Source: Xanthomonas sp. CFBP 8443
GTDB taxonomy: Bacteria; Pseudomonadota; Gammaproteobacteria; Xanthomonadales; Xanthomonadaceae
DNA length: 64,000 bases
Reading direction: 5' to 3'
Assembly: GCF_025666195.1 (NCBI RefSeq)
Contig: NZ_CP102592.1
Span: 3,968,001-4,032,000, forward strand
Position 1 is the stretch's first letter; each line of letters starts with the position of its first letter. The translations under genes and the position numbers were made by a program. Positions 1 through 64,000 of this stretch are shown one piece after another. The notes below the pieces were generated by a model. It did not search any database, had not been told where the DNA came from, and saw nothing but the letters and a program-made list of their open reading frames with translations.

Positions 1-1
1 G

Positions 2-499
2 CAGTACGCCTCGGTCGGCAGCGACGTGTCCGCGCAGGCCTGGTTCGAAACCGCCGCGCGCACCCGCAGCGGCGAGGAATTCGGCTTCCAGGACGTGCAT
101 GCCAGCACCCTGGCCGACGGCGAACGCGTGCTGGTGTATGCGTGCACGGTGCGCGACGGCGGCCGTGTCGACGGGCGCGTGCTGGGCGTGCTCGGCATCG
201 TGTTCCGCTGGGACGCGCTGGCGCAGACGGTGGTGCAGCGCACCCCGCTGTCGGAGCAGGAATGGGGCCGCAGCCGGGTGTGCATCGTCGACCAGCGCGG
301 CCAGGTCCTGGCCGATTCGGCCGGCCGCATGCTGCAGGAACGGATCGACTTCCCCGGCCGCGAAGCGCTGTTCAAGCAACCGCGTGGCGCGGTGCTGAGC
401 GACCTCGACGGGCGTCCGCACTGCATCGCGCATGCCGCTTCGCCCGGCTACGAAACCTACCGCACCGGCTGGCACTCGCTGATCCTGCAGGCGCTGTAG
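2..499 (+). CDS. Cache/PDC-type sensor domain protein, C-terminal part (5' end outside window)
   Basis: The reading frame is open from the left edge, so only the last 165 codons are present; internal GTG and ATG codons are not taken as the start. The visible protein has the alternating beta-strand pattern of a PDC/Cache ligand-sensing fold, including a strand pair around 'VCIVDQRGQVLADS' (a typical PDC turn) and a final 'GYETYRTGWHSLI' segment. Such domains sit in the periplasm of chemoreceptors and cyclase/kinase sensors, or occur alone. No transmembrane helix or output domain follows, because the frame stops shortly after the fold. Any output domain would therefore have to lie upstream. The family call rests on fold-like patterns only. 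Confidence 0.5.
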   Translation, partial: QYASVGSDVSAQAWFETAARTRSGEEFGFQDVHASTLADGERVLVYACTVRDGGRVDGRVLGVLGIVFRWDALAQTVVQRTPLSEQEWGRSRVCIVDQRGQVLADSAGRMLQERIDFPGREALFKQPRGAVLSDLDGRPHCIAHAASPGYETYRTGWHSLILQAL

Positions 500-527
500 C
501 GCGCTGCGCTCGGGGCGGCGCGCACGC

Positions 528-1529
528 TCAGTGCTGGCCGACCCTGATCACCACCTTGCCCTTGGCGCGCCCGCTCTCGACGTAGGCCAATGCCTGCGCC
601 GTTGCTTCGAACGGGAACACCCGGTCCAGCACCGGGGTGAGGATCCCGGCCTCGAGCAGCGCGCCGATCTCGCGCAACTGGTCGCCGTTGGCGGTCATGA
701 ACAGGAAGGCATAGCTGACGCCGCGCCGCCTGGCCTTCCTGCGGATGCCGCCGCTGAGCAGGCGGATCACCTGCCGCAGCGGCCACGCCAGTCCCTGTTG
801 CGCGGCGAAGTCTGGGTCCGGCGGGCCGGAGATGGAAATGAGCTTGCCGCCGGGCTTGAGCACGCGCAGGGATTTCTCCAGCACGTCGCTGCCCAGGCTG
901 TTGAGGACGACGTCGTAGTCGCGCACGAGGGTCTCGAAGTCCTGCGTCCGGTAGTCGATGACCAGGTCGGCGCCCAGCGCCTTCACCCAGCCGACGTTGC
1001 CGGTGCCGGTGGTGGTCGCGACGAAGGCACCAAGGTGCTTGGCGAGCTGGATGGCGATGCTGCCGACGCCGCCGGAGCCGGCATGGATCAGCACCTTCTG
1101 CCCCTTCTGCAGGCCCGCCGTCTCGACCAGGGCCTGCCACGCGGTCAGCGCGACCAGCGGAATCGAGGCGGCTTCCTCCATGCCGAGGTTGGCGGGCTTC
1201 AACGCCAGCGCGCTTTCCTTGACCACGATACGTTCGGCGAAGCTGCCGATGCGGTCGGCACGCGCGTACACCGCGTCGCCGGGCTTGAAGCGGCGCACGC
1301 CGGCCCCGACCCGCAGCACCACGCCGGCCACGTCGTGACCCAGCACCAGCGGAAACCGGTGCGGCAGGATCAGCTTGAACTCGCCCTTGCGGATCTTCGC
1401 GTCGAGCACGTTGACGCCGGCGGCATGCACCTCCACCAGCACATCGTCGTCGCGCAGCTCCGGTTCGGGCAGCTCGCCGATCCGACCCGGGTGCCTGTTG
1501 CCATAGCCTTCGATGAAGAACGCTTTCAT
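528..1529 (-). CDS. NADP-dependent MDR oxidoreductase (quinone oxidoreductase-like)
   Basis: A 333-residue medium-chain dehydrogenase/reductase. The N-terminal GroES-like domain contains 'PLVLGHDVAGVV' (about residues 60-71). The Rossmann domain has the nucleotide loop AGSGGVG at 150-156, the form typical of NADPH-dependent quinone/enone reductases. The structural and catalytic zinc Cys/His set of alcohol dehydrogenases is not apparent, so reduction of quinones or alpha,beta-unsaturated carbonyls is likelier than alcohol oxidation. The start overlaps the stop of the upstream small membrane protein by 4 nt (ATGA), implying translational coupling. It is the last gene of a five-gene minus-strand operon that starts with an Old Yellow Enzyme. 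The physiological substrate is unknown. Confidence 0.85.
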   Translation of the reverse strand: MKAFFIEGYGNRHPGRIGELPEPELRDDDVLVEVHAAGVNVLDAKIRKGEFKLILPHRFPLVLGHDVAGVVLRVGAGVRRFKPGDAVYARADRIGSFAERIVVKESALALKPANLGMEEAASIPLVALTAWQALVETAGLQKGQKVLIHAGSGGVGSIAIQLAKHLGAFVATTTGTGNVGWVKALGADLVIDYRTQDFETLVRDYDVVLNSLGSDVLEKSLRVLKPGGKLISISGPPDPDFAAQQGLAWPLRQVIRLLSGGIRRKARRRGVSYAFLFMTANGDQLREIGALLEAGILTPVLDRVFPFEATAQALAYVESGRAKGKVVIRVGQH

Positions 1530-1900
1530 GATTTTTCCCTGACGAAAACGAATGCGAGGACGAACCCGATTTCGAGCACGGCTGCGACCAGGATCCCGCG
1601 GCCCGCGTGGCCGCTGGCCAGTTCGCCGATGCCCAGCGCCGCCAGCAACGTACAGGCGGTGACGAAGCCCGCCACCAGCGCCGAACGCGCCGGCGATGGC
1701 GCCGCGCCGCGCGCCATGAAGAACATCACGCTCAGGCCCGCATACAACGCGGCCCCGCGTCGCGCCATCAGCTCGGCCGAAGGCGAAGCGCCGACGTCCC
1801 AGTTCGCCAGCATCGCACCCGGCGAGAACATCCAGGTGCAGGCGATCGCCAGGAACAGCAGCGAGGCCAGGACCGACAGCGAGCGGAAACCCAGGCGCAT
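1526..1900 (-). CDS. Small four-helix inner-membrane protein of unknown function
   Basis: A 124-residue protein beginning MRLGFRSLS. It has four hydrophobic segments: about residues 8-26, 47-62, 72-92 and 100-121. A short conserved-looking 'RRGAALYAGL' stretch precedes the second. It lies 5 bp after the stop of the SDR gene and its own stop overlaps the oxidoreductase start, so it is an internal cistron of the redox operon. A longer upstream extension of the frame is rejected because it would run antisense-like through the SDR coding sequence. Small proteins of this shape (DUF4345/DoxX-like) often accompany oxidoreductases, but I cannot assign the family with certainty. Confidence 0.65.
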   Translation of the reverse strand: MRLGFRSLSVLASLLFLAIACTWMFSPGAMLANWDVGASPSAELMARRGAALYAGLSVMFFMARGAAPSPARSALVAGFVTACTLLAALGIGELASGHAGRGILVAAVLEIGFVLAFVFVREKS

Positions 1901-1905
1901 GACGG

Positions 1906-2691
1906 TCACCGGTTGAGGATGCGCGACAGCACGGCCTGGTGGATCCAGCGCGGCGTCGTCCACATGAAGACCGCGTTCAACTTGTTGATCAGCCCGGGCA
2001 CCACGCTGATGCGACCGGCGTCCAGCGCGCGCATGCCGGCACGCACCACCGGCGGCGTCTGCATCATCAACGCCGCGAGCTGCGGCGTGATCCGCTGCTG
2101 CGCGACGCGCGCGAAGCCGGTGTCGGTCAGTCCCGGACACAGCGTGGTCACGGTGACGCCATCGCGGGCGAACTCGCGATGCAGCGCCTCGCCCAGGCGC
2201 AGGACGTAGGCCTTGGCGGCCGAATACACCGCGAAGTCTTCCACGCCCTGGTAGGCCAGCAGGCTGGCCACCTGCAGGATCTTCCCGTGCCGGCGCCGCT
2301 GCATGTCCTGGCCGAACAGGTGCGTCATCGCGGTCAGGCTGGCAATATCCAGCTGGATCATCGACAGCACCGGCTCCAGTTCGGCCGCCAGGAACCGCCC
2401 CTGCAGCCCGTGCCCGGCATTGTTGATCAGCACCTCGACGTCGATGCCGCGCGCGTGCAGGCCGGCGTGGAGCCGGCGCACTGCCGCGATCTGCGACAGA
2501 TCCACCTGTTCGACGAGGATCTCCACGCCGTGCCGCTGCCGCAACGCCTGCGCCAGCGCATCGAGCCGGTCCAGGCGCCGCGCGACCAGGATCAGCCTGT
2601 GGCCGCGCGCCGCGTACTGCCGGGCGAATTCCTCGCCGAATCCACTCGATGCGCCGGTGATCAGCACCCAGCTGTCGCGTTGCGGTTTCAT
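1906..2691 (-). CDS. Short-chain dehydrogenase/reductase (classical SDR)
   Basis: A 261-residue classical SDR. The cofactor loop TGASSGFG is at residues 12-19, NNAG at 90-93, and the catalytic set is Ser143, Tyr156 and Lys160 (YSAAK). The basic residues after beta-2 ('VARRLDRL') favour NADP(H). The C-terminus extends beyond the catalytic core and ends in a hydrophobic/aromatic segment (FMWTTPRW), which could associate with membranes. ATG at 2691 is used; further in-frame upstream codons enter low-probability sequence. The gene lies 40 bp after the preceding SDR and 5 bp before the small membrane protein. Substrate is unknown; it probably acts on the same carbonyl chemistry as the operon's ene-reductase. 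Confidence 0.85.
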   Translation of the reverse strand: MKPQRDSWVLITGASSGFGEEFARQYAARGHRLILVARRLDRLDALAQALRQRHGVEILVEQVDLSQIAAVRRLHAGLHARGIDVEVLINNAGHGLQGRFLAAELEPVLSMIQLDIASLTAMTHLFGQDMQRRRHGKILQVASLLAYQGVEDFAVYSAAKAYVLRLGEALHREFARDGVTVTTLCPGLTDTGFARVAQQRITPQLAALMMQTPPVVRAGMRALDAGRISVVPGLINKLNAVFMWTTPRWIHQAVLSRILNR

Positions 2692-2731
2692 GGTGATGGT
2701 CTCGATCGCGACAGGTGAGGGGCTGCAGGCT

Positions 2732-3520
2732 TCAGGCCGCCGGCCGGTAGCGTTCCGCGGCATTGGCCTGGCGGATGCTTCCCAGCAGCGCCTGCCTGGC
2801 GCCGTCGAGGGCGTCCCAGCGGTCGGCATCGTGCAGCGGCGGGATGGTCACCAGTTCGCGGCGATCGAAGCCGATCAGCGCCGCATCGACCAGTTCCTCG
2901 ACGTCCATCACCTCGGGCAGCGTGTTGACGTCGATGCCCGCACGCTCCCAGATCTCGGTGCGGGTGGCCGCCGGAAGCACCGCCTGCACGTACACGCCCT
3001 TGGGCGCCAGTTCCAGGTTCATGCCCTGCGACAGGAACAGCACGAAGGCCTTGGTCGCGCCGTACACGGTCATGCCGAATTCCGGCGCCAGGCCGACCAC
3101 CGAGCCGATGTTGACGATCGCGCCGTTGCCGGACTGCGCCAGCCGCGGCGCGATCGCCACCGCCAGCCGCGTCAGCGCGGTGGTGTTGAGCGCCAGCAGG
3201 CGTTCGACGCCCTCGCCCGTCTGCTCGGCGAAGCCGCCGGACTGGGCCATGCCGGCGTTGTTGATGAGGATGCCGATGCGCGCGTCGTCGCGCAGGCGCG
3301 CTTCGACCTGCGCAACGTCGGCCGCTGCGGTGAGATCGGCCTGCAGTACGTCGACCGCGACCTTGTGCTCCACGCGCAGGCGCGCGGCGAGCGCGTCCAG
3401 GCGGGTCTTGTCGCGTGCGACCAGGACCAGGTCGTGGCCGCGCTGGGCGAAACGCTGCGCGTAGACGGCGCCGATGCCGCTGGAGGCGCCGGTGATGAGG
3501 ACGGTGGAAGTGCTGCTCAT
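2732..3520 (-). CDS. Short-chain dehydrogenase/reductase (classical SDR), second copy
   Basis: A 262-residue SDR with TGASSGIG at residues 10-17, NNAG at 87-90, Ser140, and the active-site pair Tyr153/Lys157 (YGATK). It is only moderately similar to the adjacent SDR, so the pair is not a recent duplication. 'VARDKTRLDALAARL' after the second strand suggests NADP preference. It starts about 70 bp downstream of the ene-reductase stop and is read in the same direction, as the second gene of the operon. It could reduce ketones or aldehydes produced or tolerated by the cluster; no substrate can be named. Confidence 0.85.
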   Translation of the reverse strand: MSSTSTVLITGASSGIGAVYAQRFAQRGHDLVLVARDKTRLDALAARLRVEHKVAVDVLQADLTAAADVAQVEARLRDDARIGILINNAGMAQSGGFAEQTGEGVERLLALNTTALTRLAVAIAPRLAQSGNGAIVNIGSVVGLAPEFGMTVYGATKAFVLFLSQGMNLELAPKGVYVQAVLPAATRTEIWERAGIDVNTLPEVMDVEELVDAALIGFDRRELVTIPPLHDADRWDALDGARQALLGSIRQANAAERYRPAA

Positions 3521-3591
3521 GCGAGTGGTCTCTTCGGATCGAAAGGGAAAGTGCGGCCACGACGACGTGGCCGGTGGGACGACGGTGCCGC

Positions 3592-4686
3592 TCAGGCGCT
3601 GGCGCTTTCGGCCAGCGTCGGGTAATCGATGTAGCCCTTGGCGCCGCCGCCATAGAGCGTGGCCGGATCCGGGGCGGCCAGCGGCGCGCCGGCCTGCAAC
3701 CGCTCGACCAGGTCGGGATTGCCGATGAACGCGCGGCCGAAGGCGAACAGGTCGGCGCTGCCGGCGGCAAGGCTGGCGCTGGCCAGCGCCGGGTCGTAGC
3801 CGTTGTTGGCCAGATAGGTTTGCTTGAAGCGACTGCGCAGCGCGGCGTAGTCGAACGGCGCCACGTCGCGCGGCCCGCCGGTGGCGCCCTCCACCACATG
3901 CAGGTAGACGATGCCCAGCGCGCTGAGTCGCTCGGCGATGTAGTCGTACTGCGGCTGCGGATCGCTGCAGGAGATGCCGTTGGCCGGCGACACCGGCGAG
4001 ATGCGCACGCCGGTACGGTCGGCACCGATGGCCGCGGCCACCGCCGCGGCGACCTCCAGCAACAGGCGCGCGCGGTTCTCGATGGAACCGCCGTAGGCGT
4101 CGCTGCGCTGGTTGGCGCCGTCCTTGACGAACTGCTCCAGCAGATAGCCGTTGGCGCCATGCAGTTCCACCCCGTCGAAGCCGGCGGCGATGGCGTTGAT
4201 CGCGGCCTGGCGGAAGTCGTCCACGATGCGCGGCAGCTCGTCGCGCTCCAGCGCGCGCGGCGCGGACACGTCGGCGAAGCCGTTGTTGACGAAGGTCTTG
4301 GTGGCGGCGGCGATCGCCGAAGGCGCCACCGGCGCGGTCCCGCCGGGACGCAGGTCCACGTGCGAGACGCGGCCGACGTGCCACAGCTGCACGAAGATGC
4401 GCCCGCCCTTGGCGTGCACCGCGTCGGTGACCGCGCGCCATCCTTCGATCTGCGCCGGAGTGTAGATGCCGGGCGTGTCCTGGTAGCCCTGCGCGTCCAC
4501 CGAGATCTGCGTCGCCTCGGTGATCAACAGGCCTGCGGACGCGCGCTGGGCGTAGTAGGTGGCGGCCAGTTCGCTGGGCACCAGGCCCTTGCCGGCGCGA
4601 TTGCGGGTCAGCGGCGCCATGACGATGCGGTTGGCGAGCGTCAGCGGGCCCAGCGGGTACGGCGTGAACAGTGCGGTATCGGACAT
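3592..4686 (-). CDS. Old Yellow Enzyme-family alkene reductase (NemA-like)
   Basis: A 364-residue FMN-dependent ene-reductase. Visible OYE features are 'NRIVMAPLTRNRAG' (about 19-32), the substrate-binding pair His176/Asn179 in 'VELHGANGY', the proton-donating Tyr181, and 'NQRSDAYGGSIENR'. C-terminal phosphate-binding residues lie around 'FAFGRAFIGNPDL'. The family reduces activated C=C bonds of enals, maleimides and nitro compounds using NAD(P)H. It is the promoter-proximal gene of a five-gene operon, divergent from a TetR regulator. This resembles nemR-nemA organisation in which the TetR protein senses reactive electrophiles. The electrophile-response role is inference from that analogy. 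Confidence 0.93.
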   Translation of the reverse strand: MSDTALFTPYPLGPLTLANRIVMAPLTRNRAGKGLVPSELAATYYAQRASAGLLITEATQISVDAQGYQDTPGIYTPAQIEGWRAVTDAVHAKGGRIFVQLWHVGRVSHVDLRPGGTAPVAPSAIAAATKTFVNNGFADVSAPRALERDELPRIVDDFRQAAINAIAAGFDGVELHGANGYLLEQFVKDGANQRSDAYGGSIENRARLLLEVAAAVAAAIGADRTGVRISPVSPANGISCSDPQPQYDYIAERLSALGIVYLHVVEGATGGPRDVAPFDYAALRSRFKQTYLANNGYDPALASASLAAGSADLFAFGRAFIGNPDLVERLQAGAPLAAPDPATLYGGGAKGYIDYPTLAESASA

Positions 4687-4840
4687 GGTGGCGTTGGTTC
4701 TCGAAGGTGGAGGCGTGCCGGCGGCGCGACGATCGGCACCGCAATGCGGCGCGGCGCGGCGATGGACGGGCGCCCCCGGGAAACAGGTGAATCGAAGCAG
4801 CCACGCAATGATGACGACCATAATCTAACTTGTCAATGTT

Positions 4841-4860
4841 TTGATGATGACCAGCATCAA
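4841..4860. promoter_or_regulatory. Candidate TetR operator palindrome
   Basis: TTGATGATGACCAGCATCAA: 6-bp perfect arms (TTGATG/CATCAA) around an 8-bp centre that is itself nearly symmetric. It lies between the divergent tetR-type gene (start 4904) and the ene-reductase operon (start 4686). A TTGACA hexamer on the minus strand (4831-4836) lies 4 bp away, so a bound repressor could cover the operon's -35 region. Binding is inference; only the symmetry and position are seen. Confidence 0.5.
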
Positions 4861-4903
4861 TGTATCCTTGACCCTGGAAAGGCGACACTGGAGGGCATCC
4901 GCG

Positions 4904-5503
4904 ATGAAGGTCAGCAAGGCGCAGGCGCAGGCGAACCGGGCGCATATCGTCGAAACCGCGTCCGCGCTGTTTCGCGAGCGCGGCTACGAGGGGATCGGCG
5001 TGGCCGATCTGATGGCCGCCGCCGGTTTCACCCACGGCGGCTTCTACAAGCACTTCGCGTCCAAGGCCGACCTGGCGGCGGAGGCGACGGCATGCGGGAT
5101 TGCGCAGACGGTGGCCCAGGTCGGAGGAATCGATGCGCCGGAATTCGTCCGCCGCTATGTGTCGCGCGCGCACCGCGATACCCGCACGGTCGGCTGCACC
5201 ATGGCCGCGCTGGGCGGCGACGCCGCGCGCCAGCCGGAGGCGGTGCGGGCCGCGTTCGCGGACGGCATCGAAGGCGTATTGGCGGCCCTGGAACGCGAGG
5301 ACGCTGCAGCGACCGACGGCGGCCCCGACCAAGCGCGCGCCAAGCGCCTGGACATGCTGGCGCACGCCCTCGGCGCGATCGTCATGTCCCGGGCCTGCCC
5401 CGACGATTCGCCGCTGGCGGACGAGATCCTCGCCACCTGCCGCGCCACCCTGCTCGCATCGTTGGACCCGGGCCTGGAGACAGACACGCGCGGCGCGGCG
5501 TGA
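4904..5503 (+). CDS. TetR/AcrR-family transcriptional regulator
   Basis: A 199-residue regulator. The N-terminal helix-turn-helix runs from about residue 10 to 55 and includes 'HIVETASALFRERGYEGIGVADLMAAAGFTHGGFYKHFASK' split over helices 1-4, the classic TetR pattern ending in FYKHF. The C-terminal ligand domain carries a Cys in 'TVGCTMAALGGDAARQ', typical of the subgroup related to NemR/YxaF-like regulators. ATG 4904 is chosen over the in-frame ATG at 4841 because GGAGGG lies 8 nt upstream and the earlier ATG lies inside the palindrome. It is divergent from the ene-reductase operon and is probably its local repressor; autoregulation through the palindrome is also likely. Confidence 0.88.
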   Translation: MKVSKAQAQANRAHIVETASALFRERGYEGIGVADLMAAAGFTHGGFYKHFASKADLAAEATACGIAQTVAQVGGIDAPEFVRRYVSRAHRDTRTVGCTMAALGGDAARQPEAVRAAFADGIEGVLAALEREDAAATDGGPDQARAKRLDMLAHALGAIVMSRACPDDSPLADEILATCRATLLASLDPGLETDTRGAA

Positions 5504-5933
5504 TCGCGGCGCCCCGCAACGCCACATGCACGCACGCCGCCAGCGGTGACGCGATACCGCCGCGGGCGCCAGCGCGCTCGCCGCGGCTGCTGGCTCGGCG
5601 GGACGCCGTCTGCAGAGCCAACACGTCGCACGCCCCTCCTTTGGCTGCCATCGCTGGCAACCGATGTCGGAAAGAGCGCATCCCATCACAAGACGCTCTC
5701 CGAGCTTGCAGTGGTCCGCCGACCACGCGCGACGCGGGCGCTGTCCGCAAGCCCATGCGCCATGCAGCGTGCATCGACCCGCATGAATGCGCATGAGCGC
5801 AAATATCATATTGACGGTGCCGTTTCGGCATGCCTAAGCTCGGCGCGCATCGCTGATGCGAGCCGAATGCGGGTGTGTCAGCATGGTATGGATGGAATTT
5901 GGAAATTCAGGCGCAATCACAAGGTAAACGGAC
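5504..5933. other. 430-bp intergenic region without a recognisable gene
   Basis: This stretch lies between the TetR gene and the small secreted protein. Frames through it give low-complexity Arg/Pro/Ala translations with no start signal or family resemblance. The base composition falls toward the right end, which is probably the promoter of the gene at 5934. No hairpin terminator of quality was found after the TetR gene. Confidence 0.5.
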
Positions 5934-6395
5934 ATGACCATGAAACCTTTTCGCACGCTTTGCATCTCGGCCATGCTGGCCGCCACCTTCGCTGCTCCGG
6001 CATTCGCCGCAAAGGTGGACGACCCGAGCCTCTACACGACCGAAGCGCTGAAGAAGAACTTGGTCCTCGGCAAGACGACGAAGGAAGAGGTTCGCGCCAT
6101 CTATGGCGATCCGGACTATGTGCATAGAGCCTCCGCGAAGGAAGGCGGATATGAGACGTCCTGGAGCTACAGTCCCACCGAATCGCATGGCGAGAAAGTG
6201 CGCGAGACCGTGGGCGGAATCGTCAGGGGAATGTTGCCCGGCTGGCACACCGGACAGGCAGTGAACGAGGCGCAGAAACATGGTGTCGGCGCGCGCAACG
6301 TCAAAGGCTACAGCTTGTCCGTTTCCTACGATGCGAAAGGCGTCGTCACCGACTACGAGCAGACCGAAGACAACAACTCCAAGGACTCGCTGTAA
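5934..6395 (+). CDS. Small secreted protein with BamE/SmpA-OmlA-like fold
   Basis: A 153-residue protein with a cleavable signal peptide (MTMKPFRTLCISAMLAATFA, likely cleaved after AFA near residue 24). The mature part contains 'LVLGKTTKEEVRAIYGDPD', the hallmark of the SmpA/OmlA (BamE-like) fold: a helix start with G-K-T-T-x-E-E-V followed by a Gly-Asp-Pro turn. There is no lipobox Cys, so it is not an outer-membrane lipoprotein like BamE itself. ATG at 5934 or 5940 could be used; AAGG about 10 nt upstream fits either. The gene is monocistronic and ends before a strong terminator. GC content is visibly lower than its neighbours. Function unknown; periplasmic. Confidence 0.7.
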   Translation: MTMKPFRTLCISAMLAATFAAPAFAAKVDDPSLYTTEALKKNLVLGKTTKEEVRAIYGDPDYVHRASAKEGGYETSWSYSPTESHGEKVRETVGGIVRGMLPGWHTGQAVNEAQKHGVGARNVKGYSLSVSYDAKGVVTDYEQTEDNNSKDSL

Positions 6396-6488
6396 CCGGC
6401 GCATCCGCCCGACATGAGGGCACCTCGCCAGGCATAGCCATGCAAGCGCATCAGGTGCCGACCGATCGGCTCCTGGCATGTCTCAAAC

Positions 6489-6515
6489 AAAAAGGAGCGC
6501 AGTTGCGCTCCTTTT
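6489..6515. terminator. Bidirectional intrinsic terminator
   Basis: AAAAAGGAGCGC-agtt-GCGCTCCTTTTT forms a perfect 12-bp stem with A-run and T-run flanks, so it can act on both strands: after the BamE-like gene (+) and after gapA (-). Confidence 0.85.
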
Positions 6516-6626
6516 TGCATTCCCCTGTCGCCCGCCGATTCAACCGCCAGATTCACCGCCGGGACATTGCACGGCAAGCCCCGGCAAAGCGATGAATCCG
6601 GCGCGACGGTGCGGACGCGGCCTGGC

Positions 6627-7682
<1,056 letters not shown>

Positions 7683-7718
7683 CTATCAGGCCGGCCGTAT
7701 CGCGCCCTGCACCCGGTT

Positions 7719-7732
7719 TTGATCAGGATCAA
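7719..7732. promoter_or_regulatory. FNR/ANR-type binding site (consensus match)
   Basis: TTGATCAGGATCAA matches the FNR consensus TTGAT-N4-ATCAA at all ten specified bases. It lies 56 bp before the ATG of the first ompW gene and about 90 bp before the divergent gapA start. OmpW is an established FNR target in E. coli. Which promoter it serves here, and which CRP/FNR-family protein binds it, is inference. Confidence 0.7.
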
Positions 7733-7787
7733 GGCGGCGCGCAGCCCTTGGCAGGACACTGCGCCCACACCCAACCGAGACCTCATC

Positions 7788-8417
7788 ATGCGCAAGACCT
7801 CCCCCCTCCTGCTGTCCGGCCTGGCGGCCGCCCTTTCGCTGTGCGCCCTGCCCGCGCTGGCGCAGTCGCAGGGCGACTGGACCGTGGGCATCGGCGCCCA
7901 CCAAGTCAATCCGAAATCCGACAACGGCAAGCTGGCCGGCGGCACGCTGCCGCTGAGCATCGGCAGCGACATCAAGCCGACCGTCACCTTCGAATACTTC
8001 GTTCGCCAGGACCTGGGCATCGAGGTGCTGGCCGCGCTGCCGTTCAAGCACGATATCGACGTCAAGGGCGTCGGCAAGGTCGGCAGCACCAAGCACCTGC
8101 CGCCGGTGGTCTCGCTGCAGTACCACTTCAACAGCGCCGGCAAGGTCTCCCCGTTCGTCGGCGCCGGCATCAACTACACCACCTTCTTCAGCGAGGACAC
8201 CAGCGGCGCGCTGGCCGGCACCAAGCTCAAGCTGGAAGATTCCTGGGGCCTGGCCGCGCACGTCGGCGTGGACTTCGCGCTCACCGACACCTCGGCGCTG
8301 CGGGTGGACCTGCGCTGGGCCGACATCGACAGCAAGGTCAAGGTCGATGGCGCCAGCATGGGCACCGCGCAGATCGATCCGCTGGTGTACGGCCTGGCCT
8401 ATGTGATGAAGTTCTGA
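7788..8417 (+). CDS. ompW: OmpW-family outer-membrane beta-barrel protein, copy 1
   Basis: A 209-residue small barrel with a signal peptide ending LPALAQ (about residue 25). Family features are the N-terminal 'GDWTVGIGAHQVNPKS', 'VTFEYFVRQDLGIEVLAALPFKHDI', 'LPPVVSLQYHF', 'SPFVGAGINYTTFF' and a terminal Phe (YVMKF) that serves as the Bam insertion signal. OmpW forms an eight-stranded barrel with a hydrophobic channel. ATG 7788 is chosen because the signal peptide begins there. The consensus FNR-type box upstream suggests oxygen-responsive expression. A second OmpW gene follows 118 bp downstream. Confidence 0.92.
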   Translation: MRKTSPLLLSGLAAALSLCALPALAQSQGDWTVGIGAHQVNPKSDNGKLAGGTLPLSIGSDIKPTVTFEYFVRQDLGIEVLAALPFKHDIDVKGVGKVGSTKHLPPVVSLQYHFNSAGKVSPFVGAGINYTTFFSEDTSGALAGTKLKLEDSWGLAAHVGVDFALTDTSALRVDLRWADIDSKVKVDGASMGTAQIDPLVYGLAYVMKF

Positions 8418-8535
8418 GGGCTGCACGGCGACGCCGCTTCTCTGGCAGACTAGGCTCCACAAGGATGTGGATCGGCCGCCGCCGGGCCGGCACTGGGATT
8501 CGCATCCGCCCATTCGCCGTCCACCGGGGTCCCCA

Positions 8536-9156
8536 ATGAAGCCACGCCTGTTCCGCCGTCTCGCCGTCGCCGCCCTCGCTGCCATCGCCCTGCCCGCCGC
8601 GGCGCAGTCGGCCGGCCACTACACCACCAGCTACGGCATCCACGGCATGGTGCCCGGCTCGTCGAACGGCACGCTGGAGGGCAGCGACCAGCGTTTCAGC
8701 GCCGACACCACGCCGGCGCTCTCGTTCAGCTACGAATACTTCTTCCGCGGCAACCTCGGCCTGGAGATCCAGACCCTGGTCGGGCAGCAGAAGATCGGCC
8801 TGGAACAGGGCGGCGATGTCGGCCGCGCCTGGGCGCTGTCGCCGACGTTCTCGCTGCAGTACCACTTCAACGGCAACGGCGACATCTCCCCGTTCGTCGG
8901 CGTCGGCCTCAACTACACCACCTTCCTGGGCGCCGACGGCAAGGGCGCGTTCTCCAGGGAAGACGTCAAGTTCAAGGACAGCTTCGGCCCTGCGGTGCAT
9001 GCCGGCGTGGACTTCGCCGTGGGCGAGCGCAGCGCGCTGCGTGTGGACGCGCGCTGGACCAGCATGCGCAGCGACGTGGAAGTGAACAGCGGCAAGCTCG
9101 GCGAGGCCAAGCTCGACCCGATCACCTACGGCGTCGCCTACATGATGTACTTCTGA
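8536..9156 (+). CDS. OmpW-family outer-membrane protein, copy 2
   Basis: A 206-residue OmpW paralogue of the preceding gene, with a signal peptide ending LPAAAQS near residue 24. The core motifs are kept ('FSYEYFFRGNLGLEIQTLVGQQKIGL', 'SPTFSLQYHF', 'SPFVGVGLNYTTFL') and it ends in a terminal Phe (YMMYF). The 5' extension before ATG 8536 is Pro/Arg-rich and is rejected as non-coding. Loop sequences diverge from copy 1 more than the strands do, as expected for an older tandem duplication with divergent ligand or surface specificity. The 118-bp gap to copy 1 has no clear terminator, so co-transcription from the FNR-box promoter is possible. Confidence 0.9.
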   Translation: MKPRLFRRLAVAALAAIALPAAAQSAGHYTTSYGIHGMVPGSSNGTLEGSDQRFSADTTPALSFSYEYFFRGNLGLEIQTLVGQQKIGLEQGGDVGRAWALSPTFSLQYHFNGNGDISPFVGVGLNYTTFLGADGKGAFSREDVKFKDSFGPAVHAGVDFAVGERSALRVDARWTSMRSDVEVNSGKLGEAKLDPITYGVAYMMYF

Positions 9157-9172
9157 TCCAACGCGCTCGCGG

Positions 9173-9193
9173 GCCTCGCCGCGTGGGCGAGGC
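9173..9193 (+). terminator. Hairpin after second ompW gene, possible terminator
   Basis: GCCTCGCC-gcgtg-GGCGAGGC forms an 8-bp perfect stem 17 nt after the stop codon, but is followed by only TT, so termination efficiency is uncertain. Confidence 0.4.
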
Positions 9194-9261
9194 TTAGCGG
9201 TTGCGCAACGGCGCGATGACGCGGCCATGGCAACGTCATCGGCGCCGGCTAGAATCCGCGC

Positions 9262-10074
9262 ATGAAATCCTCTCTCTTCGTTTCCGCCGCGCTCGCCGCG
9301 GCCCTGGCCGCCGCGCCGTCGGCCGCCTTCGCCTGGGGCCCGCTGGGCCATCGCCTGGTCGCCGACCTGGCCGATTCCCAACTCACTCCGCAGGCACGCG
9401 CGCAGGTCCAGCAACTGCTGCAGGGCGAAGCCGAGCCGACCCTGGCCGGCGTCGCCAACTGGGCCGACCAATTGCGCGAAAGCGACCCGGACATGGGCAA
9501 GCGCACCGGCCCATGGCACTACGTCAACCTCGGCGAAGACCAGTGCCACTACGAGGAAAACCGCGATTGCCCCGACGGCAACTGCGCGGTGGAAGCGCTG
9601 CGCCGCCAGGCCGCGATCCTGGCCGACCGCAGCCAGCCGCAGGCGACGCGCACCCAGGCGCTGAAGTTCGTGGTGCATTTCGCCGGCGACATCCAGCAGC
9701 CGCTGCACGCCGGCTATGCGCGCGACAAGGGCGCCAACACCTTCCAGATCCAGTTCGAGGGCAAGGGCAGCAACCTGCACGCGCTGTGGGACAGCGGGCT
9801 GCTGCGCAGCCGCGGCCTGGACGAAGCGCACTACCTGGCGCAGTTGCAGGCACAGCCGCTACCGGCGCCCTCGCCGGCCGGCAGCGCGCTGCCGCCGCCG
9901 GCCGCGGCCTGGGCCGAAGCCTCGTGCCGGATCATGCTGCGCCCGGGCTTCTACCCGCCCGGCGCCAAGTTGCCGCCGGACTACGTGACGACCTGGCGCC
10001 CGGTCGCCGAGGCGCAGCTGCGCCAGGCCGGCGCGGATCTGGCGGCGACGCTGAACGCTGCGCTGGGGAAGTAG
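9262..10074 (+). CDS. Secreted S1/P1-type nuclease
   Basis: A 270-residue zinc-dependent single-strand nuclease family member. The signal peptide ends AAFA, leaving Trp25 as mature residue 1 (WGPLGHRLVADLA). This is critical in the family because the N-terminal Trp and the following His ligate zinc. Further ligand motifs are visible: 'GVANWADQLR', 'GPWHYVN', 'KFVVHFAGDIQQPLHAGYARDKGANT' (the HxxxD and H ligands) and 'NLHALWDSGLL' (HxxxD). These enzymes cleave RNA and ssDNA with 3'-nucleotidase activity, in the periplasm or outside the cell. The gene is monocistronic and is followed by a REP-like hairpin. Confidence 0.93.
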   Translation: MKSSLFVSAALAAALAAAPSAAFAWGPLGHRLVADLADSQLTPQARAQVQQLLQGEAEPTLAGVANWADQLRESDPDMGKRTGPWHYVNLGEDQCHYEENRDCPDGNCAVEALRRQAAILADRSQPQATRTQALKFVVHFAGDIQQPLHAGYARDKGANTFQIQFEGKGSNLHALWDSGLLRSRGLDEAHYLAQLQAQPLPAPSPAGSALPPPAAAWAEASCRIMLRPGFYPPGAKLPPDYVTTWRPVAEAQLRQAGADLAATLNAALGK

Positions 10075-10101
10075 CGCGCGGCATCTGCTCCATCTGCTTT
10101 T

Positions 10102-10169
10102 TGTAGGAGCGGCTTCAGCCGCGACAGGCCTTACCGATAGATCCTGTCGCGGCTGAAGCCGCTCCTACA
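10102..10169. repeat. REP-like hairpin (GTAGGAGCGGCTTCAGCCGCGACAG family)
   Basis: Two perfectly complementary 27-nt arms (10102-10128 and 10143-10169) with a 14-nt loop. The arm itself contains an internal inverted repeat, GCGGCTTCAGCCGC. The same arms recur at 33668-33735, with variants at 22088, 54156-54239 and 60302-60370. This is the profile of a REP/BIME-type dispersed element. It sits between convergent genes (nuclease and trxC) and could also terminate both transcripts. Confidence 0.85.
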
Positions 10170-10192
10170 GGAATACGGCGGGATTCGGCGCA

Positions 10193-10639
10193 CTACGGGA
10201 CCTGGCCGGCATGCCGTCGCGCCCAGCGCACGATCTCGGCAACACCGATCGCGCCGCTGTGCCGCGCCAGCTCGCGGCCATGCCGCAGCAAGGCCAAAGT
10301 CGGAATGCTGCGGATGCCGAAGCGCGTCGCCAGCGCCGGCTGTGCTTCGGTATCCAGCTTGCCCAGGCGCAGGCGTGGCTCCAGTTGCGCGGCAGCGGCC
10401 TCGAACTGCGGTGCCATGGTCCGGCACGGGCCGCACCACGGCGCCCAGAAATCCACCAGCAACGCGATGTCGCTGCGCTCGGCGTGGGCGGCGAAGTTGT
10501 TCCCCGTCAGCACCACCGGCGCACCGACGAACAGCGCGCGATGGCAGCGGCCGCATTGCGGCGCCGCCGCCAGGCGCTCGCCCGGCACCCGGTTCAGCGC
10601 CTGGCAGTGCGGGCAGGCGATGTGCAGCGGATCGCTCAC
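10193..10639 (-). CDS. trxC: Thioredoxin TrxC (thioredoxin 2) with zinc-binding N-terminus
   Basis: A 148-residue thioredoxin. The N-terminal zinc module has CPHC (about 9-12) and CGRC (about 29-32), distinctive of TrxC. The thioredoxin fold carries the redox site WCGPC and the cis-Pro loop 'IRSIPTL'. TrxC is an oxidative-stress thioredoxin in the cytoplasm. The start is GTG 10639, giving MSDPLHIACPHC, the usual N-terminus; the longer frame upstream is Arg-rich nonsense. The GTG overlaps the stop of a broken upstream frame by 4 nt, perhaps a relic of translational coupling to a once intact gene. Confidence 0.92.
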   Translation of the reverse strand: MSDPLHIACPHCQALNRVPGERLAAAPQCGRCHRALFVGAPVVLTGNNFAAHAERSDIALLVDFWAPWCGPCRTMAPQFEAAAAQLEPRLRLGKLDTEAQPALATRFGIRSIPTLALLRHGRELARHSGAIGVAEIVRWARRHAGQVP

Positions 10640-10840
10640 ACGCCGGCCTCGATGCTCTTGTCGCCCAGCAGCACAGTGCCGTGCGCGTCCTTGACCGTAT
10701 AGGTGAGCGAGATGCGGCACCGCCCCTGCTCGCGCGCTTCGAAAACATGGACCTCGCTGGTCACGCCGCCGGGAACCGTCCATGTCGCGACAGCGTCGGA
10801 ATCGATCGATGCGCGATGGACGGCGCCGCGCGCAATGCAT
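10636..10840 (-). pseudogene. AHSA1/SRPBCC-family gene fragment
   Basis: The frame reads 'VHRASIDSDAVATWTVPGGVTSEVHVFEAREQGRCRISLTY', recognisably the N-terminal third of an AHSA1 (Hsp90 ATPase activator homologue-like) SRPBCC protein, here without a proper start. It then switches to an unrelated tail ('TVKDAHGTVLLGDKSIEAGV') and stops. Intact members are about 140-160 residues; two thirds are missing and no start with an RBS is visible. The boundary at 10840 is approximate. The fusion point suggests a deletion joining two genes, so the tail may derive from the original neighbour of trxC. Confidence 0.55.
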
Positions 10841-11023
10841 GGATGCGGCCGGCGATGCGGGTGGTGGGCATGGCGGCTGCGGCCTGGGTTCGTCGTTCCG
10901 ACGACGTCAACCGAACGAGAGCAAGACGCCAGCCAATTCATCTCTAGCGCGTCGCCTACTGCCATGCCAGTCCCCCGAAATGCGGATGAGTCGAGTAAGT
11001 ATCCCCGGTAAAGTCGGCTACCG

Positions 11024-11302
11024 CTAACGCAACTTGCCGGACCGAGGAATTCCATTGAGCTCGTCGATTACTTTCTGTGGTGCGCGCAAGCGGATCTGCA
11101 CGGGAAAGGATTCGTGCACGACGACATCTTCCACTACACCGCTTTTTTCCAACTCCATGACCTTGACCAGCACTGGGTCCGGAGATTCTGCACTGCCGAC
11201 AATCAGCGCGCGCTCCAACGGCTCTTGATTCTTGGTCGGCTGTGTACGGTCGAGGCCGCAGCCTGTCAACAGCACCAGCGCTGCAATAAAAACCGTTTTC
11301 AT
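11024..11302 (-). CDS. Small lipoprotein of unknown function
   Basis: A 92-residue protein with a type II signal peptide: MKTVFIAALVLLTGCG, lipobox LTGC with the acylated Cys at residue 15. The mature part is about 78 residues, charged, without recognisable domain; 'EDVVVHESFPVQIRLRAPQKVIDELN' looks like a single beta-alpha unit. It lies 101 bp downstream of the secreted protease gene on the same strand and shares its lower GC content. It may be a co-acquired immunity or chaperone-like partner, but nothing in the sequence proves this. Confidence 0.6.
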   Translation of the reverse strand: MKTVFIAALVLLTGCGLDRTQPTKNQEPLERALIVGSAESPDPVLVKVMELEKSGVVEDVVVHESFPVQIRLRAPQKVIDELNGIPRSGKLR

Positions 11303-11403
11303 ATTTGCCTCCTCGCGCGTTGGCCGATACGCCGCGAAAACGTGGTGCGCCAGCCATGCGGCGCACCACGTCCGTGTTACTTCAAGTCAGCGTCAATGAG
11401 CAG

Positions 11404-12399
11404 TCACGGGTACGTAGCGATCCAGTTTTGAAGCGTGTTGTAGACGGTGCTGGTCAGCCTCGTTCCACAGTTCTGACTGGACGATCCCGTAGTATGGATC
11501 CCGCGGACATTGACCCCACCGTCGCTTGCAATCCCGCTTCCGCTGTTCCCGCCGAAGGTATCGATGGTATAGCAAAGCCTGTAAGAACCACTGGTCGATA
11601 CCGACCCGGAATGCGTCCACATCGTACCCAGAGGTTTGTCACCTGGATAACCGGTGATGGTATGCGTACCTCCCGAATACACGCCCCAGCCGGAGTTGCC
11701 GCCATGCGGAGCCGTGCTCAGCACGATCAGCGCGTAATCGTAGTTGCTGTCCGCGCTGTTGTGCCATGCCGACGTGGTGATGGCCCTCGACCATGTGGTC
11801 GTCCCCCAAGGCTGATAGCTACCGTTCTGCGCCGTGGTGAAATCCAGGCTGGAATAAAAGGTACCCGCTCCGTTGGATATACAGTGCCCCGCGGTGAGGA
11901 CATGTTTCGGCGTAATCAGCGTACCGGTACAACCGATTCCGATACGACCGATATGCCAGTACGGAGACGCCACGGTATTCGACACTTGCACCCGGTCGTC
12001 GGTGCCGATAACGACATTGGGATTGACGCGACTGCTTCTGTAGAAATCTGGAAGCCTCGGAGGCGTGCTGAACGTCGTGGATGTGCGGCCAAGCATCTGC
12101 AAGTCCATGATGGCCTGCTCGAAAATGGCGACATCTTCCGGATCCATCCTGGATTCGTACAAGTCGCCATTGCGGGTGACCATGACAGCACTTAGCCCGG
12201 CGGCCTTCTGCTGCGGTGACTGCAGACGGTCGTCAGCCGAAGCACCCCTTTCCGGTAGAACGTTTGTCACCAGATTGTCGCCATGTATGAAGCTGGCTTT
12301 CTTGTTCAACTTCTCGAATGTGGCTTCCTTTGCTACCGCCGTATTAACCGCGGGGGCCGAAACCAGCAACACCAAACTCAGAACGGCTAGATTTTTCAT
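11404..12399 (-). CDS. Secreted V8-like (GluV8/S1B) serine protease
   Basis: A 331-residue preproprotease. The signal peptide is residues 1-23 (MKNLAVLSLVLLVSAPAVNT..AVA), followed by a propeptide to about residue 125. The trypsin-fold domain starts near 'NVVIGTDDRVQVSNT', like mature V8/glutamyl endopeptidases. The catalytic triad is His172 (TAGHC), Asp221 (NYDYAL) and Ser286 (FGGNSGSG). 'GIHTTG' near the C-terminus places a His where glutamyl endopeptidases have their specificity His. ATG 12399 has a GGAG about 7 nt upstream; the longer frame is rejected. GC is markedly below the surrounding genes, suggesting transfer. Type II secretion is expected for a Xanthomonas exoprotease. Confidence 0.88.
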   Translation of the reverse strand: MKNLAVLSLVLLVSAPAVNTAVAKEATFEKLNKKASFIHGDNLVTNVLPERGASADDRLQSPQQKAAGLSAVMVTRNGDLYESRMDPEDVAIFEQAIMDLQMLGRTSTTFSTPPRLPDFYRSSRVNPNVVIGTDDRVQVSNTVASPYWHIGRIGIGCTGTLITPKHVLTAGHCISNGAGTFYSSLDFTTAQNGSYQPWGTTTWSRAITTSAWHNSADSNYDYALIVLSTAPHGGNSGWGVYSGGTHTITGYPGDKPLGTMWTHSGSVSTSGSYRLCYTIDTFGGNSGSGIASDGGVNVRGIHTTGSSSQNCGTRLTSTVYNTLQNWIATYP

Positions 12400-12652
12400 A
12401 ACAAGCTCCGTTGTCAGTTGAATGATCCTTAGCAGCGTGATCGGCAATTGCTATCCCATGCCAGCCACGCCAATCGACGGCTACGCCGGCCAGCGTTAGA
12501 AAGTCGTGAAAACGATAGAGTTTCGACTGATTCTGTGATTGCTTCCGATACTCGCGCCATGCGTCCCGGCGATCGGACGAATCCTCTTCGCATTCAGCTG
12601 CAGCTCGTGTCCGACTAACAGGAGCGCTTCATGCCTCTGACGTTTTTCTTAA
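12400..12652. other. Intergenic region upstream of the protease gene
   Basis: About 250 bp of lower GC content containing the protease promoter and RBS. No open frame with family resemblance is seen. It ends at the point where the truncated OsmC frame stops, so the breakpoint of the rearrangement may lie near 12650-12720. Confidence 0.4.
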
Positions 12653-13030
12653 CTACTGCAACGAAGCCGCAGCCTGCGTGCGTCGTCCGGATGGAGCGCA
12701 GCTCTGGTTGCCGTCGGGCAGTTGCAGTTCCACCGACGCCTGCGGAATGCGCCAGAAGCCGTCCGCGTTGCGCATCGGCGTGGCGGTGATGTGCGCGACC
12801 ACGCCGACCGGATCGTTCTTGAACTTGCGCATCGCGAACAGCAGGCTGGCGGCCAGGCCATTGACGATGCTGGCCAACAGGATGCGCGAGGGATTGGGCC
12901 CGCGTTCGTGACCGAGCGGCGCGGTCTCGTCGCCCAGCCACGGCGCCAGATCGGTTTCGTCGAACTGGATGCGGAACGCGAAATCCGTCTCCTGTTCGAG
13001 GGTGACGCGGATCGGATCGCCGATGCTCAT
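12653..13030 (-). pseudogene. OsmC-family protein gene, C-terminally truncated
   Basis: The frame from ATG 13028-13030 encodes 125 residues. 'ASIVNGLAASLLFAMRKFKNDPVGVVAHITATPMRNADGFWRI' matches the central helix and strand of OsmC/Ohr-like proteins. The usual first reactive Cys in the 'ASxxNCLxAS' position is replaced by Gly (SIVNGLAAS), and the C-terminal half with the second Cys is missing. After 'VELQLPDG' the translation becomes unrelated (NQSCAPSGRRTQAAASLQ) and stops. Intact relatives are about 150-180 residues. Loss of both Cys and of the C-terminal region points to a pseudogene. Confidence 0.6.
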
Positions 13031-13114
13031 GCGGATTTCCAGGACGTCGATGACGGAATCGCCGGCTCTACGCCGGCACTGCAAAGACCGCATGGACGCG
13101 CATGCGCATCGCGC

Positions 13115-16100
13115 TCACGCCGGCTTGGCAGCGCGGCGCGCCAATGGGTAGTACAGCAGCGGGATCACCAGCAGGGTCAGCGCGGTGCTGACCAGGATGC
13201 CGAAGATCAGCGCCACCGCCAGACCGTTGAAGATCGGGTCGTCGAGGATGAAGAATGCGCCCAGCATCGCCGCCAACCCGGTCAGCACGATCGGCGGCGC
13301 GCGCACCGCGCAGGCCTCCACCACCGCCTGCTCGGCGCTGCGGCCCCGCGCCAACGCCTGGCCGATGAAGTCCACCAGCAGGATCGAGTTGCGCACGATG
13401 ATGCCGGCCAGCGCGATCATGCCGATCATGCTGGTGGCGGTGAACTGCGCGCCGAGCAGCGCGTGTCCCGGCAGCACCCCGATCACCGTCAGCGGGATCG
13501 GCGCCATGATCACCAGCGGCACCAGATAGCTGCGGAACTGCGCCACCACCAGCAGATAGATCAGCAGCAGGCCGACCGCGTAGGCGATGCCCATGTCGCG
13601 GAAGGTCTCGTAGGTGATCTGCCACTCGCCCTCCCACTTGACCGCGAAGTCGCCGCTGTCGAGCGGTTGCGCGATGAAAGACTGCGCCACCGCCTGCCCG
13701 CCGACGCGGTGTTGGCGCAGCTGCCCGACCAGGTCGAACATACCGTACAGCGGGCTGTCCAGGCGCCCGGCCTCGTCGCCGGTGACGTACACCACCGGCC
13801 GCAGATCCTTGTGCGAGATCGCACCGTCCCAGGGCAGCCGCTGCACCGCGACCAGCTCCGACAACGGCACCAGTTGGCCGTCGCCGCCGCGCACGTGCAG
13901 CGCCAGCATGCGCGCGACGCCGGCCTGGTCGGCCGCGGCCAGGCGCAGCCGCATCGGTTGCGGATACTTGGACGCGCCATCGTGCAGCCAGGTCGCGTCC
14001 ACGCCCTGCACCGACGCCGCCAGCGCATCGGCGATCGCCGATTGGGTCACGCCCAGCCGCGCCGCGCGCACCCGATCGACCACGATCACCTCGCGCATCG
14101 CGGCGCTTTCCACGCTGGTATCCACATCGACCACGTTCGGCGTGCGCAGGAAGCGCCGCTGCAAAGCCAGGGCCAGCTGGCGGCTGCGCGCGTAGTCCGG
14201 GCCGTACACCTCGGCGACCAGCGGCGCCAGCACCGGCGGGCCCGGCGGCACCTCCACCACCTTCAGCGCCGCGCCATGACGGCGCGCGATCGCCGCCAGT
14301 TCGGGACGCAACGCGCGCGCGATGGCGTGGCTCTGCCGGGTGCGCAGGTGTTTGTCGACCAGATTCACCTGCAGGTCGCCGACGTTGTTGCCGCTGCGCA
14401 GATAGTACTGGCGCACCAGGCCGTTGAAATTGACCGGCGCCGAGGTGCCGGCATAGCCCTGGTAGTCGTGCACGCCCTGGGTGCGGTCGAGCACGCCGGC
14501 CAGCTCGACCAGCAGCGCATCGGTGTCCTGCAGCGTGCTGCCTTCGGGCAGATCCACCACGATCTGCAGTTCGGACTTGTCGTCGAACGGCAGCATCTTC
14601 ATCACCACCCATTGCAGCCCGACCAGCGACACCGCCAGCACCAGCAGCGCGGCGATGCCGGCGAACAACCAGCCGCGCCGCCGCGCGCCGCGCTCGGGGG
14701 CGAGGAAGGGATGCAGCAGTCTCGAGAAGAAGCGCTGCAGGCGTGGCGATGCGGACGCCGTTTCGCTGCCGGCATCGGCATCGGACGTCGCCGGCGCATG
14801 CCGCGCCAGCAGCTTCAGCGCCAGCCACGGGGTCACGATCAGGGCGATCGCCAGCGACAGCAGCATGCCGACCGAGGCGTTGATCGGAATCGGCCGCATG
14901 TACGGCCCCATCAATCCGCTGACGAAGGCCATCGGCATCAGCGCCGCGATCACGGTGAAGGTGGCGAGGATGGTCGGCCCACCGACCTCGTCCACTGCCG
15001 GCGGGATCGCCTCGCGCAGGGTCTTGCCGCCGGCGCGCATGTGCCGGTGGATGTTCTCCACCACCACGATGGCGTCGTCGACCAGGATGCCGATCGAGAA
15101 GATCAGCGCGAATAGCGACACCCGGTTGAGGGTGAAGCCCATCGCCCACGACGCGAACAGGGTCAGCGCCAGGGTCAGCACCACCGCGCTGCCGACCACG
15201 ATGGCCTCGCGCCAGCCCAGCGCGAACAGCACCAGCAGCACCACCGAACCGGTCGCGAACACCAGCTTGTGGATCAGCTTGGCGGCCTTGGCGTCGGCGC
15301 TGGCGCCGTAATCGCGGGTCACTTGGGCGTGCACGCCTTGCGGGATCGTTTCGCCGCGCAGCTGCTGCAGGCGCGCGGCGACCGCTCGGGTGATCGCGGC
15401 GGCATCGCTGCCGGGCTGCTTGGCGATGGCGAGGGTCACCGCCGGCGCGCGGCCCTGTGCTGGACCGCCGCGTGCGGCCGGCGCGCCGTACCAGACATAG
15501 CTGCTGGGCAGGTCGGCGCCAGCGCGCACCTGCGCCACGTCGCGCAGGTGCAGCGGTTGGCCGTCGTGCACACCGATCACCAGCGACGCCACCGTGTCGG
15601 CATCGGCCAGGAAGGTGCCGGCGGCGACCGGCACCGCGCGGCCGCCACCGATGCGCTCGCCGAGTTGGCGCACCGCATTGGCCGCCTGCAGCGCCTGGCT
15701 CAGGTCGGACACGGTCAGGCCGTAGGCGGCCAGCCGCGTCGGATCCAGGGTCAGCGTCAGTACCCGTTGCGGCGCGCCGATGCTGTAGATGTCGCGCGTG
15801 CCGGGAATGCGCTTGAGTTCGCTTTCCAGGGTGTGCGCGACCTCGCCCAGGTCCACCGCGCTGCGCTGCGGATCGTCGCTCCACAACGTCACCGCCATCA
15901 CCGGCACGTCGTCGATGCCCTTGGGTTTGATCAGCGGGGTGCCCACGCCCATGCCCTGCGGCAACGCATCCAGGTTCGAATACACCTGGTTGTACAGGCG
16001 CACCAGCGCCGCCTGGCGCGGCACCCCGACCTGGAACTCGACGGTCAGCAGCGCCTGCCCCGGGCGGCTGACCGAGTACACGTGCTTGACCCCTTCGATC

Positions 16101-16339
16101 TCGGACAGCTTCTGCTCCAGCGGCGTGCTCAGCAGCTGCTCCACTTCGCGCGCATCGGCGCCGGCGAAGGCCACCGACACGGTGGCCATGGTCACGTCGA
16201 TCTGCGGCTCTTCCTCGCGCGGAGTGATCGCCACCGCGGCCAGGCCCAGCAGCAGGCCCAGCAGCGCCAGCAACGGGGCCAGCGGATTGGCCTGGAACGC
16301 CGCCGCCAGACGCCCGGACACGCCCAGTCGCGCCGCCAT
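13115..16339 (-). CDS. RND-family efflux pump inner-membrane permease
   Basis: A 1074-residue RND transporter. It has an N-terminal membrane segment ('LAPLLALLGLLLGLAAVAITPREEEPQI'), two large periplasmic loops and the mid-protein motif 'LFALIFSIGILVDDAIVVVENIHRHM' with the paired acidic TM4 residues. The second half repeats the topology ('ATSMIGMIALAGIIVRNSILLVDFIGQAL', 'LTGLAAMLGAFFILDDPIFNGLAVALIFG'). This subclass (PREEEPQI N-terminus) is the AcrB/HAE1-related group found beside BigR-type regulators rather than a metal CzcA. It starts 1 bp after the adaptor stop. Outer-membrane partner not encoded here. Substrate unknown; the context with sulfide-detoxification genes is notable. Confidence 0.93.
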   Translation of the reverse strand: MAARLGVSGRLAAAFQANPLAPLLALLGLLLGLAAVAITPREEEPQIDVTMATVSVAFAGADAREVEQLLSTPLEQKLSEIEGVKHVYSVSRPGQALLTVEFQVGVPRQAALVRLYNQVYSNLDALPQGMGVGTPLIKPKGIDDVPVMAVTLWSDDPQRSAVDLGEVAHTLESELKRIPGTRDIYSIGAPQRVLTLTLDPTRLAAYGLTVSDLSQALQAANAVRQLGERIGGGRAVPVAAGTFLADADTVASLVIGVHDGQPLHLRDVAQVRAGADLPSSYVWYGAPAARGGPAQGRAPAVTLAIAKQPGSDAAAITRAVAARLQQLRGETIPQGVHAQVTRDYGASADAKAAKLIHKLVFATGSVVLLVLFALGWREAIVVGSAVVLTLALTLFASWAMGFTLNRVSLFALIFSIGILVDDAIVVVENIHRHMRAGGKTLREAIPPAVDEVGGPTILATFTVIAALMPMAFVSGLMGPYMRPIPINASVGMLLSLAIALIVTPWLALKLLARHAPATSDADAGSETASASPRLQRFFSRLLHPFLAPERGARRRGWLFAGIAALLVLAVSLVGLQWVVMKMLPFDDKSELQIVVDLPEGSTLQDTDALLVELAGVLDRTQGVHDYQGYAGTSAPVNFNGLVRQYYLRSGNNVGDLQVNLVDKHLRTRQSHAIARALRPELAAIARRHGAALKVVEVPPGPPVLAPLVAEVYGPDYARSRQLALALQRRFLRTPNVVDVDTSVESAAMREVIVVDRVRAARLGVTQSAIADALAASVQGVDATWLHDGASKYPQPMRLRLAAADQAGVARMLALHVRGGDGQLVPLSELVAVQRLPWDGAISHKDLRPVVYVTGDEAGRLDSPLYGMFDLVGQLRQHRVGGQAVAQSFIAQPLDSGDFAVKWEGEWQITYETFRDMGIAYAVGLLLIYLLVVAQFRSYLVPLVIMAPIPLTVIGVLPGHALLGAQFTATSMIGMIALAGIIVRNSILLVDFIGQALARGRSAEQAVVEACAVRAPPIVLTGLAAMLGAFFILDDPIFNGLAVALIFGILVSTALTLLVIPLLYYPLARRAAKPA

Positions 16340-16340
16340 C

Positions 16341-17423
16341 TCAGCGCTCCGCCAGCGCGCGCCGCTGCGCGGCCAGCGCCTGCCCGGCGGCGACCGGATC
16401 GCGCGCCACGCGTTCGCCGACGCGTAATCCCGCCAGCACTTCGACCCGCTGCGGCTCCTGCCGGCCCACGCGCAGCTGGCGCAGGCTCAGCGCGCCGGCG
16501 GCCAGCACATAGGCCGCGCTGAGTTCGCCACGCTGCAGCAACGCCGCACGCGGCATCCACAGCGTGGTCGTGGCCGCGTCGGTGCCATCGGTCGGTACGG
16601 CGAACGCGACCTTGGCGGTCGTGCCCGGTGCCGGTGCCGGCAGCAGCGCGGGCAGCGGCACGCGCACCGTCACGCTGTGGCTGTTCGGATCGGCGGTGGG
16701 AAACACCCGCACCCGTTGCACCGCCAGCGCGCGGCCGTCGTCCAGCCGCACCTGCGCGTGCGGCGCGGCGCGGATCGCCGCGGCATCGGACTGCGGCACC
16801 TGCACCTCGATGCGCTGCGCCCCAGGCGCGTACAACGACAGCAGCAGCTGGCCCGTCGCCACCGCTTCGCCGGGCTGCACCTGCCGCGCACTGACCACGC
16901 CGGCAAACGGTGCACGGATCACCGTGTAGTCGGCCGGCTGCCGCGCCTGCGCCAGCTGCGCGGAGGCGGACTGGCGCGCCGCGACCGCGGCATCGCGGGT
17001 GGCCCGGACCTGATCCAGCTGCGCCCTGGACACGTACTGCGCGCCGGCCAGCGCGGCGTAGCGGCGATAGCTGGCCTCGGCTTCGTCGGCACTGGCCGTG
17101 GCGGAACGCAGCTGCGCCTGCGCGCTGTCCACGCCGGCGCGCTGCTCCACGGCGCTGAGCCGCAGCAGCACCTGGCCGGCGGCGACACGGTCGTCGACGT
17201 CCACAGTGACCTCACGCACGCGCCCGTCGGTCTGCGCTGACAGGTCGGCATGGTCCACCGCAGCGACCACGCCGTCCCAGGCACGCGCGGAGGAATCGGC
17301 GAACGCCACCGCGTCGGTCTGCAGCGCAGGCAGCGGCGGCGGCACCGCCGAGGGGGATTCGTGGCGGCACGCCGCGAGCGACAGACTCGCGGCCAGCGCG
17401 ATCGAGAGGGCAAACGGCTTCAC
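16341..17423 (-). CDS. RND efflux periplasmic adaptor lipoprotein (HlyD/AcrA family)
   Basis: A 360-residue membrane fusion protein. The signal peptide VKPFALSIALAASLSLAAC ends in lipobox LAAC, so the mature N-terminus is lipidated. Lipoyl half-motifs flank a coiled-coil hairpin: 'DHADLSAQTDGRVREVTVDVDDRVAAGQVLLRL' and 'YTVIRAPFAGVVSARQVQPGEAVATGQLLLSL'. GTG 17423 is preferred to GTG 17450 because TGGAG lies 7 nt before it and the earlier codon has no RBS. It is first gene of the pump operon, divergent from the rhodanese-BigR operon with a dyad between the two. Confidence 0.9.
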   Translation of the reverse strand: MKPFALSIALAASLSLAACRHESPSAVPPPLPALQTDAVAFADSSARAWDGVVAAVDHADLSAQTDGRVREVTVDVDDRVAAGQVLLRLSAVEQRAGVDSAQAQLRSATASADEAEASYRRYAALAGAQYVSRAQLDQVRATRDAAVAARQSASAQLAQARQPADYTVIRAPFAGVVSARQVQPGEAVATGQLLLSLYAPGAQRIEVQVPQSDAAAIRAAPHAQVRLDDGRALAVQRVRVFPTADPNSHSVTVRVPLPALLPAPAPGTTAKVAFAVPTDGTDAATTTLWMPRAALLQRGELSAAYVLAAGALSLRQLRVGRQEPQRVEVLAGLRVGERVARDPVAAGQALAAQRRALAER

Positions 17424-17492
17424 GCGGCGGCTCCAGGACGAGGGTTCCACGGAACCCGGTCGGTGCCAGCGAACCGTCGCTGGCTGCGAGAT

Positions 17493-17512
17493 AAATTAGA
17501 ATTTTCTTATAT
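17493..17512. promoter_or_regulatory. AT-rich dyad, candidate BigR/SqrR-type operator
   Basis: AAATTAGAA-tt-TTCTTATAT: 7 of 9 arm positions are complementary, in otherwise very GC-rich DNA. It lies between the divergent efflux pump operon (start 17423) and the rhodanese-ArsR-MBL operon (start 17560). An extended -10 (TGATATTAT, 17523-17531) follows at the correct distance for the dyad to overlap the -35 region. ArsR-family repressors bind such AT-rich dyads; occupancy here is inferred. Confidence 0.6.
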
Positions 17513-17559
17513 TAGAGTCAACTGATATTATGGGCGCCGTTCATCCACCGGAGCCCCCA

Positions 17560-17922
17560 ATGCCCCATTCCTCCGCACAAGCCCTGGTCGACAGGGCGCG
17601 CCCGCAGATCCACGAGGTCGACACCGATGCCGCGGCCACGCCGCTGCCTGGCGAATGGATCATCGACGTGCGCGAACCCGGCGAATTCGCCGTCGGCCAC
17701 CTGCCCAACGCGATCAACATCCCGCGCGGCATCCTCGAATTCCGTCTCGACACCGATCCGGCACTATCGCGGCGCGACCAACCGATCCTGCTGTACTGCG
17801 CCACCGGCGGCCGCTCCACGCTGGCCGCGCTGAGCCTGCAGCAACTCGGCTACAGCGCGGTGCGCTCGTTGAACGGCGGCTTCCTCGGCTGGACCGCTGC
17901 CGGCCTGCCGGTCGCCTTCTGA
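17560..17922 (+). CDS. Single-domain rhodanese (sulfurtransferase)
   Basis: A 120-residue rhodanese-fold protein. The N-terminal strand 'WIIDVREPGEFAVGHLPNAINIPRG' and active-site loop 'LLYCATGGRSTLAA' (CxxGxR) identify the catalytic Cys that carries persulfide. It transfers sulfane sulfur, probably to or from glutathione, sulfite or the downstream dioxygenase. ATG 17560 is chosen over ATG 17530 because GGAG lies 7 nt upstream and 17530 sits inside the predicted -10. First gene of a tight three-gene operon; the ArsR gene begins 5 bp after its stop. Confidence 0.92.
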   Translation: MPHSSAQALVDRARPQIHEVDTDAAATPLPGEWIIDVREPGEFAVGHLPNAINIPRGILEFRLDTDPALSRRDQPILLYCATGGRSTLAALSLQQLGYSAVRSLNGGFLGWTAAGLPVAF

Positions 17923-17927
17923 GTCCG

Positions 17928-18278
17928 ATGGCCCGCCGCCTGCAACCCGCGATGGATTCTGCGGCGATGCGCGCGCATGCCGGCGAAGCCGCGCGCCTGC
18001 TGAAGGCGCTCGGCAACGAAAAGCGGCTGCTGTTGCTGTGCCTGCTGGTGGACCACGAACACTCGGTGGGCGAACTCAACACGCGCCTGGACCTGAGCCA
18101 ATCAGCGCTGTCGCAGCACCTGGCGGTGCTGCGCGAGGACGGCCTGGTGCAGACCCGCCGCGACGGGCAGACCATCTACTATTCGCTGGTCCCCGGCCCG
18201 GCGCAGCGCATCCTCGATACCTTGCACGGCATCTACTGCAGCGCCGGCCACTCCTCTCCCGCCAAGGCAGGCCCATGA
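17928..18278 (+). CDS. bigR: ArsR-family persulfide-sensing repressor (BigR/SqrR type)
   Basis: A 116-residue winged-helix repressor: 'LLKALGNEKRLLLLCLLVDHEHSVGELNTRLDLSQSALSQHLAVLREDGLVQTRRDGQTIYYSL'. Cys38 (in helix 2, LLLLCLL) and Cys104 (GIYCSAGH) are 66 residues apart, exactly the spacing of the two redox cysteines of BigR and SqrR, which form a tetrasulfide or disulfide link with persulfides and then release DNA. No metal-binding CxC of arsenite-type ArsR is present. The stop overlaps the downstream MBL start (ATGA). It probably represses its own operon and perhaps the divergent RND pump. Confidence 0.88.
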   Translation: MARRLQPAMDSAAMRAHAGEAARLLKALGNEKRLLLLCLLVDHEHSVGELNTRLDLSQSALSQHLAVLREDGLVQTRRDGQTIYYSLVPGPAQRILDTLHGIYCSAGHSSPAKAGP

Positions 18279-19108
18279 GCCAGGTTCCCAACGTCCACCC
18301 CTTCCACCACGCCGGTTCCGGCACCTGGAGCTATCTGGTCGAAGACGGCCACGAGGCCGCGGTGATCGACCCGGTGCTGGACTTCGATCCGGACACCGGC
18401 GCGCTGCGCGATGCGCCGACGCAAGGCCTGGCCGGGCTGTTGCACGCGCGTGACCTGCAGTTGCGCTGGATCCTGGAAACCCACGCGCATGCCGACCACG
18501 TTTCCGCCGCGCAGTGGTTCAAGCGGCGCTGGCCGCAGGCGACGCTGGCGATCGGCGCCGGCATCCGCCAGGTGCGCGCGCGCTTCGCGCCGCAGTTCGG
18601 CCTGGCCGAGGACGGCGGCGATATGCGCTGCGGCTTCGATCATCTGTTCGCCGACGGCGAGCGGTTCGCGATCGGCGCGTTGTCCGCCCAGGTGATCGCG
18701 GTACCCGGGCACACCGACGACAGCATCGCCTACCTGATCGGCGATGCGCTGTTTCCCGGCGATTCGCTGTTCATGCCCGACAGCGGCACCGCGCGCTGCG
18801 ATTTCCCCGGCGGCGACGCGGCGACGCTGTTCCGTTCGATCCACACGCTCTACGCACTGCCCCCCGCCACCCGCGTGTTCGTCTGCCACGACTACGGCGC
18901 CGGCGGCCGCGCGGTCGCCTGCGAAACCAGCATCGGCGCGCAGCGTCGCGACAACATCCACGTGCGCGACGGCGTCGACGAAGCGGCGTTCGTCGCGCTG
19001 CGCCAGGCGCGCGACGCGACGCTGGCGCAGCCGCGGCTGATGCAACCGTCGGTGCGCGCCAACATCCAGGCCGGCCGTACCGACGATCTGTCCCCCTCGC
19101 CACAGTGA
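18275..19108 (+). CDS. blh: Persulfide dioxygenase-type metallo-beta-lactamase (ETHE1/Blh-like)
   Basis: A 277-residue MBL-fold enzyme. The metal motif THAHADH (in '[14 protein letters not shown]'), a later '[12 protein letters not shown]', the bridging Asp in '[19 protein letters not shown]' and 'VFVCHDYG' fit the mononuclear iron persulfide dioxygenases. These oxidise glutathione persulfide to sulfite and glutathione. Start overlaps the BigR-like gene by 4 nt. This is the Blh position of the bigR operon described in Xylella and Agrobacterium. The sulfite exporter often present there is absent from this window. A Pro/Ser-rich tail ends the protein. Confidence 0.9.
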
Positions 19109-19230
19109 AGGCGTTAGGATGCGGCAAGTGCCGCCGCACGGTCGCGCTGCAGCACCGGCCGCTGGCGCGCGAAGTGCGCCATGTCCAGTCGGTTGCCGCT
19201 GTCCCCCCCGATGTCCCCGGAGCATCCCCC

Positions 19231-20004
19231 ATGTCCCGCACGCTACGCAGCCTGCTGTGCCTGCTCTCGCTCACCGTCGCCATGGCCGTGCCGGCCTTTG
19301 CGCAGACGCCGTTGACCGTGTTCGCCGCCGCCAGCCTGAAGGAATCGCTGGACGAGGCCGCCGCGGCCTATCAGCGCGCCAGCGGCACGCCGGTACAGGT
19401 GTCGTACGCGGCCAGCTCGGCGCTGGCGCGGCAGGTGGAACAGGGCGCGCCGGCGGATGTGTTCTTCTCCGCCGACCTGGAGTGGATGGACTATCTGCAG
19501 CAGCGCCAATTGGTCGCTCCGGCGCAGCGGCGCAATCTGCTGGGCAATACGCTGGTGCTGGTCGCACCCGCGTCGAGTGCGGCCAAGGTCGATCTGCGCA
19601 AGCCCGGCGCGCTCGCTGCCGCGCTCGGCGCGCAGGGCCGGCTGGCGCTCGGCCAGACCAATAGCGTGCCGGCCGGCAAGTACGCGCGCGCCGCGCTGCA
19701 GACGCTCGGCCAGTGGGACGGCGTGCAGGCGCGGCTGGCCGAATCGGACAGCGTGCGCGCCGCGCTGATGCTGGTCGCGCGCGGCGAAACGCCGCTGGGC
19801 ATCGTCTACGGCTCCGATGCCAAGGCCGAGCCGAAGGTGCGGGTAGTGGCGGTGTTCCCCGCCGACAGTCACGCGCCGATCGTGTATCCGGTGGCGGCGC
19901 TGCGCGCGAGCAAGCACCCGGCCGCGGCCGACTTCGTGCGCTGGCTGGGCACGCCGTCGGCGCAGGCGATCTTCCAGCGCCGCGGTTTCTCGCTCGCGCA
20001 CTGA
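19231..20004 (+). CDS. modA: Molybdate ABC transporter substrate-binding protein
   Basis: A 257-residue periplasmic binding protein with a signal peptide ending VPAFAQ (about residue 25). '[21 protein letters not shown]' and '[26 protein letters not shown]' are the ModA signature: the serines of AAASL and AASSAL bind the oxyanion. '[15 protein letters not shown]' and 'GIVYGSDA' complete the pocket. ATG 19231 has GGAG 8 nt upstream. It is first of modABC, which supplies molybdenum-cofactor enzymes. A downstream TTG-started modB begins 10 bp after its stop. No Mo-sensing regulator or riboswitch was identified in the 120 bp before it. Confidence 0.94.
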
Positions 20005-20014
20005 GCCGTCGCCG

Positions 20015-20710
20015 TTGTTCGCGTTCACGCCGCAGGAACTCACCGCCATCGCGCTCAGCGTCAAGGTCGCGCTGGTCGCGGCGCTGGGCAGCCTGCCGTT
20101 CGGGGTGGCCTGCGGCTGGCTGCTGGCACGGCGCCGTTTCCCCGGCAAATCGCTGCTGGACGCCTTGCTGCACCTGCCGCTGGTGATGCCGCCGGTGGTC
20201 ACCGGGTACGTGCTGTTGATCGTGCTCGGCACGCAGGGACCGGTCGGCGCCTGGTTGCTGGAGCATCTGGGCGTGCAGTTCGCGTTCCGCTGGACCGGCG
20301 CCGCGCTGGCCAGCGCGGTGATGGGATTCCCGCTGATGGTGCGCGCGATCCGCCTGGCCCTGGAATCCACCGACCGGCGCCTGGAGGCGGCCGCGGCCAC
20401 GCTCGGCGCCGGGCCGTGGCGGGTGTTCTTCAGCATCACCCTGCCGCTGGCCTGGCCGGGGCTGGTCGCCGGCACCGCGCTCGCCTTCGCCAAGGCGCTG
20501 GGCGAATTCGGCGCCACCATCACCTTCGTGTCGAATATTCCCGGAGAAACGCAGACCCTGTCGGCGGCGATCTACGGCCTGCTGCAGGTGCCCGGCGGCG
20601 AAGCGGGCATCTGGCGGTTGGCGGCGGTTGCCCTGGCGATCTCGCTGGCCGCGCTGCTGCTGTCCGAATGGCTGGTGCGGCGCCAGCGCGGGCCGGAGGC
20701 GGACGCATGA
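20015..20710 (+). CDS. modB: Molybdate ABC transporter permease
   Basis: A 231-residue inner-membrane permease with five or six hydrophobic segments. The EAA loop reads 'EAAAATLGAGPWRVFFSITLPLAWPGLVAGTALAFAKALGEFGATI', the ModB form that contacts ModC. It begins with TTG at 20015 ('LFAFTPQELTAIALSVKVA'); no nearby ATG in frame gives a full first helix. It is 10 bp downstream of modA and ends 64 bp before modC. Confidence 0.93.
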   Translation: MFAFTPQELTAIALSVKVALVAALGSLPFGVACGWLLARRRFPGKSLLDALLHLPLVMPPVVTGYVLLIVLGTQGPVGAWLLEHLGVQFAFRWTGAALASAVMGFPLMVRAIRLALESTDRRLEAAAATLGAGPWRVFFSITLPLAWPGLVAGTALAFAKALGEFGATITFVSNIPGETQTLSAAIYGLLQVPGGEAGIWRLAAVALAISLAALLLSEWLVRRQRGPEADA

Positions 20711-20774
20711 GCCGGCCCAACGCCGCTGCGCGCCTCCTGCTCATACCGCGTTCGCGGCACGGGAGCGCGCGCCG

Positions 20775-21392
20775 ATGCTGAGCATCGACATCGAAGTGCA
20801 ACGCGGCCGCTTCCAGCGCCGCTTGCGGGTCGAGGAACAGGCGCGCGTGGTCGCGCTGGTCGGCCCCTCCGGCGTCGGCAAGACCAGCATGCTCAACGCC
20901 ATCGCCGGCGTGCTGCGGCCGCGCAGCGGGCGCATCGTCATCGACGCGCGCGTGCTCTACGACAGCGACGCCGGCATCGACGTGCCCACCCACCGGCGCC
21001 GGATCGGCTACGTGTTCCAGGACGCGCGGCTGTTCCCGCACATGGATGTGCGCCGCAACCTCGGCTACGGCCGCCACGGCCGCGGCCAGGCCGAGCGCTT
21101 CGGCTTCGATGCGGTGGTCGAGCTGCTCGGCATCGCGCCGCTGCTGTCGCGGCGCCCTGGCAATCTGTCCGGCGGCGAAGCGCAGCGCGTGGCGATCGGC
21201 CGCGCGCTGCTGTCGCAGCCGGCGATCCTGCTGTTCGACGAACCGCTGTCGGCGCTGGATGCGCAACGCCGCGGCGAGCTGATCCCGTACCTGCAGCGCG
21301 TGCGCGACGAGGTGCGCCTGCCGATGCTCTACGTCAGCCACCAGGCCGAGGAAGTGGAACGCATCGCCGATGCGATCCATCAGCTGGACTAG
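20775..21392 (+). CDS. modC: Molybdate ABC transporter ATPase, short form
   Basis: A 205-residue ABC ATPase with Walker A GPSGVGKT (30-37), Q-loop 'YVFQDARLFPHM' (80-90), signature LSGGE (131-135), Walker B 'ILLFDEPLSALD' (151-162) and the switch His in 'LYVSHQAEEV'. Typical ModC proteins are about 350 residues, with a C-terminal TOBE molybdate-binding regulatory domain. Here the protein ends right after the ATPase, so that domain is absent. The neighbouring modA and modB leave little doubt about its role. Confidence 0.9.
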   Translation: MLSIDIEVQRGRFQRRLRVEEQARVVALVGPSGVGKTSMLNAIAGVLRPRSGRIVIDARVLYDSDAGIDVPTHRRRIGYVFQDARLFPHMDVRRNLGYGRHGRGQAERFGFDAVVELLGIAPLLSRRPGNLSGGEAQRVAIGRALLSQPAILLFDEPLSALDAQRRGELIPYLQRVRDEVRLPMLYVSHQAEEVERIADAIHQLD

Positions 21393-21461
21393 GGCGCCGA
21401 CGCCGCATTCACCGCCGATGGCCAGACTGTGCGCCATCGCCATCGAAGCGAGGCCGCCGCC

Positions 21462-22019
21462 ATGCGTCGCTACCGCAAGCACGATTTCCCGCTCGACCAG
21501 GTACGCCGGTTCCTGGAACCCGGCCCGGTGGTGCTGCTCGCTTCGGCATGGAAAGGGCAGCGCGACATCATGACCATGGGTTGGCACATGGTGCTGGAGT
21601 TCTCGCCATCGCTGATCGCCTGCTGCATCTCCAGCGCCAACCATAGCTTCGAGCTGGTCCGGCGCAGCAGGCAATGCACGATCAACCTGCCGACCGCGGA
21701 CCTGCTCGACACCGTGGTCGGCATCGGCAACAGCAGCGGCGCGCAGCTCGACAAGTTCGCCCACTTCGGGCTGACCGCGATACCCAGCACGCACGTCGGT
21801 GCGCCGTCGATCGCCGAGTGCTACGCGAGCTTCGAGTGCCGCCTGCACGACGGCCGCCAGATCGCCAGGCACAACCTGTTCGTCTGGGAAGTGGTCAAGG
21901 CGCAGGTCGCCACGTCGCCGAAACTGCCCAGGACCCTGCACTACCGCGGCGACGGCAAGTTCATGCTGTCCGGCGCGGAAGTCTCGCGGCGGCGGCTGTT
22001 CAAGCCGGAGATGCTGTAG
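21462..22019 (+). CDS. Flavin reductase-like (FMN-binding split barrel) protein
   Basis: A 185-residue protein of the flavin-reductase/DIM6-NTAB fold. The segments 'GPVVLLASAWKGQRDIMTMGWHMVLEFSPSLIACCIS' and 'ANHSFELVRRSRQCTINLPTADLLDTVVGIGN' are the FMN-binding strands and loops characteristic of the family. Family members reduce FMN with NAD(P)H for a monooxygenase partner or act as stand-alone reductases. It starts 69 bp after modC on the same strand and may be cotranscribed. No obvious monooxygenase lies nearby, so the partner is unknown. Confidence 0.85.
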   Translation: MRRYRKHDFPLDQVRRFLEPGPVVLLASAWKGQRDIMTMGWHMVLEFSPSLIACCISSANHSFELVRRSRQCTINLPTADLLDTVVGIGNSSGAQLDKFAHFGLTAIPSTHVGAPSIAECYASFECRLHDGRQIARHNLFVWEVVKAQVATSPKLPRTLHYRGDGKFMLSGAEVSRRRLFKPEML

Positions 22020-22087
22020 CCGCGATGACAATGCACGGCAGCGATCCTGCTGCTGCCACATCGGGCATCCCGTCGAGATGCCGACCT

Positions 22088-22113
22088 TGTAGGAGCGACT
22101 TCAGTCGCGACAG
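22088..22113 (+). repeat. Single REP-like arm (variant)
   Basis: TGTAGGAGCGACTTCAGTCGCGACAG without a nearby complementary partner. The changes G->A and C->T are compensatory within its own internal palindrome (GCGACTTCAGTCGC), so the small hairpin is preserved. It sits after the flavin reductase gene. Confidence 0.7.
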
Positions 22114-22224
22114 ACTGTACGGCGACGCCTATCGCAACCGATGGCCAGAAGCTAACCGATCGCTTCCGCAATCCTCAATCGTCAGAGAAATACTTTCCAG
22201 CGCTCACGGTTCGGCATCACGCAC

Positions 22225-22815
22225 TCAACGCGCACTTCGACCGCCCACGCGCCCGGTCTGCACGCTGGCCTTGCCCTCGCGCACCTCGAAGGTGAACGCA
22301 TAGGCCAGCGTCACCGGCACCTCTTCCACCGACATTGCATCGTCGCAGCGGCCCTCTACTGCCGGCCGCTGCGCCGGATCGGCATAGGTGCAGATCGCCG
22401 CTGGCACGAAACGCCAGCCCGCGACCTCGCGCTGCACCGCCTGCAGCAAGTCGGCATTGTCGACCAACGCACCGGCACTGCATTCCTCGCGATCGTGCAA
22501 CGGCTCGCTGCGCTCGACGGCGCCCTGCGCGGACAGGATCACGCGCACGCACACCGTGGTCGGCGGCAGCGTGCGCCGTGGCGACTCGGTCGGCAGTTGC
22601 GGTGTCGCCGCGTCCAGCGGCTGCGGCATGCGGAACACCTGCTGCGGCTGCATCTCGTAGGCCGAGATGGCCCCCGCGGGGGCGCCGTCGCCGCGTGGCG
22701 CAAGCAGGCGCTGGTCCACGGAATCCAGCCGCTGGGTCTGCTCGCGCTGCGGCTGGCTGGCGCAGGCTGCCAGGCACAGAAACAGACCTGCCGAACCGAT
22801 CCGGCGCGCGCTCAT
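22225..22815 (-). CDS. Lipoprotein with TonB C-terminal-like domain
   Basis: A 196-residue lipoprotein (MSARRIGSAGLFLCLAACAS; lipobox LAAC). The mature part includes 'VCVRVILSAQGAVERSEPLHD' and 'LLQAVQREVAGWRFVPA', the beta-alpha-beta pattern and W-x-F-x-P ending of TonB_C-type domains, here without TonB's N-terminal membrane anchor. The start overlaps the stop of the M56 peptidase gene (ATGA), so translation is coupled. Four Cys in the mature domain suggest disulfides. It is the last gene of a BlaI-controlled operon; function unknown. Confidence 0.7.
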   Translation of the reverse strand: MSARRIGSAGLFLCLAACASQPQREQTQRLDSVDQRLLAPRGDGAPAGAISAYEMQPQQVFRMPQPLDAATPQLPTESPRRTLPPTTVCVRVILSAQGAVERSEPLHDREECSAGALVDNADLLQAVQREVAGWRFVPAAICTYADPAQRPAVEGRCDDAMSVEEVPVTLAYAFTFEVREGKASVQTGRVGGRSAR

Positions 22816-24353
22816 CTCTGCGACGCCACGGTCACGCCGCAATACACGCGCCGGGCCGGCCCTTGTCCATCGGACTTGACCACATCGCACATGCGCTGGT
22901 CCGTATTGCGCGTCTCCGCATCCAGCAGATACCAGCGATAGCCATCCGCATCGGCCAGTCCCGTAGGCGTCGCGACAGGCTGCATCCCGGACTCGAACGT
23001 GACCGGAATCTTCAGCCGGCCACGGATCGCACGCCCGTGTTCCTGGGCCGGCGTGAAGCGCCACTGCCGGGCGGCCGCGATGGCCGCCTGGTCCAATGCC
23101 GCGTTGCCGCTGCCACGACCGAGCAAACGCACGTCGCTGGCCGTACCGGCTTCATCCACACTGACCAACAGCATCACTTTTCCCGAGGCACCCTCGCGCA
23201 GCGCTTCGCGCGGATAGCGCGGCGGCAGCATCGTCATGGGCTTGGCAGGCATGGTTGCGCGCTTGGCGGCCGTGTCCGTCGCCGCGGCGCCGGCTGCGGC
23301 AGCGAGTGTCATCGGCAGGCGCTTCCCGCTGCTTGCCGGCCCAGTGCCCGCTGCAGACGCGTCCCCCGCCAGCACAACACCCGCATCCGGGGCTTGCGCA
23401 TCCGACCGCCCAGGCGCGATGCCGCTTCCCGCCAACGCGGACGCCGGCGGTGGCTGCAACGCCCAGGCCGTAGCGCCGCCGCACAGCCCCGCCATCGCCA
23501 CCAAAGCAACTCCCGTGCGCCGCCGCCAGCCGCTCACCGCCGGCCGTCGCAGCATGCCGATCCGCTGCCGCAAGGTCTGCCCGGCCTGCCAATGACAGCC
23601 GACCGGCAACGCGATCGCATCCAGCTGGGTCTGCAGCATCGCCTCGGCGTAGCTGCGGCGCGAGGCCGGATGCCGCGCCAGCACCGCCGCATCGCAGGCC
23701 AGTTCCTGGTCGAAGCGGAACCGCGGCGCGGCCCAGTGCAGCAACGGATTGAACCAGTGCACGCAGCGCAGCGCCGCCAGCAGCAGGTTGCAGCGGGTGT
23801 CGCCGCGGGCGATATGCATGCGTTCGTGCGCCAGCACCAGTTCCGACTGCGCGGCCGGATAGCGCAGGGCGAAGTCCATCGGCAGCACCACGCGCGGCCG
23901 CAAGGCGCCGAGCACCAGCGGACCGTGTGCCGCATGCTGCGCGTACAGCACGCCATCTGCACCCGGCGACAACCGCCCCAGGCTGCGCCGGTAGCGCCGC
24001 TGCTGCCGCCACAGGACGGCAGCCATCGACGCTGCGCCCAGCAGCCACAGTGCGGCCATCCACAATGCCAGATGGTCGTTCGCCATCGCCATCGCGCCAG
24101 TAGCGCCAGCCGATCCCTGCGGCAGCCCGACCCAGACCTGCGGCATCGCCAGCGCCGCCGGCAGCGCCGGGCGCACATCGCCAGGTAGCAGCACGCCGAG
24201 CATCGCCAACGGCACCACCGCCCACAACGTATAGGCGACGCTGGCGCCGAACATCCGCCGCAACGGCGCGCGCAGCGCCAGCACCGCTACGATCGCCGCA
24301 CTGCCGGCCAGCGCCGTCGCCCACATCCCCGCCACGAAAGTTTCAACGCTCAT
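22812..24353 (-). CDS. BlaR1/MecR1-type M56 metallopeptidase with C-terminal TonB_C domain
   Basis: A 513-residue membrane protein. Hydrophobic segments lie near 10-28, 40-58, 95-115 and 282-300. The gluzincin motif HERMH is at 176-180, with the third ligand Glu in 'DQELACDAAVLA'. Beyond the last membrane helix, an Ala/Pro/Gly-rich linker (about 300-355) leads to a domain reading 'PPRYPREALREGASGKVMLLVSVDEAG' and 'AAIAAARQWRFTPAQ', a TonB C-terminal-type fold. This replaces the penicillin-binding sensor of BlaR1. So the envelope signal sensed is probably not a beta-lactam directly. Coupled to BlaI upstream (11-nt overlap) and a lipoprotein downstream. Confidence 0.88.
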   Translation of the reverse strand: MSVETFVAGMWATALAGSAAIVAVLALRAPLRRMFGASVAYTLWAVVPLAMLGVLLPGDVRPALPAALAMPQVWVGLPQGSAGATGAMAMANDHLALWMAALWLLGAASMAAVLWRQQRRYRRSLGRLSPGADGVLYAQHAAHGPLVLGALRPRVVLPMDFALRYPAAQSELVLAHERMHIARGDTRCNLLLAALRCVHWFNPLLHWAAPRFRFDQELACDAAVLARHPASRRSYAEAMLQTQLDAIALPVGCHWQAGQTLRQRIGMLRRPAVSGWRRRTGVALVAMAGLCGGATAWALQPPPASALAGSGIAPGRSDAQAPDAGVVLAGDASAAGTGPASSGKRLPMTLAAAAGAAATDTAAKRATMPAKPMTMLPPRYPREALREGASGKVMLLVSVDEAGTASDVRLLGRGSGNAALDQAAIAAARQWRFTPAQEHGRAIRGRLKIPVTFESGMQPVATPTGLADADGYRWYLLDAETRNTDQRMCDVVKSDGQGPARRVYCGVTVASQR

Positions 24354-24711
24354 CGTCCAGCTCCTGGATCAGTCGTTTGAGTTCGGCGATATCGGCGTCG
24401 CTGAGCTTGCCGCGTTCGCTGAAGTGCGCCACCAGCGGCGCGACGCGGCCGCCGAACAGGCGTTCGAGCAGGCCTTCGCTCTGTTGCTGCACCCACTGTT
24501 CGCGCTGCAGCAGCGGCGCGTACAGATAGCGTCGTCCCTGTTTGTCGGCGCGGATCGCGCCCTTGTTGAGCAGCCGGTTGAGCAAGGTCTTGACCGTGGG
24601 TTCGGCCCAGCCGCCATGCCCGGACAGGGCCGCGAACACCTCTTCGGCCGCGAGCGGATGCCGGCTCCACAGCACTTCCATCACCACCGCTTCCGCATCG
24701 CTGATCGCCAT
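24343..24711 (-). CDS. blaI: BlaI/MecI-family transcriptional repressor
   Basis: A 122-residue winged-helix repressor: 'ISDAEAVVMEVLWSRHPLAAEEVFAAL' and 'AEPTVKTLLNRLLNKGAIRADKQGRRYLYAPLL' are the family's recognition helix and wing. The C-terminal helices (82-120) dimerise. The family is inactivated by proteolysis triggered by the partner M56 peptidase, whose gene overlaps it. The promoter region just upstream contains two BlaI-type dyads, so autoregulation of the three-gene operon is likely. Confidence 0.92.
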   Translation of the reverse strand: MAISDAEAVVMEVLWSRHPLAAEEVFAALSGHGGWAEPTVKTLLNRLLNKGAIRADKQGRRYLYAPLLQREQWVQQQSEGLLERLFGGRVAPLVAHFSERGKLSDADIAELKRLIQELDDER

Positions 24712-24716
24712 AGCGT

Positions 24717-24750
24717 TTACACCTGTAATTTTTATCGATTACACGAGTAA
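24717..24750. promoter_or_regulatory. Two BlaI-type operator dyads
   Basis: Box 1, 24717-24728, is TTACACCTGTAA: perfect dyad TTACA-N2-TGTAA. Box 2, 24739-24750, is TTACACGAGTAA, with one half degenerate. Their centres are 22 bp apart, about two helical turns, and both lie within 40 bp upstream of the blaI start. BlaI/MecI repressors bind TACA-Nx-TGTA dyads in tandem; direct evidence is symmetry and location. Confidence 0.72.
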
Positions 24751-24816
24751 ACGAACCGCTTGTCAAGCGGTCACCGCACATTGCCGAACCCTGGAACCGT
24801 GGCCCTCGCCTAAGCT

Positions 24817-26769
24817 ATGCGGATGACCGACCACCTCGAAGACCTAGACGCCGTTGCCGACCTGATCCTGCAGCGCATCCCCGGCACGCTGCGCATCGGC
24901 GCGCCGCTGGGCATCGGCAAGCCGCATCGCCTGCTAAACGCGCTGTACGACCGCGTCGCCGCCGATCCGGCGCGGCCGATGCAGCTCTACACCGCGCTGT
25001 CGCTGAACCCACCGCCGGCCGGCGGCGGGCTGGAAGGCCGCTTCGTGCGGCCGTTCGTGCAGCGCCATTTCGGCGAGGATTTCCCGGCGCTCAAGTACGT
25101 GCAGGCGTTGCAGCGCGATGCGCTGCCGGCGCATATCCAGGTCGAGGAGTTCTACATGCAGTCCGGCGCGCTGCTGCACTCGGCACAGGCGCAGCGCGGC
25201 TACACCAGCCTCAACTACACCCATGCCGCCGACGCGGTGGCGCAGCGCGCGCCGAACCTGATCGTGCAGAAGGTGGCGCGCGAACCCGGCGGCACGCGCC
25301 TGTCGTTCTCGTGCAACAACGACATCACCCAGGACACGCTGGACGCGGTGCGCCGGCGCGGCCTGCCGCGGCCGCTGCTGGTCGCCGAGGTCGATCCGCA
25401 GCTGCCGTGGATCGGCGGCAGCGCGGCGGTGGAGCCGTCGTTCTTCGACGTGGTGGCGACGCCGCCGGGTCCGTATCCGCGCCTGTTCGGGCTGCCGCGG
25501 CAACCGGTGGCCGATGCCGACTACGCCATCGGCCTGTACGCGAGCACGCTGGTGCGCGATGGCGGCACACTGCAGATCGGCATCGGCACACTGGCCGACG
25601 CGCTGTGCCACGCGCTGGTGCTGCGGCATACCGACAACGCGCGCTATCGGCAGGTGCTGGCGGCGCTGGATCCGGAACTGGAAACGCACCCGGCGGTGCA
25701 GGAATGCGGCGGACTGGCACCGTTCTCGATCGGCCTGTTCGGCTGCAGCGAAATGCTCAACGAAGGCTTCCGGCAACTGGTCCAGTGCGGCGTGATCCGG
25801 CGCAAGGTGCTCGACGATGCCGCGCTGATGCAGCGCGTGGCCGACGGCAGCGCCAGTGCCGACGACCAGGCGCGGCTGCAGCGCGATGGCGAATACCTGC
25901 AGGGCGCGTTCTACCTCGGCTCGCCCGAGTTCTACGCCTGGCTGCGCGACATGGCGCCGGAGGCATGCGCCGCGATCGGCATGCGGCGGATCAGCGAGAT
26001 CAACCAGCTGTACGGCGGCGAGGCGCTGCGCCGCGCGCAACGGCGCGAGGCGCGCTTCTTCAACTCGTGCATGATGGCCACCGCGCTGGGCGCGGCGGTG
26101 TCCGATGCGCTGGACGACGGCCGCGTGGTGTCCGGCGTGGGCGGCCAGTACAACTTCGTGGCGATGGCGCATGCGCTGGACGACGCGCGCAGCGTGCTGA
26201 TGTTCCGCGCCACCCGCGGCGAGGCGCGCACGCTGCAGTCCAATCTGCGCTGGAACTACGCCCACACCACGATCCCGCGCCACCTGCGCGACATCTACCT
26301 CAACGAATACGGCATCGCCGACCTGCGCGGCATGACCGACGAGGACTGCGCCGTGGCGATGGCCGGCCTGGCCGACGTGGCGTTCCAGCCGGCACTGCTG
26401 CAGCAGGCCAGGCAAGCGCGCAAGCTCGCCGTGGATTTCGTCGCGCCGCGGCACTGGCAGCGCAACCGCGCCGAGCGGGTGCGTGCCGCGCTGGCTCCGT
26501 TCCGCGCCGACGGCACCCTGCCCGACTATCCGCTCGGCAGCGACTTCACCGAGATCGAGCAGCGCCTGCTGCGCGCATTGGCCTGGCTGAAACGCAACAC
26601 CGCCGGCACCGGCGCGAAGCTCGCGACCGTGGCGCGCGCGCTGCTGTCGCGCACCGCCGCCGATCCGGCGTGCCTGCAGCGCATGGCCCTGGATGCGCCG
26701 CGCAGCCTGGGCGAACGCGTGCAGGCGCGGTTGCTCGCCTACGCCCTTCGGCAAACCGAGGCGGGCTGA
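24817..26769 (+). CDS. Acetyl-CoA hydrolase/transferase family protein
   Basis: A 650-residue member of the acetyl-CoA hydrolase/CoA-transferase family, longer than the usual 500-550 residues. Recognisable stretches are 'RIGAPLGIGKPHRLLNALYDRV' near the N-terminus, 'YAIGLYASTLVRDGGTLQIGIGTLADAL' in the middle, and 'SGVGGQYNFVAMAHAL' followed by 'IYLNEYGIADLRGMTDEDCAVAMAGLAD' in the C-terminal catalytic domain. The family moves CoA between acetate/other short acids or hydrolyses acyl-CoA. The extra length is about 100 residues at the C-terminus. Start could be ATG 24817 or 24823; no clear RBS decides. It is monocistronic and divergent from the BlaI operon. Confidence 0.88.
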   Translation: MRMTDHLEDLDAVADLILQRIPGTLRIGAPLGIGKPHRLLNALYDRVAADPARPMQLYTALSLNPPPAGGGLEGRFVRPFVQRHFGEDFPALKYVQALQRDALPAHIQVEEFYMQSGALLHSAQAQRGYTSLNYTHAADAVAQRAPNLIVQKVAREPGGTRLSFSCNNDITQDTLDAVRRRGLPRPLLVAEVDPQLPWIGGSAAVEPSFFDVVATPPGPYPRLFGLPRQPVADADYAIGLYASTLVRDGGTLQIGIGTLADALCHALVLRHTDNARYRQVLAALDPELETHPAVQECGGLAPFSIGLFGCSEMLNEGFRQLVQCGVIRRKVLDDAALMQRVADGSASADDQARLQRDGEYLQGAFYLGSPEFYAWLRDMAPEACAAIGMRRISEINQLYGGEALRRAQRREARFFNSCMMATALGAAVSDALDDGRVVSGVGGQYNFVAMAHALDDARSVLMFRATRGEARTLQSNLRWNYAHTTIPRHLRDIYLNEYGIADLRGMTDEDCAVAMAGLADVAFQPALLQQARQARKLAVDFVAPRHWQRNRAERVRAALAPFRADGTLPDYPLGSDFTEIEQRLLRALAWLKRNTAGTGAKLATVARALLSRTAADPACLQRMALDAPRSLGERVQARLLAYALRQTEAG

Positions 26770-27172
26770 AGCATCAGTATCCCGCCACGGCAGCATGTCG
26801 CTGCCCGAGCCTGTCGGTGCGATTGGGATGGTGCGCGCGGCGATACGAGGGAAGACATGCGCTGGCCGCCGTGTCGGTAACGCTGCCGGCGCAGGCCAGC
26901 GCAGGGAGAAGCATCGCCACCGCCGATGCAGACACGAGCGGAACCCGAGGCGATGCCCGACCCGGCGTCGCCGCTCGCGGCCCGCGGCTCGCGGCTCGCC
27001 GCCGCATCTTGCCGATGGGACGCTCCGCGATACCCCGATGGACGCTCGCGATACGGTGCAGGAGCGCGGCCCGGCAGCCTCGCTGCGCTCCGGTCAGCGG
27101 GGAGCCAGCCATTTCACGCGGGCTAGCCGCAGCGCGTAGGCATGGTGGACGGAATTCCTGCTGGAGTCGCCG
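26770..27172. other. 400-bp intergenic region without a recognisable gene
   Basis: Lies between the acetyl-CoA hydrolase-family gene and the L,D-transpeptidase. All frames give short Arg/Ala/Pro-rich products without RBS or similarity. The right end contains the RBS (TGGAG) of the transpeptidase. It may hold its promoter; no terminator hairpin of quality was found. Confidence 0.5.
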
Positions 27173-28135
27173 ATGTCCCGTCTATCGCTTCCACTCGCCT
27201 GCCTTGCCGTCCTGTTCGCGAGCACGATCGACAGTGCGGCGGCGCAACCGCCCGCCAAAGCCGCCACCGCGCCAGCACCGGCGCCGGACAGCGGCGAGCG
27301 CTCGCTGCTGCGCGCGCAGGTGCTGCTGGACCGCGCGCACTTCTCGCCGGGCGAGATCGACGGCCAGGCTGGCTCCAACCAGCGCCGCGCCGTCTCCGGG
27401 TTCCAGGCCGCGCGCGGCCTGAACGCGAGCGGCGAACTCGACGACGCCACCTGGCAGGCGCTGGCGCAGGACACCGCGCCGGCGCTGGTCGCCTACACGC
27501 TCACCGCCGAGGACGTCGCCGGTCCGTTCCCCAAGATCCCCGAGGACACCGCGGAGAAGGCCACGTTGCCGGCGCTGGGCTACGAATCGGTGGAAGAGCG
27601 CCTGGGCGAGCGCTTCCACGCCGCGCCTGCGCTGCTGCGGGCGCTGAACCCCTCGATCGACTTCGCCCAGGCCGGCGCCAGCGTGCAAGTGCCGAACGTG
27701 CTCGGCACCGCCGCGCTGCCCAAGGCGGCCAAGCTGCTGGTCGACAAGTCCGATTCCACCGTGCGCCTGCTCGACGCCAACGGCGCGATCCTGGCCCAGT
27801 TCCCCGCCTCCACCGGCAGCGAGCACGATCCGCTGCCGATCGGCGAATGGAAGATCAAGGGCGTGGTGCGGCAGCCGACCTTCCACTACAACCCCAAGCT
27901 GTTCTGGGACGCCGACAAGTCGGACAAGAAGGCGACGCTGGCGGCAGGCCCGAACAACCCAGTTGGCGAGGTGTGGATCGACCTGTCCAAGGACCACTAC
28001 GGCCTGCACGGCACGCCGAATCCGGCACGGGTCGGCAAGGCGCAATCGCACGGCTGCGTCCGCCTGACCAATTGGGATGCGCTGACCGTCGCCGCCGCGG
28101 TGAACGCGTCGGTGCCGGTCACCATGCAGGACTGA
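27173..28135 (+). CDS. L,D-transpeptidase with peptidoglycan-binding domain
   Basis: A 320-residue periplasmic enzyme. The signal peptide ends DSAAAQ (about 25). A PG_binding_1-like domain follows ('[39 protein letters not shown]', about 44-85). A YkuD catalytic domain ends with '[24 protein letters not shown]', where Cys295 in SHGCVRLTN is the nucleophile. L,D-transpeptidases make 3-3 crosslinks or attach proteins to peptidoglycan. An M23 peptidase starts 4 bp after the stop, forming a cell-wall remodelling pair. ATG 27173 is preceded by GGAG. Confidence 0.93.
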
Positions 28136-28139
28136 GCGC

Positions 28140-28847
28140 ATGCGTAGCGTTCCGATCCTGGCATTGCTGGTCGCGGCGGCACTGGGGTACTTGAGCCTGC
28201 GCGGCGGCGTGGTGCAGGTCCGTCCCAGCCCCGTGCCATCGGCCGACAGCGCGGCGCCCGCCACGCCAGAGGCACCCCCCGCTGCCGGGCCGGCAGCGGC
28301 GCAGGCACAACCTGTGGCGACTGCACCATCGCCTCCGTCCGTCGCGGACACCGCGCAGGCTCGACCGGTTGCGGCGCCAGCGAGCGCAGCGGCGCCGGCC
28401 AGCGCATCCGCCGGTCTGCTGATCCCGGTACAGGGCGTGACCGGCGACCAGTTGCAGGACACCTTCACCGACGCCCGCAGCCAGGGCCGCCGCCACGACG
28501 CAATCGACATCCTGGCGCCGGCCGGCACACCGGTGCTGGCGGTCGCCGACGGCAGCGTGGAAAAACTGTTCGACAGCGAGCGCGGCGGGCTGACCGTGTA
28601 CCAGTTCGAGCCCAGCGGCCGCTACGCCTACTACTACGCGCACCTGCAGCGCTATGCGGACGGGCTGGCGGAGAAGCAGGCGATCCGCCGCGGCCAGGTG
28701 ATCGGCTATGTCGGCAGCACCGGCAATGCCGACCCTGGCGCGCCGCACCTGCATTTCGAGATCCACCGGCTCGGCCCGGAAAAGCAGTGGTGGAAGGGCG
28801 AATCGCTCAATCCGTATCCGTTGCTGCGCGGGGAGCGGCAGTTGTAG
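28140..28847 (+). CDS. M23-family (LytM-type) peptidoglycan endopeptidase
   Basis: A 235-residue protein with an N-terminal membrane anchor ('VPILALLVAAALGYLSL', 4-20), a 75-residue Ala/Pro linker and a C-terminal LytM domain. Zinc ligands and catalytic residues are visible: His and Asp of 'RRHDAIDILAPAGTPVLAVADGSV', 'YAYYYAHLQRY', and 'GAPHLHFEIH' (HxH). With both HxxxD and HxH intact it should be an active endopeptidase rather than a degenerate activator. It is 4 bp downstream of the L,D-transpeptidase. The two products probably act together on peptidoglycan crosslinks in the periplasm. Confidence 0.92.
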   Translation: MRSVPILALLVAAALGYLSLRGGVVQVRPSPVPSADSAAPATPEAPPAAGPAAAQAQPVATAPSPPSVADTAQARPVAAPASAAAPASASAGLLIPVQGVTGDQLQDTFTDARSQGRRHDAIDILAPAGTPVLAVADGSVEKLFDSERGGLTVYQFEPSGRYAYYYAHLQRYADGLAEKQAIRRGQVIGYVGSTGNADPGAPHLHFEIHRLGPEKQWWKGESLNPYPLLRGERQL

Positions 28848-29196
28848 CCGAGGGGCCGCCCGAAGACCCCTTGGCGGCCTGCCGCATCTTGGCCTGCTTC
28901 ACTTTGGGGGCCAGCCGGACCGGAAGCATCGAATCCGAGTCGGTTCAGGTCCAGGCCGGCCCCGGCTGGCGTTCGCACCGTGCGCGGCTGGGCTGCTTTC
29001 TCCGAGCAAGCCACGCAGGCCCGGCAGGCCGCCAACCAGCGCCGAGCGGCAGGCACCACGGTGCCTGGCTGGCGTCGGCGACGCGGCGAGCGCTTGAACC
29101 GCAGCGGACCGACAGCCCGGTTTCCGGCATCGCTTCGAAGGTCCGCCCGGCCCGGGATGTCATTCGCGTGTAAAATTGCGCGCTTTGCGCAGAAGC
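28848..29196. other. Intergenic region upstream of the DUF802 cassette
   Basis: About 350 bp with no recognisable gene. A TAAAAT hexamer at 29170-29175 (TGTAAAATTG) is a good -10 candidate about 20 bp before the DUF3348 ATG, giving a very short leader. This suggests the four-gene cassette has its own promoter, separate from the peptidase pair upstream. Confidence 0.45.
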
Positions 29197-29934
29197 ATGG
29201 CGAAAGCTCCTCCACGGCCGCCTGTCCCGGGCCCGGCGTTCATTCGCCTCCTCGCACGTCTCAGCGACGCCGACATGGCGCCGTCCAGCCCCGCACTGGC
29301 CGATCGCCTCGGCCAATGGATCGACTGGACGCGTGCCGTCGCCGTGTCCAGGGCGCTGGACGGCAAGCTGCCTGCCATCGACGACGACGCGCCCTTCGAG
29401 AGCACCGACGAGCACGAATGCGCGCGGGTGCGCGGCGCGCTGGAGGAGGCCATCTGCGCCGATCCGGCCACGGGCGCCGGCAAAGCTCGGGGCGCCGGAC
29501 ATGGCCATGGCGCCGACGCGACCGCGCCGATCGACTATGCGCCGTTCCGCGAGCGCTACCTGTCGCTGCAGCGGGCGATGCTGACCGCCACCGGCCGCCT
29601 GCGCGGCCAGCTGCGCGACACGCTGGCGCGGTCCTCGGCCGACATGGCGCGGCTGGCGGAGGTGGACGCGGTCATGGAGTCGACCCTGAGCCCGCGCGAG
29701 CAGACCCTGCTGGCCGCGGTCCCGACGCTGCTGGGACACCATTTCGAACGCCTGCGCGAGGCCGGGCACCCGCCGCCGGCCGACGCGCAGCCGCCGGACA
29801 CCGCCTCCCAGGCCGCGCGCGCCGGCGCCTGGCTGGACGTGTTCCGCCAGGACATGCGCAGCGTGCTGCGCGCCGAGCTGGACGTCCGCTTCCATCCCAT
29901 CGAAGGGCTGCTCGCAGCGCTTCGCACCCGCTGA
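29197..29934 (+). CDS. DUF3348-family protein, first gene of the DUF802 motor-like cassette
   Basis: A 245-residue cytoplasmic protein without signal peptide or membrane segment. 'AFIRLLARLSDADMAPSSPALADRLGQWIDWTRAVAVSRAL' and 'DYAPFRERYLSLQRAMLTATGRLRGQLRDTL' are the conserved helical parts of DUF3348. The C-terminal 'AGAWLDVFRQDMRSVLRAELDVRFHPIEGLLAAL' is another helix pair. A His/Gly linker separates halves. ATG 29197 is used rather than TTG 29176, which overlaps the -10 candidate. It is 10 bp upstream of the MotA-like gene. DUF3348 and DUF2894 occur beside DUF802 genes in Xanthomonas/Burkholderia; function is unknown. Confidence 0.8.
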   Translation: MAKAPPRPPVPGPAFIRLLARLSDADMAPSSPALADRLGQWIDWTRAVAVSRALDGKLPAIDDDAPFESTDEHECARVRGALEEAICADPATGAGKARGAGHGHGADATAPIDYAPFRERYLSLQRAMLTATGRLRGQLRDTLARSSADMARLAEVDAVMESTLSPREQTLLAAVPTLLGHHFERLREAGHPPPADAQPPDTASQAARAGAWLDVFRQDMRSVLRAELDVRFHPIEGLLAALRTR

Positions 29935-29944
29935 CCGAGACGAC

Positions 29945-32281
29945 ATGTTCAAGACCATCTTCCATTCCATCGTCTTCCTTGCCGGCCTCGCCGCCGTGTG
30001 CTGGATCGGCGTGGGCTACCTCGGCTCCAACCCGCTGGGCGCCAGCTTCGCGCTGCTGATCGGCGCGTGCTACGTGGCCGGCGCGCTGGAGCTGTACCGC
30101 TACCGGCAAGCAACCGCCAGCCTCGCCCATGCCGTGACCGAAGCCAGTGCGGCGCAGGCCGACCTGGGCGGCTGGCTCGCGCGCCTGGATCCGAGCCTGC
30201 GCAACGCGGTGCGCCTGCGCATCGAGGGCGAGCGCGTTGCCTTGCCAGCACCGGGGCTGACCCCGTACCTGGTCGGCCTGCTGGTCCTGCTGGGCATGCT
30301 GGGTACCTTCCTGGGCATGATGGCGACGCTGCGCGGCACCGGCCTGGCGCTGGAAAGCGCGACCGACCTGCAGGCCATCCGCGACTCGCTGGCCGCGCCG
30401 GTCAAGGGCCTGGGCTTCGCGTTCGGCACCTCGATCGCCGGCGTGGCCAGTTCGGCGATGCTCGGCCTGCTCGCCGCGCTGTGCCGGCGCGAGCGCTCGC
30501 AGGCGGTGCAAGCGCTCGACCTGCAGATCGCGACCACCCTGCACACCCATTCGCAAGCGTTCCAGCGCAGCGAAGCGTTCAAGCTGCTGCAACGGCAGAC
30601 CGAGCTGATGCCGGCGCTGATCGACCGGCTGCAGGCGATGGCGGCGGGCATCGAGCAACAGGGCGCCGCCAGCGGCGACCGGCTGGCGAGCCATCAGGAC
30701 GCCTTCCACGCCCGGACCGAGGCCGCCTACACGCGCCTGGCCGGCGCGGTGGAGCAGTCGCTGCAGGCCGGGGTCGCCGAAAACGCGCGCGCGCTCGGCG
30801 CCGCGCTGCAGCCGGTGGTGCAGGCCACGCTGGCCGGCCTGGCGCGCGAAACCGCCACGCTGCACGAGCGCGTCGAACACGCCGTGCAGCGGCAGCTGGA
30901 CGGCCTGACGTCCGGCTTCGAAACCGCCGCTGCGCGCGCTGCGCAGACCTGGGACGCCGCACTGGCGGGGCAACGCGGCACCAACGAGGCGCTGGTCCAG
31001 GATCTGCGCAGCGCGCTGGAGGGTGCCGGCGACAGCTTCGCGACGCGCTCGGCCGGGCTGCTGGATGCCGTGTCGGCGCGCCTGGACGCGACCGCGGACG
31101 GCGCCAAACAGGCATGGCACGAGGCGCTGTCGCGCCAGGAAGACCTCAACGACCGCCTGGCGGCGCGCAATGCGCAAGCGCTGGACGCGATCGCGGTGCG
31201 CCTGGACGCCACCGCCGACGGCGCGAAGCAGGCCTGGAGCGACGCGCTGTCGCGCCAGGAGGAGATCAACGCGCAATTGGCGGCGCGCAACGCACAGGCG
31301 CTGGACGCGATCTCGGCGCGCCTGGACGCCACCGCGGACGCCGCCAAGCAAGCCTGGAACGATGCCCTGTCGCGCCAGGAGCAGGTCAACACGGCTCTGG
31401 CCGAGCGCAACGCGCAGGCGCTGAGCGAAGCCGCCACGACGCTGGAAGAACGCGCGGCGGCGCTGGTCGCGGTCATGCAGCAAGCGCATGCGCAGCTGCA
31501 GGACGCGCTGCAGGCACGCGACCAGGCGCGCCTGGCCGCGTGGGCGGACACGTTCGCCACCATGGTCGCCGGCTTGAATGCGGAGTGGGAACGCAACAGC
31601 GCGCACAGCGCGCAGCGCCAGCAGGAGATCTGCGACACGCTCGAACGCACCGCAGCCGCGATCGCGGCGCAGACCCAGGCGCATGCCAGCGAGACCATCG
31701 CCGAGATCTCGCGCCTGGTGCAGACCGCCTCCGAAGCGCCGAAGGCCGCCGCCGACGTCGTCGCCGAGCTGCGCCAGAAGCTCTCCGAGAGCATGGTCCG
31801 CGATACCGCCATGCTGGAAGAGCGCAGCCGCCTGCTGGACACGCTGCACACGCTGCTCGATGCGGTGAACCACGCGTCCACCGAGCAACGCACGGCGGTG
31901 GACGCGCTGGTCACCACCTCGGCGGATCTGCTCGACCGCGTCGGCACCCGCTTCACCGACCACATCGAGGCCGAGACCGGCAAGCTCGAATCGGTCGCCG
32001 CGCAGGTCGCGGTCGGCGCCACCGAAGTGGCGAGCCTGGGCGATGCGTTCGGTGGCGCGGTGGAGGCGTTCGGCCAGTCGAACGCGGCGCTGCTGGAGCG
32101 CCTGCAGGGCATCGAACAGGCGCTGGACAAGTCGCTGGCGCGCAGCGACGAGCAGTTGGCCTACTACGTGGCCCAGGCGCGTGAAGTGATCGACCTGAGC
32201 ATGCTGTCGCAGAAGCAGATCATCGAGGAACTGCGCCAGCTGCCCGGCCAGCATGGCCACGGCGGGGCCGAAGCGGCATGA
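29945..32281 (+). CDS. DUF802 protein: MotA/ExbB-like membrane domain with a ~600-residue coiled-coil tail
   Basis: A 778-residue protein. Four hydrophobic helices lie at about 5-26, 33-50, 106-129 and 156-179. TM3-TM4 carry the MotA/TolQ/ExbB pattern: 'YLVGLLVLLGMLGTFLGMMATL', a cytoplasmic-facing loop, then 'LGFAFGTSIAGVASSAMLG'. Residues 180-778 form an Ala/Gln/Glu/Arg-rich, Pro-poor helical tail, most likely a very long coiled coil. It includes three 40-residue tandem repeats (379-498). DUF802 is, as I recall, defined on such repeats. The stop overlaps the next gene by 4 nt. With the Asp-bearing MotB-like partner, it looks like the stator ring of an ion-driven machine; this is inference. 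Confidence 0.85.
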   Translation: MFKTIFHSIVFLAGLAAVCWIGVGYLGSNPLGASFALLIGACYVAGALELYRYRQATASLAHAVTEASAAQADLGGWLARLDPSLRNAVRLRIEGERVALPAPGLTPYLVGLLVLLGMLGTFLGMMATLRGTGLALESATDLQAIRDSLAAPVKGLGFAFGTSIAGVASSAMLGLLAALCRRERSQAVQALDLQIATTLHTHSQAFQRSEAFKLLQRQTELMPALIDRLQAMAAGIEQQGAASGDRLASHQDAFHARTEAAYTRLAGAVEQSLQAGVAENARALGAALQPVVQATLAGLARETATLHERVEHAVQRQLDGLTSGFETAAARAAQTWDAALAGQRGTNEALVQDLRSALEGAGDSFATRSAGLLDAVSARLDATADGAKQAWHEALSRQEDLNDRLAARNAQALDAIAVRLDATADGAKQAWSDALSRQEEINAQLAARNAQALDAISARLDATADAAKQAWNDALSRQEQVNTALAERNAQALSEAATTLEERAAALVAVMQQAHAQLQDALQARDQARLAAWADTFATMVAGLNAEWERNSAHSAQRQQEICDTLERTAAAIAAQTQAHASETIAEISRLVQTASEAPKAAADVVAELRQKLSESMVRDTAMLEERSRLLDTLHTLLDAVNHASTEQRTAVDALVTTSADLLDRVGTRFTDHIEAETGKLESVAAQVAVGATEVASLGDAFGGAVEAFGQSNAALLERLQGIEQALDKSLARSDEQLAYYVAQAREVIDLSMLSQKQIIEELRQLPGQHGHGGAEAA
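31079..31438 (+). repeat. Three in-frame 120-bp tandem repeats in the coiled-coil tail
   Basis: Units start at 31079, 31199 and 31319. Each encodes a 40-residue unit of the form RLDATADGAKQAW..ALSRQE..N..LAARNAQALDAI. The DNA copies are highly similar over the first 60 bp; the third degenerates at its end. The exact 120-bp period keeps frame and helical phase, consistent with length variation of the tail by unequal recombination. Confidence 0.88.
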
Positions 32282-32928
32282 GCGACGGGCTGGAACTCGA
32301 CACCGAGGCCGGCACCCCGATCTGGGCGGTGTTCGGCGACCTGATGTCGGTGCTGCTGGGCGCGTTCGTGCTGATCCTGATCGGCGTGATCGGCGTGCAA
32401 CTGCAGCTGTCGAACAAGCTCGACGAGGAAGTCAGGCAGCGCCAGGCCGAGGCGCGGCAGCGCAAGACCCTGGAACAGGCGCTGGCCGCGCCGCTCGCGG
32501 CAGGCCGAGTGACGTTGGTCGACGGCCGCATCGGCATCCGCGGCAGCGTGCTGTTCGCGCTCAATTCCGACCAGTTGCAGCCCGAGGGACGCGAGGTGCT
32601 GAAGAGCCTGGCCGCGCCATTGGCCGGCTACCTGAAGGCGCGCGGCGAGATCCTGATGGTGAGCGGCTTCACCGACGACCGCCAGGTCCGCGACAGCAAC
32701 CGCCAGTTCGCCGACAACTGGGAACTGTCGGCGCAGCGCGCGCTGACCGTGACCCGCGCGCTGATCGACGAAGGCGTGCCGGCCGACGCGGTGTTCGCCG
32801 CCGCGTTCGGCGCGCAGCAACCGGTGAGCCCGAACACCGACGAGGCCGGACGCGCCAGCAACCGGCGCGTGGAAATGGCGCCGCTGCCCAAGCTGTCCAA
32901 GTCCGCCCCGATCCCGCATGCGCGCTGA
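32278..32928 (+). CDS. MotB/TolR-like membrane protein with OmpA peptidoglycan-binding domain
   Basis: A 216-residue protein with a single N-terminal transmembrane helix, 'PIWAVFGDLMSVLLGAFVLILIGVIGVQLQ' (14-43). Asp21 sits at its cytoplasmic edge, the position of the proton-binding Asp of MotB/TolR/ExbD. A coiled linker (about 45-75) leads to an OmpA-like domain: 'SVLFALNSDQLQPEGREVLKSLA', 'GFTDDRQ', 'ELSAQRALTVTRALIDEG', 'EAGRASNRRVEM'. The peptidoglycan-binding Asp and Arg are present. It overlaps the DUF802 gene by 4 nt and DUF2894 by 11 nt. Likely the rotor/stator plug that anchors the DUF802 ring to the cell wall. Confidence 0.88.
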   Translation: MSDGLELDTEAGTPIWAVFGDLMSVLLGAFVLILIGVIGVQLQLSNKLDEEVRQRQAEARQRKTLEQALAAPLAAGRVTLVDGRIGIRGSVLFALNSDQLQPEGREVLKSLAAPLAGYLKARGEILMVSGFTDDRQVRDSNRQFADNWELSAQRALTVTRALIDEGVPADAVFAAAFGAQQPVSPNTDEAGRASNRRVEMAPLPKLSKSAPIPHAR

Positions 32929-33598
32929 CGCAACGACGGCGAGCGAACGGATCGCGGCGTGGCGCGCGCAGCATGGCGGGCGCCTGGACCCGCTGCGCGT
33001 GCGCTTCATCGAAGCGCTGGCGCGGCGCGCCGATGCCCACCAGGGCGAAGCGCGGCGCCTGCTCGACCAGAAGCTGTCCGCGCTGCTCGACGCCTATGCC
33101 GACGACGTGGCCAGGATGCCGGCCGCGGCGGGCGATGCCGATGGCAGTGCCGGTGTCCATGCCGACGTCCATGCCACTGCCAGTGCCGAGACCGCGCCCA
33201 CCGCCACGCGCGGCCCGCTCGGCGAACTGCTGGATATCTTCGCTAGCGACGCAACGCACGATCCCGCCGGCGCCGCGGCACCGGCGTTCGCGTCGTTGCC
33301 CGCACTCGACGACGCGCGCCGGCTGTGGACCGAATTGCGCAGCCGCAGCCAGCTGCGGCAATCGCTGCAACAGGCGCCGTCCGATGCCGGCCCGCTGAAT
33401 TCCGGCGTGCTGGTGCACCGCTCGCTGGCGCTGATGCGCACGCTGTCGCCGGGCTATCTGCAGCACTTCCTGGCCTACGTCGATGCGCTGTCGTGGCTGC
33501 AGCAACTGCGCGACGGCGGCGCGCTGGCGGCACAGCCCACCTCCAGCGCCGCGATCGGCAAGAAGCCGACCCGCGCCAAGCCGCGCAAGCGCAGCTGA
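32918..33598 (+). CDS. DUF2894-family protein, last gene of the DUF802 cassette
   Basis: A 226-residue cytoplasmic protein with no signal peptide or membrane helix. 'ERIAAWRAQHGGRLDPLRVRFIEALARRADAHQGEARRLLDQKLSALLDAY' forms an N-terminal helical region. The conserved C-terminal part 'RRLWTELRSRSQLRQSLQQAPSDAGPLNSGVLVHRSLALMRTLSPGYLQHFLAYVDALSWLQQL' is the DUF2894 core. A low-complexity Ala/His/Asp linker and a basic Lys/Arg tail (KKPTRAKPRKRS) flank it. The start overlaps the OmpA-like gene by 11 nt, so it is cotranslated. The tail could bind nucleic acid or acidic partners. Function unknown. Confidence 0.82.
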   Translation: MRADATTASERIAAWRAQHGGRLDPLRVRFIEALARRADAHQGEARRLLDQKLSALLDAYADDVARMPAAAGDADGSAGVHADVHATASAETAPTATRGPLGELLDIFASDATHDPAGAAAPAFASLPALDDARRLWTELRSRSQLRQSLQQAPSDAGPLNSGVLVHRSLALMRTLSPGYLQHFLAYVDALSWLQQLRDGGALAAQPTSSAAIGKKPTRAKPRKRS

Positions 33599-33667
33599 AA
33601 GCGGGTCACGCGCTTACCGCCATGCGCTGTCTGGCGCATCGGTCCGATCGCACCGATAACGCTCCCT

Positions 33668-33735
33668 TGTAGGAGCGGCTTCAGCCGCGACAGGATCTAT
33701 CGGTAACGCCTGTCGCGGCTGAAGCCGCTCCTACA
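33668..33735. repeat. REP-like hairpin, second full copy
   Basis: Arms 33668-33694 and 33709-33735 are identical in sequence to those at 10102-10169, with a 14-nt loop whose sequence is the reverse complement of the other copy's loop. It lies between the convergent DUF2894 and transketolase genes and may terminate DUF2894. Confidence 0.88.
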
Positions 33736-33777
33736 GGTGATCATCCGACTACGCGACGGCGCAGGCACGCGCACATG

Positions 33778-33803
33778 AAAAAGGCCGGCTTGCGCCGGCC
33801 TTT
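33778..33803 (-). terminator. Intrinsic terminator of transketolase
   Basis: AAAGGCCGGC-ttgc-GCCGGCCTTT, followed on the minus strand by TTTTT. It lies about 22 bp after the tkt stop codon. Confidence 0.88.
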
Positions 33804-33825
33804 CCGCTCACATACCCGTAGCGTC

Positions 33826-35826
33826 TTACAACGCCTTCGCCGCCGCGACCACGTGCTCGGCGGTGATCTCGAAGTACGTGTACAACTCGTCGGCCGGGGC
33901 CGAGGCGCCGAACGTGTCGATGCCGACCACCGCACCGTCCAGGCCCACGTACTTGCGCCAGAAGCCGGTGACGCCGGCCTCCACCGCCACGCGCTTGCGC
34001 ACCGCGTTCGGCAGCACCGATTCGCGATAGGCCGCGTCCTGGCGATCGAACACGTCGGTCGAGGGCATCGACACCACGCGCGTCTTCAGGCCCGCGGCAT
34101 CCAGCGTCTTCTTCGCTTCCACGGCCAGGCCGACTTCCGAACCGGTGCCGATCAGGATCACGTCCGGCGCGCCGCCCTCGGCATCGGCCAGCACGTAGCC
34201 GCCGCGCTCGACCTGCTTGATCTGCGCCTCGCTGCGCACCTGGAACGGCAGGTTCTGGCGGCTGAACACCAGGCAGCTGGGGCCGTCCTGGCGGGTGATC
34301 GCGGCCTTCCAGCTCACCGCCGACTCGACCGTGTCGCACGGGCGCCACACGTCGTTGTTGGGGATGTAGCGCAGCGAGGCCAGGTGTTCCACCGGCTGAT
34401 GGGTCGGGCCGTCCTCGCCCAGGCCGATCGAATCGTGGGTGTAGACGTGGATCGCGTGCGCCGGGTTCAGCGCGCTCATGCGCACGCCGTTGCGCGCGTA
34501 GTCGCTGAACACCAGGAAGGTGGCGTCGAACGGAATGAAGCCGCCATGCAGCGCAAGACCATTCGCGATCGCGGTCATGCCGAACTCGCGCACGCCGTAG
34601 TACACGTAGTTGGCGTTCGGGTCGTCAGTGGCGACCGACTTGCTGGCCTTCCACAGGGTCAGGTTGGAATGCGCCAGGTCGGCCGAGCCGCCGACCAGTT
34701 CCGGCAGCAGCGGCGCGAACGCTTCGATCGCCATCTGCGAGGCCTTGCGCGAGGCGATGGTCTGCGCTTCCGCGGCCTGCTTGGCGATGTAGGCATCGGC
34801 CTGGGCGATGAAGTCCTCCGGCAGCTCGCCGTGCGAGCGGCGGGTCAGCTCGGCGGCCTCGGCCGGGAACTGCTTGGCGTACTTGTCGAACGCCTGCTCC
34901 CACTCGGCCTGGCGCAGCGTGCCGGCGCCACCGGCGCGCCAGCCGTCGTAGATCTCCTGCGGAATCTCGAACGGGCCGTACGGCCAACCCAGCGCCTTGC
35001 GCGCGCCTTCCAGTTCGTCCTTGCCCAGCGGCGCGCCGTGCGAGGATTCCTTGCCGGCCTTGCTCGGCGCACCGAAGCCGATGGTGGTGCGGCAGCAGAT
35101 CAGGGTCGGCTTGTCGCTCTCGCCGATCGCGGCCTCGATCGCCGCCTTGATCGCATCGGCGTCCTGCCCGTCGACATCGCGCAGCACGTGCCAGCCATAG
35201 GCCTCGAAGCGCGCCGGGGTGTTGTCGCTGAACCAGCCGGCGGTGTTGCCGTCGATGGAGATATGGTTGTTGTCCCAGAACGCGACCAGCTTGCCCAGGC
35301 CCCAGGTGCCGGCAAGCGAGGCGGCTTCGTGCGAGATGCCTTCCATCATGCAGCCGTCGCCCATGAACACCCAGGTGCGGTGGTCGACGATCTGGTGCTC
35401 GGGGCGGTTATAGCGCTGCGCCAGCAGCTTCTCGGCCAGCGCGAAACCGACCGCGTTGGCGAAGCCCTGGCCGAGCGGACCCGTGGTGGTTTCCACGCCG
35501 GGGGTCTCGCTGCGCTCGGGGTGGCCGGCGGTCTTGCTGTGCAGCTGGCGGAAGCGCTTGAGCTGGTCCAGCGGCAGGTCGTAGCCGGACAGATGCAGCA
35601 GCGCGTACTGCAGCATCGAACCGTGGCCGTTGGAGAGCACGAAGCGGTCGCGGTTGAACCACTTCGGATTGTTCGGATTGTGGCTGAGGAAGTCGTTCCA
35701 CAGCACTTCGGCGATGTCGGCCATGCCCATCGGCATGCCGGGGTGGCCGGACTTGGCGGCCTCGACCGCATCGGCGGCGAGGAAGCGGATCGCGTTGGCG
35801 AGCTGGCGGCGGGTAGGCGTCGTCAT
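33826..35826 (-). CDS. tkt: Transketolase
   Basis: A 666-residue thiamine-diphosphate enzyme of the pentose phosphate pathway, moving two-carbon ketol units between sugar phosphates. The TPP-binding stretch is '[40 protein letters not shown]' (GDG...N). N-terminal '[36 protein letters not shown]' has the active-site His of SGHPG. The central domain has '[27 protein letters not shown]' and the substrate-binding RQNLPF. Length is canonical. It is monocistronic, with its own terminator. Downstream (left) lies a REP hairpin, and upstream (right) a composite repeat region. Confidence 0.97.
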
Positions 35827-35882
35827 GTGGGTTCTGTTGGCAGCGGGCGCGGGGCGTCGGGTTCGCTATTGTCCCACAGGCT

Positions 35883-35920
35883 GGGGAGTCGGGACCGGGG
35901 ACCGGGGACCAGGGACCCGG
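35883..35920. repeat. 7-bp-period intergenic array (GGGACCG type)
   Basis: Five units of GGGA-N-C-N (gggagtc, gggaccg, gggaccg, gggacca, gggaccc) upstream of tkt. It is complementary to the array at 36021-36060, so the two could pair across about 100 bp. Confidence 0.8.
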
Positions 35921-35981
35921 AAAAGCGGAGAGCGGCGCGCATTCCGCGCAAGCACCGCGAACCCCACAGCCCGCATCGCCA

Positions 35982-36015
35982 TTGCTGTTGCTGTTGCTGT
36001 TGCCGTTGCTGTTGC
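35982..36015. repeat. Hexanucleotide array (TTGCTG)n
   Basis: Between five and six TTGCTG units, one with a T->C change (TTGCCG), between the two heptamer arrays of the tkt-dctA gap. Confidence 0.85.
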
Positions 36016-36017
36016 TT

Positions 36018-37346
36018 CTACCGGGTCCCCGGTCCCCGGTCCCCGGTCCCGGCCGTCCCGGCCGCCCCCTCCTCCCCTTTCGCCACCAACGTCGTCAACG
36101 CCAGATCGCCCGTTACGTTCAGCGCCGTGCGGCACATGTCCAGGAAATGGTTGACGCCCAGGATCATGCCGATGCCGACCGGGTCCACCCCGACCATCGC
36201 GCAGATCAGCGCCACCACCGGCAGCGAGCCGGACGGCACGCCGGCGGTACCGATGCCGCCGAGGATGCACACCAGCATCACCATGAACTGCTGCGCGATG
36301 CTCAGTTCCACGCCGAAGAACTGGGCGAGGAAGATCACGGTGACGCCCTCGAACAACGCGGTGCCGTTTTGGTTGGCGGTGGCGCCGACGGTCAGCACGA
36401 AGCGCGAGACCTTGTTCGGCAGGCCCATCTCGTCGGCCACGCGCAGCGCGGTCGGCAGCGTGGCGTTGCTGGAGGCGGTGGAGAACGCCATCACCGTGGC
36501 TTCGCGGGTGGCGCGGAAGAACGCCAGCGGCGAGCGCCCGGCGAACTTCACCGCCAGCCCGTAGGTCACCACCATGTGCAGGCCCAGCGCCAGCACCACC
36601 ACGCCGACGTAGGCGCCCAGGCGGACCAGCAGTTCGAAGCCGAACAGCGCCGCCAGGTTGAACATGAAACAGGCCACCGCGTACGGCGCCAGGCGGATCA
36701 CCAGCCCGATCAGGGTCATCGAGATCTCGAAGATGCCTTCGATGCCGCGCCGCAGGGTCGCCACCTTGGCGTCGTCGCTGAGCACCATGCCCACGCCGAA
36801 CATCACCGCGAAGAACATCAGCGACAGGATCGCGCCATTGCTGGAAGCGGCGGCGACCACGTTGTCGGGCACGATCGACAGCAGCATGTCCATGCCGCGC
36901 GGCTGGCTCTTGCTCTGGTCGACGATCTGCGCGGCGCGCTCCGCGTTCTGCTGCAGCAGCTGCTGCGCCAACGCATGGTCCACGCCCATGCCCGGCTTGA
37001 GCACGTTGACCAGCACCAGCCCGAGCAGCACCGCAATGCCGGACAGCACCACGGTATAGCCCAGCGTCTTCCAGCCGATCCGGCCCAGCGCGCGGATGTC
37101 GCCCATCTCGGAAATGCCCATCACCAGCGCCGAGAACAGCAGCGGCACGATCAGCATGAAGATCAGGCTGAGGAACAGCTTGGAGAACGGCGTGGTCAGG
37201 TACTTGGTCAGCGTCTGCACCCAGGCCGCCTCGCCGCCTACGGTCATGTGCACGGCCAGGCCCAGCACCAACCCGAGCGCGAAACCGATCGCCATTTTCC
37301 AATGCAAAGGCATGCCGGTCTTGGCCTTCACGGGGGTGTCGGTCAT
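36018..37346 (-). CDS. Dicarboxylate:cation symporter (DAACS family, DctA/GltP-like)
   Basis: A 442-residue inner-membrane symporter with about eight helices and two re-entrant loops. The family signatures are visible: 'AFSTASSNATLPTALRVADEMGLP' (serine-rich HP1), 'GATANQNGTALFEGVTVIFLAQ' (NxxGT, cation site) and 'GIGTAGVPSGSLPVVALI' (HP2), then 'NHFLDMCRTALNVTGDLALTTLVA'. It imports C4-dicarboxylates or acidic amino acids with cations; which cannot be decided by eye. Oddity: the last roughly 15 residues, ending GTGDRGPGTR, are encoded by an intergenic 7-bp-period repeat array, so the native stop has been lost or replaced. Confidence 0.92.
   Translation of the reverse strand: MTDTPVKAKTGMPLHWKMAIGFALGLVLGLAVHMTVGGEAAWVQTLTKYLTTPFSKLFLSLIFMLIVPLLFSALVMGISEMGDIRALGRIGWKTLGYTVVLSGIAVLLGLVLVNVLKPGMGVDHALAQQLLQQNAERAAQIVDQSKSQPRGMDMLLSIVPDNVVAAASSNGAILSLMFFAVMFGVGMVLSDDAKVATLRRGIEGIFEISMTLIGLVIRLAPYAVACFMFNLAALFGFELLVRLGAYVGVVVLALGLHMVVTYGLAVKFAGRSPLAFFRATREATVMAFSTASSNATLPTALRVADEMGLPNKVSRFVLTVGATANQNGTALFEGVTVIFLAQFFGVELSIAQQFMVMLVCILGGIGTAGVPSGSLPVVALICAMVGVDPVGIGMILGVNHFLDMCRTALNVTGDLALTTLVAKGEEGAAGTAGTGDRGPGTR
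36021..36060. repeat. 7-bp-period array (CGGTCCC) forming the 3' end of the symporter gene
   Basis: Four near-perfect CGGTCCC units plus decayed copies. The first ten sense codons before the stop (minus strand) lie entirely inside it. Opposite orientation to the array at 35883-35920. Confidence 0.85.
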
Positions 37347-37462
37347 GGTGTGCGCCTTGCAGGAAAGAACGGCGAGCTTAACAAACCCACACTGGTGCCC
37401 CGCAAGCCTGCGCAGGCGGTGCAGCGCGCCTCACCGGCAGCGCTGCGCCGTGCGCAAGGACC

Positions 37463-39232
37463 TCATGCGTCGCGCGGATACAGCGGCGGCAGGTCGCCGT
37501 TCGCAGGCTTGCGCTGTGCGTCGCGCCAGCGCGGCCCGGCCCAGAACGCCTCGCGCAACGCGGCGCGGGCGCTGGGCACATCGCCGGCGCCGCCCCAGCG
37601 TGCGCGCTGCATGCGCAGCACCGCTTCGCGCTGCGCCGGGTCGTCCAGCCGGGTCAACAGCGTATCCAGGTCGGCGACGCCGGCCTGCGCGCACAGGATC
37701 GCCGCGACCTCGTCCAGGCCGCCGGCATCCAGCGCCTTGCGCAGGTCGGGCAGGCCGTAGCGGGAACGTGGCGCAGCGACCGCCGCCGGTGCAGCGTGTC
37801 CGCTTACCGGCGCACGCGCACCGCGGCTGCGGCGCCAGGCCCAGACCAGCGTCGCCAGCCACAGCAGTGCGAACAGCGCGGCGAGCGCCATCCATCGCGG
37901 CGCCGAACCGCGCCATCCGGTCCCCGCCTGGGTCGGCGTCACCGCATTGCCGGCCGGCGCCGCATCCGCGCTCGCTGCCGGGGCGCTGGCCGGCGCCGCA
38001 GGCGCTGCCGGCGCACTGCGCCCGGGCAGCACCTGCAGGGTCAGATCGGGCAAGGTCGCCTCGCGCGCATTGCCGGCGGCCACGTCCCACCACGGCACGC
38101 GCAGCCCGCTCACCCGCAACGGTCCCGCGGCCTGCGGCACGATCGAATAGCGCCGGGTGATCTTCAGTTGCGGACTGCCGTCGACGAACTTCTCGTCGAA
38201 CTGCGGCGGTTCGGCGAACACCTGCGCGCCGTCGATGCTCGGCGTCGGCAGCTCCGGGAACTGCGCCTGGGTGGCGCCGCGCGCGCTGGCCTCGACCACG
38301 ATGTCGGCCGCCTCGCCCACCGCCGCGCGCTGCGGCGTGGCGGTATAGCGCAGGCGCAGGTCGTGCAGCGGCAACCACGGCTGCGGCGCATTGGCCGGTT
38401 GCGCGCGCACCTGCAGCGTCTGCGCCGCGCTGCGCGCGCTGAGGTCGCCGCCGCGGCCGAAATAGTCGTCGAAGAAGCCACTGGGGCCGCGTCCGCGGAA
38501 GCGCGCGCCGGGGAGAGTCAACGGCCCGCTGCGCTCGGGCACCAGCAGGAAGCGGCGCTCGACGATGGTGAACATGCGTCCGTCGATCTCACGCCGGCTC
38601 TGGATGTCGTCGCCGATGCGCTGCAGCGCGGCGCCGCTGGGCGGATCCAGGTCCAGTTCGCCCGAACTCAGCGGCACCCCCAGGTACAGCCGCACCACCA
38701 CGCCGACGCTCTGCTGGACGTACGGCTGCGCGTCGTCGGCGACGGTCTGCACGAATACGTCGGCGTTGCCGATTTGCGCCGGATCGCCGGCGCGGGTGCT
38801 GCCGGCCGGCGCCGGCGCGGCCGCGCCGACCTGCAACCTTAGCGGCGCGGTGCGCTCGTTGCCCACGCGCAGCGACGGGATCTCCAGCGTGCCGCTGGCG
38901 CGCGGCGTCAGCGCCACGCCGAACAGCGACTTCGCCGTGACCTGGCCGTTGACCATCTGCATCTGCCGGCTGTTGACCTCGTCGCTGAGCGCGAAATCCG
39001 CGTGCAGCGGCGCATACTCCGGCGCCGCCAGGCCTTGGTCGGTCTCGATGTTGAGGGTGACGCTCTCGCCGGCGCCGATGCTGTCGCGGTCCAGCCACGC
39101 ACGGGTGGCGGCCGCGGCGGGCAGCGCCAGCATGGCCAGCAGGACCAGGATGGCCGACAGGGCCAGTGTCGCCGACCGCATCGGCGTGGCGAAGACGCAT
39201 CCGCGCCAGCGGCGTTGCTTGCGTTCGATCAT
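37463..39232 (-). CDS. batD: BatD-like membrane protein (oxygen-tolerance family)
   Basis: A 589-residue protein with a signal-like N-terminal helix (about 22-42, ending PAAAATR) and a C-terminal membrane helix ('RWMALAALFALLWLATLVWAW', about 458-478). Between them are repeated beta-rich Ig-like domains, e.g. 'RAWLDRDSIGAGESVTLNIETDQGL', 'YVQQSVGVVVRLYLGVPLSSGELDLDPP', 'RRFLLVPERSGPLTLPGARFRGRGP'. This is BatD architecture: a large periplasmic domain and a cytoplasmic tail. It is the last gene of a MoxR/Bat operon and its start overlaps the VWA/TPR gene stop by 4 nt. Bat complexes are linked to stress and envelope assembly, but exact function is unsettled. Confidence 0.87.
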   Translation of the reverse strand: MIERKQRRWRGCVFATPMRSATLALSAILVLLAMLALPAAAATRAWLDRDSIGAGESVTLNIETDQGLAAPEYAPLHADFALSDEVNSRQMQMVNGQVTAKSLFGVALTPRASGTLEIPSLRVGNERTAPLRLQVGAAAPAPAGSTRAGDPAQIGNADVFVQTVADDAQPYVQQSVGVVVRLYLGVPLSSGELDLDPPSGAALQRIGDDIQSRREIDGRMFTIVERRFLLVPERSGPLTLPGARFRGRGPSGFFDDYFGRGGDLSARSAAQTLQVRAQPANAPQPWLPLHDLRLRYTATPQRAAVGEAADIVVEASARGATQAQFPELPTPSIDGAQVFAEPPQFDEKFVDGSPQLKITRRYSIVPQAAGPLRVSGLRVPWWDVAAGNAREATLPDLTLQVLPGRSAPAAPAAPASAPAASADAAPAGNAVTPTQAGTGWRGSAPRWMALAALFALLWLATLVWAWRRSRGARAPVSGHAAPAAVAAPRSRYGLPDLRKALDAGGLDEVAAILCAQAGVADLDTLLTRLDDPAQREAVLRMQRARWGGAGDVPSARAALREAFWAGPRWRDAQRKPANGDLPPLYPRDA

Positions 39233-41067
39233 GGTCCTTCCCGCTGCCTGCGTTCGTGTTCGAGCTTGAATTTGGCGCGCAGCAGGTTGCCCGGATCGTC
39301 CGGCACCCGCCGCAGCCATGCCTCCACCGCTTGCCGCTGTTCGCGCTGCTGCGGGGTTTCCGCCGCGGCCGCAGCGGCGCGCGCGGCCGCCTGCTTGCCC
39401 GCCGCGCCCTGCTGCGCCGCCATCGCCTGCTGCATCTGCTGGCGCTGCGCCGCATCGGCCTGCTGCTGCGCCTGCGCATCGCCCGGCTTCGGCGGCGCCG
39501 GCGGCTGCCCATCCTTCGGTGCGCCAGACGGCGGCGACTGTCCGTTCCTCTGCCCTGGCTGGCCTTGCGCATCGGGCTGCGGCGGCGCCTTGGCCTGGGC
39601 CGGATCCTGGTCCTTGGGCGTGCCGCCGGCACCCGACTGCGACTGGCCTTTCTGGTCCTGTTGCGATTTGTTGTTGCCCTGCTGTCCCGGCTTGTTCTGC
39701 CCGGACGTGTTCTGCCCGGACTGGCGCTTGCGCGCGGCATCGACCGCGGCGCGGTTGGCGATCGCATCGGCCATCTGCGGCTGCTGCCGCAGCGCCTTGT
39801 CGTAGGCGTCGATGGCCTCGTCGTAGCGGCCCTGGCGGGCCAGCGCATTGCCCAGGTTGTACCAGCCCTGGTCGCTGTCGATGCCTTCGAACTGTTGCTG
39901 CGCGGCGGCGAAATCGCCCTTGCGATAGGCCTGCACGCCCGTGTCCAGGCGCTGCTGGCGCACCTGGTCGGGACGCCGCCACCAGTTGCCGGCGGCAGCG
40001 TCGCCGCCCGTGGCGCCGGTCGCCTGCGCCTGCGCCTGCGCCGGCCACGGCATCGCCAGCGGCAGCAGCAACACCAGCAGCACTGCCGCGCCACCGCGGC
40101 GACGGAACGCGAACAGCGCCAGCAGCAACAGCGGCGGCAGCAGCCAGTAGCCCTGGTCCAGCCACACCCGGCCGCTGTGTTCCCCGGCGGCGGTTGCATC
40201 CTGTTGCTGCGCCGGTTGCAGCACGCCCAGCGCGTGCAGATCGGCATCGGTCGGCGTCAGCGCGGCGTAGCGGCCGTTGCCGGCGGCGGCCAGCGCCTGC
40301 AGCGCGCCGGCATCCAGTTGCGCATGGCCGACGCCGCCCTGGCCGTCGCGATAGGCCGCCCCCTGCGCGGTCCCCAATCCCAGCGCGGACACGCGGTAGC
40401 CCTGCCCGGCCGCGCGCGCCGCAGCCTGCTGCGCCTGCGCGTCGGCCTGGTCGCTCAGCAGCAGGATGTCGCCGCGGGTGAAACCGGCCTGGCGCAGCAA
40501 CTGCGCGGCCCAGTCGATGGCCAGGTCGCCGCGCTGTCCGGGCATCGGCATCACCTGCGGCGACAGCGCGTCCAGGAACAAGGCCACGTTGGCCGCGTCG
40601 TCGGTCAGCGGCGCGACGGTATAGGGTTCGCCGGCGTAGGCCAGCAGCGCGACTTCGCCGCCGGCGCGCTCGCGCAGCAGCGTCGCCAGCTTGGCGCGCG
40701 CCTGCAGCAGGCGCGACGGCGGCAGGTCGCCGGCCTCGATCCGCGGCGACAGGTCCAGCGCGATCACCAACGGCGTGCGCGACTGCCACAGCGGCTGCTG
40801 TTCCTGGCGCCAGCTCGGCCCGGACAGCGCCACGACCGCAAGCACGTAGCCGAGCGCGGCCAGCCACAGGCCGGACAGCGACTGTCGGCCGTCCTCCTTC
40901 GCCAGCAGGTGCGGCAACAGGTGCGCGTCCACCGCGCGCCGCCACACATTGCGGCGCCGGCGCCGGCGCAGCCAGCTCCAGCCCAGCAACGGCAGCAACA
41001 GCAGCGTCCACAGCCACTGCGGACGCAGCAGATGCAAGGCCTCCAGGAAACCGAGCACGGCGTTCAT
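39229..41067 (-). CDS. BatB/BatC fusion: VWA membrane protein with TPR domain
   Basis: A 612-residue protein. Membrane helices lie near 20-35, 62-80 and 325-365. The VWA domain begins 'TPLVIALDLSPRIEAGDLPPSRLLQARAKL': the usual DxSxS MIDAS is changed to DLSPR, so metal binding may be altered. After the helices come TPR repeats ('GVQAYRKGDFAAAQQQFEGIDSDQGWYNLGNALARQGRYDEAIDAYDKAL', about 405-460). A Gln/Gly/Pro-rich low-complexity region follows (about 480-570). BatB (VWA) and BatC (TPR) are often separate genes; here they are one polypeptide. ATG 41067 overlaps the BatA stop by 4 nt. Confidence 0.85.
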   Translation of the reverse strand: MNAVLGFLEALHLLRPQWLWTLLLLPLLGWSWLRRRRRRNVWRRAVDAHLLPHLLAKEDGRQSLSGLWLAALGYVLAVVALSGPSWRQEQQPLWQSRTPLVIALDLSPRIEAGDLPPSRLLQARAKLATLLRERAGGEVALLAYAGEPYTVAPLTDDAANVALFLDALSPQVMPMPGQRGDLAIDWAAQLLRQAGFTRGDILLLSDQADAQAQQAAARAAGQGYRVSALGLGTAQGAAYRDGQGGVGHAQLDAGALQALAAAGNGRYAALTPTDADLHALGVLQPAQQQDATAAGEHSGRVWLDQGYWLLPPLLLLALFAFRRRGGAAVLLVLLLPLAMPWPAQAQAQATGATGGDAAAGNWWRRPDQVRQQRLDTGVQAYRKGDFAAAQQQFEGIDSDQGWYNLGNALARQGRYDEAIDAYDKALRQQPQMADAIANRAAVDAARKRQSGQNTSGQNKPGQQGNNKSQQDQKGQSQSGAGGTPKDQDPAQAKAPPQPDAQGQPGQRNGQSPPSGAPKDGQPPAPPKPGDAQAQQQADAAQRQQMQQAMAAQQGAAGKQAAARAAAAAAETPQQREQRQAVEAWLRRVPDDPGNLLRAKFKLEHERRQREGP

Positions 41068-42101
41068 TGCCGCCTCCATGGCCACACGAAGGAGATCAAC
41101 CCCAGCAGCAGCGCCGCCGCCAGCGGCCACGCGTAGCGCTCGATCCGCGGGCGCACCGCCGGGCCGGCCAAGCGCACCGGCTCCAGGCGCTCCAGCTCGG
41201 CGTAGATCGAGACCAGTTCGTCGGTGTCGCGGGCGCGGAAGAAGCGGCCGCCGGTGTCCTGCGCGATCTTGCGCAAGGTGTCCTCGTCGACCTGATCGTC
41301 GCCGCCGCTGGCGGGGATCGGCAAGCCGAACAGCGAATAGCCGCCGGCACCGCCGAAGGCGATGGTGTAGACGCGCACGTGTTCGGCCTTGGCCAGTTCC
41401 GCCGCCTTGGCCGGTTCCAGCACGCCGGCGGTGTTGACGCCGTCGGTCAGCACGATCAGCACCCGGTCGCCCTGCGGCTGTTCGCGCAGGCGCTTGACCG
41501 ACAGCGCGATCGCGTCGCCGAGCGCGGTCTCGCGTCCGGCCAGGCCGACCACGCTGTCGCGCAGTTGATCGCGCACCGTCGCCAGATCGGCGGTCAGCGG
41601 GGTCAGCGCATACGCCTGCTGGCCGAACACCAGCAGGCCGATGCGGTCGCCGTCGCGGCGGTCGAGGAAGTCGGCCAGTACCGCCTTGGCCGCGGTCAGC
41701 CGGTCCACCACGCGTCCGCCCAGGGTCATGTCCGGCTCGCTCATGCTGCCGGACAGGTCCACCGCCAGCATCAGCTGACGCGCCTGCTGCGGCGGCGAGA
41801 TCGGCTCGCCCAGTTGCAGCGGCCGTGCCGCCGCGCCGCACAGGCAGAACCAGGCCAGCCACGCCAGCCACAGGCCGACGCGCCACAGGCCGACGCGCGC
41901 GGGCGCCGCCGCCACGGCCTGCAACTGCGCGCCGTACGGCACGCGCAGCGCCGGTGCGTTGCCGCGCTGCGCCGGCAGCAACAGCCGCGCCAGCAGCGGC
42001 AGCGGCATCGCCAGCCACATCCATGGCCAGGCGAACCCGGCCAGCAGGTCGGCGAGACTTTGCCAGTGCAGCGAGAACATGCTGATCGCGGCCGTGCTCA
42101 T
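41064..42101 (-). CDS. batA: BatA-like VWA-domain membrane protein
   Basis: A 345-residue protein with two N-terminal helices ('FAWPWMWLAMPLPLLARLLL', 'GLWRVGLWLAWLAWFCLCG') and one at the C-terminus ('YAWPLAAALLLGLISFVW'). The VWA domain has an intact MIDAS: DLSGSMSE (DxSxS), the Thr of 'ETALGDAI' and Asp of 'VLIVLTDGVNTAG'. The metal site is therefore functional here, unlike in the downstream VWA/TPR protein. Start overlaps the DUF4381 stop (ATGA). The VWA domain probably faces the periplasm or cytoplasm as a partner-binding module for the MoxR ATPase complex. Confidence 0.9.
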   Translation of the reverse strand: MSTAAISMFSLHWQSLADLLAGFAWPWMWLAMPLPLLARLLLPAQRGNAPALRVPYGAQLQAVAAAPARVGLWRVGLWLAWLAWFCLCGAAARPLQLGEPISPPQQARQLMLAVDLSGSMSEPDMTLGGRVVDRLTAAKAVLADFLDRRDGDRIGLLVFGQQAYALTPLTADLATVRDQLRDSVVGLAGRETALGDAIALSVKRLREQPQGDRVLIVLTDGVNTAGVLEPAKAAELAKAEHVRVYTIAFGGAGGYSLFGLPIPASGGDDQVDEDTLRKIAQDTGGRFFRARDTDELVSIYAELERLEPVRLAGPAVRPRIERYAWPLAAALLLGLISFVWPWRRQ

Positions 42102-42547
42102 CGCCTGGCCATCAGCTCGAGGAAGCGGCGCCGCGCCAGCGGCAGCAAGGCCTGCAGCTGCGCACGATCCAGTTCGCGCCGATAGCCGCCGTCGAGCAGC
42201 ACCCGGCCCGGCCCGGCGGAGAAGTCCTGGCGCTTGCCGCCGTCGAGGAAGCGCAGCCAGGGCTCGCCCTGCAGCGCCGCGGCGGCGGGGTCGCGGCGCC
42301 GCGCTGCGCGGCGCAGCAGTTCCGACACCGCGGCCACTTGCGCCGGCGCAGCGCCGCTGCCGAGCGCCGCATCGAACTGGCGCTGCCAGCGGCGCAGCCG
42401 CGCGCGCCGCCACGCCCACAGGCCCAGCGCGATGCCCAGCGCCAGCAGCAGCGCCGCGCCCAGCAGCAACCAGCCCGGGGCCGGCGGCCACCACGGCGGC
42501 GCCGGCGGCAGGTGCACATCGCGCAACGGCAACTGTTGCGGGGTCAT
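42098..42547 (-). CDS. DUF4381-family single-helix membrane protein
   Basis: A 149-residue protein: Pro-rich N-terminus ('LPLRDVHLPPAPPWWPPAPGW'), one membrane helix ('WLLLGAALLLALGIALGLWAW', about 26-46) and a helical cytoplasmic domain rich in Arg. 'LRDVHLPPAPPWWPPAPGWW' is the DUF4381 signature. It overlaps its neighbours at both ends by 4 nt. It is a regular member of MoxR/Bat operons in proteobacteria, of unknown function. Confidence 0.85.
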   Translation of the reverse strand: MTPQQLPLRDVHLPPAPPWWPPAPGWLLLGAALLLALGIALGLWAWRRARLRRWQRQFDAALGSGAAPAQVAAVSELLRRAARRRDPAAAALQGEPWLRFLDGGKRQDFSAGPGRVLLDGGYRRELDRAQLQALLPLARRRFLELMARR

Positions 42548-43488
42548 CGCGGCGCGCTCCCGGCTGGCGCCGGCAGCAGCCAGGATTCGCTGGTCGCATC
42601 GCTGCGCAGCACGCGCACCTGCACGCCGCGCCCGGGCAGTTCGGCCACCAGGGTTTCCAGCGGCGCGACGAACTGCGCGTGCCAGCGTTGTTGCGCGCTG
42701 GCCGCCAGCAAGTCCACTTCCACCCGTCGGCCGCCGGCCCAGAACGGCAACGCCGCACGCGGCGGCTGCAACTCCAGCGCGTCGGCCAGCAACAACAGCA
42801 CCACGTCGTTGTGCAGCGCCAGCCCGGCCCAGCGCGCCGCGGGAATCGCGTTGGCGCTGGTCGGATCGGCCAGCACCACCAGCCGCGAACCCGGCCGCAG
42901 CAGCTTGGCCGCGTGTTCCAGCGCCACGCCGAGGCCGGCATCGTCCGGCGGCGGCTGCGCGTACCAGCGCGCCAGCGCGTCGAGCACGCGCAACGCGCCG
43001 CGCGGTCCGGCCGCCGGCGGCACCGGCGCTTCGCTGCGGCTGCCGCGCAAGGCGGCGAGACGATCGCCCTGGCGCTGCGCGGTCCATGCCGCCACCGCGC
43101 CGGCACGCGCCGCCTGCACCGACTTGAAACGCACGCGGGTGCCGAAATACAGGGTCGGCGCGGTATCGGCCACGATCAGGCTGAGCCGCTCGCGCTCGGC
43201 CTGGAACAGTTTGGTATGGGTGCGCCCACTGCGCGCGGTGAGCCGCCAGTCGATGTGGCGCACGTCGTCGCCGGCCACGTACTCGCGCGACTCGGCGTAT
43301 TCCATGCCGCGGCCACGTTGCGCCGCCGGCGCGCTGCCGCTGAGGCCATGGCGCCCGCGCCGCGGCGGCGGCACCCTCGCCACACTCGCGCGCAACGCCA
43401 CCAGTTCGGCCAAGGTCGGGCGCACACCGTCGCCGCCCGGCGCGGCGTCGGCGCGTGGCGTCTGCGGCGGCATGGTCTGCACGGCCAC
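42544..43488 (-). CDS. DUF58-domain protein
   Basis: A 314-residue cytoplasmic protein. 'GRGMEYAESREYVAGDDVRHIDWRLTARSGRTHTKLFQAERERL' (about 60-103) is the DUF58 hallmark (REY..GD..R.IDW). The remaining VWA-like fold has 'SLIVADTAPTLYFGTR' and 'VVLADPTSANAIP'. DUF58 proteins pair with MoxR ATPases and VWA proteins. GTG 43488 is taken as start; ATG 43473 is an alternative. It lies 89 bp after moxR and overlaps DUF4381 by 4 nt. Confidence 0.88.
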   Translation of the reverse strand: MAVQTMPPQTPRADAAPGGDGVRPTLAELVALRASVARVPPPRRGRHGLSGSAPAAQRGRGMEYAESREYVAGDDVRHIDWRLTARSGRTHTKLFQAERERLSLIVADTAPTLYFGTRVRFKSVQAARAGAVAAWTAQRQGDRLAALRGSRSEAPVPPAAGPRGALRVLDALARWYAQPPPDDAGLGVALEHAAKLLRPGSRLVVLADPTSANAIPAARWAGLALHNDVVLLLLADALELQPPRAALPFWAGGRRVEVDLLAASAQQRWHAQFVAPLETLVAELPGRGVQVRVLRSDATSESWLLPAPAGSAPR

Positions 43489-43577
43489 CGTGCGCTACCT
43501 CGCCCGCGGCATGGCGCCGCCGGCATGACATGCCGGCGCCCGGCGCTGTGGCCGTTTCCGTTCGCGCTGCCGCTCGG

Positions 43578-44597
<1,020 letters not shown>

Positions 44598-44694
44598 GCG
44601 CCGAGTTTGACCTATCGGCGGTGAAATGGTTCTGCGCCCACAACAAGAATCGGCCGCGAATTCAGATTTTCCTCATCCGCCGCCTGAAACGAAG

Positions 44695-44720
44695 ACGGGA
44701 GAAGCGCATGCTTCTCCCGT
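44695..44720 (-). terminator. Hairpin downstream of pilQ
   Basis: ACGGGAGAAG-cgcatg-CTTCTCCCGT: 10-bp stem, 33 bp after the pilQ stop. The following minus-strand sequence is CTTCGTTTC, only weakly T-rich. Confidence 0.6.
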
Positions 44721-44752
44721 CCTGTCACTACCGGTGCTTCGGCAGCACGGGA

Positions 44753-46657
44753 TCAGCCAGCGGCCGGCGCTCGCTTGGCCACGCGCATCACCTTCGGCGT
44801 CACGAAGATCAGCAGTTCGGCCTTGCTCTTGCTGCGGCCGCGCTTCTTGAACAGATTGCCCAGGAACGGGATATCGCCCAGGAACGGCACCTTGGAAATG
44901 CTGTTGCGATCGGTGAACTCGTACACGCCGCCGATCACCACGGTCTGGCCGTCGTCCACCAGCACCGCGGTATTGATCTCGCGGCGGTTGATTTCGGGAA
45001 TGGTGCCGTAGCCTTCGAGTACGCGGTACTGGTCGACCTCGTCCTTCTTCACGTTCATGTTCAGGAAGACGCGATTGTCGTCGGTGATGGTCGGGGTGAC
45101 CTTCAGCTCCAGCAACACTTCCTTGAACTGCACGTTCGGCGTCGCTGCAGTCCCGGCGGTGCCACCGGTGATGGTGACGTAGCCGATTTCCTTGCCCTGC
45201 TTGATCACCGCCTCACGCTGGTTGGAAGTGACGATGCGCGGGTTGGAGATCACCTCGCCACGGCCCTCTTCCTGCAGCGCCGACAGCTCCAGATCCAGGT
45301 TGAAGTTGGATCCGAGCAGCGTATAGGCCAGGCTCGGCAGGGTCGTCGCATTGGTGAAGGTGGTGCCGCCCAGATCGACGTTGAGCCCGCGCGTGGCCGC
45401 GGCGCCGCCGCCGGTCGCGCCGCTGCCGACGGTCGCGGTGTTGTCGCCGTAGGTATGGGTACCGCCGATGCCGAACTTGGCGCCCAGATCGCGGGCGAAG
45501 GTGTCGGTGGCGATGACGATGCGGCCCTCGATCAGCACCTGGTCGACCGGACGGTCGATCACGTTGATCAGCTCGCGCATCTGCGCGATCTTCTTCGGGA
45601 TGTCGCTGATCATCAGCGTATTGGTGCGCTCGTCGGCGACGATGCGTCCGCGCGGCGACAGGAAGCCGTTGTCGGTCTGGCCGCTGCCGCCGCTACCGCC
45701 GCCACCACCACCACCGCCGCCACCACCGATCCCCTTGGCCTCGGTCAACGCTTTGAAGATCGTGGTGGCGCTGTGGTAGTTGATCTGGATGTAGTCGGTG
45801 CTCAGGTCCTCGCGGTTCTCGATCGCGATCCGCGCGTCTTCCTTGTCCTGCTCGAACTTGGCCAGCTCCTGCTGCGGCGCGACCCAGACCACGGCGCCGT
45901 CGCGGCGCTTGTCCAGGCCCTTGGCGCGCAGCACGATGTCCAGCGCCTGGTCCCACGGCACGTTGACCAGGCGCAGGGTGACGCTGCCCTGCACGGTGTC
46001 GGACGCGACGATGTTGAGGTTGGATTCCTCGGCGATCAGCTGCAGCACGGTGCGCACCGGCACGTCCTGGAAGTTGAACGTGACCGGGCGGCCGCTATAG
46101 CCGCGCGCGGCGACCTGCGCCGCCGCCTGACTGACCGTGGTCGCGCTGACCGCGCCCACTGCCGGCGCCGAGGTCCGCGGCGAGATCTCCACCACGTACT
46201 CGTTGCCGGACTGGTAGGCCAGCGACTCGAACGCGCCGCTGGTGCTCAGCACCAGCTGCGCGCCGCCGGCATACGGCTTGGCGTCGATGCGCTGGACCGG
46301 TGTGGCGAAGTCGGTGACGTTGAGTGGACGCTGCAGTTCCGCCGGCAGCGATGCGTTGCCGACATCGACCACCACGTTGTTGCCCTGGGTCCGCAGATCG
46401 GGGCTTGCGCCCGCGCCGCTGAAGTGCAGGATCAGCCGCCCCGCATCGCCGTCGCCGCGCTTGAAATCGATCTTCGACACCGTGAGCTTGGCCGGTGCCT
46501 GCGGCGCTGCCACCGCCGGACCCGGCGCAGGCGTCGCCGCCAGCGCCGCACCCACCACGGCCGAGCTCCCCAGCATCGCCGCCAACCCCAATGCGCATAG
46601 CCGCACCGTCGCGTGGCGCCGGATGGGACGCAGGCTCAGGGCTTTGGAAAAAGTCAT
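44753..46657 (-). CDS. pilQ: Type IV pilus secretin PilQ
   Basis: A 634-residue secretin forming the outer-membrane pore of the type IV pilus. The signal peptide ends GAALAAT (about 41). An AMIN domain follows ('KLTVSKIDFKRGDGDAGRLILHFSGAG'), then N0/STN ('FNFQDVPVRTVLQLIAEESNLNIVASD'), N1 ('TDYIQINYHSATTIFKALTE') and the secretin domain ('ISNPRIVTSNQREAVIKQGKEIGYVTI', 'VLVDDGQTVVIGGVYEF', 'KVPFLGDIPFLGNLFKKR'). An eleven-glycine run followed by GSGGSG (about 311-326) joins N1 to secretin. AMIN domains bind peptidoglycan, usually in two copies; here one is clear. Last gene of pilMNOPQ. Confidence 0.96.
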   Translation of the reverse strand: MTFSKALSLRPIRRHATVRLCALGLAAMLGSSAVVGAALAATPAPGPAVAAPQAPAKLTVSKIDFKRGDGDAGRLILHFSGAGASPDLRTQGNNVVVDVGNASLPAELQRPLNVTDFATPVQRIDAKPYAGGAQLVLSTSGAFESLAYQSGNEYVVEISPRTSAPAVGAVSATTVSQAAAQVAARGYSGRPVTFNFQDVPVRTVLQLIAEESNLNIVASDTVQGSVTLRLVNVPWDQALDIVLRAKGLDKRRDGAVVWVAPQQELAKFEQDKEDARIAIENREDLSTDYIQINYHSATTIFKALTEAKGIGGGGGGGGGGGSGGSGQTDNGFLSPRGRIVADERTNTLMISDIPKKIAQMRELINVIDRPVDQVLIEGRIVIATDTFARDLGAKFGIGGTHTYGDNTATVGSGATGGGAAATRGLNVDLGGTTFTNATTLPSLAYTLLGSNFNLDLELSALQEEGRGEVISNPRIVTSNQREAVIKQGKEIGYVTITGGTAGTAATPNVQFKEVLLELKVTPTITDDNRVFLNMNVKKDEVDQYRVLEGYGTIPEINRREINTAVLVDDGQTVVIGGVYEFTDRNSISKVPFLGDIPFLGNLFKKRGRSKSKAELLIFVTPKVMRVAKRAPAAG

Positions 46658-46677
46658 CGTGCTATCCCCATAATCAA

Positions 46678-47217
46678 TCATTGATCGTCCAGCGCCACGG
46701 CAGCCGGACGTTCCAGCCAACCGCCAGCGCCATCCGGCACCAGTTCAATCAAATCGATGCGATCCTCGTGCACCCCGGTCACGCGGCCATCGCTCTGCCC
46801 CATGTAGATGCCGGGACGAACCCGGTAGGTCACCTTGTCCGGCGCCATCACCAGCGCCACCAGGCCCGCACCGTTGCCCAGCGTGCCGACCATCGTCAAG
46901 CCGTCCAGCGGGAACTGCTCCAGCGGTTCCTTGCGCCGGTTCGGATCCGGGCGCAGGCCGTTGTTGCCATCCGGACTGGTCCAGGCGTCGCTGAACGGAT
47001 CGCGCAGGCCCTGCGCCGCATATTCGAAGGTTTCGAACTGCTGCATCACCGGCAGCGGCTCCAGCGGCTGCGCCGGCCGCGCGCGCACGTCCTTCACCCA
47101 GTTCTCCAGGTTCGGCGCCTCGCCCGGCGTGCTGGTCACGCCGCGACCGCAACCGCCGAGCAGCGCCACCAGCGCCAGCCCGGCCAGGCACTTCAATGCC
47201 GTAGCGTGCCGCTTCAT
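46678..47217 (-). CDS. pilP: Type IV pilus alignment lipoprotein PilP
   Basis: A 179-residue lipoprotein, lipobox LLGGC at about residues 19-23. The C-terminal beta domain has the hallmark 'FPLDGLTMVGTLGNGAGLVALVMAPDKVTYRVRPGIYMGQSDGRV', which binds PilQ. The N-terminal segment 'NLENWVKDVRARPAQPLEPLP' links to PilN/PilO. Starts inside the last 4 nt of pilO. PilP bridges the inner-membrane alignment complex and the secretin. Confidence 0.95.
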   Translation of the reverse strand: MKRHATALKCLAGLALVALLGGCGRGVTSTPGEAPNLENWVKDVRARPAQPLEPLPVMQQFETFEYAAQGLRDPFSDAWTSPDGNNGLRPDPNRRKEPLEQFPLDGLTMVGTLGNGAGLVALVMAPDKVTYRVRPGIYMGQSDGRVTGVHEDRIDLIELVPDGAGGWLERPAAVALDDQ

Positions 47218-47888
47218 GCGCCACCGCCTTGCTTGGAAGCCTTCTTCGCCGCGGCCGCCGCTTTCTCCTGGTCCGCCATTTCCTTGTCGTCCAGGTAGCG
47301 ATAGGTCTTGACCGTGCCGGACAACTCCAGCTCGCCGCGCGCGGTGAGCCCGACCTTCTGGTCCTTGGGCTTGAGATTGATGTCGTGCATGGTCAGGATC
47401 ACCACCCGCGGCAGCGACGCCACGCCGCTGACGAAGGCGCCGAACTGGTGGTAGCTGCCGACCATGCGCAGCGCGATCGGCTTCTCCGCGTAGAACTCCT
47501 TCGGCGACTCCGGGCCTGGCTGGAACAGCTCGTTGGCCAAGCCACTGGACAACGCGGTCTGCGAGATGTCGATGATCAGGTCGGGCATCTCGGTCTTGCT
47601 CGGCAGCTGCCGCAGCATCTGCTGCAGCACCTGCTCCATCTGCGCCAGTTGCTGCTTCAGCGGCTGCAGGTTGACCGCGCGGCTCTGCTCCTTCTCGAAC
47701 GAGGCGCGCAGCTCGGTTTCCTTCTGCTCCAGCGTGCCCAGCTCGTCGCGCTTGTCGCTGATCAGCAGGAACCACGACAGGATCAGGATGAACAGCGTGA
47801 CCAGCACGCAGAAGCCGATCTTGGCCTGCTGCGGCCAATTGCCGAGGTTGTTGAAGTCCAGGTCTTTCAGGTTGACTTTCTTGCTCAT
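47214..47888 (-). CDS. pilO: Type IV pilus alignment protein PilO
   Basis: A 224-residue protein with a short cytoplasmic N-terminus, one helix ('IGFCVLVTLFILILSWFLLI', about 25-44), a coiled coil ('LGTLEQKETELRASFEKEQSRAVNLQPLKQQLAQMEQVLQQMLRQLP') and a periplasmic ferredoxin-like domain. PilO dimerises with PilN through the coiled coils. It overlaps pilN (4 nt) and pilP (4 nt). The Ala/Lys-rich tail 'EKAAAAAKKASKQGGGA' is unstructured. Confidence 0.95.
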   Translation of the reverse strand: MSKKVNLKDLDFNNLGNWPQQAKIGFCVLVTLFILILSWFLLISDKRDELGTLEQKETELRASFEKEQSRAVNLQPLKQQLAQMEQVLQQMLRQLPSKTEMPDLIIDISQTALSSGLANELFQPGPESPKEFYAEKPIALRMVGSYHQFGAFVSGVASLPRVVILTMHDINLKPKDQKVGLTARGELELSGTVKTYRYLDDKEMADQEKAAAAAKKASKQGGGA

Positions 47889-48648
47889 GACGCCGGTCCC
47901 TGTTGCGCTGGCGTGGCGGCAGGCGCGGCCGACGGGGTGGCCGGCGGCGTCGCGGGTGCGGTCGGTGCCGCGGGCGCGGCAGTCGACGCCGGAGTTGCGG
48001 CGGCGCCGGCGGCGGGCGGCGCGGCCGTCGTACCGGGTGCCGGCGTGCCAGTACCCGGTACCGTGTCCGCGGCGTCGCCCGGCACCGGCAGCTTGACCTT
48101 CAGCGTGAACACGTAGGGCAAGGCCTTGGCGTCGACGATCGGCCCCTTGACCTCCTTGTCCTGCGCCTTGGCCTCGATCACCGACAGTTCCGGATTGGTC
48201 ATCCAGCCCGAGCCCTCGAGATTGCGCATGTAGGCGCTGACCCGCGCATTGGATTGCGAGCGTCCTTCCAGGGTCAGGATGTCGCCTTCCTGCTTGACCG
48301 CGGTCAGCACCACGCCATCGGGGATGGTGCGCACCAGCGAGTCGAACAGGTGCACCATCTGCGAACGCTTGGCCTGCAGCTCTTCGATCACGCGCTTGCG
48401 CGCCAGCAGGCGCCGCTTCTGCTCGTCGAGCTTGTCGATTTCCTTGTTCTGCGCCTGGACCTTCTCGATCTCGGTCTGCAGATAGGCGTTGCGCTCGTTC
48501 TGCCCGGTGATCTGACGGTCGTAGTAGAACCAGATCAGCGCCGCCAGCAGCACGCCGGCCAATGCGGCGAAGCCCAGCATCGAGTAGAACTCGCGCTCGC
48601 GTTGCTTGCGTCGCTCCGCCCGCCAGGGCAGCAGGTTGATTTTTGCCA

Positions 48649-48649
<1 letters not shown>
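47885..48649 (-). CDS. pilN: Type IV pilus alignment protein PilN
   Basis: A 254-residue bitopic protein. The N-terminal 'MAKINLLPWRAERRKQREREF' has the INLLP motif that docks in PilM. One helix (about 24-41), then coiled coil and ferredoxin-like periplasmic domain. The C-terminus is unusual: about 70 residues of Ala/Pro/Thr repeats ('GTTAAPPAAGAAATPAS...'), far longer than in Pseudomonas PilN. It overlaps pilO and shares 1 nt with the pilM stop. Confidence 0.94.
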
Positions 48650-53170
<4,521 letters not shown>

Positions 53171-53223
53171 GCGCCGCCGCGCCGCGCGTCCCGCGCACAT
53201 CCCCTCGCCACCGGACCCACTGC

Positions 53224-54042
53224 ATGCCCGCCATTCCCGCCAGCGCCATCGTCATCTCGCGCAACAGCTTCGACAGCGACGATGCGTACGCGCCGATCCA
53301 GTCCAACATCAGCTTCATCAACGCCCAGCTCGACCAATGGCTGCGCCCGGACGAGATCGCCGCCGAGGCGATGTGCAGCTACTACGTCGACTTCTACGTG
53401 GCACAGGTGGAAAACGGCGGCTTCGCCCAGTTCGTCTACAACTGCAATGCCGACCCGGTGGTGCTGGACCAGGTCGGGCGCGGGCTGCAGGCGATGCAGG
53501 CGCCGCGGCATGCGACGCTGTACGCGGCCAGCCGCGCGCTGCTGGAGCGGATGGACGAGGACACGCTGCAGGCGTTCATGGATGGCGACTACTTCGGCGA
53601 CAACCCCGCGCGCGACGCGCTCGACCAGCATGGCGACGCCTTCCATGCGCTCGCGGAAGAAGAAGACCTGATCACGTTGAACTCGGCCTGGTTGCGCGCG
53701 CATCCGCAACTGGTGGTGCTGTCGATCGAAGAGATGCAGGCCGAGGTCGAGCGCCGTGCCGCGGCCCTGCCCGATCGCCATGCGCGCGTCGCCGCAGCGC
53801 TGGAGAACGAACCGCACTACATGAAACTGATCCGCCCCCTGTGCGCCGACAGCGGGCACACGCTGGACAGGGTCACCGCGGGCGACCCCAGCCACGCGCA
53901 CAACGGCGGCCAGGTGCTGGCCTGGCACTTCCTGACCGATCGCGGCCACTTCTACCTGCTCGACCTCGATGGCATCGCGCGCATGCACGAGGCCGACAGC
54001 CATGCGCTGGTGGCGCAGATCGAAGTGCCGGTCGAGCATTAG
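53224..54042 (+). CDS. DMP19-family (DUF4375) protein with C-terminal extension
   Basis: A 272-residue protein. Residues about 20-175 match the DMP19/DUF4375 fold: 'AEAMCSYYVDFYVAQVENGGFAQFVYNCNADPVVLDQVGRGLQ' with the E-N-G-G-F-x-Q-F signature and 'LIDL/DLITLNSAWLRAHP'. In Neisseria, DMP19 is a DNA-mimic protein that binds a repressor. The N-terminal domain here is acidic (many D/E), compatible with this. A C-terminal region of about 75 residues ('HNGGQVLAWHFLTDRGHFYLLDLDGIARM') is not in the Neisseria protein (about 165 residues). Function in this organism is unknown. No regulator gene neighbours it. Confidence 0.8.
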   Translation: MPAIPASAIVISRNSFDSDDAYAPIQSNISFINAQLDQWLRPDEIAAEAMCSYYVDFYVAQVENGGFAQFVYNCNADPVVLDQVGRGLQAMQAPRHATLYAASRALLERMDEDTLQAFMDGDYFGDNPARDALDQHGDAFHALAEEEDLITLNSAWLRAHPQLVVLSIEEMQAEVERRAAALPDRHARVAAALENEPHYMKLIRPLCADSGHTLDRVTAGDPSHAHNGGQVLAWHFLTDRGHFYLLDLDGIARMHEADSHALVAQIEVPVEH

Positions 54043-54155
54043 TGCGGCTCGATCCAGATCCTGCTACGCGATGATGCCATCGCGCAGCGGTGCCTGTGGA
54101 AGGCGCTTGGGCGGCATCAAGCCATCGGCCGCAGCGGGCATTCCAGGTCACGCGC

Positions 54156-54239
54156 GTCGCGACTGAAGTCGCTCCCACATGAAAAGCGCTTCGGCGCGGC
54201 GCCTGCATGCAAGGCCGCGGGAGCGCCTCCAGTCGCGAC
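54156..54239. repeat. Degenerate REP-like inverted pair
   Basis: Arms GTCGCGACTGAAGTCGCTCCCACA (54156-54179) and CGCGGGAGCGCCTCCAGTCGCGAC (54217-54240 region) are divergent versions of the GTAGGAGCGGCTTCAGCCGCGACAG element, with a 37-bp loop. It lies between convergent DMP19-like and gltA genes. Confidence 0.65.
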
Positions 54240-54285
54240 GAGAGGCGCCCCGGAAAAGCCGCCGCACACAGTCCGCCCCATAAAA

Positions 54286-54308
54286 AACGCCCCGCAAAGC
54301 GGGGCGTT
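54286..54308 (-). terminator. Intrinsic terminator of gltA
   Basis: AACGCCCCGC-aaa-GCGGGGCGTT, 26 bp after the gltA stop; the minus strand continues TTTTTA. Confidence 0.88.
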
Positions 54309-54334
54309 CTTGCGAAGGATCAACGGCAGCCCAA

Positions 54335-55624
<1,290 letters not shown>

Positions 55625-55864
55625 AGTGTGCGCTCCTCAGTGGAAGGCGCCTGCCCGTACTTTGCGAACAGACGCGTGAAGGAAGTCCACGGCAATTACC
55701 ACGGATCGCGCCATTATCGCACAGCAACATTTGAGTCGTTGCTCGTCCTCACGCCGCAAAGCGCAGGCCCGCGGCGACACAGCGTTGCATCCTCGCCGCC
55801 ATCGGACGGGAAGATCTACGCAGGCCGCGACGGACCGGGAATCGGCGGATCGGGAACGCCAAAA

Positions 55865-55893
55865 AAGACGGCCGCGCAGGGCGCGGCCGTCTT
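55865..55893 (-). terminator. Intrinsic terminator of rpmE2
   Basis: Perfect 13-bp stem AAGACGGCCGCGC-agg-GCGCGGCCGTCTT followed on the minus strand by a TTTTTT run. Confidence 0.9.
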
Positions 55894-55913
55894 CTACCAC
55901 TTCGACCGCTCGA

Positions 55914-56156
55914 TCAGCGCGCGTAGCGCTTCTGGAACTTGTCGATGCGGCCGCTGGTGTCGATGACCTTGTGCTTGCCCGTATAGAACGGATGCGAAGC
56001 CGAGGAGATTTCGACCTTGATCAGCGGATACTCTTCGCCGTCCTCCCACTTGACCTTGTCCTTCGAGGACATGGTCGAACGGGTCAGGATCTTGAAATCG
56101 GAGGTGACGTCGTGGAACACGACGTTGTGGTACTGGGGATGGAGGTCGGCCTTCAT
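55914..56156 (-). CDS. rpmE2: 50S ribosomal protein L31 type B
   Basis: An 80-residue L31 of the zinc-free (C-minus) class: '[28 protein letters not shown]' and '[35 protein letters not shown]'. It has no Cys, so it lacks the CxxC zinc site of RpmE type A. In many bacteria the type B form replaces type A under zinc limitation, controlled by Zur. I could not identify a Zur box upstream, and whether a type A copy exists elsewhere cannot be seen. Strong terminator downstream. Confidence 0.96.
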
Positions 56157-56332
56157 GGGCTCGCACCGTAGGGGCTGCTGGACAAGAGGGAAACTATAGC
56201 AACTCCCCGGGCCTGCGCGCAAGAACAACCTGCACCGAATATGCGGTGCCGGGAACGCGAGGCGGGCGCCCGCGCTCAGGGCAAGGCCTGCACCGGCCCC
56301 TCCCTGCCTCCCATGCTTCGTACTCTCTGAAA

Positions 56333-56376
56333 ATCCCGAGTCCCGAGTCCCGAATCCCGAGTCCCGGATCCCGGGA
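56333..56376. repeat. 7-bp-period array (GTCCCGA type)
   Basis: About six units: atcccga, gtcccga, gtcccga, atcccga, gtcccgg, atcccgg, between the nucleoside hydrolase stop and rpmE2 start. Confidence 0.8.
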
Positions 56377-56434
56377 CAAGCCTCGCCGGCACCATCGGGG
56401 GGATCCGCCCCGATAGCGCCGGCAGGCTCCCGGC

Positions 56435-57373
56435 TCAGCCCGCGCCCACCGCTGCGCGCGCCAGCGCCTGGAAGCGGGCCTGGTCGTAGCGGATCAGCAG
56501 CGCCGCGTTGTCGGCCAGGCCGAGCTGGCGGTTCCAGTCGACCAGGGTGGCGCCGCGGCTGTGGACCCCGGCCAGTTCGACCTGCAGCGGCCGCGACTGC
56601 ACCTCCAGCGCGCCGTCGGGCTGCAGCGCCCAGGCCATCGCCAGCGCATCGGCGGCATACCAGTACTCGCCGCGCGAATCCTCCGACCACAGCCGGGTCT
56701 TGCGCGAGATCTCCTCGTAGAAGCGCGCCTTGTCGGCGTCCGCCGCCAGCCACTGTTCGACCTCGCGGTGCGGCAGGCCATGGGCGACGGTGGCCTCCCA
56801 GTCGGCGACCTCGATGTGCGGGAACCCGGAAAACACGATGTGCGCCGCTTCCGGATCGAAGGCGATGTTGAACTCGGCGGCCGGGGTGATGTTGCCGTGG
56901 CAGGTGATCGCCCCGCCCATCACCACGAAGCGACGCACCCGCTGCGGCAGGGTCGGGTCCAGCTTCAGCGCCAGCGCGACGTTGGTCAGCGGGCCGAGCG
57001 CGACCAGCAGCAGCGAACCAGCGTACTGGTGCGACAGGCGCAGGATCGCCAGGGCCGCGTGCTCGTGCTCGGCGGCACGCGCCGACGGCGCCAGGCCGAC
57101 ATCGCCGAACCCATCCACGCCGTGCACGTGAGCGGCGTCCACCGCCGGATGCAGCAACGGATCGGCGCAGCCGGCGTACACCGGCACATCCTCGCGCCCG
57201 GCCACTTCGCACAGCTTCAGCGCATTGCGCACGGTGTGCTGCAGACCGACGTTGCCGGCGGCGATGGTCAGGCCGACCACCTCGTGGCGCTCGTCGGCGA
57301 AGGCCATCAACAGGGCCAGGGCGTCGTCCACGCCGGGATCGGTGTCGATCAACAGGGGAATCTTGTCGCTCAT
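56435..57373 (-). CDS. Nucleoside hydrolase (inosine-uridine type)
   Basis: A 312-residue N-ribohydrolase. The calcium-binding signature DTDPGVDDA is at residues 10-18. Further ligands: '[28 protein letters not shown]' (Thr/Asn/Asp of the active site) and a C-terminal Asp. The family splits nucleosides into ribose and base for purine or pyrimidine salvage. ATG 57373 gives the standard N-terminus [14 protein letters not shown]. The gene is single, with heptamer arrays on both sides. Confidence 0.93.
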
Positions 57374-57458
57374 GCGCGATTCTTCATCAGTCCATTCGGC
57401 CGCCGAGTCTGGCATTGCGGCGGGGCCGTGGAAAGCCGGGGCTTCCGCGGCTCTAGCG

Positions 57459-57486
57459 AATCCCCAATCCCCAATCCCGAATCCCA
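57459..57486. repeat. 7-bp-period array (AATCCCC variant)
   Basis: Four units: aatcccc, aatcccc, aatcccg, aatccca, between recG and the nucleoside hydrolase gene. Confidence 0.75.
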
Positions 57487-57505
57487 GCCGTGGCGCCAGC
57501 CACGG

Positions 57506-59662
57506 CTAAGCCCCCGCAAACCGCGCCGCGCCGCCCACCCAGCGCGCGACGATGCGATCGGCCAGGGCCGGCGACTCGGTCAGCAGCCGCTCGGCCAGCG
57601 CGTGCACGCGCGGCAGCAGGCCGGCGTCGCGCGCCAGGTCGGCGACGCGGAAGGCGGCCAGGCCGGTCTGGCGGGTGCCGAGCAGTTCGCCGGGGCCGCG
57701 CAGTTCCAGGTCCTTCTCGGCGATGACGAAGCCGTCGTTGGTCTGGCGCATGGTCTGCAGCCGCTGCCGCGCCATCGCCGACAACGGCGCCTGGTACATC
57801 AGCACGCAACTTGATGCGGCCGCGCCACGCCCGACCCGGCCGCGCAGCTGGTGCAGTTGCGCCAAGCCCAGGCGCTCGGCGTTCTCGATGATCATCAGCG
57901 ACGCGTTGGGCACGTCGACGCCGACCTCGATGACCGTGGTGGCGACCAGCAGGTCGATCTCGCCCTGTTTGAACGCGCGCATCGCCGCCTGCTTCTCGGC
58001 GCCCTTCATGCGGCCGTGCACCAGCCCCACCTTCAGCTCCGGCAGCTGCGCCGACAACGCCTCGAAGGTGGCCTGCGCGGCCGTGGCGTCGATGCGGTTG
58101 CCGGCGCCGCCGCCCTGCCCCTGCGCCGGCTTGTCGCTGTCCTCGGTTTCGTCGATCAGGGTGCACACCCAGTACGCCTGGCGGCCTTCGGCGCAGGCCA
58201 CGCGGATGCGCTGCACCAGCTCCGGGCGGCGCTCGGCACTGAGCACGATGGTCTGCACCGGCGTGCGCCCGGGCGGCAGCTCGTCGATCGCCGACACGTC
58301 CAGGTCGGCATACGCGGCCATCGCCAGCGTGCGCGGGATCGGAGTGGCGGTCATCACCAGTTGGTGCGGCACGCCGGCGCCGGTGGCGCCCTTGTCGCGC
58401 AAGGCCAGGCGCTGGTGCACGCCGAAGCGGTGCTGCTCGTCGACGATGGCCAGGGCCAGATCGTGGAAGGCCACCGCGGCCTGCATCAGCGCGTGGGTGC
58501 CAACCACCACTTGCGCCTCGCCAGAAGCGATCTGCGCCAGCACCGCGGCGCGCGCCTTGCCGGTGACCTTGCCGGCCAGCCAGGCGACGCGGATGCCGAG
58601 CGGTTCCAGCCAGGCGCGCAGGTTGGCCAGGTGCTGCTCGGCGAGCAGTTCGGTCGGCGCCGCCAGCGCCGCCTGCTTGCCCTTGTCCACCGCCAGCATC
58701 GCCGCCAGCGCCGCGACCACGGTCTTGCCGCTGCCGACGTCGCCCTGCACCAGGCGCAGCATCGGCGAGGGCTTTTCCAGATCGGCGCGGATCTGCGCGT
58801 ACACCCGCTGCTGCGCGCCGGTGAGCTGGAACGGCAGCGACTGCTGCAGGCGCTTGGCCAGCAGGCCGCGGCCGCGCAGCGACGGCGAACGCTGGCGCTG
58901 CAGCGCGATGCGCTGGCGGCGCAGGCTCAGGTGATGGGCCAGCAGTTCTTCCAGCGCCAGCCGCTGCTGCGCCGGATGCAGGCCGGCGGCGAGCGCGCCC
59001 AGGTCGGCCTGCGGTGGCGGCCGGTGCGCGATCAGCAGCGCGCTGCGCAGCGAGGGCAGGCCCAGTTCGGCCAGCATCGCCGCCGGCAACAGCTCCAGCG
59101 ACGCTTCGGCGGGCAGCCGGTCCAGCGCCTGGCCGATCAGCTTGCGCAGCGTCGCCGGGCCGATGCCCTCGACCGCCGGGTAGACCGGGTCCAGGCTGTC
59201 GTCCAGTCCTGCGATTTCGTCGCCGCCGAGGATCTGGTAGCTCGGATGCACCATCTCCAGGCCGTGCTGGCCCGGCTTGGGCGTGCCGAACGCGCGCAGC
59301 CGCGCACCCACCGCGAACTGCGCCACCTGCGCGGCGCGGAACTGGAAGAAGCGCAGCACCAGCGTGCCGCGCGAATCGTCGGCCACCGCCACGCGCAGCA
59401 TCGGCCGGTAGCGGAACCCGCGATCCACCGCCTCCACCCGCACCTCGACCTGCGCCGGGATGCCCGGCTGCAGCGCCGCCACCGGGGTCAGCCGGGTACG
59501 GTCCTCATAGCGGAGCGGCAGGTGCAGCCACAGGTCCTGCAGCGTCAGCAGGCCACGCGCGGCGAACTTCTCGGCGACCTTCGGGCCGACGCCCGGCAGC
59601 GCCGACAACGGCGCCTCGCCTGCCGCCGACAGCGCCGGCGCCGGAACCTGCACGCACGGCAC
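57506..59662 (-). CDS. recG: ATP-dependent DNA helicase RecG
   Basis: A 718-residue helicase that remodels stalled forks and branched DNA. The wedge domain is N-terminal ('LSALPGVGPKVAEKFAARGLLTLQDLWLHLPLRYEDRT'). Motif I 'LVQGDVGSGKTVVAALAAML', II 'LAIVDEQHRFGVHQR' (DEQH), III 'LVMTATPIPRTLAM', and motifs V/VI 'DLLVATTVIEVGVDVPNASLMIIENAERLGLAQLHQLRGRVGRG' are all present. Residues with a Gly/Gln insertion (KPAQGQGGGAG) lie between IIIa and V. GTG 59662 is taken as the start; it is 9 bp after ridA, so they form an operon. Confidence 0.96.
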   Translation of the reverse strand: MPCVQVPAPALSAAGEAPLSALPGVGPKVAEKFAARGLLTLQDLWLHLPLRYEDRTRLTPVAALQPGIPAQVEVRVEAVDRGFRYRPMLRVAVADDSRGTLVLRFFQFRAAQVAQFAVGARLRAFGTPKPGQHGLEMVHPSYQILGGDEIAGLDDSLDPVYPAVEGIGPATLRKLIGQALDRLPAEASLELLPAAMLAELGLPSLRSALLIAHRPPPQADLGALAAGLHPAQQRLALEELLAHHLSLRRQRIALQRQRSPSLRGRGLLAKRLQQSLPFQLTGAQQRVYAQIRADLEKPSPMLRLVQGDVGSGKTVVAALAAMLAVDKGKQAALAAPTELLAEQHLANLRAWLEPLGIRVAWLAGKVTGKARAAVLAQIASGEAQVVVGTHALMQAAVAFHDLALAIVDEQHRFGVHQRLALRDKGATGAGVPHQLVMTATPIPRTLAMAAYADLDVSAIDELPPGRTPVQTIVLSAERRPELVQRIRVACAEGRQAYWVCTLIDETEDSDKPAQGQGGGAGNRIDATAAQATFEALSAQLPELKVGLVHGRMKGAEKQAAMRAFKQGEIDLLVATTVIEVGVDVPNASLMIIENAERLGLAQLHQLRGRVGRGAAASSCVLMYQAPLSAMARQRLQTMRQTNDGFVIAEKDLELRGPGELLGTRQTGLAAFRVADLARDAGLLPRVHALAERLLTESPALADRIVARWVGGAARFAGA

Positions 59663-59671
59663 GGGCGACGG

Positions 59672-60055
59672 TCAGTCGAGCACCATCACCGCATCGACCT
59701 CGAAACCGACGCCCTTCGGCAGGCCGGACACTTCGACGGTGGAACGCGCGGGGAACGGCGCCTGGAAATACTCCTGCATCACCGCATTGACCTGGGCGAA
59801 CTGCGACAGGTCGGTCAGGTACAGGCCCAGCCGCACGATCCGGTCCAACGAACCGCCGGCCGCCTCGGCCACCGCCTTGAGGTTGTCGAAGGCGCGGCGC
59901 GCCTGCACGCCGATATCGCCGGGCACGACCTCACCGGTCGCCGGATCCAGCGGGATCTGCCCGGAGAAGTACACCGTGTTGCCGGCGCGCACGGCCTGCG
60001 AATACGGCCCGATCGCGGCCGGCGCCTGCTCGGTGTGGATGATCTGGCGGGACAT
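59672..60055 (-). CDS. ridA: RidA-family imine/enamine deaminase
   Basis: A 127-residue RidA: 'MSRQIIHTEQAPAAIGPYSQAVRAGNTVYFSGQIPLDPATGEVVPGDIGVQARRAFDNL' and the catalytic Arg in 'PFPARSTVEVSGLPKGVGFEVDAVMV'. It hydrolyses reactive enamine/imine intermediates such as 2-aminoacrylate. It sits in the conserved spoT-ridA-recG order, overlapping none but 9 bp from recG. Upstream lies the long heptamer array and the spoT terminator, so it has its own promoter. Confidence 0.96.
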   Translation of the reverse strand: MSRQIIHTEQAPAAIGPYSQAVRAGNTVYFSGQIPLDPATGEVVPGDIGVQARRAFDNLKAVAEAAGGSLDRIVRLGLYLTDLSQFAQVNAVMQEYFQAPFPARSTVEVSGLPKGVGFEVDAVMVLD

Positions 60056-60088
60056 GGCGGCTCCAACGGAAGAATGGGTAGGTATTTT

Positions 60089-60195
60089 ACTCGGGACTCG
60101 GGACTCGGGACTCGGGACTCGGGACTCGGGACTCGGGACTCGGGACTCGGGACTCGGGACTCGGGACTCGGGACTCGGGACTCGGGACTCGGGAC
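60089..60195. repeat. Long 7-bp tandem array, about 15 units of CTCGGGA
   Basis: Perfect or near-perfect (CTCGGGA)n over 106 bp, 34 bp upstream of the ridA start and toward the spoT terminator. The purity over 15 units indicates recent expansion, compared with the decayed copies elsewhere in the window. Confidence 0.92.
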
Positions 60196-60244
60196 GGCAG
60201 GATGATGTCCCAGGGGAAATCGCTGTCAAGCGATTTGATGCAAG

Positions 60245-60276
60245 AAGGCCGCTTTTTTTGCAGAAAAAGCGGCCTT
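60245..60276. terminator. Terminator-like hairpin after spoT
   Basis: AAGGCCGCTTTTT..AAAAAGCGGCCTT with T-run on each side; follows spoT on the minus strand after the REP-like hairpin. Confidence 0.7.
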
Positions 60277-60301
60277 TTTTGCGGCTACCGCACAACCGCT
60301 T

Positions 60302-60370
60302 TTCTGTAGGAGGGGCTTTAGCCCCGACGCGTTATCGGTAGGCGTCGGGGCTAAAGCCCCTCCTACAGAA
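60302..60370. repeat. REP-like hairpin, GC-variant
   Basis: Arms TTCTGTAGGAGGGGCTTTAGCCCCGACGC (60302-60330) and its complement (60342-60370), loop 11 nt. It keeps the TGTAGGAG...GACG frame of the family but with GGGGCTTTAGCCCC as the inner palindrome, a second subfamily. Confidence 0.85.
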
Positions 60371-60398
60371 AGCAAAAATGCAGCGCTCTTGCGACCAT

Positions 60399-60437
60399 CC
60401 CCCGAGTCCCCGGTCCCGAGTCCCGAGTCCCGGCCCC
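60399..60437. repeat. 7-bp-period array (GTCCCGA type) at the spoT 3' end
   Basis: Three to five decayed units (cgagtcc, ccggtcc, cgagtcc, cgagtcc) ending 2 bp before the spoT stop codon. Confidence 0.75.
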
Positions 60438-60438
60438 A

Positions 60439-62610
60439 CTACTGCCTGCGCACACTCTGCACCGCCGTCAGCCGCCGCAGCCGGCGCATCACTTCGGCCA
60501 GGTGGTTGCGGTCGCGGACCTGGATGTTGAAGCGCAGCACCGCGGCGTTGAAGTCGCGGTCCAGGTAATCCACGCGCTCGATGTTGGACTGGCTCTGCGC
60601 GATCGCCGCGGCCAGCTGCGCCAGCACGCCGGTGCGGTTCTCCACGTCCACCACCAATGCGGTGTCGTAGTCGCCGATGACGCTGGTGTCCCAGCCGATC
60701 GGCACCCAGCGCTCGGGCGACTTGCGCAGTTCGGCCAGGTTCGGGCAGTCCAGCCGGTGCACCACGATGCCCTTGCCGGCGGTGTGGTAGCCCATGATCT
60801 CGTCGCCGGGAATCGGCTGGCAGCAATTGGCGAAGCTGACCACGCCGCGCTCGGTGCCGTTGATCAGGATCTTTTCCTGCGAATGCTTGGACAGGCCGCC
60901 GCCGCGCAGTTCCGCATAGGCCATCAGCGCCTGCGCGGCCTGGTTCGGCATCCAGTTGCCCAGCGCGATGTCGGCCAGCAGCGCCTCCAGGCGCGGATAG
61001 CGGTGCTCGCTGAGGAACGAATCCAGCCGCCCCTTGGGCAGGCGCTCCAGCGAACTGTCCATCGCCTCCAGCGCGCGGTCGAGCATGCGGTGGCCGAGCT
61101 GCACCGCGTCCTCGTGCTCGAGCTGCTTGAGCTGGTGGCGGATCGCGGTGCGCGCCTTGCTGCTGACCACGAACTCCAGCCACTGCGGCTTGGGCGTGGC
61201 CGAACGCGCGGTGATCACTTCCACAGTCTGCCCGCTGACCAGCTTGGTGCGCAGCGGCACCAGCTTCTTGTCCACCCGTGAGGCCACCGCGCGGTTGCCG
61301 ACGTCGGTATGCACGGCGTAGGCGAAGTCCAGCGCGGTGGAATTGCGCGGCAGCGCCAGGATCTTGCCCTTCGGCGTGAACAGGTAGACCTCGTCCGGGA
61401 ACAGGTCGACCTTGACGTTGTCGAGGAACTCCAGCGACGAACCGGCGGCGCGCTGCGATTCGATCAGCTCCACGATCCACGCGTGCGCGCGGCTCTGCGC
61501 GCTGTTCGGCGACTCGCCGCCGAACTTGTAGGTCCAGTGCGCGGCCACGCCGCGCTCGGCGATCAGGTCCATTTCCTCGGTGCGGATCTGCACTTCGATC
61601 GGCGAGCCGTAGGGACCGAACAGCACCGTGTGCAGCGACTGGTAGCCGTTGGCCTTGGGGATGGCGATGAAGTCGCGGAAGCGCGCATCCAGCGGCTTGA
61701 ACGTGGCGTGCACCGCGCCCAGCGCGTGGTAGCAATCGGGCACCCCGCGCACCACCAGGCGGAAGCCGAACACGTCCATCACCTGGTCGAAGGATTTGTT
61801 CTCGTCGCGCATCTTGTTGTAGATGCTCCACGGGGTCTTGATCCGGCTGACCAGGCGGTGCTCCAGCCCGTCCTTGGCCAGCCGCTGCGACAGCTGCACC
61901 TCCACCTGCGCCATCGACTCGCGGCGCACCACCGGCTGGCTACGGATGTGCTTTTCGATGATCGCGTGGCGCCACGGATGCAGCGCGCGGAAGCCGAGGT
62001 TCTGCAGCTCGGACTTCATCAGGCTCATGCCCAGGCGCTGGGCGATCGGCGCGTAGATCTCCAGCGTCTCGCGGGCGATGCGGCTGCGCGCCTCGGCGCT
62101 CTGCGCGCCGAGCGTGCGCATGTTGTGCAGGCGGTCGGCGAGCTTGATCATGATCACGCGCAGGTCGCGCGACATCGCCAGCAGCATCTTGCGGAAGCTT
62201 TCGGCCGCCGCTTCCTGGCGGTCGCGGAACTTCAGCTTGTCCAGCTTGGTGACGCCGTCGACCAGTTCGGCGACCGCCTCGCCGAACTCGGCCGCCAGTT
62301 CGGCGCGGGTCAGCGGCGTGTCTTCGATGGTGTCGTGCAGGATCGCGGCGATCAGCGCTTCCACGTCCAGGCCGAGTTCGGCCAGCACGCCGGCCACCGC
62401 CACCGGATGGGTGATGTACGGCTCGCCCGACTTGCGGGTCTGCCCGGCGTGCGCGGCCGCGCCCACTTCCCACGCGCGCCGCAGCAGCGGGATCTGCTCG
62501 GCCGGCAGATAGCTGGCGCTGCGCTCGAGTTGCAGGACGTAGTCGGGGATCGCCTCGCTGGCCGACGACAGCGCGGCAGTGGCGACCTGGGCAGAAGGGC
62601 CTGGGTTCAT
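60439..62610 (-). CDS. spoT: Bifunctional (p)ppGpp synthetase/hydrolase SpoT
   Basis: A 723-residue RSH protein. The N-terminal HD domain has 'HAGQTRKSGEPYITHPVAVA' and 'ILHDTIEDTPLTRAELAAEFGEAVAELVDGVTKL' (HDxxED), so hydrolase activity is expected. The synthetase domain follows ('SRIKTPWSIYNKMRDENKSFDQVMDVFGFRLVVRGV', 'GYQSLHTVLFGPYGSPIEVQIRTEEMD'). Then TGS ('FTPKGKILALPRNSTALDFAYAVHTDVG') and an ACT domain ('TGVLAQLAAAIAQSQSNIERVDYLDRDF'). As the only RSH in the window it makes and degrades (p)ppGpp. Order spoT-rpoZ-gmk is the standard one. Confidence 0.96.
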   Translation of the reverse strand: MNPGPSAQVATAALSSASEAIPDYVLQLERSASYLPAEQIPLLRRAWEVGAAAHAGQTRKSGEPYITHPVAVAGVLAELGLDVEALIAAILHDTIEDTPLTRAELAAEFGEAVAELVDGVTKLDKLKFRDRQEAAAESFRKMLLAMSRDLRVIMIKLADRLHNMRTLGAQSAEARSRIARETLEIYAPIAQRLGMSLMKSELQNLGFRALHPWRHAIIEKHIRSQPVVRRESMAQVEVQLSQRLAKDGLEHRLVSRIKTPWSIYNKMRDENKSFDQVMDVFGFRLVVRGVPDCYHALGAVHATFKPLDARFRDFIAIPKANGYQSLHTVLFGPYGSPIEVQIRTEEMDLIAERGVAAHWTYKFGGESPNSAQSRAHAWIVELIESQRAAGSSLEFLDNVKVDLFPDEVYLFTPKGKILALPRNSTALDFAYAVHTDVGNRAVASRVDKKLVPLRTKLVSGQTVEVITARSATPKPQWLEFVVSSKARTAIRHQLKQLEHEDAVQLGHRMLDRALEAMDSSLERLPKGRLDSFLSEHRYPRLEALLADIALGNWMPNQAAQALMAYAELRGGGLSKHSQEKILINGTERGVVSFANCCQPIPGDEIMGYHTAGKGIVVHRLDCPNLAELRKSPERWVPIGWDTSVIGDYDTALVVDVENRTGVLAQLAAAIAQSQSNIERVDYLDRDFNAAVLRFNIQVRDRNHLAEVMRRLRRLTAVQSVRRQ

Positions 62611-62658
62611 GCGCGAAGACTATGCCAGCGGCGCGAGGACGGCAAACCCGCAAAACGG

Positions 62659-62682
62659 AACAGCCCGCGGATGCGGGCTGTT
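62659..62682 (-). terminator. Hairpin between rpoZ and spoT
   Basis: AACAGCCCGC-ggat-GCGGGCTGTT; 10-bp stem 31 bp after rpoZ stop, flanked by TTCCG on the minus strand. May attenuate between rpoZ and spoT. Confidence 0.65.
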
Positions 62683-62712
62683 TCGGCGGCGATCGGAACG
62701 CGACGGGCGCGA

Positions 62713-63012
62713 TCAGTCGTCGTTCTTGGACATGTCCTCGTCGGCGACGACTTCGGCCGCGGCCCACTCCAGCGCTTCGCGCTCGGCGCGCTCGCGCTCG
62801 GCCTTCTCGACTTCGTCGATCAGCGCGTTGTCGATCTTGCGCGCGGCGATCTCGCGCAGCGCCAGCACGGTCGGCTTGTCGGCCGATTCGGTGTTGTCGA
62901 GCGTGGCCTGCACGCCGTTGGCCAGCTGGCGAGCGCGCTTGGACGCCATCATGACCAGCTCGAAACGGTTGTTAACGACTTCCAGGCAATCTTCTACGGT
63001 GATGCGGGCCAT
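62713..63012 (-). CDS. rpoZ: DNA-directed RNA polymerase omega subunit
   Basis: A 99-residue omega: '[33 protein letters not shown]' and '[22 protein letters not shown]' are the conserved core (RFELV..A..RAR, KPTV.AL.EIA). C-terminal acidic tail. It stabilises RNA polymerase and forms part of the ppGpp site 1. Next to spoT as in E. coli; 112 bp after gmk. Confidence 0.97.
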
Positions 63013-63124
63013 GCGGGCTCCCGGCGGGCCGGCGACGGCCGCGCGCTCGAATGAGGGAAAGGGCGGCGATTGTAGGCCGCGCACCGGCCGAAATCAACCG
63101 GCCGTTATTCAGTTTCCTTTGGAA

Positions 63125-63751
63125 TCAGCCAGTTGGCTGATCCTGCAGCAGCGCCGCGATCAGGTCGGCGTGGCGCTGCTGCTGCGGCAGCCGGCGCAGG
63201 CGGCTGGCGACGAAGATCGCGCACATCTCGTCCACCGCGGTGTCGAAATCCTCGTTGACGATCACGTAATCGAAGTCGGCGTAGTGCGACATCTCCTCGC
63301 GCGCCGCGGCCAGCCGCTGCGCGATCACCGCCTCGCTGTCCTGGCCGCGCTTGCGCATACGCTGCTCCAGCGCCGCCCGCGACGGCGGCAGGATGAACAC
63401 GCTGACCGCGTCGGGCACCTTGGCCCGCACCTGGCGCGCGCCCTGCCAGTCGATCTCCAGCAGCACATCGTGGCCGGCGGCCAATTGCGGCTCCACCGAT
63501 TGCCGCGCGGTGCCCTTCCAGTCGCCGTGGACGCGGGCGTACTCGAAGAAGTCGCCGGCATCGATCATGCCCTGGAACGCGTCGGCGGACACGAAGTGGT
63601 AGTGCTCGGCGTGGCGCTCGCCCGGCCGCGGCGCGCGCGAGGTGAACGAGATCGACAGCGCGATCTGCGGATCGCGCGCCAACGTGGCGTTGACGATGCT
63701 GCTCTTGCCGGCGCCGGAAGGCGCCGCGACGATGTAGAGAGTGCCACGCAT
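63125..63751 (-). CDS. gmk: Guanylate kinase
   Basis: A 208-residue kinase phosphorylating GMP to GDP. P-loop 'IVAAPSGAGKSSIVNATL' (GAGKSS), GMP-binding 'SISFTSRAPRPGERHAEHYHFVS', and 'LLEIDWQGARQV'. Length is canonical. It is first gene of the gmk-rpoZ-spoT series. The 250 bp to its right contain its promoter and no other recognised gene. Confidence 0.97.
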   Translation of the reverse strand: MRGTLYIVAAPSGAGKSSIVNATLARDPQIALSISFTSRAPRPGERHAEHYHFVSADAFQGMIDAGDFFEYARVHGDWKGTARQSVEPQLAAGHDVLLEIDWQGARQVRAKVPDAVSVFILPPSRAALEQRMRKRGQDSEAVIAQRLAAAREEMSHYADFDYVIVNEDFDTAVDEMCAIFVASRLRRLPQQQRHADLIAALLQDQPTG

Positions 63752-63974
63752 CGCTCAGGTCTCGGTCGATGGAGTCGGGCGGCGCACGATACCAGCCCCA
63801 GCCGCCACCGCAAGCGACACGGCGAGGCCGGCGCGCCCGCGCATCGGCGCCTACCGCCTCCGAAGAACCGAAGCGACTGATCCCTATCGCTATTCGCCGA
63901 CGAACACGCGCGCCGCGTCCTCCAGGCCGCGGCGGACAGAAGCGCTGCACGAGATTGCGCGGCGCCGTCGCAAT

Positions 63975-63989
63975 TGAGAATAACTCTCA
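63975..63989. promoter_or_regulatory. Fur-box-like palindrome at right edge
   Basis: TGAGAATAACTCTCA is a 7-1-7 inverted repeat with one mismatch, a form common for Fur sites in Xanthomonadaceae (TGAGAATNATTCTCA). The gene it controls would lie beyond the window, possibly a TonB-dependent receptor or iron-uptake gene; nothing here proves which. Confidence 0.55.
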
Positions 63990-64000
63990 TCTGAACCATA

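Follow-up and report, generated by a model that had tools for sequence, protein, structure and literature searches.

A probable Zorya type III anti-phage cassette of Xanthomonas with a ZorA rod of variable length

Zorya type III was defined and named in 2021 in the PADLOC paper, where 6,401 cases were counted (PMC8565338). The available sections of that paper describe inducible expression in E. coli BL21-AI of an operon from Stenotrophomonas nitritireducens DSM 12575, which lowered plaquing of at least one phage and gave protection in liquid culture at an MOI below 0.1 (PMC8565338). For Zorya types I and II, the accessible part of a 2025 paper reports that defence depends on the ZorA tail, or rod, and on the peptidoglycan-binding domain of ZorB, and that ion flow through the motor is important (PMC11890865).

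Gene content and assignment of the cassette

The DNA analyzed, referred to as the window, was a stretch of 64,000 nucleotides from Xanthomonas sp. CFBP 8443 (NZ_CP102592.1, positions 3,968,001 to 4,032,000). A cassette of four genes was located at 29197-33598 with intergenic spacings of 10, -4 and -11 nt and contained the following features.

29197-29934, + strand: DUF3348 gene, 245 aa; PADLOC-DB label ZorG3; PF11828 1.3e-91, PADLOC ZorG3 1.7e-92
29945-32281, + strand: ZorA type III (DUF802) gene, 778 aa; PADLOC ZorA3 E=0, 1161.7 bits; motor domain at residues ~1-230, then the rod, then a conserved tip at ~580-765
31074-31423, + strand: 120-bp tandem repeat, 2.9 copies, TRF score 474; equals 40-residue units of the ZorA rod
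32278-32928, + strand: ZorB type III gene, 216 aa; one transmembrane helix with Asp21, then an OmpA peptidoglycan-binding domain; PADLOC ZorB3 1.9e-114, NF006547 1.6e-113, OmpA 6.9e-19
32918-33598, + strand: DUF2894 gene, 226 aa; PADLOC-DB label ZorF3; PF11445 1.8e-58, PADLOC ZorF3 6.2e-71

Every gene of the cassette was matched by the PADLOC model of the corresponding Zorya type III component. The matches from the scan of the four genes were limited to ZorA, ZorB and the type III partners, and no ZorC, ZorD or ZorE gene of Zorya types I and II was detected in the operon. The genes that define type III, namely ZorA3 and ZorB3 with DUF3348 and DUF2894 beside them, were all present, and the Pfam family DUF802 matched ZorA in four stretches. 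On these profile matches, the cassette is very probably a complete Zorya type III anti-phage system. The original prediction had compared it to the Zorya ZorAB pair, which was right, and had called it uncharacterised, which was wrong, as this is a named and already known system and the available sections of the 2021 paper report phage protection by a relative (PMC8565338). Envelope maintenance, gliding and defence had all been left open as roles; defence is the one favoured by that published work.

The 2021 paper (PMC8565338) and the 2025 paper, in their accessible parts, name DUF3348 ZorF and DUF2894 ZorG, whereas the labels are swapped in PADLOC-DB v2 (ZorG3 and ZorF3, respectively), and the DUF names are therefore used here. 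DUF3348, DUF802 or DUF2894 were mentioned in 3 papers of the literature searched. The type III ZorB is named by NCBIfam merely as PRK09040 'hypothetical protein' (NF006547).

Of 141 confirmed relatives, the 80 most similar to the window served as the named loci for comparison, which are for that reason not an even sample. All four genes occurred together in the same order and on the same strand in 78 of these 80 loci, and the two incomplete loci (L068 and L087) both terminated at or near a contig end. With start codons chosen by rule, the first gap was 10 nt in 65 of the 78 complete loci, the second was -4 nt in 75, and the exact set of 10, -4 and -11 nt was found in 24. The four-gene arrangement is far beyond chance, and the tight gene order that had been noted in the window was confirmed and extended by this co-occurrence. 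A chance arrangement or mis-called genes were ruled out by the constant order.

The contig with the phage-tested S. nitritireducens operon (NZ_LDJG01000021.1) was among the loci compared (L086). It held the same four families as the window in the same order, strand and spacing (10, -4, -11 nt), with identities of 59% for DUF3348, 59% for ZorA, 70% for ZorB and 41% for DUF2894 over aligned columns, a range of 41-70%. ZorA differed between the two, having 778 residues with 40-residue units in the window and 798 residues with a 102-residue unit in S. nitritireducens. The nearest named locus, from X. bonasiae (L042), was 91% identical to the window cassette over 899 joined columns. Phage protection by the window cassette would follow by analogy with this work of others on the orthologous operon, as described in the available sections (PMC8565338).

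Distribution, descent and genomic surroundings

The genome surveys counted DUF3348 alone, the presence of all four genes being checked in the 80 named loci. All 20 genomes searched in the window's genus carried DUF3348, as did 35 of 35 in a second genus and 51 of 60 in a third; each positive genome gave a single match, which in one case (G669) was split in two pieces. Of 198 genomes sampled from the family, 70 carried it (18 of 54 genera), as did 20 of 398 sampled from the phylum, with 19 of the latter matches above the cut-off. The type II ZorA model was above its cut-off in none of the 20 genomes of the genus. The spoT gene was retrieved for 15 genomes of the genus; it shared a contig with the cassette in 13 of them and lay on a different one in two, and the distance between cassette and spoT was 28-39 kb in 12 of the 13 and 111 kb in the other (G005). 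A search of 50,697 phage records gave no match, and none of 76 pattern matches in viral contigs was confirmed as a relative. Among 72,556 plasmid records 27 matches were obtained in seven genera, Caballeronia and Paraburkholderia being the most frequent, and the smallest matching record was 366 kb. The cassette behaves like core genome, more than like a mobile defence system, and seems to belong to the standard chromosomal genes of its genus and not to be a mobile add-on. Fixed chromosomal presence in whole genera is uncommon among defence systems in general. A literature search of titles and abstract openings, in which subscription papers were thinly covered, showed no earlier report of core-genome status for Zorya III among the matches listed.

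Cassette distances were correlated with SpoT distances across 30 genomes (Pearson 0.66, 0 of 2000 permutations as high) and across 15 genomes of the genus (Pearson 0.62, 1 of 2000 as high), and the mean distance inside the genus was 0.234 for cassette pieces versus 0.018 for SpoT. A quick tree of the cassette, built without bootstrap, came close to grouping each genus as a clade, with 13 changes required for 12 groups where the minimum was 11. The cassette of one genome (G016, locus L019) is likely a replacement, as it fell outside a well-supported clade that held those of the other 14 genomes of the genus, two Rhodanobacter rows were placed among Stenotrophomonas, and Burkholderiales rows (Caballeronia/Burkholderia) were placed among Dyella and Rhodanobacter. 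Inside genera the cassette has therefore been passed on largely by vertical descent, with some transfer as well.

YkuD and M23 genes, identified by Pfam, adjoin the window cassette, as had been seen in the original prediction. The link drawn there to these two peptidoglycan enzymes did not hold, as both were beside the cassette in only one of the 80 loci (L042), several of which hold little upstream DNA, and a role tied to them was rejected. A transketolase gene, tkt (33826-35826), is convergent on the other strand downstream and was found there in the window and four close relatives, and a different upstream reading frame was shared by 22 Xanthomonas loci. On a Caballeronia megaplasmid a split transketolase pair (L177:10314-12230) lies beside the cassette, a likeness to the window that may be coincidence, and an IS5 family transposase gene (L177:4813-5766) lies just upstream.

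Rates of change were computed against four relatives (L042, L043, L044 and L049). The dN/dS values were 0.35-0.48 for DUF3348, 0.42-0.55 for DUF2894, 0.21-0.41 for whole ZorA, 0.03-0.23 for the ZorA tip (580-765), 0.10-0.28 for ZorB and 0.06-0.18 for tkt, and none of the genes compared with these four relatives exceeded 1. This pattern, with the partners changing fast and the tip and ZorB more slowly, is compatible with an arms race or with weaker constraint.

Several points count against reading the cassette as a Zorya type III defence system: the core-like distribution, the match of ZorA to PF01618 below its cut-off and the lack of an effector activity readable from the DUF3348 and DUF2894 models (both described in the following section), and the use in the published assay of a relative expressed inducibly in E. 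coli. The cassette could be mainly a housekeeping envelope machine, such as a sensor of wall integrity or a generator of force in the envelope, the phage protection seen in E. coli being a side effect or second job. Its presence throughout or nearly throughout three genera, its position near spoT, the absence of phage and viral relatives and the few, large plasmid records would all suit such a role. We nevertheless regard it as unlikely. DUF3348 was not found in 128 of the 198 family genomes or in 378 of the 398 phylum genomes, and the cassette is therefore not essential to this type of envelope. The partners also change fast relative to tkt (dN/dS of 0.35-0.55 versus 0.06-0.18 in the four comparisons), and phage protection by a relative is reported in the available sections of the 2021 paper (PMC8565338).

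The predicted motor and its partner proteins

Hydropathy scans gave four hydrophobic segments in ZorA (5-23, 30-48, 109-127 and 162-180), one in ZorB (22-40) and none in DUF3348 or DUF2894, in agreement with the four-helix ZorA and single-helix ZorB partner that had been proposed. When full-length window ZorA was compared with Pfam, PF01618 was absent at E<=1, and residues 1-235 gave a match at E = 0.089 with 13.0 bits, below the gathering threshold of 22.9. Across orthologs, a PF01618 match at E<=1 was obtained in 37 of 39 ZorA N-termini (39 of the 79 sequences), the best at 6.9e-4. Judged from these profiles, the MotA/ExbB similarity of ZorA put forward in the original prediction is real but weak, standing for the orthologs as a group and falling short of the cut-off in the window protein. 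At E<=0.1 a profile of the 39 N-termini retrieved a single PDB entry, the type I ZorA 8VVN from Shewanella (E 1.1e-5), which, with the PADLOC ZorA3 match, bore out the relationship to ZorA.

ZorB Asp21, which had been placed at the ion-site position, was identical in 79 of 79 aligned sequences from the window and the named loci (L042-L121). ZorA Thr121 and Thr162 were each identical in 79 of 79 as well, T121 aligning to GT and T162-S163 to TS of 8VVN, and both elements of the ZorAB ion site, the ZorB Asp and the ZorA Ser/Thr ring, were thereby found. In the OmpA domain of ZorB the residues D133, N147, L150, S151 and R154 were among those conserved in at least 98.5%. The profile matches and the invariant ion-site residues support a MotAB/ZorAB-like motor with a long cytoplasmic tail.

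The cassette has in common with the ZorAB of Zorya types I and II (8VVN, 8VVI) the motor-domain homology, the Asp in the ZorB helix, the OmpA domain and a long cytoplasmic ZorA tail; types I and II carry ZorC, ZorD or ZorE, whereas the window operon has two all-helical DUF proteins instead. With MotAB, ExbBD and TolQR it has in common the PF01618-like TM3-TM4 region and a MotB-like OmpA partner, and it is set apart from them by a ZorA tail of more than 500 residues and two further partner genes. It is highly improbable that the cassette is a motor for motility or gliding with no part in defence. ZorB does resemble MotB families (NF006541 MotD 2.9e-24 and NF006508 MotB-family 1.2e-24, both below their cut-offs), but the cassette matches ZorA3, ZorB3 and the two type III-specific partners together, and the only structure retrieved at E<=0.1 by the ZorA profile was a Zorya ZorA, not MotA.

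AlphaFold2 models of DUF3348 (mean pLDDT 79.8, pTM 0.74) and DUF2894 (mean pLDDT 73.0, pTM 0.40) were all-helical, and their structure matches were of the kind expected for common helical bundles. The two sequences matched no nuclease or helicase family in searches that included Pfam, NCBIfam and PADLOC, and no effector activity was readable from either model. From the all-helical folds and the lack of such matches it follows that the type III effector step may differ from that of ZorD or ZorE, or may rely on a recruited host protein.

We infer the following scheme for Zorya type III, including its 5:2 stoichiometry, rotation, docking site and effector step, in part by analogy with types I and II. 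Five ZorA subunits would form a ring around two ZorB helices. An infecting phage would disturb the wall, upon which the ZorB OmpA domain would grip peptidoglycan and ions would pass at ZorB Asp21 against the ZorA Thr121/Thr162 ring. ZorA would then turn or twist and the bundled cytoplasmic rod would carry the motion to the conserved tip. DUF3348 and DUF2894 would bind the tip or the rod and either serve as the effector or bring it in, replacing ZorC and ZorD or ZorE.

A rod of variable length between conserved ends

Mean identity to the window ZorA residue was 0.82-0.92 over 81-180 and 0.62-0.92 over 601-760, and was about 0.1 over 381-440, where more than half of the rows had gaps. Insertions relative to window ZorA amounted to 4154 residues over all rows, with 3998 within 341-600 and none in 601-760, and deletions amounted to 3816 residues within 341-600 with none in 601-760. 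In ZorA, the motor and the tip are both conserved, and the rod that links them varies in length. The type III rod varies in length between relatives, whereas the 2025 paper, in its accessible part, describes component size as well conserved within the families studied there (PMC11890865). Taken as a single extended helix at 1.5 A per residue, the window ZorA tail would reach about 810 A, which is an upper bound.

A base length of 698 residues was evident, with 24 of 79 rows at 695-700 and 16 at exactly 698, from Xanthomonas to Caballeronia. A period scan, from which we compiled the list of rod units, gave 40-residue units in the window, L042, L043 and L044 and also in Dyella (L069), the window repeat having 31 of 35 residues identical at period 40. 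Other ZorA rods had units of 51, 62, 84, 87 and 102 residues, plus a weak unit of 22. At least 18 changes of length class were needed on the cassette tree (79 rows, in 13 classes that we defined). Units of 40 residues had added 120 to the base of 698 in Xanthomonas as well as Dyella, and units of 62 had added about 186 in Xanthomonas as well as Luteibacter. Some total gains, such as +85, +90 and +187, were not exact multiples of one unit.

The unit lengths were compared with whole helical turns against 20,000 random sets, the best period of 3.64 residues per turn being searched over 3.40-3.80 and the same search applied to each random set. With the period free, the six strong unit lengths were near-whole turns at 3.641 residues per turn and 9 of 20,000 random sets were as good; for seven units, including the weak 22, one set was as good and none in a repeat run. 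Without the 22 and 102 units, the latter of which may equal 2 x 51, 85 sets were as good, and without 22, 102 and 87 there were 21. At a fixed period of 3.65, which was chosen after the fact, one set was as good as the six units. The fit was moderate at 11/3 (3.667), with 331 sets for six units and 96 for seven, and weak at 3.678, with 2949 and 1334, respectively. The six units showed no fit at a fixed 3.5 or 3.6 residues per turn (9282 and 5756 sets as good), and a heptad reading of the rod was rejected because 10174 sets were as good as the seven units at 3.5. The strongest hydrophobic period of the base rod was 3.678 over residues 236-470 and 3.665 over 236-698, and at this period of its own the unit lengths fit less well than at 3.64.

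Extension of the rod by tandem units close to whole helical turns is suggestive, the statistics not being decisive. The unit lengths support a rod that is a continuous helix and accepts mostly insertions that keep its register, short of proof of rotation. As a tentative reading, to which we give somewhat less than even weight, Zorya III may be a core-genome immune motor with an adjustable shaft, its motor and tip fixed and its rod lengthened repeatedly and independently by near-whole-turn units (40, 51, 62, 84, 87 and 102 residues at about 3.64 residues per turn). If this reading is true, the angular register between motor and tip would be kept while the cytoplasmic reach varies, as expected of a rod passing rotation or twist to effectors docked on the tip. 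Among the matches listed by the literature search there was no earlier report of rod-length units in ZorA, again within titles and abstract openings and with thin coverage of subscription papers.

What had been a mystery envelope motor becomes a named immune system, and Zorya III looks like phage defence fixed in the chromosomes of some genera. Type III carries no recognizable nuclease. The natural rod lengths provide ready-made variants for asking whether length or helical register matters.
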